Source: Variovorax paradoxus
GTDB taxonomy: Bacteria > Pseudomonadota > Gammaproteobacteria > Burkholderiales > Burkholderiaceae_C
NCBI RefSeq assembly: GCF_024734665.1
Contig: NZ_CP102931.1
Coordinates: 5,578,001 to 5,642,000 of the forward strand
DNA: 64,000 bases
Reading direction: 5' to 3'
Shown: positions 1 to 64,000 of the stretch, in pieces
Numbering within the stretch: position 1 is the first letter of the stretch
Layout: the number at the start of each line of letters is the position of its first letter
Notes under the pieces: generated by a model
Database searches by the model: none
Told to the model about the DNA's origin: nothing
Seen by the model: the letters and a program-made list of their open reading frames with translations, nothing else
Translations under genes and position numbers: made by a program

Positions 1-2
1 TG

Positions 3-110
3 TTCACCCATGCCGGGCCAGTCCATGCGGCGGAGTTCGTGACCAACAGGCTGTGGCGACCAACGGCACATGCGATTTCCAGCCGTCGCGGACCGCTCGA
101 GGCTCTGTAA
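3..110 (+). other. Open frame at window edge, possible 3' end of a gene
   Basis: Frame 3 is open from the first bases of the window to a TAA at about 108-110 and would encode some 35 residues. It could be the tail of a gene that begins outside the window and runs convergently towards galM. The stretch is too short for codon-usage judgement and no motif is recognisable, so it may equally be non-coding. Confidence 0.15.
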
Positions 111-135
111 ATTGATTCCGATTGCGGCGATGGCT

Positions 136-1206
136 TCACGCAAAAAACCGGTGCTCCGTCGCACTGCGAAACACCTCCCCCGGCCGCAGCACCGTAGACG
201 GAAACCCAGGCTGATTCGGTGAATCCGGATAGTGCTGCGTCTCCAGGCACAACCCGTCCCCCTGCCGCAGACTTGCACCCGCGCTGCCCATGAGGCTGCC
301 GTCGAGAAAATTGCCCGAATAGAACTGCACGCCGGGCTCGCTGGTATGCACTTCCATCACGCGGCCTGTGGCCTCGTGCTCCAGCCGTGCCGCCAGAGCA
401 AGGCCGCGATCGACCTGAGCACGGTCCAGCACCCAGTTGTGGTCGTAGCCATGCGCAAGCAGCAACTGTTCGTGGTCTTCGCGGATGCGCTCTCCGATGT
501 GCGTTGCAGTACGAAAGTCGAACGGCGTCGAAGCCAGGTCGGCGATGCCTGTCGGAATCAGCGTCGCATCCACTGGGCAATAACGGCTCGCGGAAATCGT
601 CAGCCGGTGGTCCATCACCGAGCCGCTGCCCGCGAGGTTGAAGTAGTCGTGGTGGCTCAGGTTCAGCACGGTGGGCTTGTCGGTCAGGGCGCTGTAGTCG
701 ATGCGCCATGTGTTGGCGTTCGCGCTCAGCGTGTAGCGCACCGTCATCTGTACCTCGCCGGGGTAGCCTTCTTCGCCGTCGGCGCTGGTGTAGCGCAGCT
801 CGATGGCGATGTCGTCGCCGGCCTCTTGCGCCGACAGCGGCACGATCTCCCAGAAGCGCGTGCCGAAGCCCTTGGCGCCGCCGTGCAGCGAGTTGACGCC
901 ATCGTTCAGCCCCAGCTGATGCACCGTGCCGTCGAGCGTGAAGCGCCCCGCCGCGATGCGGTTCGCGAAGCGTCCGACGATGGTGCCGAAGTGCGGATGC
1001 GGCTTGCGGTAGTCGGCGAGTGTCGGCAAGCCCAGCACGATGTTCGCGCTGTGCCCATCGCGGTCGGGCACGCGCAATGCGGTGACGATGCCTCCGTGGT
1101 TGATGGCACTCAGGCTCAGGCCGCGGCCGTTGTCCAGGGTGTATTCGGTGACGGCGCGGCCGTCGGGCATGCGGCCGAACTCGCGCGATGTGATGCTGTT
1201 GCTCAT
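136..1206 (-). CDS. galM: Aldose 1-epimerase (galactose mutarotase)
   Basis: This cytoplasmic enzyme interconverts alpha and beta anomers of aldoses such as galactose and glucose. The 356-aa protein has the usual family length (about 340-380). It carries the N-terminal GRFANRI motif with the substrate-binding Arg, the catalytic His region LSHHDYFNLAG, and the C-terminal catalytic Glu in LCLETQHYPDSPNQPG. It starts with ATG at 1206, preceded by an AGGAGACAC-like ribosome site. It lies 24 bp downstream of the alpha/beta hydrolase gene on the same strand and may be co-transcribed with it. No other galactose or arabinose genes are in view, so the physiological sugar cannot be inferred. Confidence 0.93.
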   Translation of the reverse strand: MSNSITSREFGRMPDGRAVTEYTLDNGRGLSLSAINHGGIVTALRVPDRDGHSANIVLGLPTLADYRKPHPHFGTIVGRFANRIAAGRFTLDGTVHQLGLNDGVNSLHGGAKGFGTRFWEIVPLSAQEAGDDIAIELRYTSADGEEGYPGEVQMTVRYTLSANANTWRIDYSALTDKPTVLNLSHHDYFNLAGSGSVMDHRLTISASRYCPVDATLIPTGIADLASTPFDFRTATHIGERIREDHEQLLLAHGYDHNWVLDRAQVDRGLALAARLEHEATGRVMEVHTSEPGVQFYSGNFLDGSLMGSAGASLRQGDGLCLETQHYPDSPNQPGFPSTVLRPGEVFRSATEHRFFA

Positions 1207-1230
1207 GTGTCTCCTGCCTGCCGGAATTGT

Positions 1231-2175
1231 TTAGGGGAACAACGCCTCGCGCGCGCACTGCGAAGCGGTGCGCAGCGCGATGCGGTCCTTGAGGTCATGG
1301 TAGTCAGGCGGCTCGGCGGCGTGCGTGCGCAGTTCGATGCGATGGCCGGCCTTGGACACGGCGTCGGCAAAGCGCTCCTGCAGCGCGAAGGGCGTGTTCC
1401 TGTCTTCGCGATTGCCGATCAGCACGATGCGTCGCGCCGGGTCGCGCACGATGCCGACGACATGGTCCATCGGGTCGTAGAACTGCGTGCTGCCCGTGGT
1501 GTCGGTGCGACCGTCTCTCGAGCGGCCCAGCATGCGCGCGCGCTCCAGCAGGCCGTAGGCGCCCGAAGTCAGCACCGCGCAGGCCACGCGCGTGCGGCCT
1601 AGCGTGAGCAGCGCAGCGCCTGCGGTGGCGCCGCCGCTGTGGCCGACGATGACGATGCGCTGCAGCCTGTGGCGCTGCATGAGCGCGTCGAGTGCCGCAT
1701 CGAGTGCGTGAAACTCCACCAGCTGCCGGCGCTTGCGGTGGTCGCCCGACGATCCGTACGTGCCGGGCCGCGCCACGAAGATCCACGGCACGCCCGCGCG
1801 GTCGCGGCTGCGCTGCGCATCGAGCGTGCGCAGGTCTTCGGTGTTATCGGGAATGCGCGTGGGCGCCTGGTCCATCACGCTGTCGCGGTCGCCCGAGAAC
1901 TGCACGATGGCGATGCGCGCGCCCTCGATGTCGTCGCTCGCGAAGTAGCGGATGCAGGCGGGGCCCTCTGCGGTCTGCACCCACAGGTAGCTGTTGCGGT
2001 CGGGGCAGCTGGCGCGGTCGGCGGGCTGGTTCCAGTGCAGCACTTCGTCGTTGGCCGCGGCAAAGGGCCGAGGCACGTCGGGGCCGGTGCGCTGCGCGCA
2101 GGCGGCCTGCGCCAGCGCGAGCAGCACGAGGGCGCCACGCGCGCACCGCAGGAAGAAGAGGCCCGGTTTGGTCAT
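1231..2175 (-). CDS. Secreted alpha/beta-hydrolase-like protein coupled to the CapA/Mur fusion
   Basis: The 314-aa protein begins with a hydrophobic leader ending near residue 25 in AQAACAQ, which is either a Sec signal or a lipobox-like site. It therefore probably acts in the periplasm or on the inner face of the outer membrane. The nucleophile elbow GHSGGATAG (Ser around residue 179) and a late YHD tripeptide that may hold the catalytic His indicate an alpha/beta-hydrolase fold of the dienelactone-hydrolase or peptidase type. The substrate is unknown. Its ATG overlaps the stop of the giant upstream gene by 4 bp (ATGA at 2172-2175), so translational coupling is likely. An ester or amide hydrolase acting on the product of the fusion protein is a plausible guess, not a demonstration. 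Confidence 0.75.
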   Translation of the reverse strand: MTKPGLFFLRCARGALVLLALAQAACAQRTGPDVPRPFAAANDEVLHWNQPADRASCPDRNSYLWVQTAEGPACIRYFASDDIEGARIAIVQFSGDRDSVMDQAPTRIPDNTEDLRTLDAQRSRDRAGVPWIFVARPGTYGSSGDHRKRRQLVEFHALDAALDALMQRHRLQRIVIVGHSGGATAGAALLTLGRTRVACAVLTSGAYGLLERARMLGRSRDGRTDTTGSTQFYDPMDHVVGIVRDPARRIVLIGNREDRNTPFALQERFADAVSKAGHRIELRTHAAEPPDYHDLKDRIALRTASQCAREALFP

Positions 2176-5100
2176 AGCCGTTGCAGCAGTGCGGGGATGC
2201 TACCGAAGTCGGATCGGTCGCGGTCGCCCTTCACCAGCACCAGGTCGCCGTCGCGCAAGAAGCCTTCGAGGTAGTTCGCGAGCTGCACGGCGTTGTCGAA
2301 GTGCGGGCCGAGCAGTTCGGTGGGCACTTCCTCGCGCAGCCAGCGCATCTCTTCGCCGTGCGTCACGAGGTGCTGGATGCCCGATGCCAGCAGCGGCGCG
2401 GCCAGGCTGCGGTGCATGGCCTCGGCGTCGTTGTCGAGGTTGACGATGCGCCCGAACACGCCGATCTTGCGCACCACGGGGCCGTTGCTCTCCGCGCGCT
2501 GCCAGGTGCGCACGAACTCCATTGCGTTGTGCATCGACATGACTTCGGCGTTCCAGCTGTCGTCGATCAGCGTGGCCTGCACGCCGGCCTGCGTGCGCAG
2601 CGCGCGCACCTGCATCACCGAGGCCGGCAGGCGCACATGCGGCATGCGCGCGCAGGCGGCTTCGCCATCGAAGCCCATGGCCAGCAAAGCCGCGAACGCG
2701 AGCGCCGAGTTGCGCACCAGCCCCGCGCTCTCGACCGGGAACAGGTACTCCAGCGTGCGCCCCGGCACGGCAATGCGCACGCGGCAGCCGCCACCGGGCT
2801 CGGGCCGGGTGTCGACAATGCGCACGTTGGCGTCGGGCCCGGTGCCCACCACCCAGATGGCGCCCGCCGTGCGCGCGGCCGCTGCCACCACCTGCTGCAG
2901 GCAGGCAATGTGATCGGGCACGATCGCCACGCCGCCGGGCTCCAGCCCCAGGAAGATGCGCGACTTGTATTCGGCCGTGAGCTCCAGCGTCGAGGCCTGG
3001 CGCGTCTGCGACAGGCCGATCTCGGTGATGAGTGCCACGTGCGGCCGCGCCACCAGCGAGATCGGGCCGCGGTCCATCCACAGCCCGCTCTGCGCCATTT
3101 CGAGGATGCACACATCCACGTCGGGCCCGAGGTTGGCCAGCATGGCGGGCACGCCGACGCGCGAGTTGTAGTTGTCGATGGTGGTGTGCACGCGCGCGCG
3201 CTCGGGCAGCAGGTCGCGCAGCATCGCGATGGTGGACGACTTGCCTACCGTGCCGGTCACGCCCACCATCAAGCCCTTGTAGCGCGACCGCGCGGCAGCG
3301 CCCATGGCGAGCATCGCGGCAATGGGGTCGTCCACCTGCAGCAGCGGGAAGGCCGGATCGAGCCCGTCCACCGCGTGCGCGACCACGGCGCCTGCCAGCT
3401 CGGAGTGCAGGCGGGGCAATTCGAGGTGGCGGTCCCAGTTGTCGGTGCGCGGCTTGCTGTAGTTCTCGTGCGCGGCCAGTGTGCGGTAGTCGGAGGCGAT
3501 GAAGAGCGAGGGCTTCGGCAGCAGTTCCATGTGGACCGGCCCGCGCACCACCGAGTTGGCGAACCAGCCCGGCGGCGGCTCGACGAGCCAGCGGCCACGC
3601 GTGGCTTTTTTCAGTTGCTCGGCAGTCCACACAGGCGCGGGGTCGGGGCCCGCACCGGGGCGGTCGGCCATGAGCACGGGCGCGGCGCGTTCCGGCAGCG
3701 GCGTGGGAGCGTTCGGCACGCGCAGGCCGCACCACAGCGCGAGACGACGTGCGGGCGGCAGGTCGGGCAGGTCGCCGCGCACGCTCACTTCGAGCTGCAG
3801 CACGTCACTTTCGAGCAAGCTGCCGCGCGGCGGGCGCAGGCCGTAGCGGTCGCGGTAGATGCGGCCGGGCTCCCAGCGGCTGGTGGGCCACATCCAGTCG
3901 CAGGGGTCGTGATCCATGCTCTCGCCCCAGGGCGGCATGCGGGTGCTGCGCATCGGCATCGCGCGGAAGTACAAGCGCAGGTCGGCCGCAACGGCCTCAT
4001 CAGCGGTCCAGAAAGATTCGACCCACAGCATGCGGCGCCCGACGATCTGCCGCGGCGTGCAACGCAGGCCCACGAGGCGCAGCGGGCCGATCTGCAGCGG
4101 CGTGATGCGCGCGTCGTCGGGCACCACGTCGACCAGCCATTCGGGCCGTGGCACATGCACTCGCTCGACGACAGGCGCCGGGCTGAAGACCGGAGCGGCT
4201 GCGGAGGCCAGGTCGGGCTGGAAGGCAGGCCGCTCGGGCGGCGACAGCCGCACCATGCAACGGCCGCCAGACACCGGCAGCATCTCCGTGCCAAGCGCGC
4301 GGCATTGCGCGGCAAAGCGTTCGCTCAAAGCCTGGGCCTTGTCTCCTTCGAGCTGGCGCGAGAAGCCGAAGCCGATGCCAATGGGCGTGAACATCACCTC
4401 CTCGACGCCGCGCGGGCCCAGCGTCAGCGAGAACACGCCCGAGTCCCCGAAGTCGTTGCGCACCGAGTCGAACAGCAGGTCGCCGGCGTCATGCAGGATC
4501 GGCCGGCCGCGATAGATCTCGATGCCCTGCAGCACATGCGCCGAAGTACCGAGGACCGCGTCCGCGCCGGCATCGACGATGGCGTGGCCGACGGCGATCT
4601 CGGCTTGCGTGGGTTCGGTCTCGAGGTTGGCGCCCCAATGCACCGCCACCAGCACCACGTCGGCTTCGCGGCGCGCGGCCTCGATGCGCGGCACGAGCGT
4701 GGCGGTCCACGCGGCCGGGTCGTCCAGTGGCAGCCACGCGGCGCCCGCACGCTCGGCGGTGGCGGCAAATTCCGGCTGCGTGGCGTCGAGCGAAAACAGC
4801 GCCACGCGCAAGCCGCCCGCGCGCCGGAACGCCGGCCGCAGCGCGGCCTCCAGCGTGCGGCCGGTGCCGGCATGAGCGATGCCCGCGGCATCCAGCAAGC
4901 CCTGCTGCTCCATGAGCGCATCGGGGCCGTAGTCGCCGCTGTGGTTGTTGGCGGTGGTGACCATGCCGATGCCGGCCTCGGTCAGCACCGCGAGCATTTC
5001 GGGGCGGGCGCGGTAGTAGTAGGGCGCGGTCTCGTCCTTGTCGACGCCCTGCTCGCCGACGGTGGCGACCACGCATTCGAGGTTCGCGATGCGCAGGTCG

Positions 5101-6917
5101 GCCTCGCGCAGCGCGGCGATGCCGCCGAGCATCTTTTTCGCGCCGCCGAGTTCGTGCAATCGGTAGTGCTGGCGGCGCGAGAGATTCACGTCACCGCCCC
5201 AGGCAACGATGCCGGTAGCTGTTGTTGCTTGCGTGTCTTGCTGTGCCTCGCGCTCCTTCAGCATCCGGTGGTACGCCACATACCCCGAGAGGTAATGCTC
5301 CACGTCGTCGATGCGCACGCGAAAGCTGTGGTGCTTGATGAAGAACGAGCCGGCAATGCGCGCCGGGTTGCGGAAGAACATCGCCAGCTCGGGCCAGAAG
5401 TGGCCATTGGCGAGGTAGCGCGCGCGGTACACCAGCGCGCGGTCGAACTTGTCGCGGTCGAGCCCGGCCAGCAACGGGCGCAATGCGGGGTCGGCTTCGA
5501 GCCGCAGCACCATGTCGCGCGCGGCCATCATCAGTTCGAGCAGCGTGGGAAAGGTGGTGATGCGCTCCAGCACGAAGTCGAGATAGCCCGCCACGTTCTG
5601 CAGGCCGAACTGGTAGTAGCGCGTCTCGGGCCGGTAGCGCGTGAGTTCGTTGACGCAGTAGCTCAGCCAGTGGTCGTGCGCGCGCCAGTGTTCGGCGGCA
5701 ATGAAATGATCGAAAGCCTTCTCGACGACAGCGAGCCAGCGCTCGTCGCGCGTGAGGCCATACAACCGCATCAGACCGAAGGCCGCTTCGCCGTCGTAGT
5801 AGATGACGCGGAACCTGTCCTTCACGTCGAGCGCGGGCGCATTCAGCACGTGCACGAAGCTGCCCGTCTCCGCGTCCTGCATGTGGCGGATGCCGAGCGC
5901 GAGCTGCTCCAGCAGCGGCAGGTATTTCCTGTCGCCGGTGAGCTCGGTGTACTTGACCAGTGCGAGCAGGCACACAGCGTTGCCGCCGAGCTTGATCTCG
6001 CTGCCGATGTCCAGCAGATAGGCAGCGCGTGTGCCGTCCGGCAGATGGGCCGGGCGGATCAGCGTGCCGGCGAGGAAGGCCAGCGAGCGGTCGATGGCTG
6101 CCTTGAGCGTGTCGTTGCGCGTGAGCTCCCATGCTTCCAGCATCGCGTAGGTGGAGCTGGCGTGGCGCAGCGTGTTGTAGGTGGGGATGGCGCGGTCGAA
6201 GCAGGGAAACCAGCCGTAGTGGAACTCGCCCGTGGGCTGAACCTGTTCGGCGAGGTAGTTTCCGGCGTTGTCGACCAGCGCGTGGATCTGCTGTGCGTTC
6301 CACTCGCGCAGCTCGCGAAAGCCGGCCGCCTGGCCTTCTGCGGTGATGGGCCATGCGCCCTTCGCGTCCACGTACACGGCCCGCGTGGTGAAGCACCAGA
6401 CGGGCGCTGCGTCGTCCGCGGGAAAGTCGATCTCGCGGCCGAAGCGACGCTTGCAGTGCAGGCGCAGGTTGCCGGTGTTGGGCTCGGCATGCTCCACGTC
6501 GCCGTTGTAGAGGATCGCGCTGCCGTGCATTTCCTGCGCGAGCAGCGCGAACTCGAAGCGCGCATCGAAGGCGATGCCTTCGTTGAAGTAGTTGCGCTTG
6601 GTTTTGGCGAGCTTCGCCTTCAGCGCGGCCCAGCTCATGGGCGTGACCTTATCGACCACTTCGGCGCGCAGGTGCAGTGGTGTCTGGCCGGTGCGTCTGG
6701 CTTTCTCGGTGGCGGCGCGCCATGCTGCATCGATGTCTGCGCCGCGCCCCGAGACCACGCGAGCCCGGCTGTCGTCTTCACCAGTGGCAAGGAACACCAC
6801 GCACCCTGCTTCGCCGGTGGCGGGCGTTGCCGCGGGCAGCACACCCGCCGGGTCCGCCAGGGCTTGTCTGGCGCGATTCAACAGATCGGCAAGAAAATTC
6901 TTCGAGTCGTTATTCAT
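2172..6917 (-). CDS. Giant fusion: alpha/alpha-toroid-like region + CapA-type domain + MurF-like ligase
   Basis: This 1,581-aa protein (ATG at 6917) has no signal peptide. Residues 1-190 are uncharacterised. Residues ~205-560 are rich in helices with repeated aromatic/acidic patterns (YNTLRHASSTYAMLEAW, IYYDGEAAFGLMRLYGL) like an (alpha/alpha)6 toroid. Residues ~570-880 match the CapA/poly-gamma-glutamate metallophosphatase-like family: GDVNLSR, RIANLECV, TANNHSGDYG, VAVHWGAN and the DAVLGTSAHVLQGIE block. Residues ~905-1095 look like a beta-rich linker. Residues ~1097-1581 form a complete Mur-ligase-like module, with a MurF-like N-terminal part, ATP loop GVTGTVGKSST (~1220), central and C-terminal ligase domains. 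In classical systems CapA and the Mur-like CapB are separate proteins with a membrane partner CapC. No CapC is seen nearby. An upstream TTG at 6965 is in frame but less likely as the start. Confidence 0.85.
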   Translation of the reverse strand: MNNDSKNFLADLLNRARQALADPAGVLPAATPATGEAGCVVFLATGEDDSRARVVSGRGADIDAAWRAATEKARRTGQTPLHLRAEVVDKVTPMSWAALKAKLAKTKRNYFNEGIAFDARFEFALLAQEMHGSAILYNGDVEHAEPNTGNLRLHCKRRFGREIDFPADDAAPVWCFTTRAVYVDAKGAWPITAEGQAAGFRELREWNAQQIHALVDNAGNYLAEQVQPTGEFHYGWFPCFDRAIPTYNTLRHASSTYAMLEAWELTRNDTLKAAIDRSLAFLAGTLIRPAHLPDGTRAAYLLDIGSEIKLGGNAVCLLALVKYTELTGDRKYLPLLEQLALGIRHMQDAETGSFVHVLNAPALDVKDRFRVIYYDGEAAFGLMRLYGLTRDERWLAVVEKAFDHFIAAEHWRAHDHWLSYCVNELTRYRPETRYYQFGLQNVAGYLDFVLERITTFPTLLELMMAARDMVLRLEADPALRPLLAGLDRDKFDRALVYRARYLANGHFWPELAMFFRNPARIAGSFFIKHHSFRVRIDDVEHYLSGYVAYHRMLKEREAQQDTQATTATGIVAWGGDVNLSRRQHYRLHELGGAKKMLGGIAALREADLRIANLECVVATVGEQGVDKDETAPYYYRARPEMLAVLTEAGIGMVTTANNHSGDYGPDALMEQQGLLDAAGIAHAGTGRTLEAALRPAFRRAGGLRVALFSLDATQPEFAATAERAGAAWLPLDDPAAWTATLVPRIEAARREADVVLVAVHWGANLETEPTQAEIAVGHAIVDAGADAVLGTSAHVLQGIEIYRGRPILHDAGDLLFDSVRNDFGDSGVFSLTLGPRGVEEVMFTPIGIGFGFSRQLEGDKAQALSERFAAQCRALGTEMLPVSGGRCMVRLSPPERPAFQPDLASAAAPVFSPAPVVERVHVPRPEWLVDVVPDDARITPLQIGPLRLVGLRCTPRQIVGRRMLWVESFWTADEAVAADLRLYFRAMPMRSTRMPPWGESMDHDPCDWMWPTSRWEPGRIYRDRYGLRPPRGSLLESDVLQLEVSVRGDLPDLPPARRLALWCGLRVPNAPTPLPERAAPVLMADRPGAGPDPAPVWTAEQLKKATRGRWLVEPPPGWFANSVVRGPVHMELLPKPSLFIASDYRTLAAHENYSKPRTDNWDRHLELPRLHSELAGAVVAHAVDGLDPAFPLLQVDDPIAAMLAMGAAARSRYKGLMVGVTGTVGKSSTIAMLRDLLPERARVHTTIDNYNSRVGVPAMLANLGPDVDVCILEMAQSGLWMDRGPISLVARPHVALITEIGLSQTRQASTLELTAEYKSRIFLGLEPGGVAIVPDHIACLQQVVAAAARTAGAIWVVGTGPDANVRIVDTRPEPGGGCRVRIAVPGRTLEYLFPVESAGLVRNSALAFAALLAMGFDGEAACARMPHVRLPASVMQVRALRTQAGVQATLIDDSWNAEVMSMHNAMEFVRTWQRAESNGPVVRKIGVFGRIVNLDNDAEAMHRSLAAPLLASGIQHLVTHGEEMRWLREEVPTELLGPHFDNAVQLANYLEGFLRDGDLVLVKGDRDRSDFGSIPALLQRL

Positions 6918-7034
6918 GCAGCCGCGAATGATGACAGGCCCAAGCGTGGCCTGCCATCCCGGCAATCCATGGAAACCGACTGCAAGCCGGCCCCGATCTG
7001 ACGACCGTCAGCTGACCGCCGACTGACCGCGCGG

Positions 7035-8096
7035 CTACAGCCGCAGCAGTTCGACGCGACGGTTCTTCGCGCGACCTTCTTCGTTGGTGTTCGGCGCCAC
7101 CGGCTCCTTGGAACCGGCGCCGCGCGAAGTGAAGCGCCGCGCATCGAGCCCCGTCCTCGCAAGCGCCGCAATGACCGACACGCTGCGCCGGCGCGAGAGG
7201 TCGGCGTTATGCGGCTCTTCGCCTTGCGCGTCAGTATGGCCCACCACCTGCACGCGCAGTTGCGGGTTGCTGCGCATGAGCTTGGCGATCTCGTCGAGCG
7301 TGGGCCGCGAGTCGGGCTTGATGCTGTCCTTGTCGAGGTCGAAGTGAATGCCGTAGAGGCTGATGCGGCCGTTCTCCGCCAGCCCCTTCTGCATGGCCGT
7401 GGCATCGACGAAGACGATCTTGTCGGACTCCATCGCCTTGCTCTCGACCACGCGCACGAAAGCGAAGTTGCCGCGGCTGTTGCCTTCGGCAAGCGCGATG
7501 CTGGCGTAGACCCTTCCGTTGGGGCCGTCATATTGCGCGAGCAGGTAGCGGCCGCTGTTGTCGAAATAGTTGCTCACGAACTGGCGGCCGCGGCCGATCA
7601 TCGGCCACTCGGGCGTGTCGATGGTGTTGGCCAGCACCGAGACGTCGGTGAACGGCGTTTCGCGGTCGGGGTCTTTCTTGTAGCAGCTGCTGTCGGTGGT
7701 GGCGCACGCGAACAGTGTCTGGAAGCCCTTGGCTTTGAGGGCGGCCTCGTAGTTGCGTTGCACTTCAAGCAGCGAGCGGCCGTCGGGCAGGCGGTAGTAG
7801 TAGAGCGAGACCTTGCCCGCGACTTGCAGCAGCCGTGGCTTGGGCACGGGGTCGCCCCAGTTCTGGATCGGTTCGCGCAGCAGGCCGACTTCGTCGTAGT
7901 CCTTGCTCTGGAAGGCGTCCATCACCGAGCCTTCGTAGCGACCGACCAGCGGGTGGTCTTTGGCGGGCTCGGCGGCCGATGCGAAGGTAGCGGTCGCGAG
8001 CAGTGCGGCACACGCCAGTAGTTGTTGCAGGCGCCGGCCGAAGTTGGGCCGGAACGCGGAGGGTGAATGAGCCATGTGTGGTTGTCCGTTTTCCAT
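7035..8096 (-). CDS. OmpA-family protein with DUF4892-like N-terminal region
   Basis: This is an envelope protein of 353 aa from ATG 8096, which has GAGG about 10 bases upstream. A later ATG at 8075 is also possible. A signal peptide ends near ATFASAAEP. The middle part (KPRLLQVAGKVSLYYYRLPDG, then YYFDNSGRYLLAQYDG) resembles the DUF4892 domain that precedes OmpA domains in proteobacteria. The C-terminal ~110 residues are a peptidoglycan-binding OmpA domain, with HFDLDKDSIKPDSRP, VVGHTDAQG and LSRRRSVSV followed by a terminal NRRVEL. The likely role is anchoring or stabilising the outer membrane on the cell wall. Downstream on the same strand is the CapA/Mur fusion, about 118 bp away, so a shared envelope theme is possible. 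Confidence 0.88.
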   Translation of the reverse strand: MENGQPHMAHSPSAFRPNFGRRLQQLLACAALLATATFASAAEPAKDHPLVGRYEGSVMDAFQSKDYDEVGLLREPIQNWGDPVPKPRLLQVAGKVSLYYYRLPDGRSLLEVQRNYEAALKAKGFQTLFACATTDSSCYKKDPDRETPFTDVSVLANTIDTPEWPMIGRGRQFVSNYFDNSGRYLLAQYDGPNGRVYASIALAEGNSRGNFAFVRVVESKAMESDKIVFVDATAMQKGLAENGRISLYGIHFDLDKDSIKPDSRPTLDEIAKLMRSNPQLRVQVVGHTDAQGEEPHNADLSRRRSVSVIAALARTGLDARRFTSRGAGSKEPVAPNTNEEGRAKNRRVELLRL

Positions 8097-8257
8097 GCGA
8101 ATCGCGCCTCGGATGAGGCGCGATTCGAAGGTATCGGCGGCTCGTTGCGCGGGCAATAAGCCGTTTGGCATGTCTGTTAAGAAGAAGCTTTTAAGAATGG
8201 GCACTGGGGGTGCAAATAGCGCCGACTTCGGGTGTGTTCAGTTCATTCAGGGTGCGT

Positions 8258-8349
8258 GCGAATGACACCGGGTACTCCCCTCCGCGAATGTCCCCCGGCC
8301 TGCGGCCTCCTCCTTTATTTCGCTGCGGGGAGCACCCGGTGCCATTCGC
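8258..8349. repeat. Repeat unit 1: 46-bp module at the centre of a 23-bp imperfect palindrome
   Basis: Outer arms at 8258-8280 and 8327-8349 are inverted complements at 21 of 23 positions. Between them lies a 46-bp module (8281-8326) that begins TCCGCGAATGTCCCCCGG and contains GGCCTGCGGCC. The same module recurs in inverted orientation at 8420-8465. The unit resembles an intergenic REP/MITE-like element rather than a simple terminator, because the loop sequence itself is the conserved part. Confidence 0.8.
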
Positions 8350-8398
8350 ACATGGGCGCGGCTGTTGTGCTGGCCGATCAACCAGTGCTCTGAACGAT

Positions 8399-8486
8399 CA
8401 CGTCGATGGTGTGCTCTGCGCAGCGAAATAAAGGAGGAGGCCGCAGGCCGGGGGACATTCGCGGAGCAGAGCACACCGTCGGCGTG
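8399..8486. repeat. Repeat unit 2: inverted copy of the 46-bp module inside a different palindrome
   Basis: The module at 8420-8465 is the exact reverse complement of 8281-8326. It is flanked by arms at 8399-8419 and 8466-8486 that pair at 19 of 21 positions. The innermost 12 bp (GGTGTGCTCTGC against GCAGAGCACACC) are perfect. These arms differ in sequence from those of unit 1, so the module is shared while the surrounding palindrome is not. The two units are separated by 49 bp. Confidence 0.8.
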
Positions 8487-8516
8487 AGCGCGCCCCCGAA
8501 CGAACAACGCCAAGAC

Positions 8517-9395
8517 TCAGGCCCAAGCCTCCATCACAGCACTGCGCACAGCATCAACCGCCACAGGCCGCTTGCCCTCAGCCGGCGCAACCCAACACAG
8601 CCACGTGTGCGAACGCCATCCGTTCCAGATCGCGAGTTCGCCATTGCGCTCGCCCTGCTCGGCCTGGTCGAGCCGCATCAGGCCCGCGCCCATGCCGCTT
8701 GCGACCATGCTGCGGATGGCGCTCTCGCCATCGGCCGTGCGGCCCTGGCGGTATTCACGGCCCGCGCCGGCGAACAGCTTTTCGAGATGCACGCGCAGGA
8801 TGCACGAAGGCGGCGTGCCAACCCATGGCAGGTTCGTGAGCTGATCTAGCGAGAGGTCGGGGTGCGCTTCGGCCACCGGTAGCGGCAGGGTCACGACGAG
8901 ATCGATCACGCCAAGGCGATGCAGCTCCAGCCCATCGATCTGCTCACCGTCGCTGAGAACGTAAGCGCAGTCGAGATCGCCGCGCTGCACTGCCGACAGC
9001 GTTTCGTACGACAGGCCCTGCTTCAGCTGCAGCGCGACCTGCGGATGGCGCTCCGCCAGCTTCACCAGCACCTCGCCGAGTCGCAGCGCCACCGGGTCGA
9101 CCACAGTGCCGAAGCGCACCAAGCCCTGCGCCGCACCGCGCAGCTGGTCGGCCGCTGAGCGCATGCGCGACGCGGAGGCCAGCGTGCGCTCGGCCTCTTC
9201 CAGCAGGCTGAGGCCGGCCTCGGTAGGCGACATGCCCTTCGGCGTGCGTTCGAACAGCTTCACGCCGAGCTCGTCTTCCAGCGCCTTGAGCTGGGCACTC
9301 ACTGCCGGTGCGCTGGTGAACACGCGCTCGGCAGCGCGGGTCAGGCTGCCTTCCTTGGCGATGGCGACGAAGGTCTTGAGTTGGTAGAGCTCCAT
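8517..9395 (-). CDS. LysR-family transcriptional regulator
   Basis: This 292-aa protein has the family architecture. An N-terminal winged helix-turn-helix (residues ~1-62, with GSLTRAAERVFTSAPAVSAQ as recognition region) is followed by an effector-binding domain. It is transcribed divergently from the EamA transporter gene, with 137 bp between the starts. LysR proteins usually control the divergent neighbour, so the transporter and the overlapping oxidoreductase are the most probable targets. The inducer is unknown. Dyads in the shared promoter region are listed separately. Confidence 0.92.
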   Translation of the reverse strand: MELYQLKTFVAIAKEGSLTRAAERVFTSAPAVSAQLKALEDELGVKLFERTPKGMSPTEAGLSLLEEAERTLASASRMRSAADQLRGAAQGLVRFGTVVDPVALRLGEVLVKLAERHPQVALQLKQGLSYETLSAVQRGDLDCAYVLSDGEQIDGLELHRLGVIDLVVTLPLPVAEAHPDLSLDQLTNLPWVGTPPSCILRVHLEKLFAGAGREYRQGRTADGESAIRSMVASGMGAGLMRLDQAEQGERNGELAIWNGWRSHTWLCWVAPAEGKRPVAVDAVRSAVMEAWA

Positions 9396-9432
9396 GGGAG
9401 CGGATTGTGAGCTTGGCGGCCGCTTCAGTCTG

Positions 9433-9478
9433 TTCGCTTTTTTGGAGACCCCTGTCCAAAGAAGCGAATGGCATTCGC
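9433..9478. promoter_or_regulatory. Overlapping dyads in the LysR/EamA divergent promoter
   Basis: A 14-bp inverted repeat (9433-9446 TTCGCTTTTTTGGA against 9455-9468 TCCAAAGAAGCGAA) has one mismatch. A second, perfect 7+1+7 dyad, GCGAATGGCATTCGC, overlaps it at 9464-9478. Both lie between divergent starts at 9395 and 9533, where a LysR operator would be expected. The dyads are visible directly; the operator role is inferred. Confidence 0.4.
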
Positions 9479-9532
9479 GACCCCCAGCACCGATTCTCGG
9501 GACATTGATTCATTGCAAGAAAAGGCTTCCCC

Positions 9533-10516
9533 ATGTCCCATCGCCAACGCCTGCTCGGCATCGCCGCGCTGCTGCTCGCCACCTCCGGGTGGGGCGGCAT
9601 GTTTCTGGTCAGCAAGGGCGTGCTGCACCACGTCGAGCCGGCGTGGTTCACGCTCATCCGCTACAGCATGTCCGCGCTGCTGTTCGTGCTGCTGATTGTT
9701 CCGCGCGGCACGGCGCCGTGGCGCAAGCTGCGCCAGCATGCCGGGCCGCTGGCGGTGCGCGGGTTCGCGGGCTTCGGCATCTTCAGCGTGATGCTGCTGG
9801 CGGGCCTGGCGCACTCGGTGCCCTCGCATGGCGCGGTGATCATGGCGACCACGCCCATGACCACGCAGCTGCTGCGCTGGGCGCTCGACGGCGTGCGGCC
9901 TAGCCGTTCCACGCTGCTGACCACGGCGCTGTCTCTGCTGGGCGTGGCCATCGTGTCGGGGCTGCTGTTCGGCGCTGGGGCATCGGGCGAGTCGACGCTC
10001 TATGGCGACGCTGTGGCCTTCGTCGGTACGCTGGGCTGGGTCTGGTACACGCGCGGCGCTGCGCGCTTTCCGGAACTCGACGTGATCGAGTACACCGCGC
10101 TCACGGTGCTGGCCTCTTGGCCGCTGCTGCTGGCCACGGCCCTGGCGGGCACGCTGCTGGGCTGGACGCATGCGCCCAGCGTGGAAGGACTGCGCCTGTC
10201 GTGGCAGGCATTGCTGTACGTCGGCCTGGTGTCTTCGGCCATCGCTGTGCTGGCTTTCAACTACGGGGTGCGCACGCTGGGCGCGGTCACGGGCACGGCC
10301 TTCATCAACTTCGTGCCGGTGTCGGCGCTGCTGATGAGCGCGGCACTGGGCAGGCTGCCCACGGTGAACGAGGCAGTGGGCATGGCGATGGTGGTCGGCG
10401 CGCTGCTGATCCATACCGCCCTGAGCCGCAAGGCTTCCGCGCCGGCCCCGGCACCGATCGCGAAGACCCCGCAGAATTCGCGCAACTACAGCACCTGTGG
10501 AGCCGCATCGTCATGA
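9533..10516 (+). CDS. EamA/DMT-family transporter
   Basis: This 327-aa inner-membrane protein is built from two EamA repeats, about ten hydrophobic segments in total, as in drug/metabolite exporters. The opening TSGWGGMFLVSKGVLH-like segment and the second repeat starting near LYGDAVAFVGTLGWVWYTRG are typical. It probably exports a small metabolite or amino acid. The ATG at 9533 follows an AAAAGG site. Its stop codon overlaps the start of the flavin oxidoreductase gene by 4 bp (ATGA at 10513-10516), so the two genes form an operon, probably under the divergent LysR regulator. Confidence 0.9.
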   Translation: MSHRQRLLGIAALLLATSGWGGMFLVSKGVLHHVEPAWFTLIRYSMSALLFVLLIVPRGTAPWRKLRQHAGPLAVRGFAGFGIFSVMLLAGLAHSVPSHGAVIMATTPMTTQLLRWALDGVRPSRSTLLTTALSLLGVAIVSGLLFGAGASGESTLYGDAVAFVGTLGWVWYTRGAARFPELDVIEYTALTVLASWPLLLATALAGTLLGWTHAPSVEGLRLSWQALLYVGLVSSAIAVLAFNYGVRTLGAVTGTAFINFVPVSALLMSAALGRLPTVNEAVGMAMVVGALLIHTALSRKASAPAPAPIAKTPQNSRNYSTCGAASS

Positions 10517-11640
10517 GCACCAGCACGCCCCGTCTCTTCGAGCCCCTGCGGCTCGGCCCTCTTCAAATCGACAACCGCATCGTCATCGCGCCGATGTGCC
10601 AGTACTCCGCTACAGACGGCACGCCGGGCGACTGGCACCTGATTCACCTGGGCCATCTCGCGCTCTCGGGAGCGGGGCTGTTGATTCTTGAAGCGACAGC
10701 GGTGGAGGCCGAAGGGCGCATCTCGCCCGGCGATCTCGGGCTGTATTCCGATGCCAACGAAGAAGGCCTGGCGCGCGTGCTGCATGCGATGCGTGCGCAC
10801 TCGCCCATCAAGGTCGCGATGCAACTGGGCCACGCCGGGCGCAAAGCATCGAGCCGCGCGCCATGGGAAGGCGGCAAGCAGATACGGCCGGAAGAGCCGG
10901 GCGGCTGGAAGGCATACGCGCCCTCTGCCGTGCCGCATGCGCCCACCGAAGACCCGCCCATCGCGCTCGATGCCGCAGGGCTCGCCCGCATCCGCAACGC
11001 CTTTGTCGAAGCCGCACGGCGCGCGGCGCGGCTGGGTCTCGATGGCCTGGAGATCCACGCGGCGCATGGTTACCTGCTGCACCAGTTCCTCTCGCCGCTG
11101 GCCAACCACCGGGAAGACGAATACGGCGGCAGCCTCGAGAACCGCATGCGCTTTCCGCTCGAGGTGTTCGATGCAGTGCGCGAAGTCTTCCCCACCGACA
11201 AGCCGGTGTGGGTGCGTGTCTCGGCCATCGACTGGGTGCCGGGCGGCTGGGACCTCGAGGGCACCGTCGCCTTTGCCAAGGCGCTCGAAGCGCGCGGCTG
11301 CGCGGCCATCCACGTATCGAGCGGCGGCGTGTCGCCGAAGCAGGCCATCGCGCTTGGCGCGGGCTACCAGGTGCCGTTTGCCGAACGCGTGAAGTCGGAG
11401 GTCGGCATGCCGGTCATTGCCGTGGGGCTCATCACCGAGGCTCGGCAGGCGGAGGAAATCATTGCCAAGGGGCAGGCCGATGCGGTGTCGCTGGCGCGCG
11501 CGATCCTCTACGACCCGCGCTGGCCGTGGCATGCCGCCGCCGAACTGGGCGCGCAGGTAAAAGCGCCGCACCAGTACTGGCGCTCGCAGCCGCGAGAGTT
11601 CAAGGACCTGTTCGAGAACGCGGCGTTCGGGGCGCGCTAG
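10513..11640 (+). CDS. Old Yellow Enzyme family NAD(P)H:flavin oxidoreductase (XenA/YqjM-like)
   Basis: This FMN-dependent ene-reductase has 375 residues in a TIM-barrel. It shows PMCQYSATDGTPGDWH near the N-terminus, the catalytic HAAHGYLLHQFLSPLANHR segment, EYGGSLENR and a C-terminal DAVSLARAILYDPRWP. The Cys in MCQYS and the arrangement match the thermophilic-like class II OYEs such as XenA and YqjM. It reduces activated C=C bonds of enones, maleimides or nitro compounds in the cytoplasm. The start is fixed by the ATGA overlap with the transporter gene. The pairing suggests coordinated reduction and export of a reactive compound, which is inference. Confidence 0.9.
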   Translation: MSTSTPRLFEPLRLGPLQIDNRIVIAPMCQYSATDGTPGDWHLIHLGHLALSGAGLLILEATAVEAEGRISPGDLGLYSDANEEGLARVLHAMRAHSPIKVAMQLGHAGRKASSRAPWEGGKQIRPEEPGGWKAYAPSAVPHAPTEDPPIALDAAGLARIRNAFVEAARRAARLGLDGLEIHAAHGYLLHQFLSPLANHREDEYGGSLENRMRFPLEVFDAVREVFPTDKPVWVRVSAIDWVPGGWDLEGTVAFAKALEARGCAAIHVSSGGVSPKQAIALGAGYQVPFAERVKSEVGMPVIAVGLITEARQAEEIIAKGQADAVSLARAILYDPRWPWHAAAELGAQVKAPHQYWRSQPREFKDLFENAAFGAR

Positions 11641-11690
11641 GCCACAGCCTACGTGCACGGTGGCGTGCTACTTGCATGGTGTGCTGCGCC

Positions 11691-12689
11691 ATGCCTGCCA
11701 CGATCCTGACCCCGCCGGTGCCGCTGAATCTGCGGCAGATCGAAGTCTTCCACGCCATCATGATTGCCGGCACCCTCAGCGGGGCGGCGCGCATGCTGTG
11801 CGTTTCCCAGCCGGCCGTCAGCCGCGTGCTGGCCACGACCGAAAGCCGGCTGCGCATGCTGATGTTCGAGCGCGTGCGCGGGCGCCTGCAGCCCACGCCC
11901 GAGGCGCGCCGGCTGTTCTCGGAAGTGGAAAGCATCCTCGAGGGCGTGCGCCGCTTCAATGCACTGGCGGCCGACCTGGTCGGCGGCTCCCATGGCGAGC
12001 TGTCTTTGGTCTCAAGCCCCAGCTTCAGCGAGTGGCTGATACCGGTGGCGATCAAGCGTTTTCGGGCCCGCTATCCCGATGTGCGCATCAAGTACAGGCC
12101 ATTGCCGTTCGACCAGTTGCTGCCGCACGTGCTGCTGGGGCACGCGGACCTGGCGATCTCCTCGATGCCGCCGCCGGCCAGTGCCAACGCGGCATCGCGG
12201 GCGATCGGCCACAGCTTCATCGAGTGCGCGGTGCCCGAGCGCCATCCGCTGGCGCAGGCCGAGGCGGTGAGCGCGACGGACCTGGTGGGCCAGACCTTCA
12301 TCGGCTACGGACGCGATACACCCTTCGGCCGGCTCACAGCCGATTTCCTCGCCGCGTCGGGCCTGCCCTTGCGCGCCGACGTCGAGATCCGCTCCACGCC
12401 CGAGGCGATGGCGCTGGTGCGTGAAGGCGTCGGCGTGGCGCTGATCGAGGCCTTCGGTGCGCGGCGCTCGGTGATGACGGATGGCGTGGTGCTCAAGCCG
12501 CTCTCGCCCGCGCTCGCGCACCGCATCTACCTGATCCACACCAACGTGAGCCCGCTGTCGGCCATGGCGAAGGAGTTCCTGGCCGTCTTCAAGCGGCTGT
12601 TGAAGCAGGAGGGCCGCGACAGTGCGCTCGCCCTCACGCTGCCGGAGCACCCGGGCGAGGATGCGCCCGTGCGTGCGCCTCGCCCCTGA
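11691..12689 (+). CDS. LysR-family regulator of the D-amino-acid operon
   Basis: This is a 332-aa LysR protein from ATG 11691; an in-frame ATG at 11676 would add five residues. The helix-turn-helix includes GTLSGAARMLCVSQPAVSRV, followed by a full substrate-binding domain. The overall look is close to the NocR/OccR type that senses amino-acid derivatives. It sits on the same strand, 249 bp upstream of an N-carbamoyl-D-amino-acid hydrolase gene, and a perfect T-N11-A dyad lies in the gap. Control of the following four genes is therefore likely. Confidence 0.88.
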   Translation: MPATILTPPVPLNLRQIEVFHAIMIAGTLSGAARMLCVSQPAVSRVLATTESRLRMLMFERVRGRLQPTPEARRLFSEVESILEGVRRFNALAADLVGGSHGELSLVSSPSFSEWLIPVAIKRFRARYPDVRIKYRPLPFDQLLPHVLLGHADLAISSMPPPASANAASRAIGHSFIECAVPERHPLAQAEAVSATDLVGQTFIGYGRDTPFGRLTADFLAASGLPLRADVEIRSTPEAMALVREGVGVALIEAFGARRSVMTDGVVLKPLSPALAHRIYLIHTNVSPLSAMAKEFLAVFKRLLKQEGRDSALALTLPEHPGEDAPVRAPRP

Positions 12690-12756
12690 GCCGCGCCGTT
12701 CGTTGCGCGCCATTGACAGCGCGGTCCGGACGTCCATCACCTTTTGTCCCCAGGGC

Positions 12757-12771
12757 ATAACGCGCGGTTAT
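12757..12771. promoter_or_regulatory. Candidate LysR box (T-N11-A dyad) upstream of the D-amino-acid operon
   Basis: ATAACGCGCGGTTAT is a perfect 5+5+5 dyad whose T at 12758 and A at 12770 fit the T-N11-A consensus for LysR recognition sites. It lies between the LysR gene and the carbamoylase start at 12939, the only large gap in this gene group. The rest of the gap (12690-12938) shows no gene. Confidence 0.5.
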
Positions 12772-12938
12772 CGACGGGCTGGTCGAAGCGCCTTGGGCAC
12801 CACTGGTTTTGTGTTTGAAATCAATCACTTGCGACAGATCCGAAGCATGCCCTCACGGCCTGCCAGGGCGGTTCAGGCGCAGTTGGCCGCAGAGGCGGCG
12901 GGCCAGATCATTTGGCTCAGACCAACTTTTCTGCCGCC

Positions 12939-13925
12939 ATGAACCGCTTGATCACCGTCGCCGCCGCCCAGCTCGGGCCCATCCAGAAAGCCGAAGGCCG
13001 CGATGTCGTCGTGGCTCGCATGGTGCGCCTGCTGGAGCGCGCGCATCAGCGCGGTGCCAATGTCGTGGTGTTTCCCGAACTGGCGCTGACCACTTTCTTT
13101 CCGCGCTGGTACGTCGAGAACCTCGACGAGGCCGACCCGTGGTACGAAGAGGCGCTGCCCTCGCCCGCCACGCAGCCGATCTTCGATGCCATCCGCCGCT
13201 ACGGGCTCACCTGCTACCTGGGCTACGCCGAGATCGCCCACGAGGCCGACGATACCGGTGTGGTGCGCAAGCGGCGCTTCAACACCTCGGTGGTGATCGC
13301 GCCTTCCGGCGAGATCGTGCTCAAGTACCGCAAGGTGCACCTGCCCGGGCACAAGGAGTTCTCCACCATCCGCAAGGTGCAGCACCTGGAAAAGCGCTAC
13401 TTCGAGGTGGGCAACCTGGGCTTTCCGGTCGTACGCGCCCCGGTGAGCGACGTGGACGGCGTGAACCTGGGCATGCTGATCTGCAACGACCGCCGCTGGC
13501 CCGAAGCGTGGCGCGAGCTCGGGCTGCAGCAGGTCGAGCTGGTCATGCTGGGCTACAACACGCCGGCGGTGAACCAGGAAAACCGCGGCTTCGAGGCGCA
13601 CCACCTGCGCAACTTTCACTCCCAGCTTTCCATACAGGCCGGGTGCTACCAGAACGCCACCTTCGGCGTGGGCGTGGCCAAGGCCGGCAACGAAGACGGC
13701 TTCGAGTTGATGGGCCATTCCGTCATCGTGAACCCCCAGGGCGAAATCATTGCCATGGCCACCAGCTGGGACGACGAGCTGGTGGTGGCCGACTGCAACC
13801 TGGACATGTGCCAGCTGGGCCGCAACACCATCTTCAACTTCGCCCAGCACCGCCGCCTGGAAGCCTACACCCGGCTCACCAGCCAGACCGGCAGCACCGA
13901 GCCCCCGGTGTGGCAACCGGCGTGA
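12939..13925 (+). CDS. N-carbamoyl-D-amino-acid hydrolase (D-carbamoylase), nitrilase superfamily
   Basis: This enzyme hydrolyses N-carbamoyl-D-amino acids to D-amino acid, CO2 and ammonia. The 328-aa chain from ATG 12939 has the Glu-Lys-Cys triad of the carbon-nitrogen hydrolases: Glu47 in VVFPELALTTFFPRW, Lys132 in KYRKVHLPGH, and Cys182 in MLICNDRRWPEAWR. The CNDRRWPE signature is typical of D-carbamoylases. A TTG at 12912 is in frame but would add nine poorly conserved residues. The gene leads a tight group with a dehydratase, a periplasmic binding protein and a D-aminoacylase. No hydantoinase is present, so the carbamoyl substrate must come from outside or from another locus. Confidence 0.9.
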   Translation: MNRLITVAAAQLGPIQKAEGRDVVVARMVRLLERAHQRGANVVVFPELALTTFFPRWYVENLDEADPWYEEALPSPATQPIFDAIRRYGLTCYLGYAEIAHEADDTGVVRKRRFNTSVVIAPSGEIVLKYRKVHLPGHKEFSTIRKVQHLEKRYFEVGNLGFPVVRAPVSDVDGVNLGMLICNDRRWPEAWRELGLQQVELVMLGYNTPAVNQENRGFEAHHLRNFHSQLSIQAGCYQNATFGVGVAKAGNEDGFELMGHSVIVNPQGEIIAMATSWDDELVVADCNLDMCQLGRNTIFNFAQHRRLEAYTRLTSQTGSTEPPVWQPA

Positions 13926-13939
13926 AGGAGGACCGCGCG

Positions 13940-14974
13940 ATGACGAGCACCTCCTCCACGGCGCTGCCGGACCACATCGAGCACGCGATGCTCGGCACGA
14001 TGCGCGTGCCCCGTTTCGAAGACGTGCTCCGCGCTGCACAAGCCATTGCGCCATACGTGCAGCGCACGCCGCTGCTGCGCTCGCCCGCGCTGGACGCGCT
14101 GGTGGGCGGCACCGTGTGGATCAAACCCGAGAGCCTGCAGGTCACCGGCTCCTTCAAGGCCCGCGGCGCCTTCAACGCCCTGCTGGCGCTCACGCCGCAG
14201 CAGCGGGAGCGCGGCGTGGTGGCCTATTCAACGGGCAACCACGGCCAGGCGATTGCCTGGGCGGCGCGGCAACTGGGCGTGTCGGCCACCATCGTGATGC
14301 CGGTCGATGCCCCCAAGACCAAGGTGGCGCGCGCACTCGCGCAAGGCGCGAAAGTCATCCACTACGACCGCGAGAGGGAAAGCCGCGAGGACATCGGCAT
14401 GCGCCTGCTGACCGAGACCGGCGGCACGCTGATTCCGCCGGGCGACCACCCCGAGGTGCTGGCCGCGCAGGGCACCGTGGCACTGGAGGCGCTGCAAGAC
14501 CTGCCAGCCGGTGCGCGCGAAACCCTGGGCCTGTTCGCAGCGCCCTGCGGCGGCGGCGGCCTCATGGCAGGCTGCTGCCTGGTGCTCGATGCGCTGAGCC
14601 CCGGCGCGCGGCGCGTGGCCGTCGAGCCCGCGGGCTTCGACGACACCGTGCGCTCGCTGCGCAGCGGCCGGCGAGAGACCAACGCTCCCGGCGCCCGCAC
14701 GCTGTGCGATGCCCTGCAAGCCGTCACGCCTGCCGAGCTGCCATTCGCCATCAACCAGCCGCTGCTGCACGAGGCCGTCGCCGTGACGGATGCGGAGGTG
14801 GCCCGCGCGATGCGATTCGCGCTGGAGGAACTGCACCTCGTCGTCGAGCCTGGCGGCAGCGTGGCGCTCGCGGCCATGCTGGCCGGCCATGTCTCGCTGC
14901 GCGGGCAGAGCGCCGTGCTCGTTCTCTCGGGCGGCAATGTCGACCTGCCGGTCCTGCAATCCGTGATGGCGTAG
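13940..14974 (+). CDS. PLP-dependent threonine/serine dehydratase family protein
   Basis: This 344-aa fold-type II PLP enzyme has the cofactor lysine in TGSFKARGAFNALL, STGNHGQAIA for substrate binding and the phosphate-binding loop CGGGGLMAG. It lacks the C-terminal regulatory ACT domain of biosynthetic IlvA, so it is a catabolic-type dehydratase or a racemase-like relative. The ATG at 13940 has a strong AAGGAGG site (13925-13931) that begins at the stop codon of the carbamoylase, so the two are probably co-expressed. In this context it could deaminate D- or L-hydroxy amino acids released by the neighbouring hydrolases. That substrate assignment is inferred from position only. Confidence 0.85.
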   Translation: MTSTSSTALPDHIEHAMLGTMRVPRFEDVLRAAQAIAPYVQRTPLLRSPALDALVGGTVWIKPESLQVTGSFKARGAFNALLALTPQQRERGVVAYSTGNHGQAIAWAARQLGVSATIVMPVDAPKTKVARALAQGAKVIHYDRERESREDIGMRLLTETGGTLIPPGDHPEVLAAQGTVALEALQDLPAGARETLGLFAAPCGGGGLMAGCCLVLDALSPGARRVAVEPAGFDDTVRSLRSGRRETNAPGARTLCDALQAVTPAELPFAINQPLLHEAVAVTDAEVARAMRFALEELHLVVEPGGSVALAAMLAGHVSLRGQSAVLVLSGGNVDLPVLQSVMA

Positions 14975-15086
14975 CGCCCATTTCATCCATTCCCATAGCA
15001 ACGAGGCCGACGCCGCCATGCCCCGGCGCAGCGTCGCCCAGGAGACCGCAAGCCCCTCCATCGATCTTCTTCAGAAAGCCTTGACC

Positions 15087-16088
15087 ATGTCGTTCTTCAA
15101 CGTCCGTTCCTTTGCCTCCCGCCGCTGGCTCTTGAATGTGCTGGCCGCACCGCTGGCCGCGCTCGCCCTGTGCGGCTACGCGCAGGCCGCGTACCCCGAC
15201 AAGCCGATCACCCTGATCGTGCCCTTCAACGCCGGCACCACGCCCGACATCGTCTCGCGGCTGCTCGCCGATGCGGTGGGCCGCGACCTCGGCCAGTCGG
15301 TGGTGGTGATGAACCGCGTCGGCGCCTCCGGCATCATCGGCACGCAGGCCACCATCGCCGCCCCCGCGGACGGCTACACCATCGCCTATGCCAACGTGGC
15401 AACGCTGGCGATCAACCAGTCGCTCTACAAGAAGCTGCCCTACGACGCCGACACGCAACTCGCCCCGGTGGCGCTGACCGGATTCGTGCAGAACGTGCTG
15501 GCCGTGCGCAGCGACCTCGGCGTGAAGGACGTGGCCGGCCTCATCGACATGGCAAAGAAGCAGCCCGGCAAGCTCACCGTGGCCTCCGGCGGCAACGGCA
15601 CCACCGGCCACCTGAGCGCGGAGATGTTCAAGTCGATGGCTGGCGTGTCCATCGTGCACATCCCGTACAAGGGCGGGCTGGAAGCCGACATGGCGCTGAT
15701 GCGCGGCGAGGTGGACCTTGTGTTCGAGAACATCACCTCCATCGCTCCGCACCTCAAGGGCGGCAAGATCACGCCGCTGGCCGTGACCGGCGCCGCGCGC
15801 GACAGTCGCCTGCCCGAGCTGCCCACCATCGCCGAGACCGGCCTGAAGAAATACCAGGCCGTGGCGTGGACCGGCTACGTGGCGCCGGCCGGCGTCGATC
15901 CGAAGATCCTCGACGCCCTCAACGCGGCTTTCAACAAGGCATTGAATTCGCCTGCCGTGAAACAGCAGCTGGCCGCCCAGGCCTATGAGGTCCACACCGG
16001 TCCGCGCCAGGATCTGTTCGACCTCGCGAAGAAGGAGCGTCCCGTGTGGGCCGACGTGGTCAAGCACTCGGGCGCCAAGCTCGACTGA
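15087..16088 (+). CDS. Bug-family (TctC) tripartite tricarboxylate transporter substrate-binding protein
   Basis: This 333-aa periplasmic binding protein from ATG 15087 has a signal peptide ending at LCGYAQAAYPDKP. The Bug hallmarks follow: YPDKPITLIVPFNAGTTPD, the conserved VVVMNRVGASGIIGTQ loop and YKGGLEADMALMRGEVD. Bug proteins are very numerous in Burkholderiales and bind carboxylates or amino acids. Many have no TctAB membrane partners nearby, as here. Lying between a dehydratase and a D-aminoacylase gene, it probably binds the N-substituted D-amino acid that feeds the pathway. Confidence 0.9.
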   Translation: MSFFNVRSFASRRWLLNVLAAPLAALALCGYAQAAYPDKPITLIVPFNAGTTPDIVSRLLADAVGRDLGQSVVVMNRVGASGIIGTQATIAAPADGYTIAYANVATLAINQSLYKKLPYDADTQLAPVALTGFVQNVLAVRSDLGVKDVAGLIDMAKKQPGKLTVASGGNGTTGHLSAEMFKSMAGVSIVHIPYKGGLEADMALMRGEVDLVFENITSIAPHLKGGKITPLAVTGAARDSRLPELPTIAETGLKKYQAVAWTGYVAPAGVDPKILDALNAAFNKALNSPAVKQQLAAQAYEVHTGPRQDLFDLAKKERPVWADVVKHSGAKLD

Positions 16089-16099
16089 AGCGCACGCAC

Positions 16100-17548
16100 A
16101 TGGCCGACTTCGACCTCGTGGTGCGCCACGGCACGCTGATCGACGGCACGGGCAGCGCACGACGCAAGGCCGATATCGGCATCCGTGGCGCGCGCGTAGC
16201 CGCCATCGGTGATCTGTCGGCGCTGCGTGGCACGGCCGAGATCGACGCCACCGGCCGCATCGTGGCGCCGGGCTTCATCGACTCGCACACGCACGACGAC
16301 CGCTACCTCCTGCTCGACCCGGACATGCCGGCCAAGCTGAGCCAGGGCGTGACGACGGTCGTCACCGGCAACTGCGGCATCAGCCTCGCGCCCTGGGGCG
16401 CGCCGGCAGGCGCCACCGTGCCGCCGCCGCTGAACCTGCTGGGCCACGACCCGGCCCTGTTCGGCGACGCCACCTTCGCGGCCTACCTCGCGCGCCTGGA
16501 GGCTGCGCCCGCTGCGGTGAACGCAGCCTGCCTGGTGGGCCACACCACCTTGCGCGCGGCGACGATGGAGCGCCTCGACCGGGCCGCCACGCCGGAAGAA
16601 ATCGCACGCATGCGAACCCTGCTCGACGAGGCCATGGCCAGCGGCGCCATCGGGCTGTCCACCGGCGCGGCCTACCCCACGGCCATGCCGGCCACGACCG
16701 AAGAGATGGCGCGGGTGGCCGAAGTGATCGGGCCCTACGGCGGCGTGTACGCGAGTCACATCCGCGACGAGGGCGACCATGTGTTCGCCGCGCTGGACGA
16801 AGCCTTCGCGATCGGCCGCGCGGCGCAGGCGCCTGTGGTGGTGTCGCACCACAAGCTCATCGGCCCGCGCAACCATGGCCGTTCGGTGCAGACGCTGGCG
16901 CACGTGCGCGAGGCGATGGCGCACCAGCCCATCGCGCTCGACTGCTATCCCTACTGCGCGGGCTCCACCATCCTGCGCAAGGACCGCATTGCGGTGTCGA
17001 GCCGGATCATCGTCACGCAGTCTCAACCGCACCCCGAGTTCTCGGGCATGGACCTCGACGCGATCGCGCAGCGCCTCGGCGTGTCGGTGGAAGACGCAGT
17101 CGACCTGCTGCAGCCGGCCGGCGCCATCTACTTCCTGATGGACGAGGCCGACGTGCGGCGCGTGCTGGCCTTTCCCCGGACCATGATCGGCTCCGATGGC
17201 ATGCCCCACGACACCTCACCGCATCCGCGCCTGTGGGGCACCTTTCCGCGCGTGCTGGGCCACTACTGCCGCGACGTCGGCCTGTTCTCGCTCGAACAGG
17301 CGGTGCACAAGATGACGGGGCTGACGGCCCGGCATTTCCGCCTGCCCGGCCGCGGCGTGCTGTGCGAAGGCGCCTTTGCCGACATCACCGTGTTCGATGC
17401 CGGCCGGATTGCCGACCGCGCGACGTGGGAGGCCCCCACGCTGCGTGCGGAGGGCATCGATGCCGTCATCGTCAACGGGCGGCCGGCGTGGCGCGATGGC
17501 GAATCGCTCGGCGTGCGCAGCGGGCGCGTGGTGCGACTGACCGACTGA
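16100..17548 (+). CDS. N-acyl-D-amino-acid deacylase (D-aminoacylase), amidohydrolase superfamily
   Basis: This zinc-dependent amidohydrolase of 482 aa removes the acyl group from N-acyl-D-amino acids. The metal site appears in GFIDSHTHDDRYLL, followed by VTTVVTGNCGIS with the Cys typical of D-aminoacylases. Further family blocks are SHHKLIGPRNHGRS and MIGSDGMPHDTSPHPRLWGTF near the C-terminal metal Asp. The start ATG 16100 lies 11 bp after the binding-protein stop. Together with the D-carbamoylase it implies uptake and deprotection of D-amino-acid derivatives. The acyl specificity (neutral, D-Asp or D-Glu) cannot be read from the sequence. Confidence 0.9.
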   Translation: MADFDLVVRHGTLIDGTGSARRKADIGIRGARVAAIGDLSALRGTAEIDATGRIVAPGFIDSHTHDDRYLLLDPDMPAKLSQGVTTVVTGNCGISLAPWGAPAGATVPPPLNLLGHDPALFGDATFAAYLARLEAAPAAVNAACLVGHTTLRAATMERLDRAATPEEIARMRTLLDEAMASGAIGLSTGAAYPTAMPATTEEMARVAEVIGPYGGVYASHIRDEGDHVFAALDEAFAIGRAAQAPVVVSHHKLIGPRNHGRSVQTLAHVREAMAHQPIALDCYPYCAGSTILRKDRIAVSSRIIVTQSQPHPEFSGMDLDAIAQRLGVSVEDAVDLLQPAGAIYFLMDEADVRRVLAFPRTMIGSDGMPHDTSPHPRLWGTFPRVLGHYCRDVGLFSLEQAVHKMTGLTARHFRLPGRGVLCEGAFADITVFDAGRIADRATWEAPTLRAEGIDAVIVNGRPAWRDGESLGVRSGRVVRLTD

Positions 17549-17579
17549 CTGACCGGCTGCGCATGGCAGCTGGCGGCAC

Positions 17580-18074
17580 TCAGTTGTCCGACGCGGCGCG
17601 CACCCAGCGTTGCGTCTTGCCGAACAGCGGCAGCCCGACGTACGCACGCAGCAGCAGCTCGCCCGCCGCGTTGCCGTCGGTGCTGACAGACATGTTGCAG
17701 CTGTAGGTCTTGCCGTTCTCGCGGTTGTAGATCTGACCGGCCCATTCGGTGGGCGGCCGGGACGGATCGGTCGCGTCGACGGGCGTGAAGTCTTTCAGCA
17801 GCGTCATGCCGAGGGCCGGCCGGCTGTCGGCGGGTTGCATGTCGCCGCCGCCGGGTGCCATCGATCGATTGCCGAGGACCTTGGTGACGGTGCCGCACAG
17901 CGCGGCGCCGCACGGTGCGAGTTCAACTTCGAGGTTGCCGTTCGCGGTGATCCAGCGGCCGCGCGGATCGGTCGCCGCGGAAGACGACTGTGCCTGCGCG
18001 GCGAAGGCTGCGGTCAGCATCAGGACGGCTGCCAGCGCGCGGCCTGATGGACGGTGGAACGAGTGCATGGTCAT
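17580..18074 (-). CDS. DUF2147-family exported protein
   Basis: This 164-aa protein starts from ATG 18074 (a second ATG is at 18068). A signal peptide ends in AAFAAQAQSS. The mature part has the DUF2147 pattern: DPRGRWITANGNLEVELAPCG, LCGTVTKVLGN, MTLLKDF and IYNRENGKTYSCNMSV. The family is secreted, beta-rich and of unknown function. It is convergent with the D-aminoacylase gene (31 bp gap) and shows no operon partner. Confidence 0.85.
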   Translation of the reverse strand: MTMHSFHRPSGRALAAVLMLTAAFAAQAQSSSAATDPRGRWITANGNLEVELAPCGAALCGTVTKVLGNRSMAPGGGDMQPADSRPALGMTLLKDFTPVDATDPSRPPTEWAGQIYNRENGKTYSCNMSVSTDGNAAGELLLRAYVGLPLFGKTQRWVRAASDN

Positions 18075-18212
18075 GGCGGGCTTCGTGTCGAGTGGATGAA
18101 GCACCCATTGCATCGCAGCACCTGCCTTCGCAGTGTGTCAGGGCACGCACTGAATGGTCGCGCTCCGTATCTGGCCGCGTGCCAGACAAGGTGCGATACA
18201 AATCTGTGCCGC

Positions 18213-18776
18213 TCAGCCTGCCGCCGGTGCCTGTGCGCGGGCCTCCAGCGCGCGATAGAAGAAGGTGGTGCTGCACGGTTCGCCCTCCGGCAGCAGTGCG
18301 AATCCGGGGATCACACCCACGCGCTGCCAGCCCATGCGGGCATAGAGCCGCTCGGCTTCGGCGCTCGACGTGTCGAGCACCAGCAAGGTCTTGCCGTGCG
18401 CATGCGCCTGGTCCTCGGCCGCCTGCATCAGCAGCGCGCCGATGCCCCGGCGCCGCGCCCTGCGGTACACCAGCATCTTCGAGACCTCTGCGCGGTGGGG
18501 CTGGTTCTCGGGCTGGTCGAGCACGAGCTGCACTGTTCCGAGGAGGCCCTCGGCGTCTTCAGCCACGAGCAATGCACGTTCGCCGCGCGCCACGCCGTCG
18601 GCCACCTTCCGCCAGAACGCGAGGGCGCGCTCGCGGGCCAGCGGGAGCATGAAGCTGACAGACGCGCCGCCCTCGACGCAATCGATCAGCAGGTCGGCCA
18701 ACGCCTGCACCTGGGCATCGCTCACCGTAGAAAGTACATGGATGCGGGGCGCTTCGAAATTCGTCATGTTGTTCAT
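18213..18776 (-). CDS. GNAT-family N-acetyltransferase
   Basis: The 187-aa protein has the acetyl-CoA-binding GNAT core: VSKMLVYRRARRRGIGALLM (the R/Q-x-x-G-x-G/A loop) and LLVLDTSSAEAERLYARMGWQRVG. It transfers an acetyl group to an unknown small molecule or protein. The start ATG 18776 overlaps the stop of the XRE/cupin regulator gene by 4 bp (ATGA), which fixes the start and suggests an autoregulated operon. XRE-cupin plus GNAT pairs are common and often detoxify or modify an amine. Confidence 0.88.
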   Translation of the reverse strand: MNNMTNFEAPRIHVLSTVSDAQVQALADLLIDCVEGGASVSFMLPLARERALAFWRKVADGVARGERALLVAEDAEGLLGTVQLVLDQPENQPHRAEVSKMLVYRRARRRGIGALLMQAAEDQAHAHGKTLLVLDTSSAEAERLYARMGWQRVGVIPGFALLPEGEPCSTTFFYRALEARAQAPAAG

Positions 18777-19369
18777 CTCCACGAAGAGGGCACGGTCGCG
18801 ATCACGACGGCGTAGCGGGTGGTAGTGCGCGAGGGGTTGTAGTAGCTCATGGGACGGTCGAGCACCATTGCCAGGCAGTCGCCGGTGGCGAGCCGGTGCT
18901 GGTCGTCGCCCAGCGTGAGTTCGATGACGCCGTCGAGCACCCACACCTGCTGGTGGATGACCGGTTCGCGCGCCGCGGTTTCATAAGCCACACGGGCCTT
19001 GGGCGGAAACAGCACCTCGACGATCTGGATGGGCGACGCAAAGCTGCCTGGCGACACATTGCGCCGCACATAGCCGGAGTGCGGGTCGCGCCACTGCAGC
19101 TGGCTGGCCAGGCGCGACACCGGATCGGCGGCGGGCGCGGGCGCCTCGAACAGCGAGGCCAGCGACACGCCGAGGCCGGTTGCGAGTTTTTCGAGCAGCA
19201 CGGCGGTGGGGCTGCTTTCGCCGCGCTCGATCAGCGAGATCATGGAACGGCTGACGCCGCAGTGCGTGGCCAGTGCATCGAGCGAGAGGCCGCGTTGCGC
19301 GCGCAGGTCGCGCACACGCTGCGCGATGCGGTCGTTCAGGCCGGACGGTGTTTCTTCTATTTCCTTCAT
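18773..19369 (-). CDS. XRE-family regulator with C-terminal cupin domain
   Basis: This 198-aa DNA-binding protein has an N-terminal XRE helix-turn-helix (residues ~14-70, LDALATHCGVSRSMISLIER). A C-terminal cupin (~100-190) has the barrel motif IHQQVWVLDGVIELTLGD and probably senses a small ligand. It is translationally coupled to the downstream GNAT gene. An AT-rich segment just upstream of the start (19366-19392, ATATTGGATTAAATATCC on the + strand) contains the dyad GGATTAAATATCC and may be its operator. Confidence 0.88.
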   Translation of the reverse strand: MKEIEETPSGLNDRIAQRVRDLRAQRGLSLDALATHCGVSRSMISLIERGESSPTAVLLEKLATGLGVSLASLFEAPAPAADPVSRLASQLQWRDPHSGYVRRNVSPGSFASPIQIVEVLFPPKARVAYETAAREPVIHQQVWVLDGVIELTLGDDQHRLATGDCLAMVLDRPMSYYNPSRTTTRYAVVIATVPSSWR

Positions 19370-19426
19370 ATTGGATTAAATATCCATCATGAAAGAAATC
19401 GTGTCAAGCCTCCCGGCGAACTGCCC

Positions 19427-20515
19427 TTAGCGGGGAGGGCCGATCAACGCGGCGCGCGCCGCTTCTGACGGAAAGACGCACGCCACGTCATGCGCGCAGC
19501 CCGGCACCACCACGACTTCGCGGCGCTTGGCCGGCGCGAGCAGCGTGCGGTCGTACTGAGCATAGGCCAGGCCGCGCTGCAGGCGGAACGAGCCTTGCGC
19601 CATGGCCGCACAGGACTTGTCCAGGACGCGGTAGGCCGTGCCCTTGGCGTCGTTGCTGTCCAACGCGCCTTCGAGGTAGCTGATGTCGGCCTCCGCATAC
19701 TGCCGGCGCGCCTGCGCGGCGCTGCGACCGAGGTGCGCGGGCAGGTCGTCGGTGCCGTATTTCCAGCGGTTCATCTCAGGGCACGCCGCGGCATCGGGCA
19801 CCGCGAAGCCCGAGACTGACGCACCGTCGGACGACAGCTGCGGGCGCACCGGATCGAAATAGAGCCACGTGCTCGGATCGGCGACCACGTAGCGCATGGC
19901 CACCTTGCCCGCCGTGCCGCCGTTCTGCGCGAAGGCGGCATAGCGCTGCACGAACTGCCCGCCGGCCGAGAAGCCGGCGATGGTGACGGTGCGCAGGCTC
20001 GGCCAGCGCTGCACCAGCTCGGCCACGAGCGCGTCCATGACCGCGAACGAGCCGGTGCGGCTGCCCGACGCCGAGCGGCCGCCTTCGAGCCATGAGCCGC
20101 AGGTCCACAGCAGGTCGCCGGGCTGCGGCACGGGCAGGCCCGGCGAGTTGCACCGGCTGGCAGCCTTGTCGGCAGGCACCTGGAAGAGCGGCGCGACCAC
20201 CAGCGTGTCGTCCAGCGCACCGGCGTTGCGGACGGTGCGCAGCGTTGCCTCGAATGTCTTGTTGGCGTCGCGCGAATGGCCATGCATGGCGATGAGCGCC
20301 TTCGTCGGCCCGGTGGTTGCCGTCGGAGCATCCGGAGCGAGCGACGAGTAGTAGTGCAGCACGCCTCCGGCACCGGCCGGCGTGAAGCTGCGCAAGCAGT
20401 CCGTGGCCGCCGAAGACGTGCAGGCGGAGGGGTCGGCTGCCGCCGCGTGCGCCGGCCAGGATGCCGGCAGGCACACGGCCATCAGGAAAGGAAGGGACCA
20501 TCTGTAGCTGTGCAT
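19427..20515 (-). CDS. Secreted alpha/beta hydrolase of unknown substrate
   Basis: This 362-aa protein from ATG 20515 has a signal peptide ending at WPAHAAAADPS. A catalytic Ser lies in the elbow TIAGFSAGGQFVQRYA, and the C-terminal GCAHDVACVF carries the probable His. Cys pairs in the mature region suggest disulfides and periplasmic or extracellular location. It is similar in layout to plant-like or polyhydroxybutyrate-type depolymerase relatives, but no specific substrate can be assigned. It is divergent from putA with a 157-bp intergenic region that must carry both promoters. Confidence 0.78.
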   Translation of the reverse strand: MHSYRWSLPFLMAVCLPASWPAHAAAADPSACTSSAATDCLRSFTPAGAGGVLHYYSSLAPDAPTATTGPTKALIAMHGHSRDANKTFEATLRTVRNAGALDDTLVVAPLFQVPADKAASRCNSPGLPVPQPGDLLWTCGSWLEGGRSASGSRTGSFAVMDALVAELVQRWPSLRTVTIAGFSAGGQFVQRYAAFAQNGGTAGKVAMRYVVADPSTWLYFDPVRPQLSSDGASVSGFAVPDAAACPEMNRWKYGTDDLPAHLGRSAAQARRQYAEADISYLEGALDSNDAKGTAYRVLDKSCAAMAQGSFRLQRGLAYAQYDRTLLAPAKRREVVVVPGCAHDVACVFPSEAARAALIGPPR

Positions 20516-20672
20516 GTTCGCGAGACTCCAGGGACGGAACGCGGATTCTCTGCCCGCCACAAGCCGTGAACCTGACTGACCTAGCGATTTGCTCTACCAA
20601 AGCGCCGCTCTTCGAACACAAATTCGCCACAAGGACGCGGATCATCCAACATATCACCAGCACGAGCCCCTC

Positions 20673-23600
20673 ATGAGCACCACCAGCGCCGACCCCCTGC
20701 CCTCTTCCTTCGCGGCGTTTGCCGATGGCTTGTCCGAGCCCTCCTCGGCGCTGCGCGAGCAGATCACCGCAGCCTGGCGCCGCGCCGAACCGCAGGCGCT
20801 GCCGCCGCTCCTCGCACAGGCGCGCCTGCCAAGCGGCCAGGCCGAAGAAGCCCAGGAACTCGCCTACCGCATCGCCCGGCAACTGCGCGAGCGCAAGAAC
20901 GCAGGGGGCCGCGCCGGCCTCGTGCAGGGCCTGCTGCAGGAATACGCGCTGTCGTCGCAGGAAGGCGTGGCGCTGATGTGCCTGGCCGAGGCGCTGCTGC
21001 GCATCCCCGACTCGGAGACGCGCAACGCACTGATCCGCGACAAGATCGCGCACGGCCAATGGCAGTCGCATGCGGGCCGCAGCCCGTCGGTGTTCGTCAA
21101 CGCCGCCACCTGGGGCCTGCTGCTGACGGGCAAGCTCGTGGCCACGCACAGCGAGACCAGCCTGTCGGCCGTGCTCACGCGCCTGATCGGCAAGGGCGGC
21201 GAGCCGCTGATCCGCAAGGGCGTGGACATGGCGATGCGGATGATGGGCGAGCAGTTCGTCACCGGCGAAACCATCGCGCAGGCGCTGGGCAACGCGCGCG
21301 AGCTGGAGGTCGAGGGCTTTCGCTATTCGTACGACATGCTCGGCGAGGCGGCGCTCACCATGGAAGACGCGAAGCGCTACCGCGTCGCGTACGAAGAGGC
21401 GATCCACGCGATCGGCAAGGCATCGAATCATCGCGGCGTGTACGAAGGCCCGGGCATCTCGATCAAGCTGTCGGCATTGCACCCGCGCTACAGCCGCGCG
21501 CAGCATTCGCGCGTGATGGCCGAGCTGTATCCGGTGCTGCGCGAACTTGCGCTGCTGGCGCAGCAGTACGACATCGGCCTGAACATCGACGCAGAGGAAG
21601 CCGACCGCCTCGAACTCTCGCTCGACCTGCTGGAGCGGCTGTGCTTCGAGCCGGCGCTCGCGGGCTGGAACGGCATCGGCTTCGTGATCCAGGCTTATCA
21701 AAAGCGCTGCCCCTTCGTGATCGATTTCGTGATCGATCTCGCCCGCCGCAGCCGGCATCGGCTGATGGTGCGGTTGGTGAAAGGCGCGTACTGGGACAGC
21801 GAAATCAAGCGCGCGCAGATCGACGGACTCGACGGCTACCCGGTCTACACGCGCAAGGCCTACACCGACGTGTCGTACCTCGCCTGCGCGCGCAAGCTGC
21901 TCAATGCGCCGCAGGCCGTGTACCCGCAGTTCGCCACGCACAACGCGCAAACGCTGGCCGCCATCTACACGGCGGCGGACCCGTCGCGCTACAAGCCGGG
22001 GCAGTACGAGTTCCAGTGCCTGCACGGCATGGGCGAGCCGCTGTACGAGCAGGTGGTCGGCCCGCTCGGGCGGCCTTGCCGCATCTATGCGCCGGTGGGC
22101 ACGCACGAGACGCTGCTCGCCTACCTTGTGCGACGCCTGCTGGAGAACGGCGCGAACACATCGTTCGTGAACCGCATCGCGGACCCGACGATCTCGCTCG
22201 ATGCGCTGGTGGAAGATCCGGTCGCCACGGTGGAGCGCATGGCGCAGCAGGAAGGCACGATGGGCCTGCCGCACCCGGCCATTGCGCTGCCCGCTGCTCT
22301 GTATGGAACGCAGCGCGCCAACTCGCAGGGGCTCGACCTGGCGAACGACGACAGCCTGCGCGCGCTGGGCCATGTGCTCGCCGGCAGCGCCGGTGAAATC
22401 TGGCCTGCAGCGCCGATGCTCGTCGAAGCAGCGCCAGCTGGCGAAGCGGTCAGCGTGCTGAACCCAGCCGACCATCGCGACGTCGTCGGACGGGTGCAGG
22501 AGGCCACGCTGGCCGATGTCGAATCGGCCATCGCCCATGCCCATGACGTCGCTCCGGCATGGGCCGCCACACCACCCGCCGAGCGCGCCGCCCTGCTCGA
22601 CCGCGCGGCCGGCAAGCTCGAGGAAGGCATGCCCCGCCTGCTCGGCCTGCTGACGCGCGAGGCCGGAAAGACATACGCGAACGCCATCTCCGAAGTGCGC
22701 GAAGCGGTCGACTTCCTGCGCTACTACGCGGCGCAGGCACGCAGCGATTTTTCGAACGACACGCACCGCGCTCTCGGCCCGATGGTCTGCATCAGCCCGT
22801 GGAACTTTCCGCTGGCGATCTTCACCGGCCAGGTGGCAGCTGCGCTCGCGGCAGGCAACCCGGTGCTGGCCAAGCCCGCCGAGCAGACGCCGCTGGTTGC
22901 GGCCGAAGCGGTGCGCGTGCTGAGGGAGGCCGGCGTGCCGCATGCCGCCGTGCAACTGCTGCCCGGCCGCGGCGAAACCATCGGCGCCGCGCTGGTGGCA
23001 GACGCGCGCGTGCAGGGCGTGATGTTCACCGGCTCGACGGAGGTTGCACGCATCCTGCAGAAGACGCTCTCGCAGCGGCTCGGCACGCACGGTACGCCGG
23101 TGCCGCTCATCGCGGAGACCGGCGGGCAGAACGCGATGATCGTCGACTCGTCCGCGCTGGTGGAACAGGTCGTCACCGACGTGATGGCCTCTGCCTTCGA
23201 CAGCGCGGGCCAGCGCTGCTCGGCACTGCGCGTGTTGTGCGTGCAGGAAGAAGCGGCCGACCGGCTGCTGGAGATGCTCAAGGGCGCGATGGCCGAAGCC
23301 TGCATCGGCAACCCCGCACGGCTGGCCGTGGACGTGGGCCCGGTGATCGACGCCGAAGCGCGCGACGGCATCGAGCGCCACATCGCCACCATGCGCTCGA
23401 AGGGCCGCAAGGTCTATCGCCAGGGCCGCGAGTACGCGCACGACACGCGCAACGGCACCTACGTGATGCCGACGCTGATCGAGCTCGACAGCATCGCGGA
23501 GCTGCAGCGCGAAGTATTCGGGCCGGTGCTGCACATCGTGCGTTACCGCAGGCGCGACCTCGGCGCGCTGATCGGGCAGATCAACGGCACGGGCTACGGG

Positions 23601-24398
23601 CTGACGCTGGGCGTGCACACGCGCATCGACGAGACCATTGCGCAGATCGTGGAGAACGCCAAGGCGGGCAACGTCTATGTGAACCGCAACATCGTCGGCG
23701 CGGTGGTGGGCGTGCAGCCGTTCGGCGGCGAGGGGCTGTCGGGCACGGGGCCGAAGGCCGGTGGGCCGCTGTACATGCTGCGCATGCTGTCGGCGCGGCC
23801 GGACGATGCGATGGTGCGCGCGGTGGCGGGTGGAGCTTCTGCTTCGCGGGTCGGACTGTCGGCGCTGTCGCGCTGGGCTGAAGCCACCGACCGCCCCGCG
23901 CTGGCGGCGCAATGTGTGCGCTTTGCTGAGCAGTCGCGCTCGGGCAGTTCGCGCAAGCTGGCCGGCCCGACCGGCGAGCGCAACGTCTACACGCTGGAGC
24001 CGCGCGAAGCGGTGCTGTGCCTGGCCGATTCAGAAGCCGACCGGCTGGTGCAGCTGGCAGCAGTGCTGTCAGTGGGCAGCACTGCGATCTGGCCCGCTGA
24101 TGCCGCTGCGCAGAGCCTTCGCGCGTCGCTGCCGGCCGAGGTGCAGCAGTGCGTGGCCATCGCGAACGACTGGGCCTCGGACACGGTGGTGTTCGACGCC
24201 GCACTGCACCACGGCAGCATGCAGAGCCTGTCGGGCGTGATGCAGCGCATCGCGGCACGGCCGGGGCCGATCGTCGGCGTGCGCGCCTTTACGCCCGGCG
24301 ATACGGACATTCCGCTCGAAAGCCTGGTGGTGGAGCGCGCGCTCAGCATCAACACGGCGGCGGCCGGCGGCAACGCGAGCCTGATGACGATCGGCTGA
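20673..24398 (+). CDS. putA: Bifunctional proline dehydrogenase / delta-1-pyrroline-5-carboxylate dehydrogenase
   Basis: PutA oxidises proline to glutamate in two steps, with FAD in the first and NAD+ in the second. The 1,241-aa chain has an alpha-helical arm, a proline dehydrogenase barrel (EGFRYSYDMLGEAALT, later MVRLVKGAYWDSE) and an aldehyde dehydrogenase domain (ISPWNFPLAIFTGQ, catalytic Cys849 in SAGQRCSALRVL). A C-terminal domain of about 200 residues resembles a second aldehyde-dehydrogenase-like fold. It begins directly with the arm and has no N-terminal ribbon-helix-helix DNA-binding segment, unlike E. coli PutA. It therefore belongs to the long non-repressor PutA type and needs a separate regulator. 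No Lrp gene adjoins it here. Confidence 0.95.
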   Translation: MSTTSADPLPSSFAAFADGLSEPSSALREQITAAWRRAEPQALPPLLAQARLPSGQAEEAQELAYRIARQLRERKNAGGRAGLVQGLLQEYALSSQEGVALMCLAEALLRIPDSETRNALIRDKIAHGQWQSHAGRSPSVFVNAATWGLLLTGKLVATHSETSLSAVLTRLIGKGGEPLIRKGVDMAMRMMGEQFVTGETIAQALGNARELEVEGFRYSYDMLGEAALTMEDAKRYRVAYEEAIHAIGKASNHRGVYEGPGISIKLSALHPRYSRAQHSRVMAELYPVLRELALLAQQYDIGLNIDAEEADRLELSLDLLERLCFEPALAGWNGIGFVIQAYQKRCPFVIDFVIDLARRSRHRLMVRLVKGAYWDSEIKRAQIDGLDGYPVYTRKAYTDVSYLACARKLLNAPQAVYPQFATHNAQTLAAIYTAADPSRYKPGQYEFQCLHGMGEPLYEQVVGPLGRPCRIYAPVGTHETLLAYLVRRLLENGANTSFVNRIADPTISLDALVEDPVATVERMAQQEGTMGLPHPAIALPAALYGTQRANSQGLDLANDDSLRALGHVLAGSAGEIWPAAPMLVEAAPAGEAVSVLNPADHRDVVGRVQEATLADVESAIAHAHDVAPAWAATPPAERAALLDRAAGKLEEGMPRLLGLLTREAGKTYANAISEVREAVDFLRYYAAQARSDFSNDTHRALGPMVCISPWNFPLAIFTGQVAAALAAGNPVLAKPAEQTPLVAAEAVRVLREAGVPHAAVQLLPGRGETIGAALVADARVQGVMFTGSTEVARILQKTLSQRLGTHGTPVPLIAETGGQNAMIVDSSALVEQVVTDVMASAFDSAGQRCSALRVLCVQEEAADRLLEMLKGAMAEACIGNPARLAVDVGPVIDAEARDGIERHIATMRSKGRKVYRQGREYAHDTRNGTYVMPTLIELDSIAELQREVFGPVLHIVRYRRRDLGALIGQINGTGYGLTLGVHTRIDETIAQIVENAKAGNVYVNRNIVGAVVGVQPFGGEGLSGTGPKAGGPLYMLRMLSARPDDAMVRAVAGGASASRVGLSALSRWAEATDRPALAAQCVRFAEQSRSGSSRKLAGPTGERNVYTLEPREAVLCLADSEADRLVQLAAVLSVGSTAIWPADAAAQSLRASLPAEVQQCVAIANDWASDTVVFDAALHHGSMQSLSGVMQRIAARPGPIVGVRAFTPGDTDIPLESLVVERALSINTAAAGGNASLMTIG

Positions 24399-24410
24399 GC
24401 GCCGCCGCAG

Positions 24411-24803
24411 TTATTTGTCGAACGCCGGATCGATCGGCACGCGGTAGCCGTTGACGAGCCGGTTGGTTTCGTTGGCCATGCCGACCACGCTCATCAGCTC
24501 GGCGAACATCGCGGGCGTCATGCCGGCCTTCTCTGCGCCGGCGTGGTGGCTCGCGATGCAGTAGCCGCAGTTGTTGGTGACGCTCACGGCGAGGTAGACC
24601 ATCTCCTTCACCACCGGGTCGAGCGCACCCGGTGCCATCACTTCCTTCAGGCTGCTCCAGGTGCGCTTGAGCGCGACGGGGTCGTTGGCCAGGTACTTCC
24701 AGAAGTTGTTGACGTCAGGCACGTTGCGCGAGGTCTTGATGTCGTCGAAGACGGCCCTGACTTCGTCGGAGGCGTTGGCGTATTCGATGGGCTGGGGTTT
24801 CAT
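24411..24803 (-). CDS. AhpD-like / carboxymuconolactone decarboxylase family protein
   Basis: This 130-aa helical protein starts from ATG 24803. It has the redox motif NCGYCIASHHAGAEKAGM, the CxxC plus His arrangement of AhpD-like peroxidase-associated proteins. It could support peroxide detoxification as a disulfide reductase or peroxidase. Its position near katG would fit an oxidative-stress role, although it is separated by another gene. It is convergent with putA (12 bp gap). Confidence 0.87.
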   Translation of the reverse strand: MKPQPIEYANASDEVRAVFDDIKTSRNVPDVNNFWKYLANDPVALKRTWSSLKEVMAPGALDPVVKEMVYLAVSVTNNCGYCIASHHAGAEKAGMTPAMFAELMSVVGMANETNRLVNGYRVPIDPAFDK

Positions 24804-24870
24804 GGAAGCTCCTGTTGTTGAAGGCCGATAGCCGTTGCCGACAACAGTAGCAGCCTCCACGCCGCGCCCC

Positions 24871-25299
24871 TCAGTAGGTCTCCAGAAACCTCGCGTGCTC
24901 CTGATGCATGTGCGAGCGCGCGAGCAGCCACTTTCTCAGCGCGGCCTGCGTATCGGGCGACAGGTCTTTGGAGCACTGATCGAACGCTTCGCCCAGGAGC
25001 TTGAATTCGACGTCGAGATGGCGGCGCGACGGCGATGCGTCCGGCATCTGGTTCTTTGCGAAGGCGAGAAGTCCGGCCTGGCCGAATGCTTCTATCTCCT
25101 TGACGAGACGCCATCGCTCCTGCATCAGGCGACGGAATATGGCAGAGCGCCGGCGCACGCCGAAACGGCGAAGTATGGGATTGGTGTCGTCGGTTTGCAC
25201 CGTCGCCAGGATGATGTCGAGCTGCTCGAGCAGATGCATCCACTGCTCGGGCTGGAAGGACTCCATCGACTCCGCAGGCGCCTTCTTCACGACTAGCAT
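24871..25299 (-). CDS. Hypothetical helical protein downstream of katG
   Basis: This 142-aa protein has no recognised domain. It is mainly helical, rich in Arg, Gln and Leu, with several His residues at the C-terminus (RSHMHQEHARFLETY). It lacks a signal peptide or membrane segment. It lies between katG and the AhpD-like gene on the same strand. Co-expression with katG is possible, but palindromes lie between them. Confidence 0.6.
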   Translation of the reverse strand: MLVVKKAPAESMESFQPEQWMHLLEQLDIILATVQTDDTNPILRRFGVRRRSAIFRRLMQERWRLVKEIEAFGQAGLLAFAKNQMPDASPSRRHLDVEFKLLGEAFDQCSKDLSPDTQAALRKWLLARSHMHQEHARFLETY

Positions 25300-25331
25300 G
25301 GTTGTCTCCTGCTGTCATTTTTTTGGATGCG

Positions 25332-25370
25332 CCCCGGCCTGATCCGGAATCATCCGAGACCAGGCCGGGG
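25332..25370. terminator. GC-rich hairpin between katG and the next gene
   Basis: CCCCGGCCTG at 25332-25341 pairs perfectly with CAGGCCGGGG at 25361-25370 around a 19-base loop. It lies 60 bp beyond the katG stop. There is no U-tract in the minus direction, so it may be a processing or stabilising stem rather than an intrinsic terminator. Confidence 0.4.
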
Positions 25371-25394
25371 CTGCACGGCTGTCACTCACTCGGC

Positions 25395-25414
25395 GGCGAC
25401 CGGAACCGGTCGCC
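25395..25414. terminator. Perfect 9-bp hairpin 17 bp after the katG stop
   Basis: GGCGACCGG and CCGGTCGCC flank a two-base loop, forming a very stable stem just after the end of katG. No U-run follows in the katG direction. It probably protects the 3' end or contributes to termination together with the second hairpin. Confidence 0.4.
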
Positions 25415-25430
25415 TGCAATCACCGCCCGA

Positions 25431-27737
<2,307 letters not shown>

Positions 27738-27755
27738 CTATGATTTCTGCTTCAC

Positions 27756-28889
27756 TCAACTCTTGGCCGGCGCACCCGGCAACCGGTCATGGTTGACGTA
27801 CTGGCGCCCTGCTTCCAGGAGTCTCGAAGGGTTCTCGACCTGCAGTTCCATCAGATGAATGCCTGACCGCTTGGGCACCCAGCATCGCCACGTCAGATAG
27901 ACCGTCGCCAGATCGGAGTTCAGATCCACATGGACGCCGTCGAGCATCATTTCCTGAGGGGCAGTGCCTCCATCTTTCCAGTGCGCCATGGCGGACAGCT
28001 GCACGCCAGGCAGCCAGACCTGAATGTGGGTGTGGTCCGGATGCATGTGAAGAAGCTGCAGTTCTTCATCGCCGTTCAGGCGCTCCCGATGAATGAGGTC
28101 CGGCGCCGCGTACTGGTAGAAGCGGTAGTCGAAATCGTCCGGCAGCAGAGGATGCTTCGACGCGAGCCATGTATCGTCGAAAGTGCCCGTGTATTGCTGG
28201 CGGGAACGCCAGACCGGCGGAAGCGGAGCGAAGCCTTGCGGCACGTAGTCACGGCGACGCCAATCGAGAACGGGATCAGCGGGATCCTCGATGCAAGGTG
28301 CGGGAATATCGACATCCGAAGGGCTGTGGTCTTCATCGACGATGCCGCATCCGATCGGGTTGAAGCGATGCACGTCCGTCGGTGTCTCATCGTCTCCCGA
28401 GCCGGGTATCGGGCCTCCAAAGGCCCCGCGCCAGTCGAGTGCGACGGCCTTGACGGGACGGGCCTGCGAGAGCGCCCAATCCTTGCCGGTCGATCTGTCT
28501 TTTTCTTGTTCCTGCGTGGTGGCGCAGCGCCAGACTCTCGGCCCGTGGACCCTCAGAACCTTTTCGAGCTTGCCCAGACGCACGCCGGTGATCCACGAGC
28601 GGGCTTCCACGCCCTGAGGCGCCCAGCTCGCGCCCAGGATGGTGAGGTCAGCCGCCGGCTTGAAAGGCACGATGTCGCAGGTCCGCACCAGCAGGCCGTT
28701 GGCTGCGTCGCCTTCGTAGCGGTCGGCAAGTTCGAGTTCGTCCTGTCGGGGCGCGAGCACCAGCGGAGCGTTCGGCACGACATGGAAGCTGCCCCGCACA
28801 GCGAGCACGGCCATGTTGGTACCGTCGCTGTGAAACTGCGAAAAGGCCAGAGCGGAAAAAGGCGTGCGATTCTCGAGGTGTGGCGCCAT
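27756..28889 (-). CDS. DUF2169 protein, type VI secretion accessory
   Basis: This 377-aa protein from ATG 28889 has the DUF2169 pattern: TPFSALAFSQFHSDGTNMAVLAVRGSF near the start, VKAVALDWRGAFGG and the RFNPIGCG block. DUF2169 proteins occur next to vgrG and PAAR genes in betaproteobacteria and are considered cargo-loading or adaptor factors for T6SS effectors. It is the last gene of the minus-strand vgrG island, 37 bp after the TusA-like gene. No membrane or secretion signal is visible, so it acts in the cytoplasm. Confidence 0.85.
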   Translation of the reverse strand: MAPHLENRTPFSALAFSQFHSDGTNMAVLAVRGSFHVVPNAPLVLAPRQDELELADRYEGDAANGLLVRTCDIVPFKPAADLTILGASWAPQGVEARSWITGVRLGKLEKVLRVHGPRVWRCATTQEQEKDRSTGKDWALSQARPVKAVALDWRGAFGGPIPGSGDDETPTDVHRFNPIGCGIVDEDHSPSDVDIPAPCIEDPADPVLDWRRRDYVPQGFAPLPPVWRSRQQYTGTFDDTWLASKHPLLPDDFDYRFYQYAAPDLIHRERLNGDEELQLLHMHPDHTHIQVWLPGVQLSAMAHWKDGGTAPQEMMLDGVHVDLNSDLATVYLTWRCWVPKRSGIHLMELQVENPSRLLEAGRQYVNHDRLPGAPAKS

Positions 28890-28926
28890 GACTATTGGGT
28901 TGAAGACCGTCGAAGCTTGCTTGCCG

Positions 28927-29226
28927 TCACTGACGCAGCACGGTGAAGATGACGCAATCACCTTCGCGGCGAATGGCAAAGAGTTGGGCCGGGAGCGAGG
29001 CCATGGCCTGCGGAATATCGGTGAACGCCGCGGGATCGTCCGTGGTCAGGATGAGCACCTGCCCTGGTGCACTGCGGCTCAACGCCTTGCGCAATCGCAA
29101 TATGGGCACCGGGCAGCGCGTGCCGCAGGCATCGATCTGAAGGGCGTCGCTGGTTTCGGGCGCAGCCGGGGCTGGCCGTGCGGACAGGAAGGGAGCGGTC
29201 GACGGATCCGGCGATGGGCTCGTCAC
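28927..29226 (-). CDS. TusA-like sulfurtransferase-fold protein in the T6SS island
   Basis: This 99-aa protein starts at GTG 29226, which overlaps the stop of the preceding gene by 4 bp (GTGA). About 25 extra N-terminal residues (PSPDPSTAPFLSARPAP, unstructured) precede a TusA domain. The catalytic-site motif is intact: IDACGTRCPVPILRLRKAL with the persulfide Cys of CPxP, then TDDPAAFTDIPQ. TusA relatives carry sulfur as a persulfide or act in membrane-linked sulfur processes. Its place between a probable immunity gene and DUF2169 is unusual and its role there is unknown. Confidence 0.8.
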   Translation of the reverse strand: MTSPSPDPSTAPFLSARPAPAAPETSDALQIDACGTRCPVPILRLRKALSRSAPGQVLILTTDDPAAFTDIPQAMASLPAQLFAIRREGDCVIFTVLRQ

Positions 29227-29738
29227 GGTGTGCCCATCGTGCGGAAGTCGGGCATGGTCACGATGCGCTGCAGATGCAGGCTCTCGATGCCTGCCAGGGT
29301 GGGTCTGAATCCGACGCCGACCACGCGGCCATCTGGAAGGTAGTGGACGACGCGGTAGTTGCCATCGCGGAAATCGACACTGCGGCCGAAAGCCGTGTCG
29401 GCGCTCAACTTGCGTTTGGCGCTCTGAGGCGTCTCAGCGCTGACGTTGAGACCGAAGGGCAGAGGAAGCCTGGAGGCATCGATTTCGAGGTCATAGAGCA
29501 CCCACGCTTGCGGATCGGCTGATGCGGCGCGTTCGGCGAAGGGGTAGAGCAGCGTCATCTTCAGACCGCGCGAAAGGCTTGCGTAGTCCACCTTCTTTGC
29601 AAGCCCCGAGGGTGGGCACTCGGTAGGCGTCAGCTCTGCCCACGAGGCAAATTCCAGCAGCCACTCGGCGAGGCCGCAGCAACCGATGCGCTGCGCCGCC
29701 TCGCTGACCCAATCCATATCGCGTTTCCACCGTGCCAT
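29223..29738 (-). CDS. Small uncharacterised protein of the vgrG island
   Basis: This 171-aa protein has no recognised domain. The C-terminal half (LPLPFGLNVSAETPQSAKRK and YRVVHYLPDGRVVGVGFRPT) has the pattern seen in many small bacterial immunity proteins, with a short helix and beta strands. It starts 6 bp after the second beta-propeller-like gene and is coupled by a GTGA overlap to the TusA-like gene. It could be an additional immunity protein or an accessory factor. Confidence in function is low; confidence that the gene is real is high. Confidence 0.7.
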   Translation of the reverse strand: MARWKRDMDWVSEAAQRIGCCGLAEWLLEFASWAELTPTECPPSGLAKKVDYASLSRGLKMTLLYPFAERAASADPQAWVLYDLEIDASRLPLPFGLNVSAETPQSAKRKLSADTAFGRSVDFRDGNYRVVHYLPDGRVVGVGFRPTLAGIESLHLQRIVTMPDFRTMGTP

Positions 29739-29744
29739 GACTGC

Positions 29745-30728
29745 CTATCGGATCGGGGGATTACCGGGAAACGGAATGCGTTCCCAGACCGTGCCGTCGA
29801 AGCGCGCGATGTCGGCATAGCCGATGGACCACAGGACGTCGTCGACCACCTGCAAGACGTGACAGCCGCGAGACTCCGGGACCAGACCTGTTCGGACGGG
29901 TTCGATCATGCTTTTTTCGCGGACGTACAACCCATCGGACGCCGCAAGATAGACCCTGCCCTTATAGACCTTCACGTCGCTATAGCTTCGGCTGCCGGCA
30001 ATTGAGGAGAGGTCCGAAAACCCGTTCGCCTGATTCCCGAGCAGCAAGGTCCCGTTCTTGCCGCACACCCAGACGGATGCCGAATCTCCGATGCAAAGCC
30101 CGCTCAGTTCCTCGCTCTCCGTCGCGAGCTTTTGCCATACGTCACCCTTTCGAAAATAGAGCAAGCCGGCGTTCGTCCGCAAGTCCCACCCCACCGCATA
30201 GATGGCATCCTTATTCTCACCATCGACGGCATTGAGAAAGATGTTGTGCGTCCCCTCTCGCTCCTGGAGAAGGCCGCGATCGACGTGTTGCCAGGTCCCG
30301 TCTTCGTCACGCGCGTAGATTTGCCCGCCGATACCGCAGGCATACAGCCGCTCGCCGATCTGGCGAAGAGCGATCAGGTATCCCCAGCCTTCCGAGTCAT
30401 CGGCCCACAGGCCGGCGCCAGCGACGCGCTCCAACTCTGGCGCCTTTCCGATCGGCAGGTGGACGATATCGCCGTCCTCCGACGCAAGAACAATGGACGC
30501 GGCGGCCATGGACGACGAGCGATACAAGGCGCCTGCCCGAATTGTCAAAGGCAAATCGAAGTACTGCCATTGCACATTCTTGTCTGCATCGAATATGCAG
30601 ATACGTGCAAAGCTATCGAAACGCTCTTCGTATTTCGAACAGGACACGACCAGGAAGTCGCGCGACGCGGCAACGCCTGTTTCGATCCTGAACTCAACTT
30701 CTTCCGGGGAGGTGTTGAACTGTTCCAT
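29745..30728 (-). CDS. Beta-propeller-like protein, paralogue 2 (T6SS immunity candidate)
   Basis: This 327-aa cytoplasmic protein has repeated short strand motifs containing Trp/Gly, such as RLYACGIGGQIYARDEDGTWQHV, SVWVCGKNGTLL and VLWSIGYADIARFDG, as in propeller folds. It is clearly a paralogue of the upstream gene: the final ~40 residues (HVLQVVDDVLWSIGYAD and WERIPFPGNPPIR) are almost the same. Its position directly after a PAAR-type nuclease effector and before other small genes suggests an immunity function. No database comparison was possible. Confidence 0.7.
   Translation of the reverse strand: MEQFNTSPEEVEFRIETGVAASRDFLVVSCSKYEERFDSFARICIFDADKNVQWQYFDLPLTIRAGALYRSSSMAAASIVLASEDGDIVHLPIGKAPELERVAGAGLWADDSEGWGYLIALRQIGERLYACGIGGQIYARDEDGTWQHVDRGLLQEREGTHNIFLNAVDGENKDAIYAVGWDLRTNAGLLYFRKGDVWQKLATESEELSGLCIGDSASVWVCGKNGTLLLGNQANGFSDLSSIAGSRSYSDVKVYKGRVYLAASDGLYVREKSMIEPVRTGLVPESRGCHVLQVVDDVLWSIGYADIARFDGTVWERIPFPGNPPIR
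29807..29834. repeat. Direct repeat copy within the paralogous pair
   Basis: A 28-bp stretch starting CGATGTCGGCATAGCC is repeated almost exactly at 30822-30849, encoding the shared VLWSIGYAD segment of the two paralogues. Such long conserved nucleotide tracts allow recombination between the copies. Confidence 0.7.
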
Positions 30729-30759
30729 TGATGTTGCGCTTCGACAATGTCACAGCTAT

Positions 30760-31767
30760 TCACCGGATCGACGGATTGCCTGGGAACGCAATACGCTCCC
30801 AACGCGATCCGTCGAAGCGCACGATGTCGGCATAGCCGATGGACCACAGCACCCCATCGACCACCTGCAAGACGTGGCCATCCGCATGGTCTGGATCGAG
30901 CCCCGTCTGGACGCGTCGCGTCGTGCCGTTGTCATGGACGTAAAGACCTCTCTCCGTCGCCAGGAAGATCTGCCCGTCGTAGCTCGTGATATCGACGTAG
31001 CTACGGGTGTCGTCGAGCTCCGAAACGTCCTTGAATCCATCGATGCGATTTCCGTGCAGGACGGTTCCACGGCGACCGCACGCCCATATCGAATCGTCGC
31101 GCTCGACATGGATGCTGCTGATCGACGCGAAACTGGACGTCATGGGCTTCCAGCCACGGTTGTTCCCGCAGAACAGCACGCCATCGTTCACGTTCGCGCG
31201 CCAGCCTCCGACGTAGACCTCCTGTTCGTGGGGCCCGGCTATGGCGTTGAGGGTGAGCCCGCCAGTCTCGGTCTTGCCCCGCAGCAATCCGGTACCGATC
31301 TGCTCCCAGGTTCCGGCATCCGATCGCCGATAGACCTGGCCGCCGCCGCCGCAGGCATGGAGGCGACTGTCGATCTGCGCGATCGCGTTCATGGTCCCCC
31401 ATCCCTCGGAGTCGTCGCTCCACAGCCCCGATCCCTCGATGCGCTCTGCGATGGGTTCGCGGCCGATCGGCAAATGCATCACATCGCCTTCCTCTGTCAG
31501 GAAAACGAAGGCAGTCACTGTGCTCGCAGCGGATGCACCGGCTTCCTGCTTCGGCGAGAAGAGCGTCGCGCGCGAAATCGTCGTCGGCAAGTCGAAGTAA
31601 TTCCACGGCGGGTTCGCCCCCCCGCGGTATCGGCACATCCGGGCAAAGCCTCCGAAGCGGTCCTCTCCATTGGAACAGGCAAGGAAAAGATCATCACGTG
31701 AACGTGCAACCGCGGCTTCGAACATGAGCGGAAACGCGCCGGGCTTGATAAGAGGGTGTATTTCCAT
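30760..31767 (-). CDS. Beta-propeller-like protein, paralogue 1 (T6SS immunity candidate)
   Basis: This 335-aa protein is the first gene after the effector, starting 15 bp downstream. It carries the same strand repeats as paralogue 2: RLHACGGGGQVYRRSDAGTW, SIWACGRRGTVLHGN and VLWSIGYADIVRFDG. It has no secretion signal or membrane segment. In vgrG islands the gene directly following a toxin is usually its immunity gene, so this is the best candidate to neutralise the nuclease. Two copies may confer protection against variants of the toxin. Confidence 0.72.
   Translation of the reverse strand: MEIHPLIKPGAFPLMFEAAVARSRDDLFLACSNGEDRFGGFARMCRYRGGANPPWNYFDLPTTISRATLFSPKQEAGASAASTVTAFVFLTEEGDVMHLPIGREPIAERIEGSGLWSDDSEGWGTMNAIAQIDSRLHACGGGGQVYRRSDAGTWEQIGTGLLRGKTETGGLTLNAIAGPHEQEVYVGGWRANVNDGVLFCGNNRGWKPMTSSFASISSIHVERDDSIWACGRRGTVLHGNRIDGFKDVSELDDTRSYVDITSYDGQIFLATERGLYVHDNGTTRRVQTGLDPDHADGHVLQVVDGVLWSIGYADIVRFDGSRWERIAFPGNPSIR
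30822..30849. repeat. Direct repeat copy within the paralogous pair
   Basis: This is the second copy of the 28-bp tract at 29807-29834. Flanking sequence is also very similar, with another shared tract (CGACCACCTGCAAGACGT) about 10 bases further on, consistent with duplication of the whole gene. Confidence 0.7.
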
Positions 31768-31782
31768 GCCTTGAGAGTCCTT

Positions 31783-33414
31783 TCAATCCATGGGCCACGA
31801 TTTCGTCAGCAGATCGCGAAGTTCCGCGGTCGTTTTCATCAGGCCTCGGCCAAGCGTATCGGCAGGAATGTCCTTGAACGCATCCCTTATGGGCTTTTCG
31901 AACTGGCGCTTGCAATCGGGCTTGACCTTGTCGAGTGCGTCAATCGAGATGTCCAGCACGTCCTTCAATGTGATCGTTCCGTTGCTCGACAGCTTCGCAC
32001 GCATGCCGTCCGAGATCTGCCGATGCACCTCCGTGTGATCGTCTTTATTCAGGCAGATCGACGGACCGTTCCCCAGCGACGGCGCTCCGGGCATGCGAAG
32101 ACCCGGGTCCAGGCGCGTACCGACACGTAGTATGAAGTCCGGAATGATGTGGTGCGCGGCCTCTCCTTCCGAGCACTTATTTTCGTCGTAGGGCTCGGGC
32201 TCGCATTCGTCCTTTTCGCCGGTGATCCGCCCACCGTCCTTGCCGCCTCCACCTCCGGTTTCGGGTGTCGGCGCCGGTGCGGTGGTCGTCTGCTGTTGAG
32301 GGCGGGCTCGCAGTTCTGCAATCTGCCGCTCCACCGACGCGCGCACCTCGGCGTCGAATGTCCTGTACTCCGGAATCCACAGGAAGCTGTCGTTGAGCCG
32401 ACCTTCCTTGTATGCCGTGAGTTGGTCCAGGGCCTGGTCATAGATGGCCTGCTCCTGGGGATTTTGCGGGTTGATGCCGTCGAGCACATTTTGCGCGTCA
32501 TAGGCAGCTTCGATGTGGTCGCCAATGGGCTTGAGCAGAAGGATCACGCCGATCCAACCGGCTCCCTTGCCTCCCTTTCCGAAAGGCGCCGGGACCTTCG
32601 GGCGCGGCATGGTGGTCGGAGGCCGCCATGTCGGCGCATCCGTCACGGGACCTTTGGGGGCGGTATCGAGAAAAGCCAGCATGACCGGCTTTTCGTCGAG
32701 CGCAGTGCGCAGGAGCGAACTGAAGCCCGCGGTGCTCGCTGCGCTGGTGATCCGCGCCTTGCCGGTCTTCTCCTTGTCCGATTCGTAGTACTCGATCACC
32801 GCCCCATCGGCCTGCGCTCTGGCCAGCAACGCCTCCGCTTCGCTGTCATCGATGGCCGGTCCGTCCTCGGGTGGCCAGTATTTGTCACGGTCCTTCTTGT
32901 AGATCAGCTCACCGACCGTGTTGCGCTTGTTCATCCAGAAGGCGTCGCCGTCACGCACCAGCCACTGACCGTTGACGCGCACGACGGTGGAGGCGGTCTT
33001 GGGCTCTGCAATATCACCAACGGTCCCCGACTTGACGCCTTTGGCTGCCCCAGGTTCATCGCCCGTGACATGCGTGACGACGCTGTCGAACTTGAATGCC
33101 TTGAGACTGGTAAGGAAGACGTTCTGCGATGTGTTGGCGTCGTCGCCGAGTTTGCCGGTGATCTGGTAAGGGATGGGCGGCGTCGATGAACCGATGGGCG
33201 TCTTGCAAACATCGGGCGCGGTGCACACCACGATCGCCTTGCCCACGTCGCGGCCTGTTTCGGGTGGTGCGTCGCTGGCGGGCGTTTTCGGCCCCGGCTT
33301 GCCCAGGATCACCGCAACGCGGCCAATCCGCCCCACTCCCAAACCGGTGGATGGCGCACTACCTGGCGTGGCGAGAGCAGACGCCGACGCACCGGCCTTA
33401 GGGTCCAACGCCAT
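31783..33414 (-). CDS. Type VI effector: PAAR-like (DUF4150) domain with C-terminal AHH-type nuclease
   Basis: This is a 543-aa protein from ATG 33414 (GAGGG eight bases upstream). The N-terminal ~150 residues have the PAAR-like DUF4150 pattern: VGKAIVVCTAPDVCKTPIGSS, VKSGTVGDIAEPKTASTVVR and RDGDAFWMNKRNTVGELIY. This domain caps the VgrG spike. A middle region contains one hydrophobic stretch (GWIGVILLLKPIG, ~290), then a low-complexity linker with Pro/Gln/Gly. The C-terminal toxin (~415-543) has SEGEAAHHIIPDFILR and SICLNKDDHTEVHRQI, the two His motifs of the AHH/HNH nuclease superfamily. The likely action is DNA or RNA cleavage in the recipient cell. Confidence 0.85.
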   Translation of the reverse strand: MALDPKAGASASALATPGSAPSTGLGVGRIGRVAVILGKPGPKTPASDAPPETGRDVGKAIVVCTAPDVCKTPIGSSTPPIPYQITGKLGDDANTSQNVFLTSLKAFKFDSVVTHVTGDEPGAAKGVKSGTVGDIAEPKTASTVVRVNGQWLVRDGDAFWMNKRNTVGELIYKKDRDKYWPPEDGPAIDDSEAEALLARAQADGAVIEYYESDKEKTGKARITSAASTAGFSSLLRTALDEKPVMLAFLDTAPKGPVTDAPTWRPPTTMPRPKVPAPFGKGGKGAGWIGVILLLKPIGDHIEAAYDAQNVLDGINPQNPQEQAIYDQALDQLTAYKEGRLNDSFLWIPEYRTFDAEVRASVERQIAELRARPQQQTTTAPAPTPETGGGGGKDGGRITGEKDECEPEPYDENKCSEGEAAHHIIPDFILRVGTRLDPGLRMPGAPSLGNGPSICLNKDDHTEVHRQISDGMRAKLSSNGTITLKDVLDISIDALDKVKPDCKRQFEKPIRDAFKDIPADTLGRGLMKTTAELRDLLTKSWPMD

Positions 33415-33433
33415 GAAAGAGGCCCTCGCTGCC

Positions 33434-35479
33434 TCAGCAGAGATCGATGACCTTGCCGTTGATCCGCACCGCGCCAGTGGCGCGGAAGTCGAACCTGGCA
33501 CCGGTGAGCGTGACCTGTCCGTCCTTCGTCATCTCGAGCCGGCTCTTGCCAACCGTGATGACGAGCTTCTCGCCCACGTCGAGCGAAAAGTCTTCGCCGA
33601 TGGTTTCGTTCTTGCTCTTGCCGACGGCCACCGTCTGGGTAAGGCCGACCAGCGAGGTCTTGGCTATGCCCACCTCCTCCGACGAGGTGAGCGCCACGAA
33701 GCGATTCATGTTCTGCAGCACGGTCAACAGTTCGTTGGCCTTGATCGTCTCCATGCGGTTGTTGCCGATCGTGATGGTCTCGTCGTGGCCCACGGTCTCG
33801 GTGCGGTCGTGCCCGACGTGAACCGTCTCGTCGTGGTCGATGGTCTTGCTGCGGTCGTGGCCTACCCAGTGGGTTTCGTCGTTCTCGACCTCGATGTCCT
33901 GGTTGCGCTCGGCATGCAGCCACACCTGTTCCTGGCCCTTCTTGTCCTCGAAGCGCAGTGCGTTGGCATTGGCATCCGTTGCGCCTTCGGAACTGCGCGT
34001 GAGCAAACCGCTTTGCGTGGCGTTGTCCGGCAAGGTCCACGGCGGCATGTTGTCGGCGTTGTAGACCCGGCCCGTCACGATGGGGCGGTCGGGGTCGCCG
34101 TTCTCGAAGTCGACGATTACCTCCTGGCCGATGCGCGGAATCTGGATGCCGCCGAAATTGGTGCCGGCCCAGGGCGAGGACACGCGTACCCAGCAGGAGC
34201 TGTTTTCGTCCTTCGTGCAATAGCGATTCCAGTGAAAGCTCAGCTTCACGCGGCCGTACTGGTCGGTCCATATCTCGCGGCCCGCCGGGCCTGTGACGAT
34301 CGCGGTTTGCGGTCCCGTGGTTCGTGGCCGCGGCACCGTTGGCGTCGAGGCCCTGTAGACCTTGCTGGTTGGAATGACCTCGAACTCCACACGGCACTCG
34401 AACTCCTGCTGCGAACTCGCATCGCCCACGTCCTGCAGTCGCAGACTCGTGTTCGTCACAAGGTACTGCCGGTTCGATTCGTTCTGGGGATGCCGCTCCA
34501 GCGTGATCAGGTACCCCGGCACCACGGCCCGCAGGTTGCCCGCACCGTTGGCGCGCTCGCCCTGGCTGCCCGTCTCTTCCATGCGTGTACGCACCAGCTG
34601 CTCGCCTTCGGACTCCACGACGTAGTCGCCCGGCCAGTCGTAGCGCTCCCATGAGTTCTGTGCGGTCTTGCGCGGCATTGCGCTGACCTGCTGCAGCTCG
34701 GCCTTGGGGCGCTTGAAGTCGAAGTCGTCGGTGATCCAGCGGCCGCTTTGCAGTTCCTCGCAGGCATTGAAGCGGTCGCAATGCTCCTCCCGCACGGTGG
34801 CATCCGTCGCATGGAAAGGAATGGTCTGATAGCCCGCGTGGGCGAACGGCTGGTGCGAAGCCATGTCATCGACGACGACCAGCCTGTGATTGTTCTCTTC
34901 GTGTTCGAAGTAGTAGTAGAGCCCCCATTCGTGCAGCAGCCGTGCGACAAAGTCGTAGTCGGTCTCACCGTACTGCACCTGGAATTCGCGCGGCGGGTAG
35001 CTGCGGGTGGCCCGCACATCGAAGGGAAGGCCGTATTTGCCGAGGACATCCTTGACGATGTCCAGCACGGTCTGGTTCTGGAAAATTCGGTAGTCGCTGG
35101 TGCGCGTCGCCAGGGTCAGCCAAGGCTCGATCGCGGCTTCGTACAACGCACGGCGATTCTCCAGGCGCAGGAACCTCACACGCGTTACCAGGCCAGAGAT
35201 GTGGCGCCGGTCCGGGCCTGAGCCGGGACGACCGTCCAGCACGACATGCGCGGTGAGCGCCTCGCCGACCAACTGCTTGATGGTCACGTTGGCGGCCTGA
35301 CGCTCGTTGTAGCCAGGCTGCTCGGGCGTGGCGAGCGTGAGGGTGTAACGGAACAGCGTGCTCAGGCCTTCGCTGCCTTCGATGGCCACCGGCTCCAGGG
35401 CCGGCTCTCCGCCGAGTGTGGGCATGGCAGCCGCAGAAACGCTCAGAACGCGCGCAACTTGCGTAGAGCCTGTTGGCAT
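33434..35479 (-). CDS. vgrG: Type VI secretion tip protein VgrG (TssI)
   Basis: This 681-aa spike protein begins at ATG 35479 with AGGGAG upstream. The gp27-like part covers residues ~20-380 (YYFEHEENNHRLVVVDD). The gp5-like OB-fold includes DQYGRVKLSFHWNR and SPWAGTNFGGIQIPRIGQEVIVDFENGDPDRP. The long beta-helix has repeating HDETVHVGHDRTETVGHDETI units. It has no extra C-terminal effector domain, so the separate PAAR-like protein downstream carries the toxin. No tss structural genes are in the window. This is an orphan vgrG cluster that relies on a T6SS encoded elsewhere. Confidence 0.95.
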   Translation of the reverse strand: MPTGSTQVARVLSVSAAAMPTLGGEPALEPVAIEGSEGLSTLFRYTLTLATPEQPGYNERQAANVTIKQLVGEALTAHVVLDGRPGSGPDRRHISGLVTRVRFLRLENRRALYEAAIEPWLTLATRTSDYRIFQNQTVLDIVKDVLGKYGLPFDVRATRSYPPREFQVQYGETDYDFVARLLHEWGLYYYFEHEENNHRLVVVDDMASHQPFAHAGYQTIPFHATDATVREEHCDRFNACEELQSGRWITDDFDFKRPKAELQQVSAMPRKTAQNSWERYDWPGDYVVESEGEQLVRTRMEETGSQGERANGAGNLRAVVPGYLITLERHPQNESNRQYLVTNTSLRLQDVGDASSQQEFECRVEFEVIPTSKVYRASTPTVPRPRTTGPQTAIVTGPAGREIWTDQYGRVKLSFHWNRYCTKDENSSCWVRVSSPWAGTNFGGIQIPRIGQEVIVDFENGDPDRPIVTGRVYNADNMPPWTLPDNATQSGLLTRSSEGATDANANALRFEDKKGQEQVWLHAERNQDIEVENDETHWVGHDRSKTIDHDETVHVGHDRTETVGHDETITIGNNRMETIKANELLTVLQNMNRFVALTSSEEVGIAKTSLVGLTQTVAVGKSKNETIGEDFSLDVGEKLVITVGKSRLEMTKDGQVTLTGARFDFRATGAVRINGKVIDLC

Positions 35480-35847
35480 GTGAGATCTCCCTGATGCTTG
35501 AACTTACAAGGCAGGACGGGGACCGTGATGCCCGTGGTCCCGTCGAAACTCGTTCGCTACTTTAGTAAAGACCCGTTACCCATATATGACCTGAAAACCG
35601 TCCAAGTCATTTTTCTCATGCGTTTGCGAACTTCTTCTGTAAGAAATACAGCCTCCTCTCCAGCGGCCCCTTTCTTTTCTTAATTCTTTTTTGGACACTG
35701 GGCGCTGCTGGCTGTAGCAGGGCAAGAGAAACTTCATCGAGCCGTTTCGGCGGATGTCTGCAGCCGCGTCGCGCAGAATTCCGGCTCGATGGAAGCTGCA
35801 TCCACATGCTCCTTTCTCGCAAACCGAAGCCGCCTCCTTCGAGGCTC
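35480..35847. other. Gene-free interval upstream of vgrG
   Basis: This 368-bp stretch is richer in A+T than its surroundings. It holds the likely vgrG promoter region, a short dyad CTTTAGTAAAG at 35560-35570 and a GGGACC/GGTCCC stem at about 35519-35541. A pyrimidine-rich run (about 35661-35695) lies near the middle. No convincing gene was seen. Confidence 0.4.
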
Positions 35848-36465
35848 ATGCAACTTCACGAGTACATCGACCTGCTCCATGGAGGCACCGAGGATCACGC
35901 CGCGAGCGATGCAATCAAACGCAGTGCCGTGGAGCTTGCCGGCAGTCTTTGCGAACCCCTGCGATTGAATGCATGGACGGCTCCCGGGCTGGCGCAGGTT
36001 TTTGCCCGCCAGCAGCCCATGCTGGATTGCCCTGATTTCGGCGTGGCGGAGGCGGCGAACGAAGCCAACATCCGTCGCTGGATTCCGTTGCTGAAAGACA
36101 AGACGACTGCGTTCGCAGTCATCGAGCGGCGCGGCGGAACGTACATGCAGGTGTTCGCCGACGCCAAGGGCTTTCAAGCGCTGGGAGTGGTTCGAGCTGT
36201 AGGCGGCCTTGGGGCAAGGCCAACTCAGTCCAGGCCCTTCCGCGCGAGAAACCCGGACATCAGGTCCGCAACCTGCACGTTGTTGAGATCGGAGAACGGG
36301 AAGTGCGTATTGCCGCGGATGCCGAGCTCCGGCAGATGCACCAGCGTTGCGTCGCCGCCGTGGCGGTTGATCGCTTCCGTCCACAGCCGGGCCATCGCCA
36401 GCCGCACGCGCCAGTTGTCCTCGCCGAAGTTCTTCGAGGGCTCCTCGGGAATGTTGTCGCCGTAG
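35848..36465 (+). pseudogene. Uncharacterised ORF, probably with a frame-disrupted 3' end
   Basis: From ATG 35848 the first ~115 residues look like a genuine protein (HEYIDLLHGGTEDHAASDA, then RRGGTYMQVFADAKG). After that the frame runs 241 bp into the convergent hydrolase gene and reads as nonsense. In the neighbouring frame a TAG occurs at 36200-36202 after KRWEWFEL, which would be a natural end just before the hydrolase. A single-base shift around 36170 would explain this. The Gly-Gly-Thr-Tyr-Met-Gln segment is reminiscent of small immunity proteins. The site flanks the vgrG island, so this may be an eroding accessory gene. Confidence 0.4.
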
Positions 36466-37304
36466 TAGACGACGATCGGAATCCGCGTCAGCTTCGCAAA
36501 CTCCGCCTTCGGCACCGCGAATCCTTCGAGCGGGCCCGTCATGCTCTGCATCGGCGCAGGCACCTCGCCTTCGGGAAAAACGAAGCCGCTGCCCGGCTCA
36601 TAGGACACGACCGCGCGCACATTGGGGTTCTTCATCGCGGCTATCCATCCCAGCCCGCCGCTCTGCGAATGAGTGACGAGCACCCCTGGACCGATGCGGT
36701 CGAAGAGCGCCGAAACGGCATCGGTCGCGACCTTCGCGTCGAACGGCCCGGTGTCCGGAACCATCTGCCTGAAGTACTGGTTCAACGCCTCGGGATCTCG
36801 CGAGAACTGCGCGCCCGCGAAGAAGTCGGGCCAGCGGCCCAGGCGGAACATGTTGAACCAGCGCTGGTCGTCCGGTGCAGCGCTGATGGTCGTGCCCACC
36901 GTGCTTCGCGCCGCACCGCCGCGCCGGGGCTGGTCGACCAGGTAGACCGGGAAGCGGCGTCGCAGGAAGATGGTCTGGTAGCCCTCCCGGCCATCGGCGG
37001 TGGTCTCCCATGTCTTGCCGAACTGCCCGAAGCCGTGCCACATCACGAGGGGAAGCTTGCGGGCGTCGACCGGCACCTGATAGAAGACACGCGCATGATC
37101 GCCGTGCAAAGTCTGGCCCTCTGCTCCGGGGCTGCGGATCACCGTGCCGCCGACGGCGAAGCTGCCCTGTTCCTTGATCATCAGCGCAGCCGGCTGCGCG
37201 TTTCTGTCGTCGGCCGCATGGGCGGGCACCACGCAGGTCGCGAGCGCCAGCGCAGCGGCAATGAGTACGCCAGCCACTGGCGAATTGTTCTGCCCGGAGT
37301 GCAT
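36225..37304 (-). CDS. Secreted alpha/beta-fold hydrolase
   Basis: This is a 359-aa protein with a signal peptide (VAGVLIAAALALATC, then VVPAHAADD). The alpha/beta-hydrolase fold is indicated by PLVMWHGFGQFGKTWE (oxyanion region), the nucleophile elbow VLVTHSQSGGLGW and the late block LPELGIRGNTHFPF with the catalytic His. The T-H-S-Q-S-G elbow is the pattern of a family of periplasmic esterases. The substrate is unknown. It starts one base after the stop of the aldo/keto reductase gene, which points to co-transcription with it and the cupin gene upstream. Confidence 0.85.
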   Translation of the reverse strand: MHSGQNNSPVAGVLIAAALALATCVVPAHAADDRNAQPAALMIKEQGSFAVGGTVIRSPGAEGQTLHGDHARVFYQVPVDARKLPLVMWHGFGQFGKTWETTADGREGYQTIFLRRRFPVYLVDQPRRGGAARSTVGTTISAAPDDQRWFNMFRLGRWPDFFAGAQFSRDPEALNQYFRQMVPDTGPFDAKVATDAVSALFDRIGPGVLVTHSQSGGLGWIAAMKNPNVRAVVSYEPGSGFVFPEGEVPAPMQSMTGPLEGFAVPKAEFAKLTRIPIVVYYGDNIPEEPSKNFGEDNWRVRLAMARLWTEAINRHGGDATLVHLPELGIRGNTHFPFSDLNNVQVADLMSGFLARKGLD

Positions 37305-37305
37305 C

Positions 37306-38978
<1,673 letters not shown>

Positions 38979-39172
38979 CGGGTTCTCCTTGGTTGGCTGC
39001 GCGGACGCAATATCCACGCAGTCTAGGAGCCGCATCCACACCCGAATAGACGGCAAACGCTTGTTGGATTGACAAGCCGGAACGGACAATCGGCGCTGCC
39101 GCGCCCGGCTTACTCGCAGCACGTGTTGCGGAGAACATCCTTGGGCCTCGGTGCAACGGATACAGCACGCCT

Positions 39173-39718
39173 CTATCTCGCGGCTGCCTTGGGCCAACCA
39201 ATATGTGCAGCGCGACGAAGACTGGCTTTCACAACCTGGCGATGAAAAGGAGCGATAACCAATATGTAGGCTCGGCCCAGGAGGTTGTGGCAGTGGACGA
39301 CGGTTGAGACAGTCAGTTGACCACCGAGCGTTGGAGACAAGTCGGGCGTGTGGAGTACCGACAGTCTGAAATCGAGGTGCTTGTCGTCCTCGCCCAAGAC
39401 GATCTCGGTTTCGCTTTTGCCGTAGACCTTGAAGATGCCAATGCGGTCGGCGTTGGCTTCGCTGGAGAGAGTCGCGAGGTGCTTGGCGGTCTTCAGACCA
39501 AAGCACGCAACGATTGCATCCCGGGCGTTGGTGAGCCATCCGATCCAGGATGGCTGCTGCGAAATAAGGAATCGCCACAGGACCTCTGGATCGCTAGAGG
39601 CGCCAAAAGGAAGTTGAACCGCAAATGCGTCTGCGAGATTCGTTGATTCATAAATAGTAGCGACGGCAGACTGCGTGGGGAGAGCAACCGGCTTTACTGG
39701 CGTGAGTTCACTTGGCAT
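39173..39718 (-). CDS. DUF2867-family protein
   Basis: This is a 181-aa protein from ATG 39718, with GGAG ten bases before. It shows the DUF2867 pattern: YESTNLADAFAVQLPFGASS, QPSWIGWLTNARDAIVACFGL, GIFKVYGKSETEIVLGEDD, LDFRLSVL and the terminal IAPFHRQVVKASLRRA. The fold is expected to be beta-rich and cytoplasmic, function unknown. The gap to the cupin gene (38979-39172) carries no recognisable signal. Confidence 0.85.
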   Translation of the reverse strand: MPSELTPVKPVALPTQSAVATIYESTNLADAFAVQLPFGASSDPEVLWRFLISQQPSWIGWLTNARDAIVACFGLKTAKHLATLSSEANADRIGIFKVYGKSETEIVLGEDDKHLDFRLSVLHTPDLSPTLGGQLTVSTVVHCHNLLGRAYILVIAPFHRQVVKASLRRAAHIGWPKAAAR

Positions 39719-39868
39719 GAATGGCACTCCGAGGTCTAACGGATGACATGAGGGGCATCTTATGCCTTGCAGGTCGCACTGGACTCCATAGTGGGCACAA
39801 GTGGAGAAGCTCAGCCTCCTGCCCGTCGCGGTATTCGCGGCGGCGACTGTGGACGCTACAGTGCTCTC

Positions 39869-40222
39869 ATGACCGACACAAACATGCTCCCTCCTGACTT
39901 GCAAGCCGCCATGCGTACACGAGACGAAGCCTTCTATGCCGTCGATCCGGCGCAGTGGGGCAAGTACACCGCGAGCGACTTCACGACTGTCCAGCAGAAC
40001 GGCCAGTTCATGTCTCGGGCCGAACGGATCGGCAACCTTCAAACGCAGAAGCAGCGGCCCTATGTCCCGCGCGAACGTGAGCAACACGAACAGCAAGGCG
40101 ATCTTGTAGTCACTCGCTTTTTCAGCGGCGGGCTATGGGTAGTGGAAGTCTGGAAGCGCATCGACGGTGCATGGGCCACCGTGATGACTCAAGCCACCAC
40201 GGCGACTTCCACCACGCCCTGA
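39869..40222 (+). CDS. NTF2-like (DUF4440-type) small protein
   Basis: This 117-aa protein from ATG 39869 is predicted to take the cone-shaped NTF2 fold. An N-terminal helix pair (LQAAMRTRDEAFYAVDPAQW) is followed by YTASDFTTVQQNG and a beta sheet ending in VWKRIDGAWATVMTQ. Members bind small ligands or act as accessory proteins. It is convergent with the LysR gene that follows and has no clear partner. Confidence 0.75.
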   Translation: MTDTNMLPPDLQAAMRTRDEAFYAVDPAQWGKYTASDFTTVQQNGQFMSRAERIGNLQTQKQRPYVPREREQHEQQGDLVVTRFFSGGLWVVEVWKRIDGAWATVMTQATTATSTTP

Positions 40223-40228
40223 CCCAAC

Positions 40229-41155
40229 TCACGCCGCTCCTGTTTGCTCATTCAGCGGCCGGCAAACCTCCAGCACCACTCCGCGCAGCCACCGATGCGC
40301 GGGTTCCCGATCAAGGCGCGGATGCCACATCTGCGACACGGTGATCTGCTCCGTGGGCATCGGCAGCGGGAACGAGCGCAGCGTGCCACGCGCCCTCAGG
40401 TGCTCGAAGTACGAAGACGGTATCAGCGCCACCAGGTCGGTCGCGGCCGCTATCGACAAGGCGGTGCTGAAGCTGGGCACGACGACTGCGGTATTGCGCA
40501 CCAGGCCCATCGCTGCGAGAGCGTCATCCACCGGTCCCACAGTCCGGCCGTGGCGTGAAGTGACCACGTGGTCGCAAACGGCGTAGCGCTCGGCAGTGAT
40601 CCCGGGTTCGGCGAGCAGGGGATGGCCCTCCCGCACCGCGGCGACGAAGCGGTCGCGGTAGAGCGCCTGAACGCGCACCTCCGGGCCCGCCTCGCCGAGA
40701 ACGCCGACATCCAGATCGATCAATCCCTCGCGAAGAGGACGAACGTCCTTGTCGGGCTTGGGCGCGAAGCGCAGGCGAACGCCGGGCGCTTCGTGCGCCG
40801 TGCGAGCCACGAGCCGATGCGCGAAGCCTTCGATGAAACCATCGTTGGCCCGTATGGTGAACAGTTGCCGAAGCGTGCGAGGGTCCATGCTCGCGCCGGC
40901 GGGCTGAAGCACCGCGCGTGACTCCTGCACCAGCTCCCTGACACGGTCGCGCAGTGCCAGTGCATGCGGCGTGAGCACCATGGCGCGACCCGCGCGCACG
41001 AGCAGCTCGTCCCCGGTCGATTCCCGCAATCGCGCGAGCGCCCGGCTCATGGCCGATTCGCTCAGGCCCAGGCGCTCGGCGGCCTTCGCGACGCTGCCCT
41101 CGGAAAGAAGTGCGTTCAACGCAAACAGCAGGTTCAGGTCGGCATCTGTTGGCAT
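40229..41155 (-). CDS. LysR-family transcriptional regulator
   Basis: This is a 308-aa regulator with helix-turn-helix GSVAKAAERLGLSESAMSRALARL and a substrate domain of the NodD/LinR-like type that lacks the usual long hinge motif. It is divergent from the MFS efflux gene (141 bp between starts), so it probably controls that pump in response to a drug or aromatic compound. Confidence 0.9.
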   Translation of the reverse strand: MPTDADLNLLFALNALLSEGSVAKAAERLGLSESAMSRALARLRESTGDELLVRAGRAMVLTPHALALRDRVRELVQESRAVLQPAGASMDPRTLRQLFTIRANDGFIEGFAHRLVARTAHEAPGVRLRFAPKPDKDVRPLREGLIDLDVGVLGEAGPEVRVQALYRDRFVAAVREGHPLLAEPGITAERYAVCDHVVTSRHGRTVGPVDDALAAMGLVRNTAVVVPSFSTALSIAAATDLVALIPSSYFEHLRARGTLRSFPLPMPTEQITVSQMWHPRLDREPAHRWLRGVVLEVCRPLNEQTGAA

Positions 41156-41296
41156 GCCCGAAACCTAGCACGGCTGCGATGGTTTCGACAGGCGCCGCAT
41201 GCAGGAACAAGCTGCGCGCCACGCGCTGGGCAAGCCGTGTGTGCGGTTCTAAGCTGGCTTGGCGCAATAGAGCGTGCCTCTTCCAGTTGCCCAATC

Positions 41297-42763
41297 ATGT
41301 TGTCCTCCACGCTTCGACCGAACTCTTCTCCCATCATTGCCCGCACCGTCGAAACCCAAGAGGTGAACGACGTGAACGCGGTGCATGACGCCGATGGCCT
41401 GCCTCTGCCGCGGCGCTTCGCAGCCGTCGCCGCGATCCTGGGTGCGGGCGTGTTGGTGGTGCTCGACGGCGCCATTGCCAACATTGCGCTGCCAGGCATT
41501 GCCCAGCAACTGCAGGCGACACCCGCCGATGCCGTCTGGATCATCACCGCCTACCAGCTGGCCGTGGTCATGTTCCTGTTGCCGGCTTCCGCTGTCGGGG
41601 AGCGGTTCGGGTATCGGCACGTGTTCGCTGGCGGCGTCGCGCTGTTCACCGCGGCGTCGGTGTTGTGCGCGTTGGCCCCATCGCTGCCATGGCTCGTGGC
41701 CGCGAGGTGCCTTCAGGGCCTGGGCAGTGCGGCCGTGATGCCCCTTGGGCTGGCGTTGTTGCGCTTCACTTATCCGCGTCGATTGCTGGCGCGCTCGATC
41801 GCCTGGAATGCGCTCGCCGTCGCGGCCGCTTCCGCGTCGGGCCCCACCCTTGGCGCTTTCATACTCTCCGCGGCAAGCTGGCCGTGGCTCTTTGCGGTGA
41901 ATCTGCCGATCGGTCTCGTCGTGCTCGCCGCCTGCGCGGGGCTGCCGAGCCCGCCGCGCTCGGAGCGCCGCATCGACGTGTGGAGCATCGCGCTCAACGC
42001 GGTCATGTTCGCCTCCTTCGTGCTCGGGAGCGACCGGCTCGTGGTGCATCCGTTGCACGGCGGCGCGTTGCTCGTGTTGTCGGCCGTTTGCATGGTCCTG
42101 TTGGTACGGCGCGAGATGCCGAAGGCGGCACCGTTGATCCCGCTCGACCTGCTGCGCGTGCATTCCTTTCGGGTCTCGGTCATTGCCTCCGTGTGCTGCT
42201 TCACCGGCCAGATGGCCAGCCTTGTCGCGCTGCCGTTCTACATCCAGCACGAGCTGGGCCAGAGCGCGGTGACCACCGGCCTCTTGATGACCCCCTGGCC
42301 TCTGGCGGTGATGCTGGCCGCGCCGCTGTCGGCACGCCTGGCCCAGCGCGTGCCGAGCGCATGGCTCTGCGCGGCCGGAAGTGCGTGTTTCGCGAGTGGG
42401 CTGGCGCTGTGCGCCTTGTGGCCGCTGCACGGCAGCAACCCGGCTTTGCCGATCGCCGTGTTCACGAGCCTTGCCGGCCTGGGCTTCGGCTTCTTCCAGA
42501 CGCCCAACAACCAGAACATGCTGCTTTCGGCACCCAGGGAGCGCAGCGGCGCGGCCGGTGGCGCACAAGGCACCGCCCGACTCACGGGGTTGACGCTCGG
42601 CAGCCTGTTGATGAGTTTGATGTTCGGGCTGCTGCCGCCCCACAGCGCAGTGCACTGGGGCCTGGCAGTGGCGGCCCTGGCTGCATTGGCCGGGAGCGTG
42701 GCGAGCTTGCTCAGGAGTCCCGCAAGGACTGGGGTCACCCATGCCCGAGGTCTCGTCAGATAA
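41297..42763 (+). CDS. MFS transporter, DHA2-like (14-TM) drug efflux
   Basis: This is a 488-aa inner-membrane protein from ATG 41297. In-frame GTG codons at 41363 and 41372, the latter behind AAGAGG, are alternative starts. Motif C-like GPTLGAFIL and the DHA2 feature at the first TM helix (LVVLDGAIANIALPGIAQQLQ) resemble EmrB/QacA exporters. It probably extrudes a toxic compound by proton exchange. It ends 8 bp into the convergent HD-GYP/LuxR gene and is probably controlled by the divergent LysR gene. Confidence 0.9.
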   Translation: MLSSTLRPNSSPIIARTVETQEVNDVNAVHDADGLPLPRRFAAVAAILGAGVLVVLDGAIANIALPGIAQQLQATPADAVWIITAYQLAVVMFLLPASAVGERFGYRHVFAGGVALFTAASVLCALAPSLPWLVAARCLQGLGSAAVMPLGLALLRFTYPRRLLARSIAWNALAVAAASASGPTLGAFILSAASWPWLFAVNLPIGLVVLAACAGLPSPPRSERRIDVWSIALNAVMFASFVLGSDRLVVHPLHGGALLVLSAVCMVLLVRREMPKAAPLIPLDLLRVHSFRVSVIASVCCFTGQMASLVALPFYIQHELGQSAVTTGLLMTPWPLAVMLAAPLSARLAQRVPSAWLCAAGSACFASGLALCALWPLHGSNPALPIAVFTSLAGLGFGFFQTPNNQNMLLSAPRERSGAAGGAQGTARLTGLTLGSLLMSLMFGLLPPHSAVHWGLAVAALAALAGSVASLLRSPARTGVTHARGLVR

Positions 42764-44243
42764 GCCCTCTGGTCGCTGCCTTCAAAGTAGCGGCCGCTCG
42801 CGTCGAACATTCGAGCTTGAGGAACAGACGTTCGACATGCGTTCGCACCGTGCGCGGACTGATGCCCAGCGCACGAGCAACCTGCTTGGTGCTGTCGCCC
42901 CGGCTGATGCAGCGCAGAACTTCCAGTTCGCGCTCTGACAGAGACTGCTCGCCGCGCGCCGGCGCCACAGGCTTCGCGGGCATATGCGTATACGTATGCG
43001 ACAGAACACTGGCGAGCAACGCAGCGACGACTTCCTGGTCGAAGCGGCCCGCCTCGGCCTCTTCCTTCATGCGATCGAGCGCCTCTGCTTCGGTGAACGC
43101 CGCTCGCCACGGACGGCGGGTTCGAAGAGAAACCCACTGCTCGGCTGCGGCAACGATCTGCCCCTCCTGCGGCATCGCCGCACCCGATCGGCCGCGGAAA
43201 TAGCCGGAGCCATCGCGCCTTTCGAAGGCGAAGGATGCGATTTCTGCTTCGAGCGCGAGTCCGTCGATCTGTCCGGCGGCGCGGGAGGTCCAGTACGGCA
43301 CGAGCCGCAGGCGTTCCAGTGACGAGGCTGGCAGCGGTTCGGGCGCATTCCAGATGGCGTTGGGCACCGACGCCCGCCCGATGCCGTGGATCAACGCAGC
43401 CTTGTACGTGCGGTGGCACAAGGCCTCGTCCAGGCCGGCACGCGCGCTGCAATCGCGCGCCAGTTGGGCCACGCGACGCGAGTAACCCGTCATCCAGGGA
43501 AGCTTGAGATCGATCACGTCGCCCACGAGCTCCAGCCCGACGCGTCGAAGCATCGAAGGGGGCTGGTCGGTAACGTCAGTCCACGGCGGGGCGGCGGAAT
43601 CCAGCGCTTTCATCCACGTCGAGACCCGCGGTGCGCTGGCATCGACAAGGAAGCCGGGGTAGACGCTGTTCGCGCGTCCGTGGGCCAGCGCGAGCGCTTC
43701 GTCTAGCCCGTACAGGCGGCTGAAAATCTCGAGGTCGCTCGCCAGGGCTACGACGTACGTCGCAAGCGGCATGTCGTTGCCTTGCAGAAGGCCGGGCACG
43801 CCGCCGCCGTCGTAGGTCTCGAAGATGGCGCGCAGCGCCGCTTCGGTATCGGAACCCAGGCCCAGCGTGTTCGCGATGTCGCCGGCGATTTCGCAATGGA
43901 TGTTGGCCATGACGAGCATAGCGTTGGGAATGGGCACGCTGCGAGGCGGCTGCTGCGCCATTCGCGGCTTTTGCGATGCAAGAAGGGCGCTTCGCCCCTG
44001 CACGTCGTCCTCCAGAAAGTCCGCGAACTCCTGGGCATTGGCAGTGCACCCCGACCAGCGCAGCAGCGCGACGTGCCGGGCGGCCTCGACCTGCGCTGGG
44101 TCGCAGCGGGCCTGCGTCGCGATCATTCCGGCAAGCCACGCGGTGCGCAGCGAATGGTCGGTCGGCTGGCCCATGCTCAGGTCGCCGATGAAAGCAAGCG
44201 CGCGGACTGCGTCGAAAACGGCAATGGTCGTGTCGTCGGACAT
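42756..44243 (-). CDS. Degenerate tandem HD-GYP protein with C-terminal LuxR-type DNA-binding domain
   Basis: This 495-aa regulator from ATG 44243 may instead start at ATG 44270. An N-terminal HD-GYP-like half contains ETYDGGGVPGLLQGNDM. A second half contains GYSRRVAQLARD, AALIHGIGRASVPNAIW and FERRDGSGYFRG. The metal-binding residues of active HD-GYP phosphodiesterases are altered: HD is HG, the first His is Tyr and HHE is AFE. The C-terminal ~65 residues form a LuxR helix-turn-helix, LSERELEVLRCISRGDSTKQ and the VRTHVERLFLKL segment. It therefore probably acts as a sensor that binds DNA, not as an enzyme. Confidence 0.82.
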   Translation of the reverse strand: MSDDTTIAVFDAVRALAFIGDLSMGQPTDHSLRTAWLAGMIATQARCDPAQVEAARHVALLRWSGCTANAQEFADFLEDDVQGRSALLASQKPRMAQQPPRSVPIPNAMLVMANIHCEIAGDIANTLGLGSDTEAALRAIFETYDGGGVPGLLQGNDMPLATYVVALASDLEIFSRLYGLDEALALAHGRANSVYPGFLVDASAPRVSTWMKALDSAAPPWTDVTDQPPSMLRRVGLELVGDVIDLKLPWMTGYSRRVAQLARDCSARAGLDEALCHRTYKAALIHGIGRASVPNAIWNAPEPLPASSLERLRLVPYWTSRAAGQIDGLALEAEIASFAFERRDGSGYFRGRSGAAMPQEGQIVAAAEQWVSLRTRRPWRAAFTEAEALDRMKEEAEAGRFDQEVVAALLASVLSHTYTHMPAKPVAPARGEQSLSERELEVLRCISRGDSTKQVARALGISPRTVRTHVERLFLKLECSTRAAATLKAATRGLI

Positions 44244-44416
44244 GAAATGGCTGCGGCAAAAGCCCAGCATCGCACAGTCGCTCTTTTTCGGGGCCTGTCG
44301 GTCATTCGACCGATACCGCGCCTGGTGCCGCCAAAACAGAATCTCCTGCACCGACCCCGCTCAAGGGGCTGCGACCTTCCTACCTACCCGATCTCGCGGT
44401 CTTCACCGCCAATGCC

Positions 44417-45001
44417 ATGTCCAACACCAACCAGTCCCCTCTTCAACGAGCCGCGTGGCTGCGCAAGCTCTACTTCATTCGCGCCGCCTTTTCCTTCGCG
44501 TGGGTCGCGCTGGCGTTCACCGTAGCCAAGGGGTCGCCCGCACTCGCAAGCGGACTGCTGATCGTCTATCCCGCATGGGATGCGCTGGCAAACCTGCTGG
44601 ACGCCAGGATGACGGGGGGTGCAAAGGCCAACCCCACGCAGGTCCTGAATGCCTGGATGAGCGGGCTGGTCACGGTTGCCGTGGTGGTTTCGCTTGTGCT
44701 CGAGCTGCAGATCATTTTGGTGATCTTCGGGGTGTGGGCCATCGTTGCGGGCCTGCTTCAACTGGCGACGGCCATTCGTCGCCGCAAGAGCGATCGAGGG
44801 CAGTGGGTGATGATGCTGAGCGGGGCGCAGTCTGCGCTGGCCGGGGGATTTTTTGTGGCGCAGCAAGGCAGTGCGGCGCCCGTTGTGCAAACCTTTGGCG
44901 GCTATGCGGCTGTCGGGGCTGTGTACTTTCTGATTTCCGGACTTGTCATCCTGTTTCGTGCGGATGGGTACTATCGGCCCCAAGCAAGGAGACCCGAATG
45001 A
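44417..45001 (+). CDS. DUF308-type membrane protein
   Basis: This is a 194-aa integral membrane protein with about five to six hydrophobic segments, from FIRAAFSFAWVALAF through ILVIFGVWAIVAGLLQL to VGAVYFLISGLVILF. It resembles the HdeD/DUF308 family. Function is unknown. Its stop codon overlaps the start of the next gene by 4 bp (ATGA at 44998-45001), so the two are translationally coupled. Confidence 0.8.
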   Translation: MSNTNQSPLQRAAWLRKLYFIRAAFSFAWVALAFTVAKGSPALASGLLIVYPAWDALANLLDARMTGGAKANPTQVLNAWMSGLVTVAVVVSLVLELQIILVIFGVWAIVAGLLQLATAIRRRKSDRGQWVMMLSGAQSALAGGFFVAQQGSAAPVVQTFGGYAAVGAVYFLISGLVILFRADGYYRPQARRPE

Positions 45002-45576
45002 GAAAGCTCAAGATCATGGAGCACATCTCGCTGGACGGCGTAATCCAGTCCTCCGGCGAAGACGACTTTCCCTACGCTGACTGGACCGCACCCTATCGGA
45101 CTCCCGCGGGCCGGGATGAAGTCTTCGCCGCGCACGGCGGGCGCTTCGATCTGCTGCTCGGCCGTCGCACCTACGACATGTGGTCGGGCTTCTGGCCAAA
45201 GGCACCGAGCAGCCCGATGGCGGATAGCTTGAATGCGGCCACCAAGTATGTCGTTACCCACCGTCCGGAAAGCCTGGAGTGGGGCCCGTTCGAAGGCCTT
45301 GGACCGGACATCGTCGAGAGCATTCAACGCATCAAGTCTCAGGCCGGCCCTGACCTCGTCCTCTGGGGCAGCTCCACGCTGACATCGACGCTGCTCGAGC
45401 ATGGGCTTGCAGATGAAGCAATGCTGGTCGTCTATCCGGTCCTGCTGGGCACCGGGAAGCGCCTCTTTGCGGAGGGAACGCCACCGCGCTCCTTCGAACT
45501 CGTCAGCACGAAAGCAATGCCGTCCGGAATCATCCTCAGTGCTTACAGGTTTGCCGGGCCTTTGAAGACCGGCTAG
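44998..45576 (+). CDS. Dihydrofolate reductase family protein (RibD C-terminal-like)
   Basis: This 192-aa protein has the DHFR-like RibD C-terminal fold: KIMEHISLDGVIQSSGEDDF, FDLLLGRRTYDMWSGFWP, KYVVTHRPE and LWGSSTLTSTLLEHGLADE. Members are NADPH-dependent reductases or uncharacterised homologues of YyaP/YwjB. It is coupled to the preceding DUF308 gene. Confidence 0.88.
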   Translation: MRKLKIMEHISLDGVIQSSGEDDFPYADWTAPYRTPAGRDEVFAAHGGRFDLLLGRRTYDMWSGFWPKAPSSPMADSLNAATKYVVTHRPESLEWGPFEGLGPDIVESIQRIKSQAGPDLVLWGSSTLTSTLLEHGLADEAMLVVYPVLLGTGKRLFAEGTPPRSFELVSTKAMPSGIILSAYRFAGPLKTG

Positions 45577-45660
45577 TCAGGCGCTGCGAAGGGCGATCTA
45601 ATCAGCGGACCTCTTCGCCGCTCGTCAGCACGGTCTTGATGCTTGCAAGAACGCGGCGGC

Positions 45661-46710
45661 TCACGCACCGCTACCGGCAATGGCGAGACGAGACAGGAAC
45701 AAGTCGACCTGGCTTTCGTCCGTTGCCCATGAGGTGACCAGGCGGATCACGGAGTGGCCGTCGTTCGCCCTTCCCCACACATAGAACGCGAAGTCTTTCT
45801 GCAACGCAGCGATCACCGGGTCCGGCAGGATGGGAAACACCTGATTGGTCTCGGTATCCGCAGCCAGTGCGTGGCCCGCCAAGGTGATGCCGGATGCAAG
45901 CTTCGCCGCCATTGCATTGGCGTGCCGCGCCATCGACGTGAACAGATTGGCGGCGCCGAACAGCTCCTGGAACTGGATGCCCAGCAACCGCCCCTTCGCC
46001 AGCATGCCGCCGCGCTGCTTGAGATGAATTGCGAAGTCTTCCTTCAGCGCAGGGTTGCAGACCACGATGGCCTCTCCCAGCAGCGCACCGACCTTGGTCC
46101 CGCCAATCCAGAAAATGTCGGCCAGCGCGGCAATGTCGGCCAGGCTCGCGTCGTTCTTGTGCGAAGCCAGTGCGGCACCAAGGCGCGCACCGTCGAGAAA
46201 AAGTAGAAGGCCCCGCTGCCTGGCAAGGGCCGAGATTTTCTGCAGCTCCGCGAGCGTGTAGATGGTGCCCGTTTCCGTCGCGTTGGAAAGGTAGATGAGC
46301 CGCGGCTTGGCCATGTGCGGAAAGTGCGCGTTGGAGGCAAGCGCCTCCTCGATTGCCTGCGGGGTGATCTTTCCATCGACCGCCGGAACCACGATGAGCT
46401 TGTGCCCGGTCGCCTCGATGGCACCGGCCTCGCGCACGACGATGTGGCCGGAGCCCACGGCAATCACGGCTTCATGGGGGCGAAGGCAGCTCGATATCGA
46501 GACGATGTTTGCCATGGTCCCGCTGGCGACGAAGTGGATCGCGCCATCGAAGCCCTCGCCCAGGCGCGACCTGATTTGCGCCTTGGCCTGTGCTGAGTAG
46601 GCGTCGTCTCCGTAGGGCGCCTGCTGCACCAGGTTGGAGTCGGTGAGCGCGCGCAGGATGTCGGGATGCGCGCCCTCGCTGTAGTCGTCGAGAAAACTGA
46701 AGGTGGTCAT
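45661..46710 (-). CDS. Threonine aldolase family protein (low-specificity beta-eliminating lyase)
   Basis: This PLP enzyme splits L-threonine to glycine and acetaldehyde, or acts on related beta-hydroxy amino acids. The 349-aa chain has FLDDYSEGAHPDIL at the N-terminus, FVASGTMANIVSI, the FLDGARLGAAL block and the cofactor Lys in WIGGTKVGALLGEA. It follows the AraC regulator gene on the same strand by 40 bp and may be its target. Confidence 0.9.
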   Translation of the reverse strand: MTTFSFLDDYSEGAHPDILRALTDSNLVQQAPYGDDAYSAQAKAQIRSRLGEGFDGAIHFVASGTMANIVSISSCLRPHEAVIAVGSGHIVVREAGAIEATGHKLIVVPAVDGKITPQAIEEALASNAHFPHMAKPRLIYLSNATETGTIYTLAELQKISALARQRGLLLFLDGARLGAALASHKNDASLADIAALADIFWIGGTKVGALLGEAIVVCNPALKEDFAIHLKQRGGMLAKGRLLGIQFQELFGAANLFTSMARHANAMAAKLASGITLAGHALAADTETNQVFPILPDPVIAALQKDFAFYVWGRANDGHSVIRLVTSWATDESQVDLFLSRLAIAGSGA

Positions 46711-46750
46711 TCGGTGCCGTGCAGTTGGATGGATGCCAAGACACGGAAGA

Positions 46751-47608
46751 CTACTGACCGATGACGAAGTCGCCTTGTAAAAAATTGACGCCGGGCCGCT
46801 GAAAGCGCGCCGGGGTCACGCCGTAAGCCCGACTGAACGCGCGGGTGAAATGGCTCTGATCGAAGAACCCGACGGCGTGCGCAACATCGGTGATTGCCAT
46901 GTCGTGGTTCACCCGGATCAGCTCCACTGCGCGCTCGAGCCGCAAGCGCAGCAACCAGGCGTGGGGCGTCATGCCGACTGTGCGCTTGAAGAGCTTCAGG
47001 AATCGAAAACGCTCCAGGCCAAGCAGGACGGCCATGTCTTCCAGGACGATCTTGTCGGCAATATTCGCCTCCATGAAGTCCCGGGCAAGTCCGAACTGCT
47101 GCGGCGACAAAGTCCCGGCGACGATCTGGGGCGCGGGGCGCAGCAGGCGGGAAAAGATGGACTCGAACAAGTCCATCACGCGGGCTTCGTTCAGCAGCGG
47201 ATCGGCCGATGCGCGCCGAAGGCTTGCATGCGCCCTCAGCAGCTCGTTTGCGAGGTGAGCGTCCCGAAGCACCATGGCGGGCTGGGAGGGAAGGTAGTGC
47301 CTGCCGGTAACTTCTTCACCCAGGCCCGCCAGCAGTGCAGGCGAGATGCGGAAAGTGTGCAGCGTGTACGACTCATCCGCGCCCGCCGTTCCGTCATGAA
47401 CCTCACCCGGGGGCATCAACTGGATTGCGCCGCGTGAAAGCAGCAGCGACTCACCCTGGTAAGTCTGGCGCTGCACGCCATCGGTGACGAGCGCTATGTG
47501 GCAGTCCAGGTGGTAGTGAGGCTCGAACCGGAACTCAGCGAACCGGGCCGTGCTCAGGACGAGGCCGGGTATGTCGGCAGCGCGGTCGTATTGGACTTCT
47601 TCACGCAT
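46751..47608 (-). CDS. AraC-family transcriptional regulator
   Basis: This 285-aa protein has an N-terminal cupin-like sensing domain (PHYHLDCHIALVTDGVQ, MPPGEVHDG). The C-terminal double helix-turn-helix (~185-280) includes LKLFKRTVGMTPHAWLLRLR and ITDVAHAVGFFDQSHFTRAF. It sits just upstream of the threonine aldolase gene and probably activates it. The closest layout is that of regulators for amino-acid exporters and catabolic genes. Confidence 0.9.
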   Translation of the reverse strand: MREEVQYDRAADIPGLVLSTARFAEFRFEPHYHLDCHIALVTDGVQRQTYQGESLLLSRGAIQLMPPGEVHDGTAGADESYTLHTFRISPALLAGLGEEVTGRHYLPSQPAMVLRDAHLANELLRAHASLRRASADPLLNEARVMDLFESIFSRLLRPAPQIVAGTLSPQQFGLARDFMEANIADKIVLEDMAVLLGLERFRFLKLFKRTVGMTPHAWLLRLRLERAVELIRVNHDMAITDVAHAVGFFDQSHFTRAFSRAYGVTPARFQRPGVNFLQGDFVIGQ

Positions 47609-47980
47609 GAACGGCCTCTCAATTGTTCAAGTTCAATATTCTCTAGAACTCAAGCACACCAACCACGTGCCGGATCCGCCCCTCCAGGTTGGGACCTGAC
47701 AGCCAGAGTCGTAAACACCATTGCAACTCACGCAGTTACGGCCTTCCTGCAACGCCGGGCGACATTGGCCGGCGAGGAAAAACCTAAAGTCCGCCACATC
47801 TCTTTCTGGTGATGTTGCGTGATTTTTTTCTCATTTCCGCAGACATCAAATGTTGCCGTCAAGGGGCTGAGGCCAGTCGTAATATTTTCGCAATGCAGTT
47901 GCAATAAAAGCCAACTGCACTCTCTATCGAACAGTGCAAAAAATAGCAATTATTAATGTTTGTCAAAAACCGGAGGATTT
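47609..47980. other. Lower-GC interval upstream of the lipoprotein gene
   Basis: The 372-bp stretch becomes progressively A+T-rich towards 47980. It carries no gene. It contains an inverted repeat TGCAGTTG (47894-47901) and CAACTGCA (47912-47919) with a 10-base spacer, close enough to act in the lipoprotein promoter. The base composition marks the left edge of an accessory patch that reaches to about 50.2 kb. Confidence 0.45.
47894..47919. promoter_or_regulatory. Inverted repeat in the lipoprotein upstream region
   Basis: Perfect 8-bp arms TGCAGTTG and CAACTGCA are separated by 10 bp, about 60 bp before the lipoprotein start. It could be an operator. No regulator is encoded beside it apart from the divergent AraC gene. 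Confidence 0.3.
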
Positions 47981-48844
47981 ATGAGAAGAACAGAAACCGC
48001 CATCTTGCCGTGTGCACGGTTGCTTTCCATTGCAGCAACGGCTGCAGCGATTTCCGCATGTGGAGGAGGAAGTGGTGGCGGTGGACTTCCCGTGCTGCCA
48101 ATTGCGCCTGCACCCGCCCCTGCTGAGCTGCCCGCGCCGCCTGCCGTAGAGAGTTCAGCTCCATGTTTCAACGAAGCCGACTTTCGCGAAGGCACTACCG
48201 TGGAGTTCGAGGCTGTGAAAGCGGGGGCTAGTTCGACGGCTCTGCCTTTCCGCAGAAAGAGTGTGACTGAAGGACGTGAGCCATTTGCCGGCGCCAAACC
48301 GGTTGCATTCAACGTCGGCTCGGAGGCTCTTAACCTCCCGCAGTTTGAGCAAAGTACCGTCAAGAAGGAATACAAGGATTTTGTCAGCGGCAGTATCTTG
48401 CTCTATGGCAAAGCGACGACACAAAAGACCAAGGTGACGCCGCCACAGCCCGCGACTCCTCCTTCAGAGCGGGTTTTCTACTCTTCCCAAGCCTATGCGC
48501 CGCCATTCTCGTTCCCGGTCGACATGAAGCCTGGACAGGTCGTCAAGCAACAGATTTCCTTCACAAAAACAGAAACCATTGATGGCCGCATTGATTCGAC
48601 AAGTTCCGCCCCGGCAACTGGCGAACTCATCTATTACGGTCGGGAGAAGTTGGAAACGCCGCTGGGAACCTTCAATACATGCAAGTTCTCTTTGAAAATC
48701 ACTGTGGGCTCCGCCCCGCTGGCGAAAGTCACCGTGAGCGAACTTTGGCAAGCGTCCGAAGGTCCCTATAGAGGTCAGGTGCTCAAGGGAATCGATCCGA
48801 AGTCGCCAATGATCGCGACGAAGATGACCTACTCACCCAAGTAA
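47981..48844 (+). CDS. Putative lipoprotein of unknown function
   Basis: This 287-aa protein from ATG 47981 has GGAGG seven bases upstream. A lipoprotein signal ends in ATAAAISACGGGSGGGG, with the lipidated Cys followed by a Gly-rich tether and a Pro/Ala-rich segment. The mature part is beta-rich with no recognised domain (GELIYYGREKLETPLGTFNTC, then FSLKITVG). Codon usage is less GC-biased than in neighbouring housekeeping genes. It is probably attached to the outer membrane. Confidence 0.75.
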   Translation: MRRTETAILPCARLLSIAATAAAISACGGGSGGGGLPVLPIAPAPAPAELPAPPAVESSAPCFNEADFREGTTVEFEAVKAGASSTALPFRRKSVTEGREPFAGAKPVAFNVGSEALNLPQFEQSTVKKEYKDFVSGSILLYGKATTQKTKVTPPQPATPPSERVFYSSQAYAPPFSFPVDMKPGQVVKQQISFTKTETIDGRIDSTSSAPATGELIYYGREKLETPLGTFNTCKFSLKITVGSAPLAKVTVSELWQASEGPYRGQVLKGIDPKSPMIATKMTYSPK

Positions 48845-49470
48845 TGCGGTCGGCCGGTCAAGACATTCTGTTGCGACACCGCTTCAGTCTTGATCTGCAC
48901 GATCTGCGCAAGCAGCAGTTATACGTCCGAGGCACTCGAGCTGTCGCTCATGTCGAAAGGCTCGGTACCTCGGATGGCATCCAAAGACTCGCAGGAGTGC
49001 GGCGTTGATGGTGCCGCTCGCGTTCGCCGTCGTACGGATGCGGCCCGCGGCGACCTCAGCCAGCAGGGCACCCTGCTCGGCGATGTGGGGCAACCTGAAG
49101 CCGGGAAACCTGATCGAACTCGGATACAGCTCAACTACGGCAAGGGGAAGAAGGCGGCCTACGTCTACCTGAGCGCCACGCTGAATGCAGCCACCTGGGA
49201 AGCCAAATTAGCCCGCAGCGAAGGGCGCGGCAGGATCTACATCATGGCGCCGACCGGCCCGATCACAGCGACTCGCTCCGTGATCCCGCCACGCGCCGAC
49301 GCTACTTGTTTTCGGGTATTTAACTGGGCACCGGGACTCCGTAGCATCCGGTATCACCCATCTTTACACCCGGCACCCGCAGCGCCTGTGTTCCGCCATG
49401 CGCCCTCGGTGTCAGGGCAAAGAAGCGGGCTTCGTGGACGCGGGACAAATCACTACTAGCCAGAGCCGGT
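48845..49470. other. Interval with a decayed resistance gene
   Basis: Between the lipoprotein and the next ORF there is no intact gene over 626 bp. A remnant of an arr gene lies at about 49090-49263. A 570-bp open frame (48890-49459, +) crosses the region but only its central part is homologous to anything recognisable. Confidence 0.5.
49090..49263 (+). pseudogene. Frameshifted fragment of rifampin ADP-ribosyltransferase (arr)
   Basis: Two adjacent frames together read like the Arr core. LKPGNLIELGYSS (49095-49133) is in one frame and NYGKGKKAAYVYLSATLNAA, then TWEAKLARSEGRGRIYIM and APTGPI, in the next. The junction lies at about 49132 where one base is missing. Arr inactivates rifamycins by ADP-ribosylation. 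The usual continuation after EPTGP (a DDPN...FPGNPT block) is absent, and so is the N-terminal HGT motif in a clear form. The gene is therefore truncated at both ends and non-functional. Confidence 0.7.
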
Positions 49471-50211
49471 ATGAACACAGACAAGCTGGATGACTATCTC
49501 AATCTTCTTGACACAACGATCTCGAATCTGATGCCATCACCCGCGCGCAACAGGCTCGAATGGTTGCGACATGATCTTGCAACGTTTGCTATAGACACCC
49601 TTGCCACGAACCTATACCGCCGAGCGTGGGCCAGGATCGTCCTTGACCGTCTGGAAGCGATCACACTGCCACCCAACATGCATGCCACCTTCGTGCAAAC
49701 GAAGTTGGAGCTGCGAGCATTCAGCAAGGGGGAACCGCTGAGACCTCTGTTCGGGCAACAGCGGATTGCTCCCGGATTTCAAACGTTCAACATCAATCAG
49801 GAGCAACTGCCGGGTTTTCCTGGCGACCTCGCCAACAGCACTTTGGCGACGGTACAGACCCGCATTCAGCAAGGGACCTATTCGCCCGACCAGATTCCGA
49901 TTCGAATTTTCTTGCATGGGGTACAGCAAAAGTGGATCGCGGCCAACAATCGCGGCTATACCGCCCACTGTCTCGCAGGGGTGCGCCCTCTGCGGATGTT
50001 GCCGACCATCTTTGAACCTACCGATATTGAGATCACACGCCTCCAGGAGGTCGAGGGCGAAAACGGCATTGGTCCATGGACAGGCATGCGTGGCAACGAG
50101 CCCAACCCTCGTCGCCTGCCTTCCGAGCGCATGTTCGTCGTACCGATCGTCAACGCTGCAGGTAGCGGTGCAATTACTTCGGTTGCGTCGGTTCCCGTCA
50201 ACTTCGTGTAG
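49471..50211 (+). CDS. Uncharacterised protein of the accessory patch
   Basis: This 246-aa protein starts from ATG 49471 and has no signal peptide or membrane segment. The C-terminal half has PIRIFLHGVQQKWIAANNRG, then YTAHCLAGVRPLRMLP. That is loosely like the expression-plus-NRR pattern of some polymorphic-toxin or ParB-like domains, but the match is weak. GC content is lower than in flanking genes, consistent with acquisition. It is convergent with glmS (30 bp gap). Confidence 0.55.
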   Translation: MNTDKLDDYLNLLDTTISNLMPSPARNRLEWLRHDLATFAIDTLATNLYRRAWARIVLDRLEAITLPPNMHATFVQTKLELRAFSKGEPLRPLFGQQRIAPGFQTFNINQEQLPGFPGDLANSTLATVQTRIQQGTYSPDQIPIRIFLHGVQQKWIAANNRGYTAHCLAGVRPLRMLPTIFEPTDIEITRLQEVEGENGIGPWTGMRGNEPNPRRLPSERMFVVPIVNAAGSGAITSVASVPVNFV

Positions 50212-50241
50212 CCGAAAGAAGCCAACGCCAGCGCTCTTGAA

Positions 50242-52122
50242 TCACTCCACAGTCACGCTCTTCGCCAAGTTGCGCGGCTTGTCGACATCGGTCCCCCGCG
50301 CGCATGCCGTGTGATACGCCAGTAGCTGCAGCGGCACCACGTGCAGGATCGGCGACAGCGCGCCGTAGTGCTCGGGCATGCGGATCACGTGCAGCCCGTC
50401 GCTGCTCTTGATCTTGGTGTCGCCGTCGGCCAGCACGTAGAGCACGCCGCCGCGCGCGCGCACTTCCTGCAGGTTGCTCTTGAGCTTTTCGAGCAGCGCG
50501 TCGTTCGGCGCCACCGCCACCACGGGCATCTCGCTCGTCACCAGCGCGAGCGGGCCGTGCTTGAGTTCGCCGGCGGCGTAGGCCTCGGCGTGGATGTAGG
50601 TCACTTCCTTGAGCTTGAGCGCGCCTTCGAGCGCGATCGGGTAGTGCAGCCCGCGGCCGAGGAACAGCGCGTTGTCCTTGCGCGCGAAGTCTTCGGCCCA
50701 GCCGATGATCTGCGGCTCCAGCGCCAGCACCGACTGCAGCGCGACGGGCAGGTGGCGCATTTCCTTCAGGTAGCGCGCCTCGTCGGCGTCGCTCAGCCGG
50801 CCCTTGGCCTGCGCGATGGCGAGCGTGAGCAGGAAGAGGCCCGCGAGCTGCGTGGTGAAGGCCTTGGTCGAAGCGACGCCGATTTCGACGCCTGCGCGCG
50901 TGATGTACGCCAGCTTGCACTCGCGCACCATCGCGCTGGTGGCCACGTTGCAGATGGTCAGCGTCTGCTCCATGCCGAGCGAGCGCGCATGCTTCAGCGC
51001 GGCCAGCGTGTCGGCGGTTTCGCCCGACTGGCTGATGGTGACGACCAGCGTCTTCGGGTCGGGCACGGAGTCGCGGTAGCGGTATTCGCTGGCGATCTCG
51101 ACCTGCGTGGAAATCTTCGCGATGCCTTCGAGCCAGTACTTGGCGGTGCAGCCGCTGTAGTAGCTGGTGCCGCAGGCGAGGATGAGGATCTTGTCGATGT
51201 CCTGGAACACGCGGTAGGCACTGGCGCCGGTCGCACCGTCCTGCCCAATGCCGTCGAACAGCTCGGGCACGATGCCTGCCACGCCTTCGAGCGTGTCGCC
51301 GATGGCGCGCGGCTGCTCGAAGATTTCCTTCTGCATGTAGTGGCGGTACGGGCCGAGCTCGGCCGCGCCGCTGTGGGCGAGCACGGTGCGCACCTGGCGC
51401 GTGACCGGCTTGTGGTTCTTGTCGACGATCCAGTACTTGCCCGGCTGCACGTCGACCACGTCGCCTTCTTCCAGATAGACGATCTGGTCGGTCACGCCGG
51501 CCAGGGCCATCGCGTCGCTGGCGAGGAAGTTCTCTGCGCCGTCCTTGCCGGCGCCGAGGATCAGCGGCGAGCCCGCACGCGCACCGACCACGCGCTGCGG
51601 CTCGTCGCGGCAGATCACGGCGATGGCGTAGGCGCCGTGCAGCTGCAGCACGGCAGCTTTCACGGCTTCGAACAGGTCGCCGTCGTAGAGGCTGTCGACC
51701 AAGTGGGCGATGACTTCGGTGTCGGTCTGGCTCTCGAAGGCATAGCCCTTGGCTTCGAGCGCGGCACGCAGCGTTTCGTGGTTTTCGATGATGCCGTTGT
51801 GCACGAGCGCGATGCGGCCCGGCCGCGCGGTCTGCGCATCGGCGCCGGGGCCGTGGCTGAAATGCGGGTGCGCGTTGTGCACGGCCGGTGCGCCGTGCGT
51901 GGCCCAGCGCGTGTGGGCGATGCCGGTGAGGCCCTCGACCTTGTCGTCGCGCACCTGCGCCACGAGGTCGGCCACGCGCGAAGTGGTGCGCGCCCGCGTC
52001 AGGCCGCCGGCATGCACCGCCACGCCGCACGAGTCATAGCCGCGGTATTCGAGCCGCTGAAGGCCCTGGACCAGGACCGGAACGATGTTGCGATGGGACG
52101 CTGCCCCGACGATGCCGCACAT
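50242..52122 (-). CDS. glmS: Glutamine--fructose-6-phosphate aminotransferase (isomerizing)
   Basis: This enzyme makes glucosamine-6-phosphate from fructose-6-phosphate and glutamine, the first step of UDP-GlcNAc synthesis. The 626-aa protein starts with the nucleophilic Cys (MCGIVGAAS). It has the class II glutamine amidotransferase ([19 protein letters not shown]), two SIS sugar-isomerase domains ([28 protein letters not shown]) and the conserved C-terminal [13 protein letters not shown]. It is divergent from the Lrp-type regulator, with 138 bp between starts. No ribozyme is expected in this phylum. Confidence 0.97.
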
Positions 52123-52203
52123 GGTGAGCTGCCTTTGAATGAAGAAGAGCCTCGATGGTAGGAAGGCACGAAAGAAATATGCATTCGAAGTTTCATGGAT
52201 TTC

Positions 52204-52243
52204 GGACTTTTATTTCTTCATTTCCTTGATTTGGACTTTTATT
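52204..52243. promoter_or_regulatory. Direct repeats in the glmS/lrp divergent promoter
   Basis: GGACTTTTATT occurs twice, at 52204-52214 and 52233-52243, 29 bp apart (close to three helical turns), within an A+T-rich segment. Such phased repeats would suit binding by an Lrp-type octamer, possibly the adjacent regulator acting on its own gene. This role is inferred. Confidence 0.35.
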
Positions 52244-52260
52244 CCATAATTTATTTAAAT

Positions 52261-52752
52261 ATGGAATCAATCTCCCTGGATTCAATCGACCTGCGCCTGC
52301 TCGACGCCCTCCAGCGCGACGCCTCGCAGACCAATCAGCGCCTGGCCGCCGACGTCGGCATTTCCCCGCCCACCTGCCTGCGCCGCGTGCAACGGCTGCG
52401 AGAAGAAGGCCTGATCGAACGCCAGGTCGCACTGCTGTCGCCCGACCGGCTCGCCGCGGCGTTGGGCCACGGCCTGCAGGCGGTGATCGAAATCTCGCTC
52501 GACCGACAGGACGCCGCCTCGCTCGACGCCTTCGAGGCCCGCGTCATCGCCGACGACGCAGTGCAGCAGTGCTGGCGCGTGTCGCCCGGCCCGGACTTCG
52601 TGCTGATCGTGGCCGCACGCGACATGCCCGACTACGGCGCGCTCACGCAGCGCCTGTTCACGGCCGACGCGAACGTGCGCAACGTCAAGGCCTTCTTCAG
52701 CCTGAAGCGCGCAAAGTTCGAGCCCAGGGTGCCGCTGGCACCCCCTGCCTGA
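52261..52752 (+). CDS. Lrp/AsnC-family transcriptional regulator
   Basis: This is a 163-aa protein from ATG 52261. The upstream in-frame ATG at 52195 would add unconserved residues encoded by the A+T-rich promoter. The N-terminal helix-turn-helix (LLDALQRDASQTNQRLAADV, then GISPPTCLRRVQRL) is followed by an AsnC ligand-binding domain (VIEISLDRQD, GPDFVLIVAARDMPDYGAL). It probably senses an amino acid. Its position does not identify a target. Confidence 0.9.
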   Translation: MESISLDSIDLRLLDALQRDASQTNQRLAADVGISPPTCLRRVQRLREEGLIERQVALLSPDRLAAALGHGLQAVIEISLDRQDAASLDAFEARVIADDAVQQCWRVSPGPDFVLIVAARDMPDYGALTQRLFTADANVRNVKAFFSLKRAKFEPRVPLAPPA

Positions 52753-52758
52753 GAACCG

Positions 52759-54186
52759 TCAGGCCTTCGGCTTCTTCTGCGGACGCTTCCAGTTCGAAAA
52801 GCTCACCTGCTTGCCTCGCGCCACGGTCAGCGCGCCCGGCTCGGTCGACTTGTTGATGGTCGAGCCGCCGCCGATGGTGCCGCCCGCACCGATGGTGATG
52901 GGCGCCACCAGCACGCAGTTGCTGCCCACATGCACGTCGTCGCCGATCACTGTGCGGTGCTTGTTGGCGCCGTCGTAGTTGGCGGTGATGCTGCCCGCGC
53001 CGTAGTTCACGCGCTCGCCCACGGTGGCGTCGCCCAGGTAGGCCAGGTGGTTGGCCTTGGCGCCGGCGGCCAGCGTCGAGTTCTTGACCTCGACGAAGTT
53101 GCCGATGTGCACCTCCGCGCCCAGTTGCGCGCCGGGCCGCAGCCGCGCGAAGGGGCCGATGAGCGAGCCCGCGCCCACCGTCACGCCGGCCTTTTCGCCT
53201 TCGATATGCGTGAACGGATGGATCACCGCGCCCGCCTCGATACGCGCATTGGCAATGACGCAGTTCGCGCCGATGCGCACGCCCTCGCCCAGCGACACCG
53301 CGCCTTCGAACACGCAGTTGACGTCGATCTCCACGTCGGCCGCGCATTCGAGCGTGCCGCGCAGGTCGAAGCGTGCCGGGTCGGCCAGGCGCACGCCCTG
53401 CTCCATCAGCGCGTTCGCCTGGCGCAGTTGCCAGGCGCGTTCGAGCGCCGCGAGCTGGGCCGGGCTGTTGATGCCGGCCACCTGCAATGCGTCGGTGGTG
53501 ATGTGCGCAACCACGGGCACGCCGTCGGCGGCGGCGAACTTCACCACGTCGGTCAGGTAGTACTCGCCCTGGGCGTTCTTGTTGTCCAGCCGCGCGAGCC
53601 AGCCCTTGAGCAGGCGTGCGGGCACGGCCATCACGCCGCTGTAGATCTCGCGCACGGCGCGCTGCGCTTCGGTGGCGTCCTTGTGCTCGACGATTGCTGT
53701 GACCTCGCCCTGACCCGCCGCGCGGATGACGCGGCCGTAGCCGCTCGGGTCGTCGAATTCGATGGTCAGCAGTGCCAGCTTGCTGCCCGCGCTGGCCGCG
53801 ATGAGCGCGCGCAGCGTGTCTTCGCCGATCAGCGGCACGTCGCCCGACAGCACGACCACCGTGCCGTCGTCCGGCAGCAGTGGCGCGGCTTGCTGCACCG
53901 CGTGGCCGGTGCCGAGTTGCGGCTCCTGGCGCGCAAAGCGCAGGGTGGCGCCCTCGATGCCGCCGGCCAGCGAGGCCTCGACTTCGGCCGCGCCGTGGCC
54001 GGTGATGACCACCACGTCGCGCGCGCCGATGCGTGCGGCGGTGCCCGCCACGTGGGCCAGCAATGCGCGGCCACCCAATCGATGCAACACTTTGGGCAGT
54101 CTGCTTTTCATGCGCGTGCCCTTGCCGGCCGCCATGATGACGACGTCGACCGGCCCCCGGCTGTCTTGTTGCGGAGTCTGATTCAT
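52759..54186 (-). CDS. glmU: Bifunctional UDP-GlcNAc pyrophosphorylase / glucosamine-1-phosphate acetyltransferase
   Basis: GlmU makes UDP-GlcNAc from glucosamine-1-phosphate, acetyl-CoA and UTP for peptidoglycan and LPS. The 475-aa protein has the nucleotidyltransferase motif MAAGKGTRMKSRLPKVLHRL at the start, LSGDVPLIGEDTL, and a C-terminal left-handed beta-helix of hexapeptide repeats with NFVEVKNSTLAAGAKANHLA. The start ATG 54186 (GGGAAG ten bases upstream) overlaps the start of the divergent DUF6279 gene. It lies near glmS, so two genes of amino-sugar synthesis are clustered. Confidence 0.96.
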   Translation of the reverse strand: MNQTPQQDSRGPVDVVIMAAGKGTRMKSRLPKVLHRLGGRALLAHVAGTAARIGARDVVVITGHGAAEVEASLAGGIEGATLRFARQEPQLGTGHAVQQAAPLLPDDGTVVVLSGDVPLIGEDTLRALIAASAGSKLALLTIEFDDPSGYGRVIRAAGQGEVTAIVEHKDATEAQRAVREIYSGVMAVPARLLKGWLARLDNKNAQGEYYLTDVVKFAAADGVPVVAHITTDALQVAGINSPAQLAALERAWQLRQANALMEQGVRLADPARFDLRGTLECAADVEIDVNCVFEGAVSLGEGVRIGANCVIANARIEAGAVIHPFTHIEGEKAGVTVGAGSLIGPFARLRPGAQLGAEVHIGNFVEVKNSTLAAGAKANHLAYLGDATVGERVNYGAGSITANYDGANKHRTVIGDDVHVGSNCVLVAPITIGAGGTIGGGSTINKSTEPGALTVARGKQVSFSNWKRPQKKPKA

Positions 54187-55072
54187 GCGTTTTTCTTCCC
54201 GATTTCGTTGCGCTGCAGTGGCGCGAATTATCGGCGTGCTGCTCATCGCCGCCGCCCTGGGCGCCTGCAGCGCGATCAAGCTGGCCTACAACAACCTGCC
54301 CACGGTGAGCTATTGGTGGCTCGACGGCTACCTGGACTTCGACGGCGCGCAGACCCCGAAGGTGCGCGACGAGCTCGACCAGCTGCTGGCCTGGCACCGC
54401 CAGAACGAGCTGCCGCGCATCGCCTCGCTGCTGCAGGAGGCGCAGGCGCTGGCGCCGGGCGAGGTGACGCCGGCGCAGGTCTGCGCCATGGCCGACCGCG
54501 TCCGCGAGCGCCTGCTGGCCGTGACCGAACGCGCCGAGCCCGCCGGCACCGAGCTGGCGCTGAGCCTGACCGACGCGCAGCTGCAACAGCTGGAGCGCAA
54601 ATATGCGAAGAACAACGCCGAGTACCGCAAGGACTGGCTCGACCGCACCCCGGCGCAGGTGCAGGAAAAGCGCTACGACCAGTTCCTCGACCGCACCGAA
54701 GACTTCTATGGCCGGCTCAGCACGGAGCAGCGCGATCTGCTGAGGCAGCAGGTCGCGCAGTCGGTGTTCGACCCACGGCTGGCGGACGCCGAGCGCCGCA
54801 AGCGCCAACAGGAGGCGCTGGTGCTGCTGCGCGGCTTCGTGGCCAGCAAGCCGTCGCCGGCCGAAGCGCGCGCCGCGCTGCATGGCTACATCCAGCGCAT
54901 CGCCGAACCGCCGCCCGGACCCTGGCGCGACCAGCAGCAGGCCCTGCTGCAGGAGGGCTGCCGCAACACGGCGGCGCTGCACAACGACACCACTGCCAGC
55001 CAGCGCGCGCAGGCGGTGCGCCGGCTGCAGGCCTACGAAAACGACCTGCGCCAGTTGGTGGCCACGCGCTGA
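54185..55072 (+). CDS. DUF6279-family lipoprotein
   Basis: This is a 295-aa protein from ATG 54185, with CGGAG eight bases upstream. The lipoprotein signal IIGVLLIAAALGACSAIKLA ends at the lipobox GAC. The mature part has the DUF6279 features YNNLPTVSYWWLDGYLDFD and a long helical body rich in Gln, Arg and Leu. Function is unknown; outer-membrane anchoring is likely. It shares its start region with glmU on the other strand. Confidence 0.87.
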   Translation: MRFSSRFRCAAVARIIGVLLIAAALGACSAIKLAYNNLPTVSYWWLDGYLDFDGAQTPKVRDELDQLLAWHRQNELPRIASLLQEAQALAPGEVTPAQVCAMADRVRERLLAVTERAEPAGTELALSLTDAQLQQLERKYAKNNAEYRKDWLDRTPAQVQEKRYDQFLDRTEDFYGRLSTEQRDLLRQQVAQSVFDPRLADAERRKRQQEALVLLRGFVASKPSPAEARAALHGYIQRIAEPPPGPWRDQQQALLQEGCRNTAALHNDTTASQRAQAVRRLQAYENDLRQLVATR

Positions 55073-55087
55073 AGGCCTTGTGGCAGA

Positions 55088-55858
55088 TCAGATCATTGGC
55101 GTCGGCCGCATCGGGCGCTCGAAGTAGTCGCCCAGCGTTTCCAGCGCGTGCGGCTCCATGATGCGCAGCCAGCCGGCGTCGATCTTGTAGAGCCCCAGTC
55201 GCTGCAGCCGCCGCAGCGTCTTGTTGGTGTGCACCAGCGACAGCCCCAGCGCGTCAGCGATGTGCTGCTGGTTGAACGGAAACTCGACCCAGCCGTCGCG
55301 CACCATGCCCACGCCCTGTGCGCGGCGATACAGGTGCATCAGCAGCATGGCCACGCGCTCGCCGGCATTGCGCCGGCCGGTGGTGACGAGGTTGTCATCG
55401 ACCATCTTTTCCTCGCGCGCGGCAAGCCAGGTGATGTCGTAGCCCAGCTTGGGCTGGGCATGGAACAGGTCCCAGAGCCGGTCGCGCGAGAAGGCGCACA
55501 GCGTGACGTCGGTCACCGCCTCGACGCCGTGCGTCTGGCCCTCGGCGAACTCATCCTGCAGGCCGAGGAAATCGCCGGGCAGCAAAAAGCTCAGTATCTG
55601 CCGCCGGCCGTCGCTCAGCGTCTTGTAGCGAAAGGCCCAGCCTGAATAGAGGGTGAAGAGCTGCGGGCTCGGCCGGTGCTCGTCGATGATCGAACTGCCC
55701 GCCTCCACGCGCCGGGTGCCGACGCGGAAAGACTGGATGGCCTGCAACTCTTCGCCGGAAGGCGGCAGGAAGGCATCGAGCCGTCGCAATGCGCACTGGT
55801 CGCACGAGTTCGCGCCCTGGGGAGGTGCTGCAGCAGCGGGGTAGTCCTCGAATTTCAC
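55088..55858 (-). CDS. Crp/Fnr-family transcriptional regulator
   Basis: This 256-aa protein has an N-terminal segment with Cys19 and Cys22 (SCDQCALRRL), a cyclic-nucleotide-binding-type beta-barrel (FTLYSGWAFRYKTLSDGRRQ, LPGDFLGLQ), Cys121 in VTLCAFSRDR, and a C-terminal helix-turn-helix (NQQHIADALGLSLVHTNKTL). Its Cys pattern covers three of the four iron-sulfur ligands of E. coli FNR; a Cys at position 29 is absent. It probably senses oxygen, redox state or another ligand. It is divergent from the BLUF gene with 91 bp between starts. Confidence 0.9.
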   Translation of the reverse strand: MKFEDYPAAAAPPQGANSCDQCALRRLDAFLPPSGEELQAIQSFRVGTRRVEAGSSIIDEHRPSPQLFTLYSGWAFRYKTLSDGRRQILSFLLPGDFLGLQDEFAEGQTHGVEAVTDVTLCAFSRDRLWDLFHAQPKLGYDITWLAAREEKMVDDNLVTTGRRNAGERVAMLLMHLYRRAQGVGMVRDGWVEFPFNQQHIADALGLSLVHTNKTLRRLQRLGLYKIDAGWLRIMEPHALETLGDYFERPMRPTPMI

Positions 55859-55949
55859 GCTTCACTATAGGCGCTTCGCCTGTGTCTTTTGACATTTCGC
55901 GGCGTCCCGGGGCTGCCTACACTTCGCACCGCTTTCCTCCCCAATACGC

Positions 55950-56360
55950 ATGACAGAAGAACCAAGGCTCCCGCTCTACGAAGTGCTCTATTGCAGCACG
56001 CTCGCCCAGGACCTGCCCCCGGGCACCGTGGGCTCGATCACCTCCCGGGCGCGCATGCGCAACGCGGAGCGCGACATCACCGGCCTGCTGGTGTTCGACG
56101 GGCAGCGTTTCTGCCAGCACCTGGAAGGCCCGCCCGAAGCCATCAACGCGCTGATGCAGCAGATCGAGGAAGACCCGCGCCATGTCGATGTCAGGGTGGT
56201 CTACGAAGCCCCGCTGGCGGCCCGGCGCTACAGCGGTTTCGGCATGGGGCTGGCCGAATGCGAAGGCCCCGACCTGATGGCCGGCGTGCATGTGCTGATT
56301 GGCGAGGCGGCGCTGCGGCACTTTCTGGCCCTGGTGCCCAGCTTCGACATCAACGGCTGA
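55950..56360 (+). CDS. BLUF-domain blue-light sensor
   Basis: This 136-aa protein is almost only a BLUF domain, which binds FAD and switches on blue light. The key residues are in the canonical spacing: Tyr14 (YEVLYCSTL), Asn38 (RMRNAERDITG) and Gln56 (QRFCQHLEG), as in AppA Tyr21/Asn45/Gln63. The C-terminal two helices (LIGEAALRHFLALVPSF) give the short BLUF form that signals through protein contacts. The neighbouring Crp/Fnr gene or a partner elsewhere may receive the signal. Confidence 0.93.
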   Translation: MTEEPRLPLYEVLYCSTLAQDLPPGTVGSITSRARMRNAERDITGLLVFDGQRFCQHLEGPPEAINALMQQIEEDPRHVDVRVVYEAPLAARRYSGFGMGLAECEGPDLMAGVHVLIGEAALRHFLALVPSFDING

Positions 56361-56364
56361 AAAA

Positions 56365-56390
56365 GAAAAAGGCGGCCGGAGCCGCCCTTT
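56365..56390 (-). terminator. Rho-independent terminator after the DUF2917 gene
   Basis: GGCGGC CGGA GCCGCC forms a 6-bp G+C stem at 56371-56386. Read in the minus direction it is followed by CTTTTTCTTTTT, the U-run of an intrinsic terminator. The + strand side has only a short T-run. It lies between the convergent BLUF and DUF2917 genes and may serve both. Confidence 0.75.
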
Positions 56391-56415
56391 GAGCACATGG
56401 AGGGTAGACGGCCGA

Positions 56416-56733
56416 TCAGGCGTTGTCCCAGCTGTAGGTCGCGCCGTAGCCGTCCCACGCCTCCATGACGATGCGCTGGCCCGCGGCCACCGTCAGCGAT
56501 TCGCCGGGTGCGAGCACCAGGTCTTCGCTGGGGTTCTTGAGCGTGGCATCGGGTGTGATCCACACCCGGCCCTGCTTGACCCGCAGGATGCTGGCCGCCC
56601 GCGCCTTCAGGCTCATCGCCTCGCCGGGCGCGATCTGCCAGGCGCCACGACGAACGGCCGGCGGAACGGCGGCGGTGCGGGCGGGAACGGACAGGGACGA
56701 GAGCGATTCGGTGGTGCAGACGGCGGTGGACAT
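56416..56733 (-). CDS. DUF2917-family protein
   Basis: This 105-aa protein has the DUF2917 pattern: GAWQIAPGEAMSLKARAASI, LRVKQGRVWITPDATLKNP, SEDLVLAPGESLTVAAGQRI and VMEAWDG. It is a small cupin-like beta protein, function unknown, common in Burkholderiales next to LysR genes. It is divergent from the LysR gene at 56906 with 172 bp between them, so that regulator may control it. Confidence 0.85.
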   Translation of the reverse strand: MSTAVCTTESLSSLSVPARTAAVPPAVRRGAWQIAPGEAMSLKARAASILRVKQGRVWITPDATLKNPSEDLVLAPGESLTVAAGQRIVMEAWDGYGATYSWDNA

Positions 56734-56905
56734 GATGTAACTCCTTGGCTTTGCCGAAGCGCTTGTCAGAAAGTGGCAATAGCGCAGTTCGGGAATGAAT
56801 GATCGTTTCTACGGCGTTGGCGGTCCAATGAAAACGAGGTAGCCTACTGATGCGCGTTCAGCATCAATCGATCCTGGCGCCAGGCGACCCCGAAAAGTCA
56901 TACCC

Positions 56906-57889
56906 ATGCAACATTCGCAAACCCATCTGCGCTCCCGTCCGATCTCCGCCGGGCACCTGCGCGCCTTCGAGGCGGTGGCCCGGCACCTGAACTTCCGCGC
57001 CGCAGCTGAAGAAATGGCGCTGACCCAGTCGGCCGTGAGCCGCCAGATCCAGTCGCTGGAAGAAGAGGTGGGCGTGGCCCTGTTCCTGCGCCATACGCGC
57101 GCGGTGGAGCTCACGAGCGCGGGGGCTTTGCTGCTGCTGGCGGTGCAGCAGTCGCTGCCGCGCATCGACACGGCCGTGCGCCAGATCCGCCAGAGCGCGG
57201 GGCGGCAGAGCGTGTCGCTGACCACTTTTGCCTCGTTCGCCTCGATGTGGCTGATCCCGAGGCTGGAGGCCTTCCAGCGCGACAACCCCGAGATCGACAT
57301 CCGCATCGACGCCAGCGACGTGGCGGTCGACCTCGAAGTGGCCGACGTCGACATCGCCCTGCGCTACGGCCCGCGCGAGTCCATGACGGCCGGCGCGGTG
57401 CGCCTGTTCGGCGAAACGCTGACGCCGGTGGCCAGCCCCTGGCTGCTGAAGAGCAGCCCGCCCATCAGGACGCCTGCCGACATCACCCAGTTCACGCTGA
57501 TCGAGGCCGGCGATGCGCACCGCACGCACCTGGAATGGCTGACCTGGCGCCGCTGGTTCGAGGTGAACGGGCTGGAACGCGCGCAGCCCAAGCGCTGGCT
57601 CTATTTCAACTACGCCTACCAGATGGTGCAGGCGGCCCTCACCGGGCAGGGCGTGACGCTGGCGCGCAGTTCGCTGATTGCCGAGAGTCTGGCCAACGGC
57701 GACCTGGTCGAGGTGCTGCCGCAGCACCGCATGGATTCGCCGATGTCCTACTGGCTCATTGCGGGGCCGCGCAGCGCGCTGCGGCCAGAGATCAGGGCCT
57801 TCTGCGACTGGCTGCTGCTCCAGTCCGAGACCACACGCGAGACCATCGGCGAGGTGCCCGACCCGGACACCGTCGACAACATCGATTGA
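56906..57889 (+). CDS. LysR-family transcriptional regulator (GcvA-like)
   Basis: This 327-aa regulator has helix-turn-helix LNFRAAAEEMALTQSAVSRQ and a substrate domain with the GcvA-type run SMWLIPRLEAFQRDNPEIDI and DIALRYGPRESM. It is divergent from the DUF2917 gene. The pair is conserved in the order, but the signal is unknown. Confidence 0.92.
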   Translation: MQHSQTHLRSRPISAGHLRAFEAVARHLNFRAAAEEMALTQSAVSRQIQSLEEEVGVALFLRHTRAVELTSAGALLLLAVQQSLPRIDTAVRQIRQSAGRQSVSLTTFASFASMWLIPRLEAFQRDNPEIDIRIDASDVAVDLEVADVDIALRYGPRESMTAGAVRLFGETLTPVASPWLLKSSPPIRTPADITQFTLIEAGDAHRTHLEWLTWRRWFEVNGLERAQPKRWLYFNYAYQMVQAALTGQGVTLARSSLIAESLANGDLVEVLPQHRMDSPMSYWLIAGPRSALRPEIRAFCDWLLLQSETTRETIGEVPDPDTVDNID

Positions 57890-57899
57890 CGCCGACAGC

Positions 57900-58517
57900 T
57901 CAGCTGGTCGGCCAGACCACGCCGTTGTCGTTGAGGATGGCGTCGAGCGGCAGGTCGTGCGCCTCGGGCTCGAAGTCTTCGAGAAAGCCGTGGGTGAAGC
58001 CCAGCCCCACCGTGAACGGCCTCGGCTCCAGCGCCGCCAGCGTGCGGTCGTAGAAACCGCCACCGTAGCCCAGCCGGTAGCCGCCCGCGCTGTAGCCCAC
58101 GCAGGGCACGAACAGCAGGGTTGGCACGATCAGCTCGGTGTCCTTGGGCTTGGGGATGCCGTAGGCGTCTTCTTCCATCTGGCAGCCCGGATACCAGGCA
58201 TGGAAGGTCAGGGTCTTGTGGACTTTGTCGATCACCGGCAGTCCGATGCGCCGGCGCTGCGTCTCTTCCATGAGTTCGCCGTCTTCCTTCCAGCGGTGCA
58301 GGGCGGGCAGCGGATCGAACTCGCCCTTGATGGGCCAGTAGGCGCCGATCACGGTGTCGGGCCGGCCGACCAGCCAGATCCGCATCACGCGCTGCAAAAG
58401 GTCTGCGCGTGTCAGCCGGTCGGGCATCGCAAGACGTTGCTCGATGAGTGCCTTCCTCAACTGTTCCTTAAGAAAACTCGCCGTTGCCGAAGTGTCGGCA
58501 CCCTTTGACTTGTCCAT
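57900..58517 (-). CDS. 5-formyltetrahydrofolate cyclo-ligase
   Basis: This enzyme converts 5-formyl-THF to 5,10-methenyl-THF with ATP. The 205-aa protein from ATG 58517 has LRKALIEQRLAMPDRLTRAD, the catalytic loop LPVIDKVHKTLTFHAW, and the substrate/ATP block VPCVGYSAGGYRLGYGGGFY DRTLAAL. It is the E. coli YgfA homologue. Its start is 9 bp from the divergent start of the lytic transglycosylase gene. Confidence 0.93.
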   Translation of the reverse strand: MDKSKGADTSATASFLKEQLRKALIEQRLAMPDRLTRADLLQRVMRIWLVGRPDTVIGAYWPIKGEFDPLPALHRWKEDGELMEETQRRRIGLPVIDKVHKTLTFHAWYPGCQMEEDAYGIPKPKDTELIVPTLLFVPCVGYSAGGYRLGYGGGFYDRTLAALEPRPFTVGLGFTHGFLEDFEPEAHDLPLDAILNDNGVVWPTS

Positions 58518-58526
58518 AATCCCCCG

Positions 58527-60569
58527 ATGCAGTTCCCAAGCATTTTGGCACCCAAGCGCCATCGCCCGCGCGTCAACCCGCGCAACACGGCACCCGCACT
58601 CGTTTTTTCCACTGTTCTTGCCCTCGCCGCGTTGCTGTCGCAGCAACCTGCAGCCGCCCAGAGCAACACCAACGACGACGTGCTGATCCAGATGAAGCAG
58701 GCCTTCCAGCGCGGCGACAAGGCCCGCCTGACCGCCCTGCTGCCGCAAGCCCGAGGCCATGCGCTGGAACCCTGGGCCGCCTACTGGGAACTCAAGGCGC
58801 GCCTGCAGGACGCCCCCGCCAACGAAGTGCAAGACTTTTTCGCGCGCTACCCCGGCACCTACCAGGAAGACCGCCTGCGCAACGACTGGCTGCTGCTGCT
58901 CGGCCAGCGCCGCGACTGGGACAACTTCACCGCCTCGGTAGACGGCTTCCGCATGGGCGACGACGCGCAGGTGCGCTGCTACGCGGTCCTGGTCGACTCG
59001 CTGCGCACCGGCACCGCCACGCAGGCACAGGCCGACGAAGTGCGCCGCAACTGGTTCGCCCAGAAAGACCTGGACGACGGCTGCCTCACCGCCGCCGACC
59101 GCATGGTCGCCGCCCGCCTGATGTCGACCAACGACGCCTGGAAGAAAGCGCGCCTGGCCATCGAGGCCAACCGCCCGCAGGCCGCGCGCGCCGCCGTCAC
59201 CATCGCAGCGCCCGATGCGCTGCCGCTGTTCGAGGAGCTCAATGCCAGCTCGGCCAAGTTCCTGACAGGCCGCGCCTTCGTGGCCGCCAAGTCGCGCAAG
59301 GAACTGGTGGTGCTTGCGCTCATCAAGATCGGCATTGCTGACCCCGAACTCGCCGCCTCGCAGCTCGACAGCAAGTGGGGCCCGATGCTCTCCGCCGAAG
59401 AGCGCAACTGGCTCTGGGGCACCATCGGCCGCGCCGCAGCGCTGAAGCTCTGGCCGCAGGCCGGCACTTATTACGCCAACGTCACCAAGAACAGCGACCT
59501 GTCCGACGACATGCTCGGCTGGCGCGTGCGCGCCGCCCTGCGCGCCGGCCAGTGGAAGGAGGTGGCGCCCGCCATCAACGCCATGAGCGAAACCGCCCAG
59601 CTCGAGCCAACCTGGGTCTACTGGAAGGCCCGCGCCCTGGCCAGCGCCGGCGGCGACGAACGCCGTGCGCAGGCCCGTGATCTCTACCAGAGCATCGCCG
59701 GCTCGCGCGGCTTCTACGAGATGCTGGCGCTCGAAGAACTCGGCCAGCGCACCGTGGTGCCCACGCGCCCCGACCCCCTCACGCCCGAGGAAAAAGCCGC
59801 CGCGCGCAACAATCCGGCGCTCGCCCGCGGCCTCTACGCCATCGCCATCGGCCTGCGCTCCGAAGGCACGCGCGAGTGGAACTACGCCACCAACCTGCAC
59901 GACAAGGGCGGCATGGACGACCGCGCGCTGCTGGCCGCGGCCGATTTCGCCTGCCAGCGCGAGGTGTGGGACCGCTGCATCAACACCAGCGAGCGCACCA
60001 AGGGCGTGGTCGACGTGGAGCAGCGCTTTCCCATGCCCTTCCACGACACGGTGCTGCGCAAGAGCCAGGACATCGGCCTCGACCCGGCCTACGTCTACGG
60101 CCTGATCCGCCAGGAAAGCCGCTTCATCATGGACGCACGGTCGGGCGTCGGCGCCTCGGGCCTGATGCAGGTCATGCCCGCCACCGCGCGCTGGACGGCC
60201 CGCAAGATCGGCATGAACGACTTCTCACCCGGCCAGATCAACGACCGCGAGACCAACATCACCATCGGCACCAACTACCTGAAGCTCGCACTCGACGACT
60301 TCGACGGTTCGATGGCGCTGGCCGCCGCCGCCTACAACGCCGGCCCGGGGCGCCCGCGCAGCTGGCGCAACGGCCCGGTGATCGACGCCGCCATCTGGGC
60401 GGAGAACGTGCCGTTCAACGAAACGCGCGACTACGTGAAGAAGGTGCTGGCCAACACCACCAACTACGCGGCCATCATCAGCGGCCGGCCGCAATCGCTG
60501 AAGGAACGCCTGGGGCGCATTGGCCCGCGCGATGCGGCCGAGCCGGAGCCCAACAAGGACCTCCCCTGA
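58527..60569 (+). CDS. slt: Soluble lytic murein transglycosylase
   Basis: This is a periplasmic 680-aa enzyme that cleaves the glycan strand of peptidoglycan with anhydro-muropeptide formation. A signal peptide ends at QQPAAAQSN. Then comes a long helical superhelix (~50-460), and a C-terminal SLT domain (~505-640) with the catalytic Glu in VYGLIRQESRFIMDARS, the GASGLMQVMPATARW block and AAAYNAGPGRPRSW. The start ATG 58527 has no clear ribosome site. It precedes mgtC by one base. Confidence 0.94.
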   Translation: MQFPSILAPKRHRPRVNPRNTAPALVFSTVLALAALLSQQPAAAQSNTNDDVLIQMKQAFQRGDKARLTALLPQARGHALEPWAAYWELKARLQDAPANEVQDFFARYPGTYQEDRLRNDWLLLLGQRRDWDNFTASVDGFRMGDDAQVRCYAVLVDSLRTGTATQAQADEVRRNWFAQKDLDDGCLTAADRMVAARLMSTNDAWKKARLAIEANRPQAARAAVTIAAPDALPLFEELNASSAKFLTGRAFVAAKSRKELVVLALIKIGIADPELAASQLDSKWGPMLSAEERNWLWGTIGRAAALKLWPQAGTYYANVTKNSDLSDDMLGWRVRAALRAGQWKEVAPAINAMSETAQLEPTWVYWKARALASAGGDERRAQARDLYQSIAGSRGFYEMLALEELGQRTVVPTRPDPLTPEEKAAARNNPALARGLYAIAIGLRSEGTREWNYATNLHDKGGMDDRALLAAADFACQREVWDRCINTSERTKGVVDVEQRFPMPFHDTVLRKSQDIGLDPAYVYGLIRQESRFIMDARSGVGASGLMQVMPATARWTARKIGMNDFSPGQINDRETNITIGTNYLKLALDDFDGSMALAAAAYNAGPGRPRSWRNGPVIDAAIWAENVPFNETRDYVKKVLANTTNYAAIISGRPQSLKERLGRIGPRDAAEPEPNKDLP

Positions 60570-60570
60570 G

Positions 60571-61092
60571 ATGAGTTGGCGCGACGAGGTGCTCGACACC
60601 CTCGCATCCGAGTTCTCGGACGTGAGCGACGTCGCGCAACTCACCCGCATCGTGCTGCGCCTCACGCTCGCCGGCGCACTGGGCTTCGTGCTCGGCTTCG
60701 AGCGCGAGCAGCAAGGCAAGGCGGCCGGCGTGCGCACCCACATGCTGGTGGCCATCGGCTCGGCGATGTTCGTGCTGATCCCGCAGCAGACCGGCATCGT
60801 GCCGGCCGACATGAGCCGCGTGATCCAGGGGCTTGTGGCGGGCGTGGGTTTCCTGTGCGCCGGCACCATCCTCAAGCAAGGCAAGGACGAGAGCCACGTG
60901 CAGGGCCTGACCACGGCCGCGGGCTTGTGGATGACGGCTGCCATCGGCATGGCCTGTGGGCTCGGTCGCGAGGTGACAGCCGTGGTGAGCTCGCTGCTGG
61001 CACTCGCCGTGCTGGCGCTGGTGCCGCGCCTGGTGAGCGTGATCGAGCGCGTGGCCGGTCCGAAGAAGAACGACGACACCCGCGAGCGCTGA
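60571..61092 (+). CDS. MgtC/SapB-family membrane protein
   Basis: This is a 173-aa inner-membrane protein, one base after the slt stop. It has the MgtC features LGFVLGFEREQQGKAAGVRT and VAGVGFLCAGTILKQGK, with about four to five membrane segments, and lacks the C-terminal ACT-like domain of Salmonella MgtC. In pathogens MgtC proteins support growth in low magnesium; here a general envelope role is more likely. Confidence 0.9.
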   Translation: MSWRDEVLDTLASEFSDVSDVAQLTRIVLRLTLAGALGFVLGFEREQQGKAAGVRTHMLVAIGSAMFVLIPQQTGIVPADMSRVIQGLVAGVGFLCAGTILKQGKDESHVQGLTTAAGLWMTAAIGMACGLGREVTAVVSSLLALAVLALVPRLVSVIERVAGPKKNDDTRER

Positions 61093-61203
61093 GCACGCTA
61101 CCGCATCAATTCGCGCCGCCTTCGGCATCAATCGCCGCGCCGCGCCCGGCTAGCATCGAAGACCCTGTTTTTGAACCCCCGCAACGGACCGGAGATCCCT
61201 CTC

Positions 61204-61890
61204 ATGCGCAAGCTTTATGTCGGCAACAAGAACTACTCGTCGTGGTCCATGCGGCCCTGGGTGCTGATGAAGCAGGCCGGCATCGACTTCGAGGAAGTCG
61301 TGGTGCGCTTCGATTCGTTCGAGGCCGATTCGCAGTTCAAGCACACCATCGCCGCGCTGAACCCGGTGGCCAAGGTGCCAGTGCTGGTGGACGACGGCCT
61401 CGTCGTCTGGGACACGCTGGCCATCGCCGAATACCTCGCCGAGACCTTCCCCGAAAAGCAGCTCTGGCCCCAATCGGTAGCCGATCGTGCGCGCGCCCGC
61501 AGCGTCTGCGCCGAGATGCACTCGGGCTTCGGCGGCCTGCGCAACCATTGCGGCATGAACATCGAGGCCTCGCTGCCCGAGGTGGGCGCTCGGCTGCTGA
61601 AGGAAGTGCCCGAAGTCGCCAGCGACCTCGCACGCATCGTGCAGATGTGGAGCGGCCTGCTCGACGCGCATGGCGGCCCGATGCTGTTCGGTGCCGAATT
61701 CGGCGTCGCCGACGCCTACTTCGCCCCCATCGGCACGCGCATCAAGACCTATGGCCTGCCGGTGCCGGCGCACATCACGGCCTACATCGAGCGCGTGCAG
61801 GCGCTGCCGGGCGTCAAGGCCTGGATCGACGATGCACTGGCGGAGAAAGATTTCCTGCAGTTCGAAGAGCCCTATCGCACGGGGCGCTAG
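61204..61890 (+). CDS. Glutathione S-transferase family protein
   Basis: This 228-aa enzyme from ATG 61204 (GGAG about 10 bases upstream) has the thioredoxin-like N-terminal domain with YVGNKNYSSWSMRPWVLMK, cis-Pro in NPVAKVPVLVDDG and WDTLAIAEYLAETFP. A helical C-terminal domain follows (FGVADAYFAPIGTR). The catalytic Ser/Tyr type is of the plant/zeta-like group. It probably conjugates glutathione to electrophiles. Confidence 0.92.
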   Translation: MRKLYVGNKNYSSWSMRPWVLMKQAGIDFEEVVVRFDSFEADSQFKHTIAALNPVAKVPVLVDDGLVVWDTLAIAEYLAETFPEKQLWPQSVADRARARSVCAEMHSGFGGLRNHCGMNIEASLPEVGARLLKEVPEVASDLARIVQMWSGLLDAHGGPMLFGAEFGVADAYFAPIGTRIKTYGLPVPAHITAYIERVQALPGVKAWIDDALAEKDFLQFEEPYRTGR

Positions 61891-61914
61891 GGTCTTCGAA
61901 GCAGGCGGGGCGGA

Positions 61915-62640
61915 TCAGAACCTGTAGGTTGCTGCCACGTACGTGACGATCGGGTTCAGCTTCAGGCTGGCCTCGCTGTTGGCCACCGGCAGGCCGTAGA
62001 TCGAGGTCGTGGTCAGCTTGGCCTTGGTCTTCAGCGGGATGTACGACACCGAGAACGAGACGCCCCAGTGCTTGTCGAACTGGTAGGCCGCACCCACGTT
62101 GATCACCGGCGCGAACGAGCTGTCGAGCTTGGCCGTGGTGTTGACGGCAAGCGGCGACTGGTGGAACTGGCTGGCCAGCGCGCCCTGCAGGTTCGAGGTC
62201 AGCTTGACGTCGCTGTACCAGACGTAGGTGGCGCCCAGGCCCACGAACGGACGGAAGGCGTCGGTGCCCTCGTTGAAGAAGTACTTGCCCAGGATCGTCG
62301 GGCTCCACTGGCGCGCCTCGCCGAGTTGGCCCACGCGGCCGAGCGTGCCGGTGCCGTTGAGCTTGAACTTCGGCGGCACGCCGAACACGCCTTCCACCGC
62401 CCAGTGGCTGTCGAGGAAATAGGTGGCGTTGAGGCCCAGGGTGTCGGAATCGCTCACGCTGGCGCCCGAACCGGCCAGAACGGCCGGGATCGGCGAGGTC
62501 ACGGTCAGCGGCTTGCTGGAATCCTGTGGTGACAGATGGAACCAGCCCGCGCCGACGACCCAGTCGCCCGCCTGCTGCGCCATCGCGCTTCCGGATGCCA
62601 AGGCACCCAGAGCCGCCAGCGCAAACATTGTTTTCTTCAT
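61915..62640 (-). CDS. OmpW-family outer-membrane protein
   Basis: This is a 241-aa eight-stranded beta-barrel from ATG 62640, with AAAGGAG ten bases before. The signal peptide ends at LASGSAMAQQAGD. Typical OmpW stretches are WVVGAGWFHLSPQDSS, LGLNATYFLDSHWAVEGVFG, GKYFFNEGTDAFRPFVGLGA and the C-terminal YVAATYRF with terminal Phe for barrel assembly. OmpW forms a hydrophobic channel and is often induced by stress or oxygen limitation. It is divergent from cca. Confidence 0.93.
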   Translation of the reverse strand: MKKTMFALAALGALASGSAMAQQAGDWVVGAGWFHLSPQDSSKPLTVTSPIPAVLAGSGASVSDSDTLGLNATYFLDSHWAVEGVFGVPPKFKLNGTGTLGRVGQLGEARQWSPTILGKYFFNEGTDAFRPFVGLGATYVWYSDVKLTSNLQGALASQFHQSPLAVNTTAKLDSSFAPVINVGAAYQFDKHWGVSFSVSYIPLKTKAKLTTTSIYGLPVANSEASLKLNPIVTYVAATYRF

Positions 62641-62806
62641 GATGTGAATTGCTCCTTTGGTTGACATATCCCTCTGCGGATGCGGGCGTCGACTTGTGAC
62701 TGCCGCTGAATTTCGTCCGATGAACGAACGATTTCCCGGTCCGCTCCGAGGATTATCGAACGACCGTTCTATTTTTTGGTACCGGGAGTATCCCTACACT
62801 GCACTT

Positions 62807-63973
62807 ATGAAAATTTTTCTCGTTGGAGGTGCACTTCGCGACCGCCTGCTGCAGCGGCCGGTGTCCGACCATGACTGGCTGGTGGTCGGGGCCACGCCCG
62901 AAGAAATGGTGGCCCGCGGCTACCTGCCCGTGGGACGCGACTTTCCGGTGTTCCTGCACCCCGAGACGCGCGAGGAATACGCGCTGGCCCGCACCGAGCG
63001 CAAGAGCGCGCCTGGCTACCGCGGCTTCACGGTGCATGCCGCGCCCGACGTCACGCTGGAGCAAGACCTCGCGCGCCGCGACCTGACTGTCAACGCCATT
63101 GCGCTGCCGGCCGAACTGGTGAGCGCCGACGGCCGCTTCGACCCCACGCCCGCCACGCTGGCCGACCCCTTCCATGGCCAGCGCGACCTGCGCGACAAGG
63201 TGCTGCGCCACGTGACCGAGGCCTTCCGCGAAGACCCGGTGCGCATCCTGCGCGTGGCGCGCTTCGCCGCCCGCTTCGACGACTTCAGCGTCGCCCCCGA
63301 AACCATGGCGCTGATGCGCGAGATGGTCGCCGCCGGCGAGGTCGATGCGCTGGTGGCCGAGCGCGTGTGGCAGGAGCTGTCGCGCGGCCTGATGGAAACA
63401 CGCCCCTCGCGCATGTTCGAGGTGCTGCGCGAATGCGGTGCGCTGGCCGTGCTGCTGCCCGAGCTCGATGGCGGCACGCAAGCGACGATGGCTGTCATCG
63501 ATGCCAGCGCCCGCCTGCAGGCCTCGCTGGCGGTGCGCTTCGCCTGCCTCATGCGCAACGAGAGCGTCAAGCAGCTGCAGCAGGTGTGCGACCGCTGGCG
63601 CGTGCCGCTGGACATCCGCGAACTGGCCGAGGTGGTGGCGCGCGAGCACGGCCACATCGACGGCAGCGACGCACTCGACGCCACGGGGCTGGTGCGCCTG
63701 CTGGAGCGCTGCGACGCCTTCCGCAAGCCCGCGCGCTTCGCCGAGGTGCTGCTGGCCTGCGAATGTGACTCGCGCGGCCGGCCCGGCTCCGGCGATGCGC
63801 CCTACCCGCAGCGTGAGCGCCTGCTCGCCGTGCTGGCGACGGCAGCGGCCGTGGCCACCGACGTGGTGGCCAAAGCCGCCCAGCAGTCCGGCGCCACCGG
63901 CCCGAAGATCGGCGACGCGATCCATCGGGCCCGGGTCGAAGCCGTCGCCGCATCGCTACCCGCCAGGGCATGA
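62807..63973 (+). CDS. cca: CCA-adding tRNA nucleotidyltransferase
   Basis: This enzyme adds or repairs the 3' CCA end of tRNAs. The 388-aa protein from ATG 62807 has the class II nucleotidyltransferase core: FLVGGALRDRLLQRPVSDHD with the G-G-x-x-R-D motif and the DxD metal pair, LARRDLTVNAIAL, and EDPVRILRVARFAARF. The C-terminal half is helical. It lacks the HD phosphohydrolase domain of E. coli Cca, judging by length and absence of an HD pair. It is divergent from ompW by 166 bp. Confidence 0.94.
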   Translation: MKIFLVGGALRDRLLQRPVSDHDWLVVGATPEEMVARGYLPVGRDFPVFLHPETREEYALARTERKSAPGYRGFTVHAAPDVTLEQDLARRDLTVNAIALPAELVSADGRFDPTPATLADPFHGQRDLRDKVLRHVTEAFREDPVRILRVARFAARFDDFSVAPETMALMREMVAAGEVDALVAERVWQELSRGLMETRPSRMFEVLRECGALAVLLPELDGGTQATMAVIDASARLQASLAVRFACLMRNESVKQLQQVCDRWRVPLDIRELAEVVAREHGHIDGSDALDATGLVRLLERCDAFRKPARFAEVLLACECDSRGRPGSGDAPYPQRERLLAVLATAAAVATDVVAKAAQQSGATGPKIGDAIHRARVEAVAASLPARA

Positions 63974-64000
63974 CTTCTGGCACTTCCCGGAGCAGACCCG

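What the first reader, a model, noticed from the sequence alone, without database searches (positions are those of the whole stretch)
2172..6917. Three-module giant protein: toroid-like region, CapA-type domain and MurF-like ligase on one chain
Seen directly: CapA-family blocks (GDVNLSR, NLECV, TANNHSGDYG, VHWG, SAHVLQG) at residues ~570-880 and a full Mur-ligase module with GVTGTVGKSST at ~1220 in a single 1,581-aa frame, with a helical toroid-like part ahead. Known: in poly-gamma-glutamate synthesis, CapA (PgsA) and CapB (a Mur-ligase-like amide ligase) are separate and need the membrane protein CapC. Here there is no CapC, no signal peptide and a new N-terminal part. As the ligase needs ATP, the CapA-like domain must also be cytoplasmic, which differs from the membrane-anchored model. 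This may be an undescribed amide-linked polymer or peptide pathway, possibly acting on envelope carboxylates. The coupled secreted hydrolase may process the product.
Basis: partly seen in the sequence, partly recalled or inferred. Interest (0 to 1): 0.75.

Follow-up and report, generated by a model that had tools for sequence, protein, structure and literature searches.

The report
Tailoring enzyme for Asp-X repeat adhesins
A giant four-part bacterial enzyme of unknown function belongs to a widespread family whose genes often sit beside sticky surface proteins made of long aspartate-alanine or aspartate-serine repeats, so it most likely decorates those repeats before the proteins leave the cell.

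Summary
The 1,581-aa frame is real, on the MINUS strand (6917 to 2172), and recurs as one gene across genera. Four modules: T, a barrel of the sugar-2-epimerase/GH76 fold with no Pfam or NCBIfam model (1-560); a CapA part closest to the lasso-peptide epimerase MslH; a beta-rich part; a MurF-like ligase with its ATP-site residues. CapC is absent, so this is not poly-gamma-glutamate synthesis. The new result is the partner. In relatives, module T, alone or fused to Mur, CapA or SdgB-like glycosyltransferase parts, lies beside secreted adhesins with long alternating Asp-X runs (X = Ala or Ser). In 397 evenly drawn Pseudomonadota genomes 15 have T; the 9 found with an Asp-Ala/Asp-Ser run in a long frame are all among them. 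Six of six opened plasmid loci, two staphylococcal, agree. Glycosyltransferase forms go with Asp-Ser, Mur forms mostly with Asp-Ala, where Asp is the only reactive side chain. Best reading: T binds the repeat and the other modules modify it, the Mur part by amide bonds to Asp. The chemistry is inferred, not shown. In Variovorax this gene lies away from the adhesins and would act in trans. Asp-Gly runs do not follow the rule.

The parts
2172..6917 (-). Whole gene, 1,581 aa plus stop; order T - CapA - beta - Mur
5238..6917 (-). Module T, residues 1-560: N-terminal alpha/beta part and an (alpha/alpha)6-type barrel (205-559) of the cellobiose 2-epimerase / GH76 fold; no Pfam or NCBIfam family
4248..5210 (-). 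CapA (PGA_cap) module, residues about 570-890; D576, E614, N658, H659, D662, H760, H794 kept, MslH His261 replaced by Gly762
3648..4136 (-). Beta-strand-rich module, residues about 928-1090, with invariant MDHDPCDW stretch
   Evidence: barely tested by the fold search (note)
2175..3644 (-). MurF-like ligase module, residues 1092-1581
3231..3263 (-). P-loop GVTGTVGKSST of the Mur module, residues 1219-1229
   Evidence: coordinates
1231..2175 (-). Downstream alpha/beta hydrolase, 314 aa, hydrophobic N-terminus that looks like an export signal, GHSGG motif; start overlaps the stop of the big gene by 4 bases
   Evidence: conserved downstream in 29 of 30 Variovorax TCBM rows, 25 of 26 without duplicates

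Best explanation
The protein is a cytoplasmic tailoring enzyme for adhesins that carry long alternating Asp-X repeats. Step 1 (inferred): module T, an (alpha/alpha)6-type barrel, binds the Asp-X run, perhaps acting on it too. Step 2 (inferred): the MurF-like module activates Asp side-chain carboxylates with ATP and joins them by an amide bond to an amino compound not yet known, as the Mur-type domain of cyanophycin synthetase does on poly-Asp (recalled). Step 3 (inferred): the CapA module, built like the peptide epimerase MslH, inverts residues of the run or otherwise edits the chain. Step 4 (inferred): the adhesin leaves by type I secretion, and the hydrolase encoded downstream, if exported, trims or releases it. 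Shown here: the architecture, the predicted folds, the conserved active-site residues, the tie between T and Asp-Ala/Asp-Ser adhesins, and the module-to-repeat pattern. In the window's own genome the target would be the Asp-Ala adhesins encoded elsewhere (at least two: 679474 beside the T-Mur paralogue, and 605070), reached in trans.
For: (1) Phyletic tie: 397 evenly drawn genomes of the window's phylum; T in 15, two of them weak (G142, G097). In-frame Asp-Ala/Asp-Ser runs of 24 or more residues in a frame of 300 or more codons in 9 (found by a separate search with an adhesin; read); all 9 have T, Fisher p 8e-15, or 3e-12 for 7 of 7 without the own genus. Of 48 T-free genomes with any match, 24 were read at the match: one has a run. 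Within one family of 11 genomes T is in 2 and true runs in the same 2, the other three with matches being read and empty; those 2 are also in the 397. (2) Neighbourhood: 29 of 55 distinct T genes outside Variovorax have a run of 24 or more residues in the fetched stretch, often next door (L050 133 bases, L137 343, L087 250, L092 112); several are Microbulbifer. (3) Plasmids: T in 54 records, 6 opened, 6 with a run protein, including S. epidermidis Sdr + T + SdgB-like glycosyltransferase and S. haemolyticus repeat protein + T + Mur ligase, so the tie crosses phyla. (4) Module pattern: 4 of 4 loci with SdgB-like GT4 have X = Ser (94-98%), from 3 lineages; 29 of 30 Mur or CapA loci have Ala as the commonest X (Fisher p 1e-4 by locus, 0.003 by hand-grouped lineage). 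The fused GT4 part's best NCBIfam matches are SdgB/SdgA, which add GlcNAc to Ser-Asp repeats (PMC8561734, passages). (5) Own genus: 16 of 18 genomes with a CapA form also have the T-Mur form (19 genomes) among 37 (hand-sorted, G022 on its T part alone; p 9e-6). (6) Asp-Ala BapA of Paracoccus denitrificans (891 repeats) runs above 300 kDa against 212 kDa; its authors could not exclude a modification (PMC5588039, passages).
Against: 0 of 30 distinct Variovorax CapA-form genes (36 rows) have an Asp-X run in the fetched stretch, so for this very gene the link is through relatives. 26 of 55 T genes elsewhere lack one, only a few of them on short stretches. Asp-Gly runs do not follow T: in a sample of 337 genomes of G310's class (probably Alphaproteobacteria; unnamed) four have them, G310 and G577 in long frames, G711 and G651 in frames of 218 and 147 codons, and only G310 has T. 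One genome (G121) has a 78-residue Asp-Ala/Thr run in a 149-codon frame and no T. The adhesin search misses real runs: G032 had no match though its locus L105 holds a 62-residue Asp-Ser run, and two candidates a genome were scored; so T-free runs could also have been missed. L105 is a T-Mur locus with Asp-Ser (partly masked), and L063 is mixed, 53% Ala. No donor, product or activity is known. Whether P. denitrificans has T could not be tested.
Confidence: 0.6

Rival explanations
1. The enzyme makes a free amide-linked polymer or capsule (poly-gamma-glutamate-like) that is only stored or exported alongside the adhesin.
For: CapA and Mur modules are of the families of the CapA/CapB pair (pairing recalled); the beta module and the coupled hydrolase could serve polymer handling.
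Against: No CapC found in the genome; the Mur part's best models and structures are MurF; T without CapA or Mur, or with a glycosyltransferase instead, keeps the same kind of partner.
Confidence: 0.12
2. It is a side branch of peptidoglycan metabolism: a MurF-like ligase that adds a non-standard group to UDP-muropeptides, with T acting on the sugar.
For: Best NCBIfam models are MurF; T has the fold of sugar 2-epimerases.
Against: Scores are far below the MurF cut-offs, 180.6 against 288.6 bits; a separate MurF-like match lies in a 927-codon frame at 5738192 of the genome; peptidoglycan gives no reason for the tie to Asp-X adhesins.
Confidence: 0.08
3. Module T is a sugar enzyme and the whole family glycosylates Asp-X adhesins; the Mur and CapA parts prepare or transfer a sugar-linked group instead of amidating Asp.
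For: AGE/GH76-like fold; GT4 and GT2 fusions; Ser-Asp repeats are known GlcNAc acceptors (PMC8561734, passages).
Against: Most Mur forms go with Asp-Ala runs, which have no hydroxyl groups; Mur and ATP-grasp enzymes activate carboxylates for amide or related bonds (recalled).
Confidence: 0.2

Closest known systems
SdgA/SdgB glycosylation of staphylococcal Ser-Asp repeat adhesins (PMC8561734, PMC7029136: passages seen)
   Same: Enzymes encoded beside a surface protein with an alternating Asp-X run act on that run; SdgB-like GT4 parts are fused to or next to T in some loci.
   Different: SdgA/B are GT-B glycosyltransferases; no T part is mentioned in the passages seen. The window's protein has ligase and CapA modules, and its presumed targets carry mostly Ala in place of Ser.
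BapA adhesin and BapBCD type I secretion of Paracoccus denitrificans (PMC5588039: passages seen)
   Same: Asp-Ala run adhesin with type I secretion, the same kind of partner as in the T loci.
   Different: No modifying enzyme is named in the passages seen (the word 'ligase' occurs 0 times in its main text); presence of T in that species was not tested here.
MslH lasso-peptide epimerase (PMC10406935: passages seen; 8gq9)
   Different: His261, a Ca ligand, is Gly762 here; MslH acts on one C-terminal Trp.
MurF
   Same: Fold over the whole length and ATP-site residues.
   Different: Below the family cut-off; fused to T and CapA; probably not muropeptide-specific (inference).
Cyanophycin synthetase CphA1 (mechanism recalled; structure titles)
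   Different: CphA1 makes its own backbone; here the backbone would be a ribosomal protein.
CapABC poly-gamma-glutamate synthesis (recalled)
   Same: PGA_cap and Mur-ligase families.
   Different: No CapC, no membrane anchor seen, single chain, module T.

Membership tests
CapABC poly-gamma-glutamate synthase | CapC/PgsC membrane protein in the genome | tested here: not met
   PF14102 search of the whole genome: 0 matches; control rings in B. subtilis
CapABC poly-gamma-glutamate synthase | CapA domain present | tested here: met
   PF09587 E 1.5e-59
CapABC poly-gamma-glutamate synthase | membrane-anchored CapA | tested here: not met
   top 19-residue hydropathy mean 1.48, none near the start of the CapA part among the five best; a hydropathy scan only
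MurF | score above the curated cut-off | tested here: not met
   TIGR01143 180.6 against 288.6 bits
MurF | fold and ATP-site residues | tested here: met
MslH epimerase | score above the curated cut-off | tested here: not met
   NF038314 81.6 against 700 bits
MslH epimerase | metal and catalytic residues D11 E44 N87 H88 D91 H259 H261 H295 | tested here: inconclusive
   7 of 8 kept, H261 is Gly762; D11 placed by motif alone, the others by the alignment
N-acylglucosamine/cellobiose 2-epimerase (module T) | (alpha/alpha)6 barrel | tested here: met
   other helical barrels also score over 22
N-acylglucosamine/cellobiose 2-epimerase (module T) | sequence family and catalytic histidine pair | not tested
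   no Pfam or NCBIfam match; coordinates not at hand to place the residues
Asp-X repeat adhesin tailoring loci (as defined here by module T) | module T | tested here: met
Asp-X repeat adhesin tailoring loci (as defined here by module T) | Asp-X run adhesin encoded next to the gene | tested here: not met
   window 0 runs; own-genome runs lie at 679474 and 605070; met by the T-Mur paralogue of the same genome

The most novel reading that the evidence does not exclude
Module T defines a cross-phylum class of enzymes for alternating Asp-X repeats, and its Mur/CapA/ATP-grasp forms build a ribosomal counterpart of cyanophycin: a protein whose hundreds of Asp side chains are amidated, and perhaps inverted to D-Asp, by one fused enzyme before secretion. 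I know of no described protein modification of this kind (recall and the paper searches listed), and it would explain why an acidic Asp-Ala adhesin can act as a surface glue.
Probability: 0.4. Interest if true: 0.93.

Novelty: new variant of a known kind. Interest (0 to 1): 0.8.

Why it matters
A long Asp-Ala adhesin is needed for biofilm formation in Paracoccus denitrificans, yet how such an acidic chain sticks, and why it runs too large on gels, is open (PMC5588039, passages). This work names candidate modifying enzymes, shows that one unrecognised module (T) marks such loci from Pseudomonadota to Staphylococcus, and gives a pattern (glycosyltransferase with Asp-Ser, ligase mostly with Asp-Ala) that makes the chemistry testable by mass spectrometry. 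It also puts in doubt labels such as 'UDP-N-acetylmuramyl pentapeptide synthase' and, for staphylococcal T, 'poly(glycerol-phosphate) alpha-glucosyltransferase'.

Tried and rejected
Poly-gamma-glutamate synthesis: rejected for want of CapC and for the partner genes. Sequencing-error fusion: rejected, conserved order in many genomes. Housekeeping MurF: rejected by score, with a separate MurF-like match elsewhere in the genome. Window neighbours OmpA (7035-8204), LysR and EamA: not seen to recur beside the gene in the loci printed, so left out. Profile search of PDB sequences with T found only one chance-level match. No claim that the beta module is a new fold: it was not searched alone. T-free genomes with a match: 48; 24 of them were read at the match, including every one at 50% identity or more in the run part; only G121 (L195) holds a run of 24 or more residues, in a 149-codon frame; the other 24, all weaker, were not read. 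Paper searches for print on this link (for Sdg with Mur ligase): among the rows shown, which are only part of the papers found except, none joins Mur ligase, CapA or ATP-grasp enzymes with Asp-Ala adhesins; one search was mostly off topic. Subscription papers are missing; Yoshida 2017 is known only as cited in PMC5588039. PMC13235738 (passages) deals with BapA too and held no mention of a ligase.

Limits of the counts: my gene caller is simple and missed staphylococcal genes (L203, L204 were read by hand and are not in the rows); it also undercounted the hydrolase, so tblastn was used. Five loci were fetched twice; distinct counts are. The two models were made from 44 and 30 sequences. The 16/18/19 of 37 sets were sorted by hand. 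All p values ignore relatedness.
Full report
WHAT IS THERE. The gene reads on the minus strand from ATG at 6917 to the stop at 2172, 1,581 aa. A plus-strand frame of similar length (2181-7001) overlaps it; the Pfam domains and the relatives belong to the minus frame; the plus frame was not searched. Modules: T 1-560, CapA about 570-890, beta about 928-1090, Mur 1092-1581. The next gene downstream (1231-2175) starts within the last four bases; it is an alpha/beta hydrolase with a hydrophobic N-terminus. The genome is a single 7.29 Mb contig; the closest named relatives are Variovorax.

THE FAMILY IS MODULAR. 852 of 7,993 scored candidates matched the full query; 374 stretches in one-per-species genomes encode relatives, of which the best 80, 75 loci, were kept. 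Forms seen: T-CapA-beta-Mur; T-CapA-beta with or without a Mur gene nearby; T-Mur; T alone; T with an SdgB-like GT4; T with a YheC/D-type ATP-grasp; T-CapA-beta-Mur with a second Mur or with ATP-grasp and acylphosphatase parts. T is the constant part partly by construction, as the later searches used T; but it occurs with each of the other module sets.

THE PARTNER. Reading the neighbours of the loci gave type I secretion genes and proteins with very long Asp-X runs: 882 residues in an RTX-type protein 133 bases from TCBM in an Alcaligenaceae genome (L050), 804 (L137), 322 (L071), 235 (L087), 171 (L078) and others. In Xylophilus (L078) the order is adhesin, OmpA-like, TCBM, hydrolase, ABC, HlyD, TolC (gene names by my reading). 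In the window's own genome the T-Mur paralogue at 684104 stands in just such a cluster, and a second Asp-Ala adhesin lies at 605070. In this window there is no such run. Outside Variovorax 29 of 55 distinct T genes have a run of 24 or more residues in the fetched stretch; in Variovorax 4 of 5 T-Mur genes do and 0 of 30 CapA forms and 0 of 7 T-only genes.

TESTS AGAINST CHANCE. The same 397 genomes of the phylum were searched twice: T in 15, two weak; an Asp-Ala adhesin as query gave 59 genomes at E 1e-8 or better, many of them matches to the N-terminal part of the query or of low identity. Genomes with a true in-frame Asp-Ala/Asp-Ser run of at least 24 residues in a frame of at least 300 codons: G000, G440, G446, G110, G213, G309, G411, G094, G157. 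All 9 have T (p 8e-15; 9 of 10 with G121 counted, p 8e-14; 7 of 7 without own genus, p 3e-12). These p values ignore relatedness. Of the 48 T-free genomes with a match, 24 were read; one, G121, has a run, in a 149-codon frame. The search is not complete: it missed the Asp-Ser run of G032 (L105). A family of 11 genomes, two of them also in the 397: T in 2, true runs in the same 2, the three others with matches read and empty. Plasmids: T in 54 of 72,556 records; 6 opened, 6 with an Asp-X run protein in the stretch. Against: 337 genomes of G310's class (probably Alphaproteobacteria, unnamed), T strongly in 1 and weakly in 2; Asp-Gly runs in 4 (G310 and G577 in long frames, G711 and G651 in short ones), only G310 with T. 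No Asp-Ala or Asp-Ser run was found in that sample. So the tie is to Asp-Ala and Asp-Ser, not to any Asp-X.

CARRIER INDEPENDENCE. The run adhesins differ: RTX and BapA-like type I substrates in Gram-negatives, LPXTG-anchored Sdr-type proteins in Staphylococcus. One Asp-Gly autotransporter-like protein (my reading) also lies next to T (L144). What they share is the repeat.

MODULE AND REPEAT. Loci with an SdgB-like GT4 (L084, L138, L208 fused; L204 adjacent) have Ser at X, 94-98%, 4 of 4, three lineages; of 30 loci with Mur or CapA forms and a run, 29 have Ala as the commonest X, with L063 at 53% and S. haemolyticus L203 at about 65%, and one (L105, partly masked) has Ser. T-only loci: L139 Ala, L144 Gly. 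For the YheC/D ATP-grasp form (G094) the run is on another contig. SdgB puts GlcNAc on Ser of Asp-Ser-Asp (PMC8561734, passages). With Ala at X the Asp carboxylate is the only side-chain group a ligase could use; this is inference, and it is the core of the model.

HYDROLASES. Of 30 Variovorax TCBM rows with room downstream, 29 have the alpha/beta hydrolase there (25 of 26 without duplicates), and all TCB rows do (3, two distinct); in other genera 8 of 31 TCBM have it (7) or a different protein with an HELFH zinc-peptidase-like motif (1). The motif reading is mine.

NOVELTY. Paper searches showed none that joins these enzymes with Asp-Ala adhesins, in the rows listed. Staphylococcal literature speaks of one or two glycosyltransferase genes next to sdr genes, including Ala-rich SdrJ (PMC8360574, PMC7029136, passages); whether one of those is T was not checked. 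I file it as a new variant of a known kind, enzymes that tailor adhesin repeats, with a fair chance that the ligase branch is a new kind of modification.

CONFIDENCE. That T proteins and Asp-Ala/Asp-Ser adhesins work together: about 0.9. That T-Mur forms amidate Asp in the run: about 0.5. That the CapA part epimerises: about 0.3.

Noticed in passing
L053:15065-17053 and other Microbulbifer loci: Free-standing protein of ATP-grasp-like and acylphosphatase-like parts (by similarity to fused relatives) beside TCBM; such parts are fused to TCBM in other genomes (P0088, P0102).
   Followed up: partly
L048:14829-15494: Putative 2OG-Fe(II) oxygenase between TCBM and type I secretion genes in Microbulbifer; could hydroxylate the adhesin.
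   Followed up: no
L142:4995-6788 and L096:17186-18955: About 590-aa protein with hydrophobic stretches and a soluble part in T loci of two genomes; L142's copy has no Pfam match.
   Followed up: no
L022, L023, L018 (Variovorax relatives): T-family frames with one in-frame stop codon, which look like decaying copies.
   Followed up: no
L145: Three tandem distant T-like genes near a 1,372-aa gene with CapA and Mur matches; no Asp-X run flagged in the stretch.
   Followed up: no
L221, L222, L226: Asp-Gly runs of 89-178 residues in genomes without T.
   Followed up: partly
L197:393-10481: 3,362-residue frame with a 1,904-residue Asp-Ser run next to the T-GT4 locus of G213.
   Followed up: partly
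window 136-1206: Aldose 1-epimerase downstream of the hydrolase; not seen to recur beside T genes in the loci printed.
   Followed up: partly
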